DNA from: Ichthyobacteriaceae bacterium
GTDB taxonomy: Bacteria > Bacteroidota > Bacteroidia > Flavobacteriales > JADGDT01
Direction of reading: 5' to 3'
DNA length: 33,535 bases
NCBI GenBank assembly: GCA_016744755.1
Contig: JADGDT010000027.1
Span: 1-33,535 of the forward strand
In this document: positions 1-33,535 of the stretch, one piece after another
Layout: each line of letters begins with the position of its first letter
Numbering within the stretch: the stretch's first letter is position 1
Notes under the pieces: model-generated
What the model saw: the letters and a program-made list of their open reading frames with translations, nothing else
What the model was told of the DNA's origin: nothing
The model's database searches: none
Position numbers and translations under genes: made by a program

Positions 1-1916
1 TTTTCCATTTCTTTCGTTTTCATACTCACCGAACTTTTGACATCACTTTTTGTCATATACTCTAATGCTCCTTCAGCAGCAATATCAACATGACTATCAC
101 CCGTGTATGATTTTGCACCAATATCATCAGTTAACGCACTTTCAATTTTCTTGTTAAGTGGAGTTGGTACGATATTATTTTTAGTGTTGTAGTCTATTTG
201 TTTTTCTCGTCTGTATTCTGTTTCATCGATAGTTTTTTGCATACTAGCAGTAACTCTATCGGCATACATAATTGCAAGACCGTTAATATTACGTGCAGCT
301 CTTCCAACAGTTTGGGTAAGCGAACGATGCGATCTTAAGAAACCTTCCTTATCGGCATCTAGAATTGCAACAAGCGAAACTTCTGGTAAGTCTAAACCTT
401 CACGAAGTAAATTTACTCCAACTAAAACATCAAATACTCCAAGTCTTAAATCTCGCATTATTTCTACACGTTCCAATGTCTCTACATCAGAGTGAATATA
501 TCTGGATCTAATTTGAAGTCGAGTTAAATACTTTGTAAGCTCTTCGGCCATACGCTTAGTAAGAGTTGTTACAAGAGTTCTCTCTTCTTTATCAATTCTA
601 AGTTGAATCTCTTCTAGTAAATCATCAATTTGATTTAAGCTTGGCCTTACTTCAATTACAGGATCTAACAATCCAGTAGGTCTGATTATTTGTTCAACGT
701 AAACACCTTCCGTTTTCTCTAATTCGTAATCGGCGGGTGTTGCACTAACATAAATTACTTGATTCTGAATACCTTCAAATTCATCAAATTTCAATGGTCT
801 ATTGTCCATTGCAGCAGGTAAACGAAAACCGTATTCAACAAGATTTTCTTTTCTAGCTCTATCGCCACCGTACATAGCTTTTACTTGCGAAACAGTAACG
901 TGACTCTCGTCAACAACCATTAAATAATCATCAGGGAAATAATCAAGCAAGCAGAAAGGACGAGAACCAACATCTCTACCATCAAGGTATCGAGAATAAT
1001 TTTCAATTCCTGAGCAATATCCTAATTCCCGAATCATTTCTAAATCAAACTCGGTACGTTCTTGAAGGCGTTTTGCTTCTAAGTGCTTGCCAATTTCCTT
1101 GAAATAATCAACTTGTAGAACCATGTCATCCTGAATGTGATGTATGGCTTCTTGTAATCTTTCTTTACCTGTAACAAACAAGTTAGCAGGATATAATTTC
1201 ATTTCTTCGAAGGTTTCAATTACTTCTCCAGTATCTGGATCGAAAGATTCTATTTCATCAATTTCATCTCCCCAAAAATGAAACCTAAAAGCATAGTCGG
1301 TATAAGCAGGAAAAACATCTATGGTATCTCCTTTTACTCTGAAATTACCTCTACTAAACTCAGCTTCTGTTCTAGAATACAGAATACCAGAAAGATTATT
1401 TAAGAATTTAGTTCTAGTAACTTCTTTACCTGTTTTTAATTCAAGTACATTTTTAGAAAACTCTTCTGGATTACCAATACCATAAATACACGAAACAGAA
1501 GAAATAACAATTACATCTCTTCTACCAGAAAGTAGGGCAGAGGATGCACTCAAACGCAACTTCTCAATATCTTCGTTTATAGATAAATCTTTCTCTATGT
1601 ATGTACCTGAAGTAGGGAGGTATGCTTCGGGTTGGTAATAATCGTAGTACGAAACAAAATACTCAACGGCATTATTTGGAAAAAACGATTTAAACTCACT
1701 GTAAAGCTGAGCTGCAAGAGTTTTATTGTGAGCTAAAATTAAAGTTGGTTTCTGAGTTTCGGCAATTACGTTGGCAACGGTAAATGTTTTTCCTGATCCT
1801 GTAACTCCAAGTAAAGTCTGAAACTTACTACCATCGTTTATTCCTCCAACAAGTTGTTTTATTGCCTGTGGTTGATCTCCAGTAGGTTCAAATTCCGATT
1901 CAATATTTAATTTCAT
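1..1916 (-). CDS. uvrB: UvrABC system protein B (partial, 3' end outside window)
   Basis: Nucleotide excision repair helicase-like subunit: it receives damaged DNA from UvrA, verifies the lesion and recruits UvrC. I translated the minus strand from ATG at 1916; 638 codons are visible and the frame runs off the left edge inside the C-terminal UVR (UvrC-binding) motif, so this is an edge truncation and not a broken gene. Visible family marks, in order: Walker A GVTGSGKT (residues about 37-44), the beta-hairpin region [17 protein letters not shown] (about 90-107) that clamps DNA, DESHVT (motif II, about 336), [19 protein letters not shown], and QTVGRAARN (helicase motif VI). The family is usually about 660-680 residues, so only a few tens of residues are missing. 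It is transcribed away from the serine hydrolase at 2092; the 175-bp gap holds both promoters. Identification is secure. Confidence 0.98.
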
Positions 1917-1940
1917 AAATGCTCTGTGAATTTTAGTTTG

Positions 1941-1948
1941 CAAAACTA
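1941..1948 (-). promoter_or_regulatory. candidate -7 element for uvrB
   Basis: On the minus strand this reads TAGTTTTG, an exact fit to the Bacteroidota -7 consensus TAnnTTTG, 24 bases upstream of the uvrB start codon. Only a weak -33 match (TTTA, about 21 bases further upstream) is present, so the assignment rests on the -7 box and its position. Confidence 0.45.
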
Positions 1949-2024
1949 ATCAATAAAATAGATGTATGCTAAACTAGATAGTAATGAATTATTTTAGCTT
2001 AAAGTTTGATTTGAGGTTACAGCC

Positions 2025-2055
2025 TTTCAAAGCAATAAAATTATATGTAGATTTG
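2025..2055 (+). promoter_or_regulatory. candidate promoter of the serine hydrolase gene
   Basis: TAGATTTG at 2048-2055 fits the Bacteroidota -7 consensus TAnnTTTG. A TTTC at 2025-2028, one base off the usual TTTG -33 element, lies exactly 19 bases upstream. The ATG follows 36 bases after the -7 box. The same TTTC-N19-TAnnTTTG layout recurs ahead of the polysaccharide export genes at 16378-16408. Confidence 0.45.
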
Positions 2056-2091
2056 AAAACTAACTAACAACACTACTAATCTGAACTCAAA

Positions 2092-3441
2092 ATGAAGAAT
2101 TTTTTAAAATACCTAGGAGCATCTGTATTCCTAATACTTACTTATGTGGTTTCTACAAATTATCCAAAACTTAACATTATAACAGGATATTCCGCTAAAA
2201 GTACTGCTTCGGGTCTGTTCATAGGCAATAGAACTCAGAAATCATTGGAGACACGTGATAATAATTTTTCGCCAATAAGTTTGGCAACAAACGAAGTTGA
2301 TAAGGTAAACAAAAAGGTATCATCATGCCTTTTTGGATTGAGGGAGCATACTGCAATTTTCAGAGAAGGTCTTGGAGCAGTTGTTATTACAGATGATTTT
2401 GATGAAAATGAAAAATTTGAATCTCCAAACAGAAAATTCAAAAAGAAAAACTTACCATACCCTTATGGAGAATTGCCTCAAAAGGATACTATTTTTTCAA
2501 ATATAGATTACAGTAAGTTAAACAGCATAATAATATCTCAAATAAATAATGATACCGCTAGATTGGAGGGTACAAGCTCTTTACTAGTTATTTATAAAGG
2601 TAAGATTATAGGAGAGGAATATGCCGAAGGATTTGATAAATCATCTAAATTATTGGGATGGTCTATGACTAAAAGTATTGTTAGTACAATGTATGGAATT
2701 ATGCAAAATAAGGGTATTATAGATATTAGTAAGCCTGTCAATATTGAAGAATGGCAGAATGATGATAGAAAAAATATCACCTACAACAATTTACTTCAAA
2801 TGAATAGTGGATTGGAATGGGAAGAAGATTATGGTAAGATTTGTGATGTAACTGAGATGTTGTACTTAGATAGAGATATGAGCATAAAACAATCTAAGAA
2901 ACGTTTAGTAGGAAACCCTAATGAAACTTGGTATTACGCTTCGGGAACTTCAAATTTGCTTGCAGGAATGTTGATGAAAAAGAAGTTTAAAACTCAACAA
3001 GAGTATCTAGATTTTTGGTACACCGAGCTTATTGATAAAATAGGTATGCACTCAATGTTAGTAGAAACAGATTTAGCAGGAAACTTTGTTGGTTCTTCGT
3101 ACTCATGGGCAAATACAAGAGATTGGGCAAAATTAGGTTTGCTTTATATGAACAAAGGAAATTGGAATGGAGAGCAAATATTAGATTCTACTTGGGTAGA
3201 TTATGCAACTACTGCTACAAATACATCTGAAGGACAATACGGTGCTCAAATTTGGTTAAATGCCGAGGGCTTAAGTTACCCTGATGTGCCAAAAGATCTT
3301 TTCTATTTTGGAGGTTATCAAGGACAAAAAGTTTTTATGATTCCTTCTAAAAATTTAGTTGTAGTGAGAATGGGAATTGATAATACTGTAAAGACAGATT
3401 TTAATAAGCTGTTGAAAGATATTGTAGCTACAGTTGAGTAG
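2092..3441 (+). CDS. serine hydrolase, beta-lactamase/esterase family (PF00144-like)
   Basis: Probable envelope-exposed serine hydrolase of the class C beta-lactamase/DD-peptidase/esterase VIII/6-aminohexanoate-dimer hydrolase fold; substrate unknown. The N-terminus is hydrophobic (residues 4-21, FLKYLGASVFLILTYVV), so the protein is exported or membrane-anchored. The nucleophile motif SxxK is SMTK at 191-194, the second catalytic element Y-x-S is YAS at 282-284, and GGYQGQ at 408-412 occupies the third-motif position where KTG or HxG often stands. About 140 residues precede the hydrolase domain, a longer leader than usual, and they show no recognisable motif. A 49-bp gap separates it from the next gene, suggesting co-transcription. 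The family call is good; the specific activity is not determinable. Confidence 0.85.
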   Translation: MKNFLKYLGASVFLILTYVVSTNYPKLNIITGYSAKSTASGLFIGNRTQKSLETRDNNFSPISLATNEVDKVNKKVSSCLFGLREHTAIFREGLGAVVITDDFDENEKFESPNRKFKKKNLPYPYGELPQKDTIFSNIDYSKLNSIIISQINNDTARLEGTSSLLVIYKGKIIGEEYAEGFDKSSKLLGWSMTKSIVSTMYGIMQNKGIIDISKPVNIEEWQNDDRKNITYNNLLQMNSGLEWEEDYGKICDVTEMLYLDRDMSIKQSKKRLVGNPNETWYYASGTSNLLAGMLMKKKFKTQQEYLDFWYTELIDKIGMHSMLVETDLAGNFVGSSYSWANTRDWAKLGLLYMNKGNWNGEQILDSTWVDYATTATNTSEGQYGAQIWLNAEGLSYPDVPKDLFYFGGYQGQKVFMIPSKNLVVVRMGIDNTVKTDFNKLLKDIVATVE

Positions 3442-3490
3442 CGTTAGTAAAAAGGATCACTTTACAAAGTATTAAAATTTATCAATAATT

Positions 3491-4093
3491 ATGAAAAAAT
3501 ATAGACTGCTTCTCCTATTTTTATTATTAGGAGTATTCTCATTTGCACAGAACTCAAGTCTGAATATTCAAGTAGGAACAGGAGCTCCTTATTTATTTGA
3601 ATCAAAGGATCAAACTGTAGATATTAATTACTCATCAACTTTTACTTTTCAATCTGGTTGGATTTACCAACCAAAGGACTTTTATTTTGATTTACATATT
3701 AATCTACAGTACTTAAACAGTAAAATAAAAGGAACAAATTGGGAGTCTTTTAATTTAATAGATGGTGAGATTACTTCACTTACAACTTCTATCCTTTTAG
3801 AGAAAATGACAAATAACAAAAAATTGAATTTTGGATATTCATTTGGATTAGGGTTTACTGTTGAGAATCTTATTGAAGATTTAAATTTTAGAATTAAGGA
3901 AGAAAGGAATTTTATGACTTTTACAATAGAACCTATTATTTCTTATAGTTTATCTGAGAAAGTTTCCTTAAGATTAAGTCCCAAACTCTTATGGTTAGAT
4001 CCAATAAAATCATTTGAATCTGCCGACCACTATTATATTGGAGGAGAAGATATAACAATACTATTACAAGTTGGAATAAATATGAAACTATAA
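3491..4093 (+). CDS. small secreted protein, probable outer-membrane beta-barrel
   Basis: No specific family recognised. The 200-residue product starts with a clear type I signal peptide (MKKYRLLLLFLLLGVFSFAQ, likely cleaved after FAQ). The remainder alternates polar and hydrophobic/aromatic residues in short strands separated by turns (for example FQSGWIYQPKDFYFDLHINLQYLNS and KLNFGYSFGLGFTVENL), and ends with a strand-like ILLQVGINMKL. This is the look of the small Bacteroidota porin-like barrels (about 8 strands). It probably shares a transcript with the serine hydrolase. Expression is plausible, function unknown. Confidence 0.7.
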   Translation: MKKYRLLLLFLLLGVFSFAQNSSLNIQVGTGAPYLFESKDQTVDINYSSTFTFQSGWIYQPKDFYFDLHINLQYLNSKIKGTNWESFNLIDGEITSLTTSILLEKMTNNKKLNFGYSFGLGFTVENLIEDLNFRIKEERNFMTFTIEPIISYSLSEKVSLRLSPKLLWLDPIKSFESADHYYIGGEDITILLQVGINMKL

Positions 4094-4115
4094 AATATTT
4101 ACTAATAAAGGCGAT

Positions 4116-4223
4116 GTAGAATTTATAATTAAGATTCTACACTGAATGTTGTTGAATAATCGTCACCAACCACAATATGACGAGTATTCTAAATTAGAAG
4201 TTCTACACAAATAATGGTAGAAC
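4116..4223. repeat. hairpin-rich intergenic repeat, copy A
   Basis: Three inverted repeats lie in a row after the end of the small barrel gene: GTAGAAT/ATTCTAC (4116-4122 and 4134-4140), GAATAATCGTCA/TGACGAGTATTC (4154-4165 and 4178-4189, one mismatch) and GTTCTAC/GTAGAAC (4200-4206 and 4217-4223). The outer parts match the repeat at 8422-8734 in order and orientation (TGTTGTTGAATAATCGTC against TGTTGTGGAACAATCGTC; ATTCTAAATTAGAAGTTCTACACAAATAA against the equivalent bases near 8697-8725). The central loop here is only 12 bases and contains CCAACCAC, the complement of the GTGGTTGG unit that is tandemly repeated in copy B. No T-run follows, so it is not a typical intrinsic terminator. Confidence 0.65.
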
Positions 4224-4414
4224 AATAATTAAAAAAAATGCACTCAAGTTTATTAACTTTAAATTATATTTTTATAGGAAACAGAATTGTTTTTGGTATT
4301 TATACAATATTTTTGAAAAATTTTAAATGTACCCTACTTAAAAATCACATAGACCTCGCAGTTTTACATATATGTGAGTTTCGGATATGAGTTCAAGCTA
4401 AATGGTATATTCTC
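4224..4414. other. AT-rich spacer, no gene seen
   Basis: Between the repeat and the palindrome there is about 190 bp of mostly AT-rich DNA with a slightly GC-richer patch near 4345-4395 (CCTCGCAG, then ACATATATGTG, GTTTCGG). No reading frame with coding character, RNA gene or promoter was recognised. Confidence 0.4.
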
Positions 4415-4602
4415 TTATTACCTTAAATCCGCAAGGGTTTTCGTTGCGAAAAGCTGAAATGTGCTTTGGCATTGGTGTAGCGCAGAAAAAAGTAACGCAA
4501 ACATAGCCTTAGCTATGGTGAGTAAGTTTTTTTGAGAATTGCCAATGAGAATGTGCAGTACAGCTTTGTAGTAGATATACCTTTGCGGATTTAAGGTATT
4601 AT
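4415..4602. mobile_element. 180-bp palindromic MITE-like element (4419-4598) with flanking TTAT repeats
   Basis: The ends are inverted repeats: TACCTTAAATCCGCAA at 4419-4434 against its exact complement at 4583-4598. The two halves stay related inward: AAAGCTG, CATTGG and the A6/T6 runs occur in register, and the middle is the hairpin CATAGC-CTTA-GCTATG (4502-4517), whose centre is within 1-2 bases of the centre of the whole element. The sequence is flanked by TTAT at 4415-4418 and 4599-4602, a possible 4-bp target duplication; because the ends begin with TA, a TA duplication is an equally good reading. No open frame is inside. This fits a non-autonomous miniature inverted-repeat element or a very long structured hairpin; I cannot name an IS family. 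It stands directly upstream of the exonuclease gene. Confidence 0.65.
4578..4585 (+). promoter_or_regulatory. candidate -7 element inside the right end of the palindrome
   Basis: TACCTTTG fits TAnnTTTG and faces the exonuclease gene, with 66 bases to its ATG. The left arm of the element has one base fewer at this point (CCTTGCGG rather than CCTTTGCGG when read outward), so only the right end offers the box. No convincing -33 element lies 17-21 bases upstream. Confidence 0.3.
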
Positions 4603-4651
4603 AAAAAATAACGAAACATTAATAAACAATTCAACACAAACTAACAATTTA

Positions 4652-5200
4652 ATGAAAATACTTATTATAGATATTGAAACTACAGGTTTTTTAAATGCTG
4701 GAGGTTACATAGTAGAGGTAGGAATAGTTGAGTTGAATTTATCTAATGGACAGAAGAAAGTTGTTTACGATAAAGTTACTCACGAGACAGGGATAACTAG
4801 GGAAGATGTAGAAAACTCTTGGATAGTCTCTAATTCTGATCTTACAGTAGAAGATGTTAGAACCTCTAGACGATTAAATTTTTTATTACCTGAAATCCAA
4901 GTATTGATAGATAAATATCCATTTGGAGCAACTGCATTCAATAGATCCTTTGATTTCGATTTTTTAGAAAGCCGAGGAATACGTTTCAATAAAAAACTTC
5001 CTTGTCCAATGTTGTTATCAACCAATGTTTGTAAACTATCAGGTAATTACGGGAAATATAAATGGCCAAAAGTAGAAGAAGCATACGACCATTTCTATCC
5101 AAACAATAGCTATGTAGAAAAACACCGTGGAGCCGATGATGCTTTCCACGAAGCAGACATAGTTTATGAACTACATAAAATGGGGTTGTTTAAAATTTAG
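4652..5200 (+). CDS. DEDDh-family 3'-5' exonuclease (DnaQ/RNase T-like)
   Basis: Stand-alone exonuclease domain of the DnaQ/RNase T superfamily, 182 residues, expected to remove nucleotides from 3' ends using two metal ions. The four catalytic positions are visible: D7 and E9 in DIETTG (Exo I), D101 in NRSFDFDFL (Exo II), and H158 with D163 in HRGADDA (Exo III, H-x4-D, defining the DEDDh subgroup). It has no polymerase or helicase fusion, so a role as DNA polymerase III epsilon subunit is not implied; it could act in DNA repair or RNA trimming. The gene is expressed from just after the palindromic element and ends tail-to-tail with the minus-strand lipoprotein gene, overlapping it by four bases. 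Start chosen at the ATG that begins directly with the Exo I strand. Confidence 0.88.
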   Translation: MKILIIDIETTGFLNAGGYIVEVGIVELNLSNGQKKVVYDKVTHETGITREDVENSWIVSNSDLTVEDVRTSRRLNFLLPEIQVLIDKYPFGATAFNRSFDFDFLESRGIRFNKKLPCPMLLSTNVCKLSGNYGKYKWPKVEEAYDHFYPNNSYVEKHRGADDAFHEADIVYELHKMGLFKI

Positions 5201-5718
5201 TTGTTTTTAGGAATGGATGGGATATTTGTAACTTTCCCTTTAATTCTATTAAAGAAAAATTCAATCTCCAAATCTGAACTTGAAACTTTAGCCATAAGAA
5301 CTCTTCCTTCTTTCCAATATTCAATTTTATTTGGGAAGTCTATTTCATTGTTCTCACAAGTAAAACTGCTTTTATCACTCTTTATAAGGTTGAAATAAGT
5401 AGGAGTGTCTTCTTCTTTTGTAATTACAGCAAGTTTCCAATTATTACTGGTTTTGGTAAGAGTAATGTTTTCTTTGGAGATAGTGTCGCTATTACTCATG
5501 GTATAACCCCAACCTTTGTATTCATTTCTATTTATTTTATGCCATATTTCGAAAGTTTCTTTTCCCTCTTCGTCATTACTTCTTTTCCATTTTCCAATTA
5601 GCCAATCGAAGCTTTTAACAATTTCAGTATTACTTTCTTGTTTAGCTTCTGTTTTAGTATTATTCTCGCAACTCATAAAAATAATTACAGAGATTACAGA
5701 AAGTAGTATGTTTTTCAT
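5197..5718 (-). CDS. DUF6265-like lipoprotein
   Basis: Predicted lipoprotein of 173 residues: signal peptide MKNILLSVISVIIFMSC with lipobox FMSC and lipidated C17, followed by acidic/polar residues (ENNTKTEAK) before the folded part. The domain has the order seen in DUF6265 proteins: WLIGKWKRS near the start, EIWHKIN, and later a cluster around SSFTCENNEIDFPNKIEYW followed by a final short strand region. DUF6265 proteins have no established activity; the fold is thought to be lipocalin- or FABP-like. The gene converges on the exonuclease gene. Family assignment is from memory of the motif pattern and is moderately secure; the lipoprotein nature is clear. Confidence 0.75.
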   Translation of the reverse strand: MKNILLSVISVIIFMSCENNTKTEAKQESNTEIVKSFDWLIGKWKRSNDEEGKETFEIWHKINRNEYKGWGYTMSNSDTISKENITLTKTSNNWKLAVITKEEDTPTYFNLIKSDKSSFTCENNEIDFPNKIEYWKEGRVLMAKVSSSDLEIEFFFNRIKGKVTNIPSIPKNN

Positions 5719-5977
5719 ATTAGGATTGGTTATTTGTTAGAGTTTAAAAATAGATAAAAAATACTGTTGTACCAAAATGTTAATTACTATCTCTTTTTTA
5801 ACCTCAATTTTGAGGGTGTGATAAAATGAACTATCTAATATTGCGATTTAACTATTAATGCATACTACTAACCAAAATCATACTGATTTTGTTTCATTTT
5901 TTTTATATTCGTCATCGTTCAATACAAACAATTGAATTTTTTTGAAAAAAATTATAAAACTATAAAAACCAATACTT

Positions 5978-8245
5978 ATGGCATTTGATATTGAAATGAT
6001 CAAAGCGGTGTACTCTCGTATGGAGGAAAGAGTTGAAGCAGCTCGCAAAATTACTGGAAGCCCTTTAACTTTAGCTGAAAAAATACTTTACAATCACCTT
6101 TGGGATGGTAATGCAACTACTGCGTTTAAAAGAGGAGATGATTATGTTGATTTCGGACCAGATCGTGTAGCTATGCAAGATGCTACAGCACAAATGGCTC
6201 TTTTGCAATTTATGCAAGCAGGTAAAGACAAAGTAGCTGTACCTTCTACAGTACATGCCGATCACCTTATTCAAGCCAAAGATGGTGCTAAACTAGATTT
6301 ATCTACTGCTAATACTACAAACCAAGAGGTTTATGATTTCTTAGGATCTGTATCAAATAAGTATGGAATTGGCTTCTGGAAAGCAGGAGCTGGAATTATT
6401 CACCAAGTTGTTTTAGAGAACTATGCTTTTCCTGGAGGAATGATGATAGGTACCGATTCTCACACTGTAAATGCAGGTGGACTAGGAATGGTAGCTGTTG
6501 GAGTAGGTGGTGCCGATGCTGTTGATGTTATGGCAGGTATGGCTTGGGAACTTAAATTCCCTAAATTAATAGGTATAAAACTTACAGGTAAACTTAGCGG
6601 ATGGGTTGCTCCTAAAGATGTTATTCTTAAAGTAGCAGGGTTACTTACCGTAAAAGGAGGTACTGGTGCTATTGTTGAGTATTTTGGCGAAGGTGCAAAA
6701 TCTCTTTCTGCAACAGGAAAAGGAACAATTTGTAATATGGGTGCAGAGATTGGAGCTACAACTTCAACTTTTGGTTACGACGAGAGTATTGAGCGTTACC
6801 TAAGAGCTACTGATAGAAGCGATGTTGCAGATGCCGCAAATACTGTAAAAGCTGATTTAACAGGAGATGATGAAGTTTATGCTAATCCTGATAAATATTT
6901 TGATGAGGTGTACGAAATTAATCTTTCTGAACTTGAGCCACATTTAAACGGACCTTTTACTCCAGATAGAGCTACTCCTGTTTCTAAAATGAAAGAAGAA
7001 GCTAAAAATAATGGATGGCCTCTTGATGTTGAATGGGGACTTATAGGTTCTTGTACAAACTCGTCTTATGAAGATTTGTCACGTTCAGCTTCAATTGCAA
7101 ATCAAGCTAATAAAAAAGGATTAAAAATAAAAGCTGATATGGGTATCAATCCAGGATCAGAGCAAGTTCGTTTCACTGCTGATAGAGATGGTTTACTAAA
7201 AACCTTTACCGATTCTGATGCTACAATATTCACAAATGCTTGTGGTCCGTGTATTGGACAATGGGCTAGACCAGGAGCAGAGGAAGAGAAGAAGAATTCA
7301 ATTGTTCACTCTTTCAACCGTAACTTCGCTAAGCGTGCCGATGGAAATCCAAATACCTATGCATTCGTAGCATCGCCAGAGATGGTTGCTGCAATTGCAC
7401 TTTCTGGACGTTTAGATTTTAATCCGATTACCGATACTTTAACAAACGATAAGGGAGAGCAAGTAAAACTTGATCCACCTACAGGTTGGGAATTGCCAGA
7501 ATTAGGATTTGCTGTTGAAGATAATGGTTACCAAGCCCCTGCTGCCGATGGTTCAGGTGTTGAAGTAATTGTTAACCCTGAGTCAAAAAGATTACAAATA
7601 CTTTCTCCTTTTACTCCTTGGGATGGAGGGAATATTACTGGAGCAAAATTGCTAATCAAAGCTCTTGGTAAATGTACTACCGATCATATTTCTATGGCTG
7701 GACCTTGGTTGAAATTCCGTGGTCACTTAGATAATATTTCTGAGAACTGTTTAATAGGTGCTGTAAATGCTTTTGGTGAAGCAACAAACAAAGTTAAGAA
7801 TCAACTTGATGGTAGTTTCGGACCTGTTCCAACTACAGGTAGAGCTTACAAAGCTGCAGGTGTTCCTTCTGTTATCGTTGGAGATTCTAACTATGGCGAA
7901 GGTTCATCTAGAGAGCACGCTGCAATGGAGCCTCGTCACTTAGGAGCTGTAGCAGTAATAGTTAAATCATTTGCTCGTATCCACGAAACTAACCTTAAGA
8001 AACAAGGTATGTTAGGGTTGACATTTGCTAACGAATCTGATTACGATAAAGTTAAAGAAGATGATACTTTCAACTTTATTGATTTGAAAGATTTTGCATC
8101 AGGAAAACAACTTACTTTAGAATTAGTTCATGCCGATGGAAGCAAAGACGAAATCAAGTTAAATCATACTTACAACGAGCAACAAATAGAGTGGTACAGA
8201 GCAGGTTCTGCATTGAATTTGATTAAGTCTGAAAACTCTAAGTAG
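5978..8245 (+). CDS. acnA: aconitate hydratase (mitochondrial-type)
   Basis: TCA-cycle enzyme interconverting citrate, cis-aconitate and isocitrate with a [4Fe-4S] cluster in the cytoplasm. The cluster ligands are C359 ([10 protein letters not shown]) and C422/C425 ([11 protein letters not shown]), in the same places as in mitochondrial aconitase. Other family marks: [10 protein letters not shown] near residue 90, [13 protein letters not shown] near 160, and the swivel-domain block [22 protein letters not shown] near 635-656 carrying substrate-binding serine and arginine residues. At 755 residues it matches the mitochondrial-type enzymes common in Bacteroidota rather than the longer bacterial AcnA (about 890) or AcnB types, so the symbol is used in the loose sense. 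It is a single-gene unit with its own terminator at 8337-8386. The upstream 259 bp are AT-rich and I could not fix a promoter. Confidence 0.97.
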
Positions 8246-8257
8246 ATAGTGTAATTT

Positions 8258-8310
8258 ACGTCATTCTGAGCGTAGCCTAAGAATCTGTTGGAGTCGAGGT
8301 AATTCTTTGG
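8258..8310. repeat. degenerate TCATTCTGAGCG-type repeat
   Basis: The bases from 8261 begin TCATTCTGAGCG and continue with an imperfect hairpin CCTAAGAAT / ATTCTTTGG. Strings of the form TCATTCTGAGCG...GAAGAATC recur in many Bacteroidota and other genomes, as far as I recall. Here the second half is altered. It sits just after the aconitase stop and before the terminator. Confidence 0.4.
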
Positions 8311-8336
8311 TAAGATTGATGAATATTAAAATATAA

Positions 8337-8386
8337 ACACCGAACAGTAAATTACATGAATGTAATTTATTGTTCGGTGTTTTTTT
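8337..8386 (+). terminator. intrinsic terminator of the aconitase gene
   Basis: A 20-bp stem (8337-8356 with 8361-8380; a single G-T wobble) closes on a TGAA loop and is followed by T6. The stem starts ACACCGAACA and ends TGTTCGGTGT. It is one of the strongest terminators in the window. Confidence 0.92.
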
Positions 8387-8421
8387 GTTTTGCATTTATG
8401 AATATCTAAAATGTAAAAAGG

Positions 8422-8734
8422 ATCTACCCTTAATGTTGTGGAACAATCGTCCCTTGAGCGTGGTTGGTGAGCGTGGTTGGTGAGCGTGGTTGGTGAGCGT
8501 GGTTGGTGAGCGGAGCCGAACCAGAGCCGAACCAGAGCCGAATCATAGCCGAATCATAGCCGAATGTAGACTATTACACAAATGGCATATTGCATAATCA
8601 CTGTTGCTATAGATCTTTCTACTACATTCCCTTTTGTTCCCCATTCGGCTTCGCTCAGGGCAGGCAACAAAGGAAATTTCGCTCAAGTTGACGACTATTC
8701 TAAATTACAACTTCCACACAAATAAGTGTAGAAC
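8422..8734. repeat. hairpin-rich intergenic repeat, copy B, with expanded centre
   Basis: This shares its two outer parts with the repeat at 4116-4223. The flanking dyad is GAACAATCGTC (8441-8451) against GACGACTATTC (8690-8700), now about 240 bases apart, and the right-hand hairpin is TTCCACAC/GTGTAGAA (8712-8719 and 8726-8733) around an AAATAA loop also found in copy A. The centre has four tandem 13-bp units, five 11-bp units and an inverted motif CATTCGGCTTCGCTCA (8642-8657) complementary to the TGAGCGGAGCCGAA at 8507-8520. It lies between the aconitase terminator and the T9SS operon leader, with no open frame. Confidence 0.65.
8456..8568. repeat. two adjoining short tandem-repeat blocks
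   Basis: First block: GAGCGTGGTTGGT repeated four times without error at 8456-8507. Second block: five 11-bp units at 8514-8568, two AGCCGAACCAG, two AGCCGAATCAT and one AGCCGAATGTA. The units share bases with the surrounding inverted motif (TGAGCGGAGCCGAA), so they appear to have grown from it. The exactness of the 13-bp block suggests recent slippage and a locus that may vary in length between strains. Confidence 0.9.
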
Positions 8735-8740
8735 CTGTAA

Positions 8741-9212
8741 AAATATATTTTACTTCTAATGTATATTATGTGTGAATATAATCTACATAATAAGAGTAAG
8801 CCTAAAAAAATTAACGTAATTAGAAAAATAATAAATTACAATTAGTACTGTTTTCTAGAACAGTATTTACACAAGTTCTAAATGATGAATATGTAAATTT
8901 TTTCTAATGTTCTATTAATACATAAGTATTTTAAATTATAGCTATTTATAATAACTTCATTTTTTAAGGGATGACAAAAATTTAGTTCCTACAAGGTTAA
9001 ATTTTATAAATACTTACAGTGTAAGTATTTATATATCAAAGTTGATATTGTAACTATTTGAAATATAGCTATTTAGAGCCATTAGTAATATTTATCAACT
9101 ATAATTATAAGAAAATACTTGTTAAAATGTAAGAAATATCCTATCATTGCAGTATGTAAACAGTAATAATGAATCACTAAAAGCTGTTCAAACCTATTTA
9201 ATTCTTACTAAA
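8741..9212. promoter_or_regulatory. long AT-rich leader upstream of the T9SS operon, with dyads
   Basis: No gene was seen here. Two clear dyads stand out: TACTGTT/AACAGTA (8846-8852 and 8859-8865) and the perfect AAATACTTAC-AGT-GTAAGTATTT (9008-9030). The 12-base string TATAGCTATTTA occurs twice in direct orientation (8937-8948 and 9064-9075). AAGTATTT or its complement appears repeatedly from about 8925 to 9120. These could be operators for control of the surface-protein operon. No box fitting TAnnTTTG was found, so the transcription start is not placed. Confidence 0.4.
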
Positions 9213-12200
9213 ATGATGAGAAAAACACTATCTACCCTATTGGGAATGTTGTTTCTTGTTTTTGCACATATAGATGGTCAGGACTTACCAACTTTTCCTT
9301 ACAACCTAAGTTCTTCAGACCTAGCAAAGACTAGTTACACTGTAGCAACCACTATCGGAACTCCTTCCGCTGACATTTCTTACACACCTACAAATTTTGT
9401 TTGTAAATCTGATATTATTGATCTTTGGGATAATAGTGCTAGAGATTCTGTTTTTTCAGTATTTAACTCTTCCCTTTATTCTGGAGGATCATTCTATTTG
9501 TCTTCACCAAGTCAAGGAATATCTGTAGATGCATCAACAGGAGAAATTCATGTTACTGGCGAAACAGGTAATGAAATTGATCCAGGTGTATATACAGTTA
9601 ATTATAAATATGGAAATATAGGTACACAAGTATTTATATTTGCACCTGCTAATGTTCCAGTTACTCAAGGTTTATGGAAAACAGGACCATCGTATGATAG
9701 TGATCTTACAAATAGTTTTTTAGTAAACGGCAAAGAGTTCATATATATGGCTAATAACTCTCAAGGTTTATATATTGAGATGCCAACATCTAATAGTAGT
9801 AATTTGCGTGTTTGGGGAGGAGATGATATTCAAATACCTACATCTAGCGTGTGGAGTGGTGGAGTAGCAGAGTTTCCGCCTCATTTATTAAAATTCTTTA
9901 ACGAAGAAGTAGTACCTCAATTCAGAAACGAGAGAGCTCTTGATGCAAGGTTAGTACATTTATCTACCTCAGATTATGGTAAAATTGAGTTTGACGATGT
10001 GTTTACATCTACAACTCCTAACGGACCTGGTACAGATATAAAATCATCTGAGTGGAAAGGTAGAATACATTTTGATAATACTAGCGGTTTAGTTACCGGT
10101 TCAAATATTATGAACCCTAAAATCACTCAAGCATCTTTTTCGGAAAATGGTAATCTTTTTTATATAGCTAATCACAACAATGGTGGAGGCAATGAAGTTT
10201 CAGAGTTATTCTTTATTCCTACGCTACAGGTTTTAAGAATGGTTGGAGATGTTTCTATGCCTGTAAATCCAGCATCGAGTACTAATTTAGATTCTGATGC
10301 AGGTAACCTTCTTAATTCATCGGCAATAAAAATTGTAGATACTAATGGTTCACTTTTAGATATTGAAATTGGAGATTTTGTAATTAAAAATCCTAGCAAT
10401 TACAATGGGTCAAGTTCTTTTGAATATTCTGATTTTAAGAATTACATTGATGGTTTTGGACTAAATGTAGATAAGAATGAAGGGGGAATATGGAACGACA
10501 ATTGGATAACGTATTTAGATCCTTCTAATGCTAATACTAAGGTAAATAGTTCTTATAGTTTAGATGAAACTTGGGAATTTTATTTCACTACGTCTAAACT
10601 AAATACAAGTGCTACTAATAATTTGGAATGGTATACTGAGTCAACTGTTTATAAAGCTAAACTTGATGTGTCAGATTTAAATAATATTAAACTTGTAGTG
10701 CAAGAAGAGTATCCTTTAAACAATATTAAAGTGCCTATTTCTGGTTTAGGTTTAGACCAGAATGGTTGTTTATTTTTTGTAGCGGGTCATACACAATTTG
10801 CCTTAATCAAAATATTTGGATGGGGAGGTAACTGTGGAGTACCAGAAGATATTAGCTCTCCTTTTGTAGTTGTTGATTCTGTATCTGATATAGATGTATT
10901 GGTTTGTGTTAACGATACTTATGATTTAACTTCTACTGTTCCTGACTACCTGTTACAACCAGTTAGTTTTATTCATCCTATGGGAGAACCTTTCGATCCT
11001 ACTCCTTACGATTCTGATCCAGTTTACATGCCAGAATTAAAGAATATTTTCGATATTTCTTATACTGATACAAATAATGTTGCAGTTGCTAGTCCTAAAG
11101 AGGTGCCAACTGGAATTTACAGAGTTTGGGTAAAACAAGCTGATAACGGAGGCTCTAATACACCAAATGGCTTATTCGACTTACAAGGCAAATGTGTTGA
11201 GAACGATTGGTTCTACGAGGTTAGCATTACAGATTTGAGTGTTGATTTTTCTTATCCTACAGAGAGTTGTAGTAATATGTTAGTATCACCTACTATTATT
11301 TTTGGAGATATTAGCCATGGTAAATTTGCTTTTATTAACGATGAAGGAAATAGAGTTAATACTATAGGTTTAGCAAGTATAAATGAAATTAATGGAGATG
11401 TAACTGGACCTGAATCTGGAGTTACTTACAGGGTAGAATACTTATCAAAAGATTCAGAAAATGGAAGTATTGGATGTAGCGATTTCAGTAAAATTGTATT
11501 TGTTGAAATTAATGTTGATATAACTAACCCTAATCCTTTAGATATAATTCAATCTAATGATTTAACATTTTGTGGTGCTAATATTACTTTGGTTAAACCT
11601 ATTTTAGGAAGTACTTGTTCTACAGTAAACGGTTTGTTAGTAAATGGACTAGTTATTGATTTATCTTTAGAAAGTTACTTGTTCCCAGTTGGTAATTCAA
11701 CTGTAGTTTACAATATTACAGATGCAGGTGGTAATAGTATTTTATACAGCTATAGTGTTATGGTTACCGATAACGAATTTCCAATAATTACAAATATTCC
11801 TGATGATATTATTCTTGGCTCAACATATCCTAATTGTAACTCAATTGCTAGTTGGATAGAACCAACAATTACGGATAATTGTAGCTATACAAGTAATGTT
11901 GAAGTAAAAGACGAATTAGGAAATATAATTAATATTATTAATGGTGATGAATTTCCACTTGGAATAAATACTGTTACCTACACAGCAACTGACGATAATG
12001 TAAATATTACTGTTGCAACTTTTAATGTTATTGTAGAAGACGCTAATCCTTCAGTAATAGATATTGCAACTTTACCAACAGATGTTGCACAGTGTGACGA
12101 TAATGTAGTGATGAACGATGTTGTTATTACCGAGAGTTGTACAGGAGGAATTCTTTCAAACGATTTTAATTTGGATAATGGAGCTAATGCTTCTGGAGTT

Positions 12201-13325
12201 TATCCTATAGGAACAACAGTTGTTACTTTTACAGTTACTAATTCAGAAGGAGTTGTTACTGATACAAAATCAATTAGCATCACCATAAATCCAGAAATTG
12301 AAGGAGAGATTATTGGTTTTGATGTTGTAGAAAGAGGAGAAGAATTTGAGTTATCATTTTTACCAGTTTCAGGGACAGTGGCTACATATTCGTGGACAAT
12401 TTTATCAGGAGAAGCTAGTATAGTTAATTCTGAATCTAATTTATCTACTTTTAAACTTATTGCTAATGCAGAAGATGATATTGTTGTTCAACTAGAAATT
12501 ACTTCGCAAGAAGGTTGTACTAGTATTTTTGAAAAAACAATAAATGTACAGTGTACTGCAACAGTAGAAATTATTTCTCCAAGTATATTAGAGCAAGGAG
12601 TATTGGGTAAATTTACAGCCTTAGCTACTGGAGGAGAAGTTTCAAGTTATTCATGGTCAGTTTCAGGAGTAGCTTCAGTAGAGAATAATTCTCAAAATTC
12701 ATCTGAGTTCCAAATTATTTCAACCGAAACTGGAATTGTTACAATTGATTTAGATGTAGTTATGATTAGTGGTTGTACTGCTACAGCAAGTGTAACTATA
12801 GAGTCAGAATGTACAATTGAAGTAGAAATTGATGGACCTTCAACTATTGATGATGGCTTTGAATTTGACTTGACTTCATTTGTTACTGGAGGCGAAGCTT
12901 CATCTTATAAATGGTCTGTTGTATCGGGAGATGCTACAATTACTAGCGATACAGATGAAGATGCAATTACAGCAAAAATAGAAGGAGAAGCAACTATTCA
13001 ATTAGAAGTAACTAATTCTGTTGGGTGTACTGCTATTGATCAGATAAAACTTGAATCATCTGGCGATTGTAAAATACCTAATGTTATAACTCCTAACAAT
13101 GATGGTATTAACGACATGTTTGTAATTCCTTGTATTGATACTTATCTCAATAATCATATTATTATACTAGACAGATGGGGTAAGACTGTTTTCGAAACAA
13201 GTAACTATGACGGAGAGTGGGATGGAAGTAACCAGAATGGAGATTACCTAAAAGGAACATATTTTTATAAACTTACATCTTCTAACAAATCAGAAAGATC
13301 TGGTTATGTAGTTGTAGTGAGATAA
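9213..13325 (+). CDS. large multidomain T9SS cargo with gliding-motility-type C-terminal domain
   Basis: Secreted surface protein of about 1370 residues, probably an adhesin or structural surface protein exported by the type IX secretion system. I place the start at the ATGATG at 9213, since it begins directly with the signal peptide MMRKTLSTLLGMLFLVFAHIDGQ; the open frame extends 22 codons further upstream but those residues are not signal-like. The first roughly 750 residues match no family I know. Then come HYR-like immunoglobulin modules (about 770-1020, with ITDNCSY and VTYTATDD signatures) and three similar PKD-like modules (about 1025, 1114 and 1199 onward) with SYSWSV or SYKWSV cores. 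The last 83 residues, from IPNVITPNNDGIND to GYVVVVR, are the type B T9SS sorting domain (CHU_C/TIGR04131). It is followed after 17 bp by a PorP/SprF gene, the typical partner. Confidence 0.88.
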   Translation: MMRKTLSTLLGMLFLVFAHIDGQDLPTFPYNLSSSDLAKTSYTVATTIGTPSADISYTPTNFVCKSDIIDLWDNSARDSVFSVFNSSLYSGGSFYLSSPSQGISVDASTGEIHVTGETGNEIDPGVYTVNYKYGNIGTQVFIFAPANVPVTQGLWKTGPSYDSDLTNSFLVNGKEFIYMANNSQGLYIEMPTSNSSNLRVWGGDDIQIPTSSVWSGGVAEFPPHLLKFFNEEVVPQFRNERALDARLVHLSTSDYGKIEFDDVFTSTTPNGPGTDIKSSEWKGRIHFDNTSGLVTGSNIMNPKITQASFSENGNLFYIANHNNGGGNEVSELFFIPTLQVLRMVGDVSMPVNPASSTNLDSDAGNLLNSSAIKIVDTNGSLLDIEIGDFVIKNPSNYNGSSSFEYSDFKNYIDGFGLNVDKNEGGIWNDNWITYLDPSNANTKVNSSYSLDETWEFYFTTSKLNTSATNNLEWYTESTVYKAKLDVSDLNNIKLVVQEEYPLNNIKVPISGLGLDQNGCLFFVAGHTQFALIKIFGWGGNCGVPEDISSPFVVVDSVSDIDVLVCVNDTYDLTSTVPDYLLQPVSFIHPMGEPFDPTPYDSDPVYMPELKNIFDISYTDTNNVAVASPKEVPTGIYRVWVKQADNGGSNTPNGLFDLQGKCVENDWFYEVSITDLSVDFSYPTESCSNMLVSPTIIFGDISHGKFAFINDEGNRVNTIGLASINEINGDVTGPESGVTYRVEYLSKDSENGSIGCSDFSKIVFVEINVDITNPNPLDIIQSNDLTFCGANITLVKPILGSTCSTVNGLLVNGLVIDLSLESYLFPVGNSTVVYNITDAGGNSILYSYSVMVTDNEFPIITNIPDDIILGSTYPNCNSIASWIEPTITDNCSYTSNVEVKDELGNIINIINGDEFPLGINTVTYTATDDNVNITVATFNVIVEDANPSVIDIATLPTDVAQCDDNVVMNDVVITESCTGGILSNDFNLDNGANASGVYPIGTTVVTFTVTNSEGVVTDTKSISITINPEIEGEIIGFDVVERGEEFELSFLPVSGTVATYSWTILSGEASIVNSESNLSTFKLIANAEDDIVVQLEITSQEGCTSIFEKTINVQCTATVEIISPSILEQGVLGKFTALATGGEVSSYSWSVSGVASVENNSQNSSEFQIISTETGIVTIDLDVVMISGCTATASVTIESECTIEVEIDGPSTIDDGFEFDLTSFVTGGEASSYKWSVVSGDATITSDTDEDAITAKIEGEATIQLEVTNSVGCTAIDQIKLESSGDCKIPNVITPNNDGINDMFVIPCIDTYLNNHIIILDRWGKTVFETSNYDGEWDGSNQNGDYLKGTYFYKLTSSNKSERSGYVVVVR

Positions 13326-13342
13326 TCTAAAACAAAAAGAGA

Positions 13343-14308
13343 ATGAAAAATTCAAAAAAAATCATACTTATCTTGTTGGCGACTATTTTTACCCAACAGT
13401 TAGTAGAGGCACAAACAGAAGTGGCACCACTATCTCCTCGTTTAACTCAATATATGCTACATCAGCCATTTGTAAATCCGGCTGCAGTTGGTAGTTACGA
13501 GTCGTTTACTGGAGCAATGTCATACAGAAATGATTGGTCGGGAATGGAAGGAACTGCAAATACTCAGGGTATTGATGTAACTATGCCTTTGAGCGATGTT
13601 AACTACATGGGAGTAGGTTTAATAAGAGATTACATAGGCGCAGGATATGAGACACAATACAGTTTCAATGTTAATTATGCATTCAGGATGCAAATATCAG
13701 ACGATGATTATTTATCGTTAGGATTGAGCGGTGGTGGAGATTATATAGTTAATGATTTTTCTAACCTAGAAGGTATAAACCTTAATGATCCAGCTTATTC
13801 TCAAGCAAGCGAATCTACTTTTGCACCAAACATGAGACTAGGAGCATACTATTTCAGAGATAAGGTTTATGCTGGAGTTGCAATAAGCAATTTGTTTTCA
13901 ACTACTATTACCACTAATGCTGATAATACTAAAGAATACGAAACAGAATATCTAGATTTAAATAAAGTAAACTACATGTTGCATGCAGGTGTTAGTATAC
14001 CTATAAGCGATTATTGGGATCTTAATGTTTCTTCTTTAGGTAGATATGCATCTGGATCAAAACTTCAAGTAGATTTTAACTCAATGTTTATGTACGATAA
14101 TATTTTCGGAATAGGAGCTATGTACCGTACTAACAATGAGTTGGCAATAATGGCAAATTTCCGATTCTTAGAAAAATTTAGATTAGGATATGCCTATGAA
14201 ACTAGATTATCTGATTATGATAATTCGGATATGGGAACACATGAAATTATGTTGATATTCCAATTGCCAGATCCAAAAGGCTCGGCAATTGTAGTACCTC
14301 GATTCTAA
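13343..14308 (+). CDS. PorP/SprF family T9SS-associated outer-membrane protein
   Basis: Outer-membrane barrel of 321 residues in the PorP/SprF family, members of which work with type B T9SS cargos; SprF in Flavobacterium johnsoniae is needed for export and attachment of its neighbour SprB. Visible features: signal peptide to VEAQ (about residue 24), then the family's opening motif LTQYMLHQPFVNPAAVGSYE, YRNDWSGMEGTANTQGIDVTMPL, and VGLIRDYIGAGYETQYSFNVNYAFRM, with repeated barrel strands to the C-terminus. It lies in an operon between the cargo and the PorE-like gene, with gaps of 17 and 16 bp, and very likely serves that particular cargo. Confidence 0.93.
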   Translation: MKNSKKIILILLATIFTQQLVEAQTEVAPLSPRLTQYMLHQPFVNPAAVGSYESFTGAMSYRNDWSGMEGTANTQGIDVTMPLSDVNYMGVGLIRDYIGAGYETQYSFNVNYAFRMQISDDDYLSLGLSGGGDYIVNDFSNLEGINLNDPAYSQASESTFAPNMRLGAYYFRDKVYAGVAISNLFSTTITTNADNTKEYETEYLDLNKVNYMLHAGVSIPISDYWDLNVSSLGRYASGSKLQVDFNSMFMYDNIFGIGAMYRTNNELAIMANFRFLEKFRLGYAYETRLSDYDNSDMGTHEIMLIFQLPDPKGSAIVVPRF

Positions 14309-14324
14309 CTCTAAAAACCCTAAA

Positions 14325-16232
14325 ATGAATAAACTATACATAATAATCTTCTTCTCCACACTATCAGTTTCTTCGTTCGGACAAAGGAGAGAAATAATGA
14401 AAGCTGATGAATATTTTGATATAAACTATTATATAGAAGCCATAAAGTATTATGAAGAAGCTGAATCTGATAAAGATATTGGCGATAGAAGAGCATACGT
14501 AACCAGAAGGTTGGCATTATCTAATCATGATATATTTAGATATAAGCAATCGCTAGATTGGTATGTAAAGCTATTTTCGTTGAAAACTAGATTAAGCGAA
14601 GAAGATTATTATAATTATGCCGAAGCATTGAGAATTAATGGTGATTTTGAACAAGCAAAAGAAAGGTATTTTCAGTATGCTAACCTTGTAGGAGACGAGG
14701 AATTAAAACAACACTACAAAACATTATCAGAATGGAGTAAATCCAATAATAAACAATCACAGATAGATATATTCGAATCAAAAGTATCTATTGGAGATAG
14801 AGGTTTAGGAGTAGCATATTATGCAGATGGACTAATTTACTCGCAAACAAAAAAAGACTTTAAGGAAAGCAAGACACCATTTTATGATTTGGTATATTCC
14901 AAAACAGATGGGGCTAATTTTGGAACTGCAAACGAATTACCTGAGTTCGAGAATAATGAATTTTTCAATGGAGGTGCCTTTTTCTGTGTAAAAGATTCTA
15001 CACTGTACTTTACAAGTAATGCATCAGATAGAAAAAAGTTTAGATCTTTATCTCCACGATATCACCTAAGTAAAGATGGAGTTAATCATTTAAGAATTTA
15101 TAGCTCAAAATTTAGCAATGGTGTGTTTCAGAAAAGAATTGATTTAAGTGTTAATGATGATGATTTTAGTAATGCACATCCAACTTTAACACTAAGTGGC
15201 GATACCATGTATTTTGCATCAAATAGAGATGGAGGTAATGGAGGATATGATTTGTACCGAAGTATTAAAAAAAGTAATAAATGGTCTAAAGCAGAGAATC
15301 TTGGAGAAAAAATTAATACAGATAAGAATGAAATGTTTCCTTTTGTAAAGAGGAGTATGTTGTATTTTTCGTCGTATGGGCATATGAATTATGGTGGTGC
15401 CGATTTATTTGAGGCTGTAATTCATAACGATGGAACAGTTTCTTTACCCGAAAATATGGGGAAACCATACAATTCGAGTAAAGATGATTTTGCAATGATT
15501 TTTGACGATAAAAAGGATGGTTATTTTATTAGTAACAGAGGCAATGATAAAGGGCATGATAAGATTTATTACTATCAAAAAACTCCACCAGATACAATAA
15601 TGGCAACTGCGAAAACAAGATTTGATTTACTTGGAGTAGACAGTGTTAAGGTAAGTTTGAATCAAATTACAGGAGGCGAGATAAATCAGGTATATTCTAG
15701 TTATACAGATACTACTGGATCATTAAATTTAGTTTTAGAAAAAGGTAAAGAGTATTATGCTTATTTCATTGCAGAAGGGTTTAGACAGGATACTATAAAA
15801 AAGCACATACCTAGAAATGATAGAAAAGACATTGTAGCTCTTTTTGATAATACTCCACTAGAAGGAATTCCAACACAAATAAAGAACATTTATTTTGCTT
15901 TTGATAAGTGGGATATTCTAGAGGAATCTAAGCCTGTATTAGATCAATTGTACTATTACATGAAACAGTACGACAATATTGATATTTTTATAGGAGCTCA
16001 TACAGACTGTAGAGGAATTGATAGTTATAATAATGAATTGTCAGATAAAAGGGCTAATTCGGCTGTTAGCTATTTAGTTAATAAAGGAATAGATAAAAGT
16101 AGGCTTACTTGGAAAGGTTATGGTAAAACTCAAATTCTTATTATTTGCGGTAGATGCTCTAAATGTACAGAAGAACAACATCAGAAGAATAGAAGAGTAA
16201 CTTTCGAAATAAGCATCAGATCAAAAAAATGA
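14325..16232 (+). CDS. PorE-like OmpA family protein (TPR, PD40 propeller, OmpA C-terminal domain)
   Basis: Periplasmic/outer-membrane protein of 635 residues expected to tie the secretion machinery or its surface product to peptidoglycan. Order of domains: signal peptide ending SSFGQ (about 20), TPR-like helices (about 25-140), WD40-like PD40 blades (about 275-400, with MYFASNRDGGNGGYDLYR and MLYFSSYGHMNYGGADLFE), a carboxypeptidase-regulatory-like beta domain (about 420-500), and an OmpA C-terminal domain (about 519-632) with HTDCRG and LSDKRAN giving the aspartate and arginine that contact peptidoglycan. This is the architecture of Porphyromonas PorE, but there is no lipobox here, so it is likely not a lipoprotein. 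Near the end, ICGRCSKCTEEQHQ gives CxxCxxC, one more cysteine than I expect for this family. Confidence 0.9.
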   Translation: MNKLYIIIFFSTLSVSSFGQRREIMKADEYFDINYYIEAIKYYEEAESDKDIGDRRAYVTRRLALSNHDIFRYKQSLDWYVKLFSLKTRLSEEDYYNYAEALRINGDFEQAKERYFQYANLVGDEELKQHYKTLSEWSKSNNKQSQIDIFESKVSIGDRGLGVAYYADGLIYSQTKKDFKESKTPFYDLVYSKTDGANFGTANELPEFENNEFFNGGAFFCVKDSTLYFTSNASDRKKFRSLSPRYHLSKDGVNHLRIYSSKFSNGVFQKRIDLSVNDDDFSNAHPTLTLSGDTMYFASNRDGGNGGYDLYRSIKKSNKWSKAENLGEKINTDKNEMFPFVKRSMLYFSSYGHMNYGGADLFEAVIHNDGTVSLPENMGKPYNSSKDDFAMIFDDKKDGYFISNRGNDKGHDKIYYYQKTPPDTIMATAKTRFDLLGVDSVKVSLNQITGGEINQVYSSYTDTTGSLNLVLEKGKEYYAYFIAEGFRQDTIKKHIPRNDRKDIVALFDNTPLEGIPTQIKNIYFAFDKWDILEESKPVLDQLYYYMKQYDNIDIFIGAHTDCRGIDSYNNELSDKRANSAVSYLVNKGIDKSRLTWKGYGKTQILIICGRCSKCTEEQHQKNRRVTFEISIRSKK

Positions 16233-16304
16233 TGATATAGAGGTTGAAACTGAGTGATTTACGTACTAGATTAATTCAGTTATTTTAAAATATAGATACA
16301 CCTT

Positions 16305-16344
16305 AAAATGCAAATTTACATAAAAATGTAAGTTTGCATTTTTT
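16305..16344 (+). terminator. intrinsic terminator of the T9SS operon
   Basis: A stem of about 17 bp (16305-16321 with 16326-16342; core TGCAAATTTACAT against ATGTAAGTTTGCA with one wobble) closes on an AAAA loop and ends in a T-run. It separates the T9SS trio from the polysaccharide export genes. Confidence 0.85.
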
Positions 16345-16377
16345 ATTGAAAAAAAGCAGTAATAATACGTCTTAACA

Positions 16378-16408
16378 TTTCATTATTTAAGAACAAACAA
16401 TATATTTG
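16378..16408 (+). promoter_or_regulatory. candidate promoter of the polysaccharide export operon
   Basis: TATATTTG at 16401-16408 fits the TAnnTTTG -7 consensus, with TTTC at 16378-16381 exactly 19 bases upstream. It would give a leader of about 130 bases before the ATG at 16545. A second box, TAGTTTTG at 16519-16526, is close to the start codon but has no -33 partner. Confidence 0.45.
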
Positions 16409-16544
16409 TCAGATTAATATTTCAAGTTTATGTTATTTAGATATAAATTTGATACAAAACAAATACTTGATTATTACTAACTCAATTTATCTAATAATTA
16501 TCGTAGAAATTATTAACATAGTTTTGATAATTAAATAATTTTAT

Positions 16545-17339
16545 ATGAAAAAATACTTACTACTTATAGTCTCAATAGCCACACTGTTTAGTTCGTGTGT
16601 ATCTAAAAAAAAGTTAACTTATTTACAGGAAAGTAGTGAATCTCAGTTAGACTCTTTAGGCTATAATACTTTAGAGAGGTCAGATTATCTTATTCAAATT
16701 AATGATATCCTGAATGTAAACATTAAATCTTTCGATGAAAAAGCATCAAATATCTTTAATGCATATATAGAAAGAGGAACAGTTCAGGTAAATGATGCTA
16801 TTATCTATATTAAAGGAAACTCCGTTGATATGGATGGTAATATTGAACTTCCTGTAATTGGGTCTGTTCAAGTAGAAGGCTTAACTCTAAGGGAAACTAA
16901 AAGAGCTATTGAAAAAGAATTATATAAGTATTTCAAAAAGGATGCAGTATTCTTGAAAGTGCAATTAGCTGGTATTAGATATTCAATTGTAGGAGAGATA
17001 AATCGTCCTGGAAAATATGTAATTTATCAAAATCAAGTAAATGTTTTTGAGGCTATTGCAAATGCAGGAGATATAACAATGGTAGGTACTAGAAATAAGG
17101 TTCAAATTATTAGACAACTTCCAAAAGGAGTTCAAATTTTTGATATTGATTTAACAGATAGAAATGTTATAAATTCTCCTTATTACTTTATTCAACCCAA
17201 CGACGTTATCAATGTTCAGCCGCTAAAAGCAAAATCATGGGGTATAGGAACTCAAGGATTTACAACATTAATATCTCTTTTAACTCTTATATCAACTACT
17301 CTGTTGATTATTGTAAATGTGAATCAGTTAACAAAATAA
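16545..17339 (+). CDS. polysaccharide export lipoprotein (Wza-like, PES/SLBB)
   Basis: Outer-membrane exporter subunit through which capsule or exopolysaccharide leaves the cell, 264 residues. It has a type II signal peptide with lipobox FSSC (lipidated C18). The polysaccharide export domain (about 45-130) includes YLIQINDILNVNI and VDMDGNIELPVIGSVQVEGLT; an SLBB domain follows (about 145-225: YSIVGEINRPGKYVIYQNQVNVFEAIANAGD). The C-terminal hydrophobic segment at about 236-257 corresponds to the membrane helix of Wza-type exporters. It opens a three-gene operon with two Wzc-like kinases (gap 21 bp). No glycosyltransferase or flippase gene is in the window, so the polymer made is unknown. Confidence 0.92.
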   Translation: MKKYLLLIVSIATLFSSCVSKKKLTYLQESSESQLDSLGYNTLERSDYLIQINDILNVNIKSFDEKASNIFNAYIERGTVQVNDAIIYIKGNSVDMDGNIELPVIGSVQVEGLTLRETKRAIEKELYKYFKKDAVFLKVQLAGIRYSIVGEINRPGKYVIYQNQVNVFEAIANAGDITMVGTRNKVQIIRQLPKGVQIFDIDLTDRNVINSPYYFIQPNDVINVQPLKAKSWGIGTQGFTTLISLLTLISTTLLIIVNVNQLTK

Positions 17340-17360
17340 TTGCTACTCTACACTTTTTGA

Positions 17361-19775
17361 ATGGAAAATAATAACCGAAATAATTTTGATAACAATTATA
17401 ATATACCACAATTAGAACCTATAGATCTAAAAGATATATTCTTTAAGATTATTAATTATTGGGTACATATATTAGTTACGGTATCAATATTTTTAGTAGT
17501 AGCTTTTGTAATTAATAGATATTCAACTCGTTTGTATAAAACAGAGATGACTATGCTTATAGAAGACGAAAGCTCTGCTAGTGGTCCATCAGCAATAATG
17601 GAGCGTATGGGTTACAGTAACCCACGTCTTAATTTTTTCAATGAAAAATTAATTTTAGAATCATTCTCGCAAATAGAAAGAACAATAAAAAATCTAGATT
17701 TCGATATTAGTTATTATACAAAAGGAAATATAAAATCAAGTGAAGTCTACAAACCCTCGAATTTTAATATTGAGTACGATACCTTACATCCTCAGATTGT
17801 AGGAGCTCTTTTTGATGTTATATTATTGGACAATAAAAAGATTCTAGTAGAATTAGATATTGTTGATGATCAAGAACCAAAGATTTACAATCTGAAAACT
17901 CAGCAAAGGATAGACAGTATTAAATTTGATTTTATATCTAAAGAATACACTGTTGGTGAATGGATAGAAGGAAATTCATATAAGTTTAAAGTTAATATCA
18001 ATAAAACTGAGAATACTGAAGAGTCTGAAAGGATTGATGGTTTTGACTTTGTGTTGAATACAGATGAAGCTGTAGCAAATAGATATTATAGATACATAAA
18101 AGTTTCTCCTAGTGAAGAGGAATCTTCTGGAATGAACCTTAGTACTATTGGTGCAAATGGTTCTAAAGATATTGTTTTGTTAAATGCATTTGCCGATGCA
18201 TATATTCAATATGGTTTAGATCTTAAAAATGCAATATCAGACAATACAATTAAATTTATTGATGAGCAAATTTTTGGTATTCAGGATTCTCTTAATTATG
18301 CTGAAGAATTACGACAAAGGTTTAGATCAGATAATAAAGTTATAGATCTAAGTTCAAAGGGATCAAAGCTTTTTGATAACATGATAGAAATCGAAAATGA
18401 GTTATCAAAAGAAAAATTTAAGCTTGAATACTATAACTCTATAAGAAGATACCTTGATAAAGGCAAAAATCTCTCAAATGTTTCTGTACCTTCAGCAATA
18501 GGAATTGACGATCCCTTGATGAATAAGATGATAATGGAACTTACTACTTTGTACTCACAAAGAATTCAGCTCAAATCAATTGTAAGTGAAAATAATCCTC
18601 AAATTATTTCTGTTAATTCGCAAATCAATCAAACAAAAAATGTATTAAAAGAAAATTTACGTAACATAATTGCAAATACAAAGTTACTTGTAAAGGATTA
18701 CGAATCAAGACTTGAAGAAATAGAGAAGAAGGTTCAGGATTTACCTAAAACAGAAAGATCTTACTTAAAGATAGAGCGTAAATTTAAGTTGAGTGAAGGT
18801 CTTTATACTTTCTTAATGCAAAAAAGAGCTGAAGCTGGTATAGCAAAAGCAGGAAATATTGCTGATAATAAAGTTATAGATTATGCAAAAACAAATAGAG
18901 TTCCTCTTAAACCTAAAACTAGCTTAGCTTACGCTATTGCTATATTATTGGGGTTAGCAATTCCTATAGGTATTATTTTAGTAAAAGATTATTTAAATAA
19001 TAAAATACTAAATAGAAAACAATTAGAAAAACTTGTTTCAATACCAATACTGGGAGTAATCGGACATTCTGATAATAAATCAAATTTGGTTGTTTACGAA
19101 AAACCTAAAACACCTGTGTCCGAATCTTTTAGGGCAATTAGAGCAGACTTACAATTCTTGCTTAAAGATAAAAAATCTGATGAAGCTAAAGTAATATTAT
19201 TGACATCGTCAATAGGAGGAGAAGGGAAAACCTTTACAAGTATTAACTTGTCTACTGTATTGGCTAATGGAGGCAAGAAAGTTGTTCTGCTAGGTGTTGA
19301 TATGCGAAAGCCAAAAATATTCAATGACTTTAATCTTAAGAATGATATTGGTCTCTCTAATTATTTAATAGGTAAAGCTTCTAAAAATCAAATTTTGCAG
19401 CAAACATTTATAGATAATCTTTCTATTATTCCTTCAGGAACAGTTCCTCCAAATCCTTCTGAATTATTATTGGGTAATCAATTTGAAGACTTAATTAATG
19501 ATCTGAGAAAAGAATTTGAATATATAATATTAGATACGCCACCTATAGGATTGGTGGCTGATGCTCTTCAAATAATACATTTAACTGATGTAAACTTATT
19601 TTTGGTAAGACAAAACTATACAGAAGAAGATGTATTAGGTTTTGTAAAAGACAAGTATGAAAATAAAACATTTAAAAATGTAAATATTATTTTCAACGAT
19701 TTCACTACAAGAATGGGATATGGTTATGGAGGGTATTCTTATGGTAATAGAGATGGATATGGTTATTATGAATAA
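17361..19775 (+). CDS. Wzc-like polysaccharide co-polymerase with tyrosine autokinase domain (first of two)
   Basis: Inner-membrane protein of 804 residues combining chain-length regulator (Wzz) and bacterial tyrosine kinase (BY-kinase), which controls polymer assembly and export by cycling between phosphorylated and oligomeric states. It has an N-terminal membrane helix (about 33-52), a periplasmic region with coiled-coil helices (about 270-500, including the conserved GIDDPL), a second membrane helix (about 521-541) and the cytoplasmic kinase domain. Kinase motifs: Walker A IGGEGKT with K623, Walker A' GVDMRKPK with D647, Walker B ILDTPPIG with D725. The tail after about residue 785 carries seven tyrosines within GYGYGGYSYG and GYGYYE and ends the protein. 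It is followed after 59 bp by a paralogue with a different tail. Confidence 0.93.
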   Translation: MENNNRNNFDNNYNIPQLEPIDLKDIFFKIINYWVHILVTVSIFLVVAFVINRYSTRLYKTEMTMLIEDESSASGPSAIMERMGYSNPRLNFFNEKLILESFSQIERTIKNLDFDISYYTKGNIKSSEVYKPSNFNIEYDTLHPQIVGALFDVILLDNKKILVELDIVDDQEPKIYNLKTQQRIDSIKFDFISKEYTVGEWIEGNSYKFKVNINKTENTEESERIDGFDFVLNTDEAVANRYYRYIKVSPSEEESSGMNLSTIGANGSKDIVLLNAFADAYIQYGLDLKNAISDNTIKFIDEQIFGIQDSLNYAEELRQRFRSDNKVIDLSSKGSKLFDNMIEIENELSKEKFKLEYYNSIRRYLDKGKNLSNVSVPSAIGIDDPLMNKMIMELTTLYSQRIQLKSIVSENNPQIISVNSQINQTKNVLKENLRNIIANTKLLVKDYESRLEEIEKKVQDLPKTERSYLKIERKFKLSEGLYTFLMQKRAEAGIAKAGNIADNKVIDYAKTNRVPLKPKTSLAYAIAILLGLAIPIGIILVKDYLNNKILNRKQLEKLVSIPILGVIGHSDNKSNLVVYEKPKTPVSESFRAIRADLQFLLKDKKSDEAKVILLTSSIGGEGKTFTSINLSTVLANGGKKVVLLGVDMRKPKIFNDFNLKNDIGLSNYLIGKASKNQILQQTFIDNLSIIPSGTVPPNPSELLLGNQFEDLINDLRKEFEYIILDTPPIGLVADALQIIHLTDVNLFLVRQNYTEEDVLGFVKDKYENKTFKNVNIIFNDFTTRMGYGYGGYSYGNRDGYGYYE

Positions 19776-19834
19776 TTAGATAATATTAACCTAAAATTAT
19801 AATAAGTATTATTTTACTAAGAAAAACTACCTGA

Positions 19835-22279
19835 ATGTCAAATAAAGAAGAATATTTTATAGAAGAAGTAAGTGATGAGTTTTTTGATATAAAAGGCACC
19901 TTACTTAAAATACTGCATTATTGGCCGTACTTTGTAGTTTCAATAACGATGGCTTTGGCGATAGCTTTTGCAAAGAATTATGTTACCACGCCTAAGTATG
20001 AGATGGAGGCAACAGTTACAATTATAGAAGAAGAAAATCCTTTTTTATCCTCTAATGTATCGTTGATGTTTAACTGGGGAGGAGCATCGGATAAAGTACA
20101 AACTGTTATTACTATTTTGAAATCTAGAATGCACAACGAAAAAGTTGTGAAGAGATTGGGTTTCGAAGTTTCATTACATAAAATAGAAAGATTTAGAGAG
20201 ATTAAATTACACGATAAAGCTCCTTTTCATCCTGTAATTAATCACTCAAAAGAGCAGATAGTTTCGTCACCTTTATTTATAACTATAAAAAATAAAGACG
20301 AATATGTAATACGAATACCAGAGTTAGAATCTTATACGGTATTTAATTTTTTAAATGATAATTCAAGAAGTATTTACGAAGATTATAATGAGCAATTTTT
20401 TACTGGACGTTTTGATGAGTGGTTTGAAACTCCATTCTTTAAGGTTATGCTAACTAAGAATTTTATAGATAGCAACTATCCAAAAGATTCTGAATACAAG
20501 ATGCAAATTCTTAATTACAACACCGTTGTATCGTACATGATGGCAAATGTAAATGTTGATCAGAAAACAAAGGATGCATCTATTCTTCAAGTAAATCTAA
20601 GGGGAGAGAATAAAAGTGAAATTGTAAGCTTTTTGGATGAAACTATAAAGGTTTATCAAGAATACGAATTAGGCGAGAAAAATAGAGTTGCAAAGAATAC
20701 CCTAGAATTTATTGATTTACAATTGATGGGAGTTTCTGATACCTTAAAGAATGCAGAGGCTAAACTTCAAAAGTTTAGAGAAGATAACAAGATGCTGGAT
20801 GTAACCTCCGAAACGGGACAAATATATACAGCAATTGCAGACTTAGAATCACAAAAAGCTTCAATTAATTTAAGATTGCGTTACTATAGTTATCTTAATA
20901 CTTACATAAACAAAAATAAAGAACTGTCTGGAATTACAGCACCCTCAGTTGTTGGAATTGATGATCCTCTATTGTTAGGATTGATTAATCAGATGACAGA
21001 AATAAGTATAGAAAGAACTAAAGCTTCATATACCAATACAGAAATGAACCCTGTAATGGATACGTATAATCAGCAACTTAATACTATAAAGAAGACACTT
21101 TTAGAAAGTGTAAAAAATCAAATTTCTGCAACAAACATATCACTGAAACAAGTTAATGAGAGGTTAGCTAATATTGATAAAAAAGTTAAAACCTTGCCTG
21201 GCAGTGAACAAGAATTATTAAATATAAAGAGGTTTTACGATTTATCTGATCAGCAATACAATTTTTTATTAGAGAAAAGATCTGAAGCAGGTATTGTTAT
21301 GGCTGCAAATATGTCTGATCTGAAAATTATTGACAAAGCTAAAGATATTGGTCAGGGACCTGTTTCTCCTATTCCAATGAGAAGCTATATTATTGCTGTT
21401 GTATTTGGTTTCTTTTTGCCTCTATTAATTATTTTGGTTATTCAATTTTTCAATAATACAATTCAAACACCTGTAGATATTGAAAATAAATATTCTATAC
21501 CATTGTTGGGAGTTATAGGTCATAGTATTTTAGATACAAATTTAGTTGTGGCTACAAAAGGTAAATCAGGAATTGCAGAATCATTTAGGAGTATGCGTTC
21601 TAATTTACAATTCCTATTGCGAAGAAAAAATAAGAAAGATGGTAATAAAACTATATTAGTTACTTCATCTATTGGAGGTGAGGGGAAAACATTTACATCA
21701 ATTAATCTTGCTTCTGTTTTATCGTTAGGAGATAGAAAGACTTTACTTATTGGAGTTGATTTACGCAAGCCTAAAATATTTGGGGATTTTGGGATAAAGA
21801 ATGATATAGGTTTGTCTAATTATTTAATTGGTCAAGTAACATCTCAAGAAATTATTCAATCTACTGAATTTGATTCACTAGATATTATCTCCGCAGGGCC
21901 TATTCCTCCAAATCCTTCAGAACTTTTATTAGAGGGAGCTTTCGATGAATTAATTATAGAGATGAAACAAAATTATGACTTTATAGTTTTAGATACTCCA
22001 CCAGTTGGACTAGTTGCAGATGCTTATCAATTGATGCACCATGCTGATGCTATTTTGTACATGACGAGATATAATTATACAGATAAAAACTTATTACGTA
22101 CAATAGAGGAAAAGTATAAGAATAAAGAAGTTGAGAATATTGCTTTTATACTTAACGACTTCGAATCTAAATCGGGTTATGGCTATGGTTATGGATATGG
22201 TTACGGATATGGATATGGGTATTTCGAAGAAGATAAAGTATCTCTACTTAAAAGAATAAAGAAAGCATTTAAGAGTTAG
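19835..22279 (+). CDS. Wzc-like polysaccharide co-polymerase with tyrosine autokinase domain (second of two)
   Basis: Paralogue of the preceding gene, 814 residues, same architecture: membrane helices at about 32-50 and 516-538, periplasmic coiled-coil region with GIDDPL, and a BY-kinase domain with Walker A IGGEGKT (K618), Walker A' GVDLRKPK (D642) and Walker B VLDTPPVG (D720). The tyrosine cluster is eight consecutive Gly-Tyr pairs (residues 781-796) and, unlike the first copy, it is followed by a charged segment FEEDKVSLLKRIKKAFKS. The N-terminal halves have diverged much more than the kinase halves. The 59-bp gap upstream has no terminator, so all three genes are probably co-transcribed. 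It ends at the shared terminator at 22291. Confidence 0.93.
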   Translation: MSNKEEYFIEEVSDEFFDIKGTLLKILHYWPYFVVSITMALAIAFAKNYVTTPKYEMEATVTIIEEENPFLSSNVSLMFNWGGASDKVQTVITILKSRMHNEKVVKRLGFEVSLHKIERFREIKLHDKAPFHPVINHSKEQIVSSPLFITIKNKDEYVIRIPELESYTVFNFLNDNSRSIYEDYNEQFFTGRFDEWFETPFFKVMLTKNFIDSNYPKDSEYKMQILNYNTVVSYMMANVNVDQKTKDASILQVNLRGENKSEIVSFLDETIKVYQEYELGEKNRVAKNTLEFIDLQLMGVSDTLKNAEAKLQKFREDNKMLDVTSETGQIYTAIADLESQKASINLRLRYYSYLNTYINKNKELSGITAPSVVGIDDPLLLGLINQMTEISIERTKASYTNTEMNPVMDTYNQQLNTIKKTLLESVKNQISATNISLKQVNERLANIDKKVKTLPGSEQELLNIKRFYDLSDQQYNFLLEKRSEAGIVMAANMSDLKIIDKAKDIGQGPVSPIPMRSYIIAVVFGFFLPLLIILVIQFFNNTIQTPVDIENKYSIPLLGVIGHSILDTNLVVATKGKSGIAESFRSMRSNLQFLLRRKNKKDGNKTILVTSSIGGEGKTFTSINLASVLSLGDRKTLLIGVDLRKPKIFGDFGIKNDIGLSNYLIGQVTSQEIIQSTEFDSLDIISAGPIPPNPSELLLEGAFDELIIEMKQNYDFIVLDTPPVGLVADAYQLMHHADAILYMTRYNYTDKNLLRTIEEKYKNKEVENIAFILNDFESKSGYGYGYGYGYGYGYGYFEEDKVSLLKRIKKAFKS

Positions 22280-22290
22280 TATTAATTACT

Positions 22291-22329
22291 AAAACCACCC
22301 ATTAAATTATCTTTTAATGGGTGGTTTTT
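22291..22329 (+). terminator. intrinsic terminator between convergent genes
   Basis: A 16-bp perfect stem (22291-22306 with 22313-22328; AAAACCACCCATTAAA on the left) closes on a 6-base loop and is followed by T. Because the left arm begins with A4, the minus-strand transcript also gets a short U-run, so it can serve both the kinase operon and the converging envelope gene. Confidence 0.88.
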
Positions 22330-22346
22330 ATGTTTTTGAAAATAAT

Positions 22347-25300
22347 TTAGAAGTCTAAGTTTAAGGAAAAGTAGAACATTCTTGGTAGTTTTACACCAGT
22401 ATCTACTCCCCACGCCCAATCAGCTCTCATAAAATATCCAAACACTTGTGTTCTTAATCCAAATCCGTAACCATAAACAAACGGATCTTTTTGCCTGTCT
22501 AGGGTTATTGTAATTGGAGGATTACTAATTACCTCGTTGTTAAGAGAATTCTCTTTAGACCACGGAGTCACACCTGTCCATGCTGTTCCCGTATCAAAGA
22601 ATGGAACAACTTGGAAATGTCTTAATATACTCCAACTTATAGGAGCATCACTAAAATATTGAAATAAAGGGATTCTTAATTCAGAATTAAATAAGGCAAA
22701 ACTTGTACCATGCCTAACATTTTGGGTAAAACCTCTCATGTTTGTCATCAGGGTTTGGAAACCATAATTAATATCTGGAGAAGGTCTTAAACTATAATCA
22801 AATCCTGGGTTGAAACTGTTGTCAACACCTCCCAAATAATATGCTAGACGTTGTGATCCTACCGATGTTCCTACTGCAACTCTATTCGCCCAAATAATAT
22901 TTCTATGTATTCTAGTGTAGTGCCTTAAATCTGTTCCGATATTTATCATCGTTGTTTTACCTCCATCTAAACCTTGGTATAGCTCAACAAATGTTTTTGC
23001 TCTAAATCCTCTGTAAAGGTTTACAGAGTAGTTTATAGAATTGTCATAGGTATGATCAAACCTAAGTGTCGTATAATCTTTGTAGCTTATAGGTGTTTCA
23101 AGAGATGTATCGTCTATAGATAATAATATACCTTTATCTCTTCTGTAAGCAATAGATCCAGAAACTGCTGAAACTGGTGATAAAGGATATGTTAACTTAT
23201 ATTCAAATTTATTGGTGATAACTCTAATTAATGCATACTTGTCTTCTATTACATCAGGTGAAAAAACACTTCGTCTATAAAATAGATATGATTTATTCCA
23301 ACGTTTGTTCCTATCGTCAAACCTTAGTTTGAATTCGCTGTTAGGGCTAAGAGATAAACCTGCTACTGGCTGAAAATTTGTTCTGAATCCTCCAGTTAAT
23401 GAATAATTATTAAATACATCGGCAAGTGTAATTTCAAAAAGAGCATTAAATCCAGAGTTCATAAATACTGGTCCCCCCGTAAATACTTGATAATCGAGGT
23501 TGTCGTTAGATTGATCTAGCTGAGTTGTTAATTCGGTAGCAAAATATATATTTCGGTATAAGCGTTTAAATCTATCAAATTTTTTCCTATCTATAATCTC
23601 CATTTCTGTATAAGTAGAATCGGGGTTACTTTTGAAATTATATGTCTTGCCAAGTTTACCAACTACTCCAAAATATCTATAAATTTGTTCTTCAAAAACA
23701 TAATCATTCAAATCTATAGGGTAGCTGCCAAGTTCAATTTTTACTTTATAAGTATTATCTTCCTCTGTATCCTCTTTAGTTTTTATGCTGTAGTCGTGTA
23801 TTTCTTTTCTACTTTTAATTGTGTCTTCTAACCCATCTATATATTGAACTTTATATCTTCCATCGTGGAAAGAAAGTTGAGCATATGCATCAAGTTCGGG
23901 GGAGTTAACATGGTTAAGAATTGAATTATTTTTATCAGATAATTTAAAATTATCAAAAGTATTACGATAGTGGATTATTGTATCTACATGACTAACGGTA
24001 CTATCCATAACAAAAGCGTAACTATTTTGCACAAGATTTTCGTCAAAAACTAGGTAAGTAGCAGTTTTGCCATCAACAGCTTGGGGCCTAGTTTCATTTA
24101 CATTTTTAGTTTCTGTAGCTCTTTTTAAAGTAGTTGATTTTGTTTTGAAATTATATATGTACAAATCGCTATGTTTCCTACCCAATGCCAACATTTTACT
24201 TTGATAAATTGTGTCGGAATACCTGTTAGAACTAAAGATTATTTCTTTATCGTTATTGAAGAAAACAGGATCTAAATCATCAAAACTATCTCTTGTGAGA
24301 TTTTCGAAAACTTGTGTTTTTAATGAATAGACATATATGTCAGAATAACCATCTCTAACTGCAGAAAACACAACTTTATCGCCATTTTCAGAGAATGAAA
24401 GGCTTATTATTTTATCTATACTACCAAAAGATTTATTCAGGAGTTCGTCGTTGTCAACATCATATAGGTATAGGAATACAGTACCTTTATCCTCCATTAC
24501 AAATGCCAGATTTTTCCCATCGGGATGCCATTGTATTAGTGGATAACTCAAATCTTCATTTTGAGGTATTTTGTAACCTCCTCTAAAAATTCTCTTCTTT
24601 TTCTTCTTGTTGATATCTAGTAAATATACATTGTATTGCCCAATATTATTCGTAGCATAAGCCGCTCTATTTCTATTTTTAGAAAGAGTAATTTGGTATA
24701 TTTTTTCATGATTCCTAGACTTAACAATCTCGTTAGGGAGATCATCTAAGTCTTGGTTTAGGTCTAGTTTATAAATATCAGCGTAATACTTAAGCCAATC
24801 TTTTCTAATTTGTTTGTAGTCAACTCCAATTACAGATTCAAGCCCTTCTTTTATATCGCGATATAGGTAAGATGTATAAACAATATTTGGAATCATACTT
24901 TTCCCATATCTATGAGCTATGTAATCCCAAACAGAATACCCTAGAATTCTGGCATATTCTGGCGAAAACGAATTCAAATCATCTAGGTTTCCAGATGCTA
25001 ATCCATCCCTAATTTGAGATTCTATTTCAGGTGTTTTTTCTGTAGACATATATAATACTAAACCATCGGAGAACCATGATGGTAGCGACATATTCCTATA
25101 GGTTTCTAATCCTTTTTTAAAATTACTACCCGATATCAGGTAGTTTAAAAGCATTTCTGTTATTCCTGCTCGTAACTGAACATCTAAATCTGAATGATTT
25201 CCAGTACCATGTATAAACATTTTATTGCCTTTAAGGCTGGTTATACCTCCAGTATTGTAGCTCTGATCGTTATTATCGTTAAGATTACTTTGTTTAAGAT

Positions 25301-25619
25301 CGGTAAGTGTATTGTAACATATTATCTGAAACCTTTCATCGAAATTTAATTTGAAAAACTTAGATAATTCCTTTAGTTCTTTGTCGACATTTGTAACAAT
25401 ATACTGAGCATTTTTGGAGCCTCTTTGATAATAAAAAACATCGTATTGTGGTAGACGATAATAGTTCCAATCGAAAGTGTTATAAACAACTCTATTTTTA
25501 CCAAAGTCTTGCTGAACACCGTAGTAGAATTGGGAATGTGCAGAAGTAGAAAGCATCATAAACAGCCATAAAAATATTATGGCTAGTAGAGGTGTATTTA
25601 CTTTACTACTGATTTTCAA
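22347..25619 (-). CDS. envelope protein: inactive gluzincin-like domain, TolB-like propeller and Omp85-like barrel
   Basis: Large outer-membrane protein of 1090 residues; role unproven. The start codon is TTG at 25619: the frame upstream stops at a TAG and contains no ATG, and the first in-frame ATGs (residues 21-22) would cut the signal peptide, which runs to AHSQ at about 30. Residues about 60-285 resemble the peptidase MA/gluzincin fold, but the HExxH site is TEMLL (154-158) and the downstream WxSEG is WFSDG (182-186), so metal-dependent catalysis is unlikely. Residues about 300-560 form a TolB-like beta-propeller (WHPDGKNLAFV, SENGDKVVFSAVRDGYSDIYVY, IIFSSNRYSDTIY). Residues about 700-1090 form an outer-membrane barrel of Omp85/surface-antigen type, with FNSELRIPLFQYF and FFDTGTAW and a terminal phenylalanine. 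Related Bacteroidota proteins are often named TolB-like translocation proteins. Confidence 0.8.
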   Translation of the reverse strand: MKISSKVNTPLLAIIFLWLFMMLSTSAHSQFYYGVQQDFGKNRVVYNTFDWNYYRLPQYDVFYYQRGSKNAQYIVTNVDKELKELSKFFKLNFDERFQIICYNTLTDLKQSNLNDNNDQSYNTGGITSLKGNKMFIHGTGNHSDLDVQLRAGITEMLLNYLISGSNFKKGLETYRNMSLPSWFSDGLVLYMSTEKTPEIESQIRDGLASGNLDDLNSFSPEYARILGYSVWDYIAHRYGKSMIPNIVYTSYLYRDIKEGLESVIGVDYKQIRKDWLKYYADIYKLDLNQDLDDLPNEIVKSRNHEKIYQITLSKNRNRAAYATNNIGQYNVYLLDINKKKKKRIFRGGYKIPQNEDLSYPLIQWHPDGKNLAFVMEDKGTVFLYLYDVDNDELLNKSFGSIDKIISLSFSENGDKVVFSAVRDGYSDIYVYSLKTQVFENLTRDSFDDLDPVFFNNDKEIIFSSNRYSDTIYQSKMLALGRKHSDLYIYNFKTKSTTLKRATETKNVNETRPQAVDGKTATYLVFDENLVQNSYAFVMDSTVSHVDTIIHYRNTFDNFKLSDKNNSILNHVNSPELDAYAQLSFHDGRYKVQYIDGLEDTIKSRKEIHDYSIKTKEDTEEDNTYKVKIELGSYPIDLNDYVFEEQIYRYFGVVGKLGKTYNFKSNPDSTYTEMEIIDRKKFDRFKRLYRNIYFATELTTQLDQSNDNLDYQVFTGGPVFMNSGFNALFEITLADVFNNYSLTGGFRTNFQPVAGLSLSPNSEFKLRFDDRNKRWNKSYLFYRRSVFSPDVIEDKYALIRVITNKFEYKLTYPLSPVSAVSGSIAYRRDKGILLSIDDTSLETPISYKDYTTLRFDHTYDNSINYSVNLYRGFRAKTFVELYQGLDGGKTTMINIGTDLRHYTRIHRNIIWANRVAVGTSVGSQRLAYYLGGVDNSFNPGFDYSLRPSPDINYGFQTLMTNMRGFTQNVRHGTSFALFNSELRIPLFQYFSDAPISWSILRHFQVVPFFDTGTAWTGVTPWSKENSLNNEVISNPPITITLDRQKDPFVYGYGFGLRTQVFGYFMRADWAWGVDTGVKLPRMFYFSLNLDF

Positions 25620-25734
25620 TTTGAAAGACTTAAGTTGGATATAGCTTTTGTAATAATTATTGTAAAGCTAATATATGAAAAAGCAATGATTATACTGATT
25701 ATATAAAGCTTGTATTTACAGCTATCTATTTCAA

Positions 25735-25772
25735 TAAAAAAAGCCACTATTCTTAGGTAGAATAGTGGCTTT
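25735..25772 (-). terminator. intrinsic terminator of the thioredoxin/DUF819 operon
   Basis: Perfect 13-bp stem AAAGCCACTATTC (25740-25752) with its complement at 25760-25772 around a 7-base loop. On the minus strand it is followed by a U-run from the A-run at 25735-25740, directly after the stop of the TlpA-like gene. Confidence 0.9.
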
Positions 25773-25793
25773 GATACTAAATATTATCAGTTC

Positions 25794-26882
25794 TTAGTGA
25801 CCGAAAATCTCAGCTAATTTTGTAGCTAACTCTTCGCCTCTAAGGTTCTTAGCAATAATTTTTCCTTCTTTATCAAGTAGGATAGTTGTTGGTATAAAAC
25901 GAACATCATATTCTTTGTTCACTTCTTTAGTATCCAACATTTGAGTATAGTTTATTCCATCAGCAATAATTGCTTGCATCCATTTATCTGTATCAGCAGG
26001 ACGATCAACAGAAATACCAGCGATAGAGAACCCATCTTTACTGTATTTGTTTATCAATGCAACATTATTAGGATTTTCTGCTCTACAAGGCTTACACCAG
26101 TGTGCCCAAAAATCTATAAGTACAACTTTGCCTTTTTGCTCAGAAAGTTTATACTCTGTACTGTCTGTTGTAGTAAGAGTAAAATCTGGAGCTTCAGCAC
26201 CAACAGCTAATTTTGCCATTTTTGCAAGTCTCTCGCTCAATTCTACACCATACTTACTGTCTTTAGACTCTTGAGTTAATGCTTCGTAAATAGGATTTAC
26301 TGTTTCAAACTCAAATTTCTGAATGATAGTATTTAACGCCCATGGAGCTAAAGGAGAGTTGTTGTTTGTTTTTGCAAAATCATAAACAACTTTTTCAGCT
26401 TTTTTGTCGTTAAGTTCAATAGCGTCCTTTAAAGACTCTAATTTTATAGAATCTTTTTGCATTTGAGCCATTTGAGCTTCTTGGTAAAGCTTACCTTTTT
26501 CTTCTTGTACTTTTTTGAAACCTTCAATTAAACTTGAATAAGTATCTTGAGATTCAGAACCTTTTATTACAACTTTATCTAAGCTGTCAAGTGATGCCGT
26601 AAGAGTAATATTGTCGTTTCCAACAAACATAAACATCCCTTTTTGTGGGTTCTCCTGAAGTATAAATAGACGGAAATCAGCACTTTCTAATTTTTCACTA
26701 TATGTAAATTTACCATTCTTTACCTCTACAGTATCGATGTTAGTAGGTTTGTTGTCTTCTATTTTTGCAACAATAAAATTACCATTTTCTAGTCCTTCAA
26801 CTGTTCCGTTTACTTTTAAGTCAGTGTTACTACACGATACCAACGTACCTATAAATGCAATAACCATAGCTATTTTTCTCAT
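25794..26882 (-). CDS. TlpA/ResA-like thioredoxin lipoprotein with DUF4369 domain
   Basis: Periplasmic thiol-disulphide oxidoreductase anchored as a lipoprotein, 362 residues, probably reducing or isomerising disulphides of envelope proteins. Lipobox LVSC gives lipidated C17. Residues about 22-115 are a DUF4369 beta domain (NGTVEGLENGNFIVAKIED...), about 115-220 are helical, and about 226-360 form the AhpC/TSA-type thioredoxin fold (GAEAPDFTLTTTD). The active site is intact: WCKPC with C263 and C266, and the cis-proline is P331 in FIPTTILLD. It is the last gene of a minus-strand operon, 57 bp behind a paralogue without the cysteines, and has its own terminator. Confidence 0.92.
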   Translation of the reverse strand: MRKIAMVIAFIGTLVSCSNTDLKVNGTVEGLENGNFIVAKIEDNKPTNIDTVEVKNGKFTYSEKLESADFRLFILQENPQKGMFMFVGNDNITLTASLDSLDKVVIKGSESQDTYSSLIEGFKKVQEEKGKLYQEAQMAQMQKDSIKLESLKDAIELNDKKAEKVVYDFAKTNNNSPLAPWALNTIIQKFEFETVNPIYEALTQESKDSKYGVELSERLAKMAKLAVGAEAPDFTLTTTDSTEYKLSEQKGKVVLIDFWAHWCKPCRAENPNNVALINKYSKDGFSIAGISVDRPADTDKWMQAIIADGINYTQMLDTKEVNKEYDVRFIPTTILLDKEGKIIAKNLRGEELATKLAEIFGH

Positions 26883-26939
26883 ATTTGAGTTTTATATTGA
26901 TTGTTAATTATTTACTGAGTCGCAAGCTAATAAAAAAAA

Positions 26940-28091
26940 TTATTTGCTTCCTTTATTTTCGTTAATTTCTTTATCCTCTGTAATCTCTTTATTTTTAATA
27001 AATGCATCAATTAGATTTACTAAATCTTTACGTATCATGTTTCTGCCTACAATTATTCCATTTTCATCAACCAAAACTGTTTCAGGAATAACTCTTATTG
27101 CAAGTTTTTTTACTGCCTCGTTATTGTAAGATTTTAAGTCACTAACTTGTTCCCAAGGTAGGTTATCCTCTTTTACAGATTCTACCCATTCGTTCTCCTT
27201 AGAATCCAAAGAAACACTAATTATTCTTAAATCATCATCACTGTATTTATCGTTCAACGTTTTAGAAAGGGTATTAGAAATTCTACTATTTTGGTCGAAA
27301 GAACCCCAGAAAGTAAGAAGTAAAAAACCTTTTTTATTTTCTAATTTAATATCTGTTCCAGTAGTGTCAGGCTGAATTATTTCTGGTAATTTATGACCAA
27401 CAGTTGTAGCTTTAAGTTGAGTAACTAGTCCGTTTAATTCTTTTCCATATTTGCCATCTTTAACTTCAGCAGACATTGATTTGTTGATAGTGTCAAGTAC
27501 AGTAACATCAGAAGAACTTAAGTAGTTTAAAGCTATATATGGTGCAATATCAAATTTTCCATTGCTCACAGCAAAGTTTAAAATATATCTGGTTTTTTTC
27601 AATTCGTTTTTCTGATATTGCCCAGAAAGAGTTTTAAGAGTAACAAAGTGTTTTTTGTTATTAGCTTGAAGACCCTTAACGTAAAGCTCATTTTTCCTGT
27701 TGTTAAATCTCCCAATTATTTTATTGAATTGATCTAATAATTCCTGATTCTCAGAACCTGTAACATTAGCAGTAAGCAAATCTTTTACATCTGCATCAAT
27801 AGTTATCTCGTTCTTTTCTACAAAAACTGGCAACTCGGAAGAATTACGCCTACTTGTACTTAAAAAATAAACTTCAGGCGAATTTATGTTCCCAGAAAAC
27901 TCAAATTCTTCTGTACCTTTCAAGAATAAGGAGTCGATAGTTTCAAGGTTTCCATTCACTTCATTTTTAAGGTAAACCATGCCTTTACGCATACCTTCAA
28001 CCTTACCTTTTATTACAAAATTAGCATCCTTATCTTCGCTACAAGAATTTAAAATTCCAATTATAGATAAAACTAATAATATCTTTTTCAT
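26940..28091 (-). CDS. thioredoxin-fold DUF4369 lipoprotein lacking the CxxC motif
   Basis: Paralogue of the downstream gene, 383 residues, same layout: lipobox LNSC with lipidated C17, DUF4369 domain (about 25-115), helical middle (about 115-225) and a thioredoxin fold (about 230-370). At the active-site position the paralogue's FWAHWCKPCR is replaced by FWGSFDQNSR (261-270), so both cysteines are gone (D266 and S269). The cis-proline is kept (VIPETVLVD, P336). It therefore cannot do thiol exchange at this site and may be a binding or chaperone-like partner. The C-terminus is a charged Glu/Lys-rich tail absent from the active copy. The frame is intact and the lipoprotein signal preserved, which argues against a decaying pseudogene. 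Confidence 0.88.
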   Translation of the reverse strand: MKKILLVLSIIGILNSCSEDKDANFVIKGKVEGMRKGMVYLKNEVNGNLETIDSLFLKGTEEFEFSGNINSPEVYFLSTSRRNSSELPVFVEKNEITIDADVKDLLTANVTGSENQELLDQFNKIIGRFNNRKNELYVKGLQANNKKHFVTLKTLSGQYQKNELKKTRYILNFAVSNGKFDIAPYIALNYLSSSDVTVLDTINKSMSAEVKDGKYGKELNGLVTQLKATTVGHKLPEIIQPDTTGTDIKLENKKGFLLLTFWGSFDQNSRISNTLSKTLNDKYSDDDLRIISVSLDSKENEWVESVKEDNLPWEQVSDLKSYNNEAVKKLAIRVIPETVLVDENGIIVGRNMIRKDLVNLIDAFIKNKEITEDKEINENKGSK

Positions 28092-28135
28092 GTGTGTGTT
28101 TATTATTTATGACTTAATAAGTCGTTGTATTTAAA

Positions 28136-29389
28136 TTACATATTTACTGTAGAAGCTAACTCCATCAGGTAAGCAGATAGCATTGCTCCATAAGTTCCAA
28201 CTGCGTATCCCAGTACTGCAAGTATTACTCCAACTGGTGCAAGTGCAGGGTTGAAAGCTGCTGCAACTATAGGCGCAGATGCTGCTCCACCAACGTTTGC
28301 CTGACTTCCTACTGTTAAGAAAAAATATGGAGCTCTTATAATTTTTGCTACTCCTAATAGTAGTAAAACATGAAAAGTCATCCATATAAGTCCAACAATT
28401 AATAAACCTGGATTGTCGAATATTTGCATTACATTCATTTTCATACCTATTGTGGCAACAAGTATATAAATGAAAACACTTCCTATTTTAGAAGCTCCTG
28501 CTCCCTCTAGTTTTTTAGCTTTTGTAAATGATAGTAATAAACCTAAAGTTGTAGCTACCACAATTAACCAAAAGAAACTAGAACTCAATGAGCTATCTTT
28601 TAATGATGGAAAAGTTTCTATCAACCAAACAGGAAAACTATCTGCAAACATATGAGATAATCCAGTAACACCAAATCCGATACCAATCATTATTATATAA
28701 TCTTTTAGCGATGGCATTCTAGAAATACTTGCTGTATAATTTTCTACTTTATTTTTTAATTCCTCTATTGCCGATGAGTCAGCTTTTAGCCATTTGTCTA
28801 TTTTTGCTGTTCTACCAATCCCCATTAGAAGTATAGCCATCCAAATATTTGCAACAATAATATCAACAAGAACCATTGCACCATAATTTTTTGGATTGTA
28901 TTGGTAAATTTCCAACATGGCAGCTTGGTTTGCACCTCCGCCAATCCAACTTCCAGCAAGTGTTGTTAAGCCTCTCCAAACAGCATCAAACCCAACACCT
29001 CCAACAGTTTCTGGCGAGAAATAAGATACAATTAAAATAGCAAGAGGTCCTCCTAATATTATTCCAACAGTACCTGTTAGGAACATGATTACACTTTTAG
29101 GACCTAAATTTACAATTGCTTTTAAGTCTATACTCAAGGTCATAAGAACAAGAGAAGTAGGTAGCAAGTATAGTTTTGCCATTTTGTATAATTCTGAATG
29201 TTCTTCAGATATAATTCCAAACGAATTCAAGAAACTTGGCAGTAAGTATGCCATAAGTAGCGGTGGAAATATTTTATAAAATCTTTTCCAATTTTTATTG
29301 TCGCTACTAGAAGTATGGAAAACGAATGCTAGTGAAGCCATTAATAGGCCAAATACGATAGCATCGTTAGTGAAAATAGGATTTTCCAT
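28136..29389 (-). CDS. DUF819 family integral membrane protein
   Basis: Inner-membrane protein of 417 residues with about 11-12 predicted membrane segments, matching the DUF819 (YjcL-like) family; no substrate is established. Motifs seen: GGPLAILIVSYFSPE, the glycine-rich LAGSWIGGGANQAAMLEIY at about 143-161, and in the second half FLTVGSQANVGGAASAPIVAAAF, which mirrors it. The two Gly/Asn/Ala-rich motifs suggest an internal repeat as in several transporter folds. A cytoplasmic-looking polar stretch lies at about 200-225. It leads the operon with the two thioredoxin-fold lipoproteins (44-bp gap), hinting at a shared envelope task, though the link is only positional. Confidence 0.88.
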   Translation of the reverse strand: MENPIFTNDAIVFGLLMASLAFVFHTSSSDNKNWKRFYKIFPPLLMAYLLPSFLNSFGIISEEHSELYKMAKLYLLPTSLVLMTLSIDLKAIVNLGPKSVIMFLTGTVGIILGGPLAILIVSYFSPETVGGVGFDAVWRGLTTLAGSWIGGGANQAAMLEIYQYNPKNYGAMVLVDIIVANIWMAILLMGIGRTAKIDKWLKADSSAIEELKNKVENYTASISRMPSLKDYIIMIGIGFGVTGLSHMFADSFPVWLIETFPSLKDSSLSSSFFWLIVVATTLGLLLSFTKAKKLEGAGASKIGSVFIYILVATIGMKMNVMQIFDNPGLLIVGLIWMTFHVLLLLGVAKIIRAPYFFLTVGSQANVGGAASAPIVAAAFNPALAPVGVILAVLGYAVGTYGAMLSAYLMELASTVNM

Positions 29390-29433
29390 TAGTAATTATA
29401 AGTACCTTTTGTAAAGTTGATAATATAGTCGGG

Positions 29434-29462
29434 CGAAAATACTATTTTTTATTAAACAACAA
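29434..29462 (-). promoter_or_regulatory. candidate promoter of the DUF819/thioredoxin operon
   Basis: On the minus strand the -7 position reads TATTTTCG (29441-29434), one base off TAnnTTTG, with TTG (29462-29460) 18 bases upstream. The DUF819 ATG follows 44 bases after the -7 box. Confidence 0.35.
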
Positions 29463-29540
29463 TACATAAAAAGTGTTTGATTTACATTGAATATGCCCAA
29501 AATCATTACCTAAATTTAAGTGTAATTATAAAATCTAATT

Positions 29541-29548
29541 TATATTTG
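29541..29548 (+). promoter_or_regulatory. candidate -7 element of the S46 peptidase gene, deciding its start
   Basis: TATATTTG fits TAnnTTTG and lies 24 bases before the ATG at 29573. It falls inside the upstream extension of the open frame (29477-29572), so a transcript from here could not include the earlier ATG; this supports 29573 as the start. No strong -33 match was seen. Confidence 0.45.
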
Positions 29549-29572
29549 CTACAGAACCAAAAGAAAATAAAT

Positions 29573-31774
29573 ATGAGATTTTTTAGATTTTTACTATTGA
29601 ATGTTGTGGCACTGTTTATATCTACTTCAACATTAACTGCTCAAGATGGAGGAATGTGGATACCGTCGTTGGTAAAACAGCTTAATATTGACGATATGCA
29701 AGAAATGGGGCTAGAGCTAACAGCCGACGATTTATACAGTATTAATAATTCGAGTGTTAAAGATGCAATTGTACATTTTGGAGGAGGTTGTACAGCAGAG
29801 ATGATTTCGAATCAAGGATTGATGTTGACTAACCATCATTGCGGATATGGCGAAATTCAAGCACATTCAACCTTAGAAAATAATTATCTAAAAGATGGAT
29901 TTTGGGCAAAAAATAGAGATGAAGAGCTAGAAAATCCTGGGTTAACAGCTACATTTATTATAAGAATAGAAGATGTTACAAATGCTGTGCTATCGGGAGT
30001 TATTGCAGAGATGAATGAAGATGAAAGAAGTGCTCAGATATCTAAAAATATAGCAACTCTGAATTCAGGTTTAGAGAAAGAAGAATCTCAGGATGTAAAG
30101 GTGAAATCGTTTTTTGATGGAAATCAGTATTTTGCTTTTATCACCGAAACTTACAAAGATGTTAGACTTGTAGGAGCTCCACCATCAATGATTGGTAAGT
30201 TTGGATCAGATACTGATAACTGGGTATGGCCACGTCACACAGGAGATTTTTCTATGTTCAGAATTTATGCTTCTGAAGATAATAAGCCAGCTGAATATTC
30301 CGAAAAAAATGTTCCTTACCAACCTAAACACTTCTTACCAATATCTTTAGATGGAGTAGAAGAAGGTGATTTTACTATGGTTTATGGTTTTCCTGGTCGT
30401 ACACAAGAGTACTTGCCTTCGGTAGCTATAAAACAACTAAAAGAGGTAATAAATTCTGCTAGAATTGAGATAAGAAATAAAGCTCTTAAAATAGTAGATA
30501 AAGAAATGAGAGCTGATGAAGGAATTAAGATTCAGTATGCATCAAAATACGCACGTATAGCTAACTATTGGAAAAAATGGATAGGAGAGAATAAAGGACT
30601 TGAGGCTTCGCAAGCAGTTGTTAAAAGAGAAAAGTACGAAGCAGAATTAATGGAAAAGATAAATTCAGATTCAGTGTCAAAAGTAAAATATGGTAACTTA
30701 CTTTCTGATTTTGATAAGTCCTATGCCGAGTTTGAAAAATACAATTTAGCAAACAATTTTTACAGCGAAATAGTTTATCGCAACGTTGAAGTACTTAGAT
30801 TGTCTTATATTTTGAATAGTTTTGTAAACAAGTACGAAGAAGCCGGAGATAAAGGAGATGAGTATTTCAAGAGTAAGAAACCAAGAATTGATAGTTATTT
30901 AAAAGGGTTTTATAAAAACTATAATTCAGAAGTTGATAAAAAAGTGTTTGCAACCCTGCTTCAGGAATATGTAGAAGGTGTTGATAAATCATTCTTGCCA
31001 GAATATTTGTTGGATGAGGTAGACGATTACAAGAATAATTACACCAAAATGGCGGATAAAGTATTTGCTAAGTCTGCGCTTATAAATGATACAGACATGT
31101 TTATGCTATTGTCTAAATCACCATCATCGGTAATTGCTAAAATCAAAAAAGATCCGGCGTACAAAATTGGCGTGAGTATTATTAATGCTTACAATGCAAA
31201 AGTAGAGCCTAAGTATTCTGAGATTAATGCAGAAATTAAAAAGCTACAACGTACATATATGGCTGCTCAAATAGAGATGATGCCAAACAAAAAATTCTAT
31301 CCTGATGCAAATAGTACTTTAAGAATAACTTGGGGTAAAGTTGATGGGTACGAGCCTAAAGATGGAGTTTATTACTATCCGAAAACTTACTTGGATGGGA
31401 TAATGGAAAAATACGTGCCTGGAGATTATGAGTTTAATGTACCAGAAAAGTTAAGGAAAATATACGACGAAAAGGATTTTGGTATTTACGCTGAAAATGG
31501 TAAAATACCAGTTGGATTTATAGGTACAAATCACACTACAGGAGGTAATTCGGGTAGTCCGGCATTAGATGCCCATGGCAACCTTATCGGATTAAATTTC
31601 GATAGAGTTTGGGAAGGGACTATGAGTGATATAAACTACGATGCCAATATTTGTAGAAACATTATGGTTGATGTAAAATACATTTTATTCATAATAGATA
31701 AATATGGAGATGCTAAATATCTAATAGATGAGATGAAACTTGTTAGACCAAAAACAACTTTAATAGTTGATTAA
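29573..31774 (+). CDS. S46 family dipeptidyl-peptidase, DPP11-type
   Basis: Periplasmic or surface exopeptidase releasing dipeptides from peptide N-termini, 733 residues from this start, close to the family's usual 700-720. The start is the ATG that opens a signal peptide (MRFFRFLLLNVVALFISTSTLTAQ); the longer frame from 29477 adds 32 residues that are not signal-like and contains the probable promoter. The chymotrypsin-type triad is visible: H89 (TNHHCGYGEIQAHS), D225 (WPRHTGDFSMFRIY) and S660 (TTGGNSGSPALD). Eighteen residues after the serine, in GLNFDRVWEG, stands R678, the equivalent of Arg673 in Porphyromonas DPP11, which selects Asp or Glu at P1; DPP7 has glycine there. DPP11-like specificity is therefore predicted. 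It is a single-gene unit followed by a hairpin terminator. Confidence 0.93.
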   Translation: MRFFRFLLLNVVALFISTSTLTAQDGGMWIPSLVKQLNIDDMQEMGLELTADDLYSINNSSVKDAIVHFGGGCTAEMISNQGLMLTNHHCGYGEIQAHSTLENNYLKDGFWAKNRDEELENPGLTATFIIRIEDVTNAVLSGVIAEMNEDERSAQISKNIATLNSGLEKEESQDVKVKSFFDGNQYFAFITETYKDVRLVGAPPSMIGKFGSDTDNWVWPRHTGDFSMFRIYASEDNKPAEYSEKNVPYQPKHFLPISLDGVEEGDFTMVYGFPGRTQEYLPSVAIKQLKEVINSARIEIRNKALKIVDKEMRADEGIKIQYASKYARIANYWKKWIGENKGLEASQAVVKREKYEAELMEKINSDSVSKVKYGNLLSDFDKSYAEFEKYNLANNFYSEIVYRNVEVLRLSYILNSFVNKYEEAGDKGDEYFKSKKPRIDSYLKGFYKNYNSEVDKKVFATLLQEYVEGVDKSFLPEYLLDEVDDYKNNYTKMADKVFAKSALINDTDMFMLLSKSPSSVIAKIKKDPAYKIGVSIINAYNAKVEPKYSEINAEIKKLQRTYMAAQIEMMPNKKFYPDANSTLRITWGKVDGYEPKDGVYYYPKTYLDGIMEKYVPGDYEFNVPEKLRKIYDEKDFGIYAENGKIPVGFIGTNHTTGGNSGSPALDAHGNLIGLNFDRVWEGTMSDINYDANICRNIMVDVKYILFIIDKYGDAKYLIDEMKLVRPKTTLIVD

Positions 31775-31794
31775 TTAGTTTGATTTATTGAAAG

Positions 31795-31838
31795 AAACTT
31801 GACTTATAAATCTATGATATTTTAGGTCAAGTTTTTTT
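31795..31838 (+). terminator. probable terminator after the S46 peptidase gene
   Basis: AAACTTGAC (31795-31803) pairs with GTCAAGTTT (31826-31834), with partial pairing of TTATAAAT and ATTTTA inside, followed by T7. It ends only 24 bases before the next ATG. Confidence 0.75.
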
Positions 31839-31862
31839 GTGCAGAAAAATAATATATAGAAA

Positions 31863-32969
31863 ATGAAGAAAGTAGTATCAATATTTATTATGTCTTTGAT
31901 GTTGTTTATTTCTTGTGATAACAATCAAGGGAATCAAAATAAAATAGACAATTCAGAGCAAGAAATTACATTAAAGTACGCTAAGCACTTTAAGATATAT
32001 AAATCTGAAGATAGCTATAGAATTGAAATTTACGATAGGAGTAAGGTTATACAGGAGCTTAGGGTTTCCAATAATCCTAAGAGTTCAGATGTTCTAAAAA
32101 TACCATTCAATAAATTTGTGGCCACATCTACAACACATCTTGGTTATGTAGAATACCTTAATTCTAGAGATGGTTTGGTTGGGTTTCCAAAAACTAGTTT
32201 CATATCTGATAGTATTTTACACTCAAGAGTTTTAAACGGTAGCATAGCAGAATTAGGTACTGCAGAATCAATGAATTTTGAAAAATTGTTTGAGTTGAAT
32301 CCTGATGTGATTTTCGATTTCCCTAATCCAATTTCAGAAGGACAGAAAAGTAAGCTGGTAAAAGCAGGTATGAAAATAGCTGTTATAACTGAGTTCTACG
32401 AAGAAACAGCCTTAGGTAAAGTTGAGTGGATTAAACTATTTGGATTGCTATTGGGTAAAGAAGAATTGGCAAATGGAGCTTTCAATGAGATTGAAGATAA
32501 TTTCTTGAAATTAGAAAAGGAGATAGTTGTTAAAAATAATGATCCAACTATTTTTTCGGGAATAATGTACGGAGATACTTGGTATGCACCCGGTGGAAAA
32601 AGTTTTGTCGCTAAATTCTACAAGGCTGCAGGAGCAAATTATGTATGGGGAACGGATAGCTCCAGCGGTTCTAGATCATTTTCTTTCGAGAAGGTTTATC
32701 AAGATGCTGTTGATGCTGATTATTGGATTGGAGTAGGAGGGCAAGAGTCATTAAATAATTTGCTAGAATCAAATTCAAATTACGGATTATTTAAAGCATT
32801 CAAAAATAAAAAAGTTTTTTCTGTTTATGGAGGTGTTACAGAGTGGGGAGCAAATTCGTATTTCGAGAAGGGGGTATTAGAACCAGATATAGTTTTACAA
32901 GACTTAATAATCATTTTTGATGAGAATTCTGATAAAAGCAAATTAGTGTATCACAAAGAATTAAAATAA
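31863..32969 (+). CDS. ABC transporter substrate-binding lipoprotein, FecB/BtuF type
   Basis: Periplasmic binding protein of 368 residues that delivers a metal chelate or corrinoid to an ABC importer. Lipobox FISC gives lipidated C18, followed by an Asn/Gln/Asp-rich linker. The two-lobed type III binding-protein fold is indicated by KFVATSTTHLGYVEYL (about 80-95), the block ELGTAESMNFEKLFELNPDVIFDF (about 125-148), a long linking helix near 185-220, and the second lobe with DTWYAPGGKSFVAKFYKAAGANYVW and DADYWIGVG. The gene next to it, three bases downstream, has the fold of a cobalamin adenosyltransferase, so a corrinoid is the most likely ligand; an iron chelate remains possible. Permease and ATPase genes would be expected beyond the right edge. 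Confidence 0.87.
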   Translation: MKKVVSIFIMSLMLFISCDNNQGNQNKIDNSEQEITLKYAKHFKIYKSEDSYRIEIYDRSKVIQELRVSNNPKSSDVLKIPFNKFVATSTTHLGYVEYLNSRDGLVGFPKTSFISDSILHSRVLNGSIAELGTAESMNFEKLFELNPDVIFDFPNPISEGQKSKLVKAGMKIAVITEFYEETALGKVEWIKLFGLLLGKEELANGAFNEIEDNFLKLEKEIVVKNNDPTIFSGIMYGDTWYAPGGKSFVAKFYKAAGANYVWGTDSSSGSRSFSFEKVYQDAVDADYWIGVGGQESLNNLLESNSNYGLFKAFKNKKVFSVYGGVTEWGANSYFEKGVLEPDIVLQDLIIIFDENSDKSKLVYHKELK

Positions 32970-32972
32970 TAT

Positions 32973-33491
32973 ATGGAAAGTTATAAAGGTTATAAAGCAT
33001 ATCCATTTTTATACGACAAACCAGAAGATCTGCGTTGCGATTTCGAAATACTGACAGATGAGATTACAAGTTTTATCGGTTTGATGAAATCTTTTATTGA
33101 AGATAAAGTAGTAACCGAGGAACTAGAAAAACTCGGAATGCTTATGTATCACGTAAATCCAGCTTTACGTATGAAAACAGAAATATATGCTGATGAGATG
33201 GATTGGTTGTTTGAGAGATGCAAAGTTTACACAGAAGAGTTAAGAAATAAGTTCGATAAATTTGTATTGCCTCAAGGGAGCAAATCTGCAAGTTTTGGAC
33301 ATGTAGTTAGAACAAAGTGTAAATCGCTTGTTAGGATGTTACACAGACATAGAGAGAATGGAAATGAGGTAGATGGAATATTATTTGATTTTGCAAATCT
33401 TAGTTCTCAGTACTTCTTCTTATTATCTCTTAAGTTGAATGATATTGATGGAGTGAATGAAATCGAATTTAGTAGTAGGAGTTATAAGTAA
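32973..33491 (+). CDS. PduO-type cobalamin adenosyltransferase-like protein with altered active site
   Basis: Small helical protein of 172 residues that aligns by eye with PduO-type ATP:cob(I)alamin adenosyltransferases. Matches: DEITSFIGLMKSFIED (29-44) to the DELNSxIGL helix; EELEKLGMLMYHVNPAL (49-65) to the LxxIQxxLFxLGAxLA helix; FVLPQGSKSASFGHVVR (97-113) to FxLPGGSxxAAxLHxAR; ANLSSQYFFLLS (141-152) to NRLSDYLFxLS. The catalytic marks are changed: no TGDxGxT ATP loop at the N-terminus, RR of CRRAER is K117-S118, its Glu is V120, and NRLSD is ANLSS. It may therefore bind a corrinoid or signal without adenosylating it. Translationally coupled to the binding lipoprotein. The fold assignment is by motif reading only. 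Confidence 0.68.
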   Translation: MESYKGYKAYPFLYDKPEDLRCDFEILTDEITSFIGLMKSFIEDKVVTEELEKLGMLMYHVNPALRMKTEIYADEMDWLFERCKVYTEELRNKFDKFVLPQGSKSASFGHVVRTKCKSLVRMLHRHRENGNEVDGILFDFANLSSQYFFLLSLKLNDIDGVNEIEFSSRSYK

Positions 33492-33530
33492 GTAGAGATA
33501 TAGAGTTAGTAATAAAATATTTCTAGTAAA

Positions 33531-33535
33531 ATGCA
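33531..33535 (+). other. possible start codon of the next gene, cut by the window edge
   Basis: An ATG at 33531-33533 preceded by AGTAAA lies 39 bases after the stop of the adenosyltransferase-like gene, a typical operon spacing. Only five bases are visible, so nothing can be said about the product. Confidence 0.2.

Follow-up and report, generated by a model that had tools for sequence, protein, structure and literature searches.

A palindromic repeat of Bacteroidota genomes is very probably a non-autonomous MITE with IS1380-family ends

The palindrome and its boundaries

The window, i.e., the whole stretch of 33,535 nucleotides analysed, is contig 18 (C18) of a 3.64-Mb, 242-contig genome (G000) of an Ichthyobacteriaceae bacterium. 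At 4421–4596 it carries a palindromic element of 176 bp that runs from CC to GG (CCTTAAATCCGCAA...TTGCGGATTTAAGG) and is separated by 55 bp from a downstream exonuclease gene (RNase_T, 4652–5200). The left terminal inverted repeat, CCTTAAATCCGCAA, is found on the plus strand at 4421–4434 and the right one, TTGCGGATTTAAGG, on the minus strand at 4583–4596, and the element is flanked by two copies of the target duplication TATTA (4416–4420 and 4597–4601). The initial annotation had described a palindrome of 180 bp at 4419–4598 with perfect 16-bp inverted ends. These ends are indeed perfect, 4419–4434 being TACCTTAAATCCGCAA and 4583–4598 its reverse complement, but the element proper is shorter, because the outer T and A belong to the duplication. 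Similarly, the TTAT reported on both sides is present as an out-of-register part of TATTA, and the suggested duplication of TA or TTAT has to be replaced by one of 5 bp.

The apex hairpin CATAGC-CTTA-GCTATG was correctly placed at the centre; it occupies 4502–4517, about 1 base from the midpoint, and is enclosed in an apical core (4491–4525) that reads TACTCACC-stem-loop-TTGCGT on the minus strand and is common to foldback elements with other ends. Interior pairing of the arms is imperfect. When folded as RNA, as the initial annotation had proposed, positions 4405–4612 gave -76 kcal/mol, compared to -44.07 ± 4.3 (z -7.4) for 200 dinucleotide shuffles, none of which was as low, and the fold is thus far beyond chance. 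Plasmid and phage collections contained no match.

The left flank of the palindrome is itself a dispersed repeat (window positions 4118–4273), with approximately 35 matches in the same genome to the stretch around 4163–4273 (CAATATGACGAGTATTCTAAATTAGAAGTTCTACACAAATAATGGTAGAAC), and a second repeat block lies close by.

Dispersed copies and an element-free ortholog

The same genome has at least eight full-length copies of the palindrome at unrelated loci, with different flanks at each, in addition to fragments; relatives were found in MAGs of other Bacteroidota. Full-length copies are 99–100% identical in C18, C89, C242, and C193, and approximately 84% identical in C195, C236, and C39, while the full-length C224 copy has an insertion at its apex. 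Partial copies are present in C153, C121, and C10. The apical insert, seen in the copies of L008 (copy at 1505–1723, G000:C224) and L009, is approximately 41 bp or more and ends in ..ACAAGCACTATGGCAATAAG; that of L009 is longer and partly unrelated.

An occupied locus and an element-free one could be compared for the C89 copy. Its insertion locus, which we take to be ptb-buk-like, has an ortholog in G002, a genome of the same genus, where the intergenic gap is 19 bp and contains no element. The G002 locus was rejected as an exact empty site and is regarded as an element-free ortholog, because the C89 locus holds another repeat as well as the palindrome. This neighbor (right of 1680 in L002; approximately 1463–1632 in L283) belongs to a second foldback family, whose ends are of the ...AATTGGTA type, whose apex is CCGTAGCTATGCTATGC, and which has about 20 or more matches in G002 (L229–L245). 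Yet another repeated block, GTAGTCGAAA..CTATAGCAACA.TGAT..TAATAGAC, is found near several palindrome copies, in the flanks of L006, L007, and L009, which suggests insertion into or beside older repeats.

The strong fold and the site upstream of the exonuclease gene, together with covariation like that of structured RNAs (see below), would also suit a cis-regulatory or non-coding RNA structure, such as a terminator, riboswitch, or sRNA, conserved at the locus. This is made very unlikely by copies that are almost identical and lie at unrelated loci between exact target duplications, and by the mixed gene context of the copies (22 co-directional, 13 convergent, and 8 divergent). Moreover, Rfam covariance models gave no match at E ≤ 1 in window positions 3900–5200, and only sub-threshold or unrelated matches to relatives of the palindrome. 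A terminator role was rejected on the same mixed context, and a short minus-strand match to hairpin-plus-T is the apex itself. The palindrome may nevertheless be transcribed as a passenger.

Target duplication

The comparison of target duplications covered 35 distinct short elements that end as the palindrome does, taken from its own genome and from Bacteroidota MAGs. The 5-bp duplication is exact in 23 of them and has at most one mismatch in 31, whereas shuffling of left and right flanks among elements (5000 times) gave on average 2.5 exact 5-bp duplications and never more than 9. No excess was found at 3, 4, 6, or 7 bp. An apparent 3-bp duplication was rejected, having arisen from counting the outer A/T as part of the element; the CC...GG register gives 5 bp. 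Most duplications have the form T....A (TNNNA), and every exact one ends in A. In the IS1380 family, 5-bp direct repeats have been reported for IS1247 (PMC3281130).

IS1380-family transposons with the same ends

The genome collection was searched for the end as a 15-mer, and only paired ends were counted, because lone matches are uninformative: in 257 Gb, counting both strands, chance alone should give about 480, and of those outside Bacteroidota many have no partner end. Among the loci matched are ones where this end bounds a gene for an IS1380-family transposase (NF033539; E 4.7e-82 for L096), which supplies both the family that the initial annotation had not recognised and the kind of transposon whose matching ends it had considered necessary for mobilisation in trans. 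L096 and L122 are intact ISs with the transposase gene between CCTTAA[A/T]TCCGCAA ends, specifically CCTTAATTCCGCAA / CCTTAAATCCGCAA, and with 5-bp duplications TTAAT and TTAGT, respectively. The cleanest case is L331, an IS of 1678 bp with perfect CCTTAAATCCGCAA ends and the duplication GTTAA, which occurs in MAG G809 together with the palindromic MITE copies L058 and L089. IS1380 transposase matches were detected in only four of the 12 element-bearing genomes checked, plus G210, with perfect ends in G809 only.

Over 14–15 bp, the ends of the palindrome are identical to the termini of L331 and, in L096 and L122, to the right terminus, and no likeness to any of the three was found beyond the 14–16-bp terminal repeat. 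Since no subterminal sequence is in common past this point, a simple internal deletion of the ISs examined was rejected as the origin of the MITE. These ISs are approximately 1.6–1.7 kb long and contain a transposase gene, in contrast to the palindrome, which has none. A separate derivative of 426 bp (L125, 1198–1623), retaining transposase residues 306–395, is an IS1380 internal deletion and is intermediate between IS and MITE.

No IS1380 transposase gene was found among the assembled contigs of the palindrome's own genome. In G001, of the same genus, a transposase remnant (residues 9–172) lies directly behind a matching left end, and this end is 83% identical to sequences in which contigs C11, C27, C84, and C200 of the palindrome's genome break, approximately 98 bp inside. 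We infer that this genome has a multicopy IS1380 element which was collapsed by the assembler. Two other contigs break inside a different end type, CCTTAAATCCGCAGATATAATAGACATTATATTCATGG (L039 at the start of G000:C113, L046 at the end of G000:C114), and this end type probably marks either a second collapsed IS or the far end of the first. Other candidate partners were rejected: the 2-kb elements L120 and L083 have no intact transposase inside, and the 15 IS1380 copies of G013 have different ends (TTAACCC...).

Proposed nature and mobilisation of the element

Because of its dispersed copies, exact duplications, and element-free ortholog, and because intact transposons have the same ends and duplication length, the palindrome is, on sequence grounds, very probably a non-autonomous MITE of the IS1380 family mobilised in trans by an IS1380-family transposase. 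The initial annotation, which had suggested a MITE consisting almost wholly of inverted repeat and a search for further copies, IS ends, and empty sites, is supported in this respect. The alternative of a substrate for another mobile system, i.e., REP/RAYT (Y1 transposase), integron attC, or IS630-like insertion at TA, would be consistent with the mismatches in the hairpin and with related ATACCAAAT-ended foldbacks at TA-like sites. It is extremely unlikely given the 5-bp duplications and the CC...GG ends identical to those of IS1380 ISs. REP/RAYT palindromes are short, GTAG-tagged, and without target duplication, whereas the present element is 176 bp long, is duplicated at its target, and has a variable apex stem with no fixed GTAG.

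As a MITE of the IS1380 family, the element would be recognised at its 14-bp ends, CCTTAAATCCGCAA, by a DDE transposase supplied in trans, and would be excised or copied as a 176-bp unit. Insertion would take place at A+T-rich 5-bp sites, mostly TNNNA and usually intergenic, with duplication of the 5 bp. The transposase that moves the palindrome is presumably that of the ISs with the same ends, and an intact copy presumably exists in the same strain. The interior, which does not derive from the ISs examined, is a foldback module whose conserved apical core covaries, and this core may aid hairpin formation during mobilisation or tolerance by the host.

Covariation in the foldback interior

An alignment was made of 17 relatives, most of them 174–200 bp long, from the palindrome's genome and several Bacteroidota MAGs. 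All 17 have a common foldback, 94.5% of cells are paired, and 29 of the 60 pairs have changes on both sides. In the apex stem, CATAGC/GCTATG covaries with CGTATC/GATACG and CGTAGC/GCTACG in relatives. The covariation score was 0.397, compared to 0.202 in shuffles that ignore the relatedness of the sequences (none of 500 as high). When the partner was slid along, pairing did not exceed 41%, a control that leans in favor of the structure, which came from the same alignment. As judged from these comparisons, the foldback is maintained by covariation across the phylum Bacteroidota.

Template switching at quasi-palindromes is a known mutational process, and the covariation may have arisen by such arm-to-arm homogenisation and not by selection on the hairpin, a proposal restricted to the interior and consistent with the MITE reading. 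Double changes, which favor homogenisation, include transversion pair swaps of the apex stem, e.g., G-C to T-A. On the other hand, a G.A mismatch beside the apex (alignment columns 79/108) persists in every one of the 17 sequences, although homogenisation would be likely to remove it, and in the least diverged copy pairs single-side changes come first, which fits stepwise change. We consider homogenisation plausible but lean somewhat against it; both it and selection on the hairpin could explain the covarying interior.

Ends and core as separate modules

The covariance model of the palindrome family also matched foldbacks of 157–178 bp that have other ends (ACCGTAAATAGACAG, ATACCAAATAT, ATACGAATTAC, GAGCTAAATTG, and TGGTTCAATTC) and a similar apical core at the centre. 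With strict filters, the full model matched 12 of 395 genomes of the class and the core model 6 of 395 genomes of the phylum. In local alignments to the palindrome family, the interiors of most other-ended foldbacks scored above 300 shuffles, and those of five elements that combine the same ends with other interiors had no such similarity. The core thus occurs with different ends, and the same ends occur without the core; therefore, ends and core assort independently. The flanks of ATACCAAAT-type elements are AT..AT, which suggests that these insert at TA and hence by another transposase.

Unrelated hairpin interiors between the same IS1380 ends, of GGTTGCAGGTGAAAACACCTGCAACC and CATCGTATCA types, were seen in L075, L139, L141, and L157 (one MAG), in L133, L102, and L161, and in L118, with 5-bp duplications that are mostly exact or near-exact.

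The apical core TACTCRCC-stem-YTGYG with its fixed mismatches could be a functional DNA or RNA module that promotes the spread or host tolerance of foldbacks and was for this reason captured by several Bacteroidota transposon end types, among them IS1380-type CC ends with 5-bp duplications and TA-flanked ATACCAAAT ends. This proposal is speculative and rather unlikely to be correct; if true, the core would be a common helper structure of otherwise unrelated MITEs.

Relation to known elements and significance

Prokaryotic MITEs of comparable kind include QMITE2 of Coxiella, which forms a stable stem-loop in transcripts (PMC10969869), and the IS982-derived MITE of Cardinium, an endosymbiont in Bacteroidota (PMC9769881). 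The palindrome is similar to both in being short and non-coding, with terminal and direct repeats, dispersed copies, and, presumably, mobilisation by a parental IS, and differs from both in IS family and in its interior, a foldback of phylum-wide occurrence whose core is conserved, and not a defective parental IS. Porphyromonas gingivalis, also in Bacteroidota, has a MITE with an internal minisatellite (PMC4596501), which is set apart by description only from the long foldback found here. No paper joining IS1380, MITE, and Bacteroidetes, or miniature inverted-repeat, foldback, and Bacteroidetes, was found in the open-access literature. The palindrome represents a new MITE family of an already known kind, with IS-derived ends and stable stem-loops, in which the conserved foldback core is unusual.

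A palindromic repeat of many Bacteroidota genomes is hereby assigned a transposase family, exact boundaries, and a duplication length. To judge from contigs that end approximately 98 bp inside related IS ends and from the MITE ends located near many contig ends of MAGs, elements of this kind seem also to break assemblies. The independent assortment of core and ends makes selection on the hairpin structure of a MITE testable.
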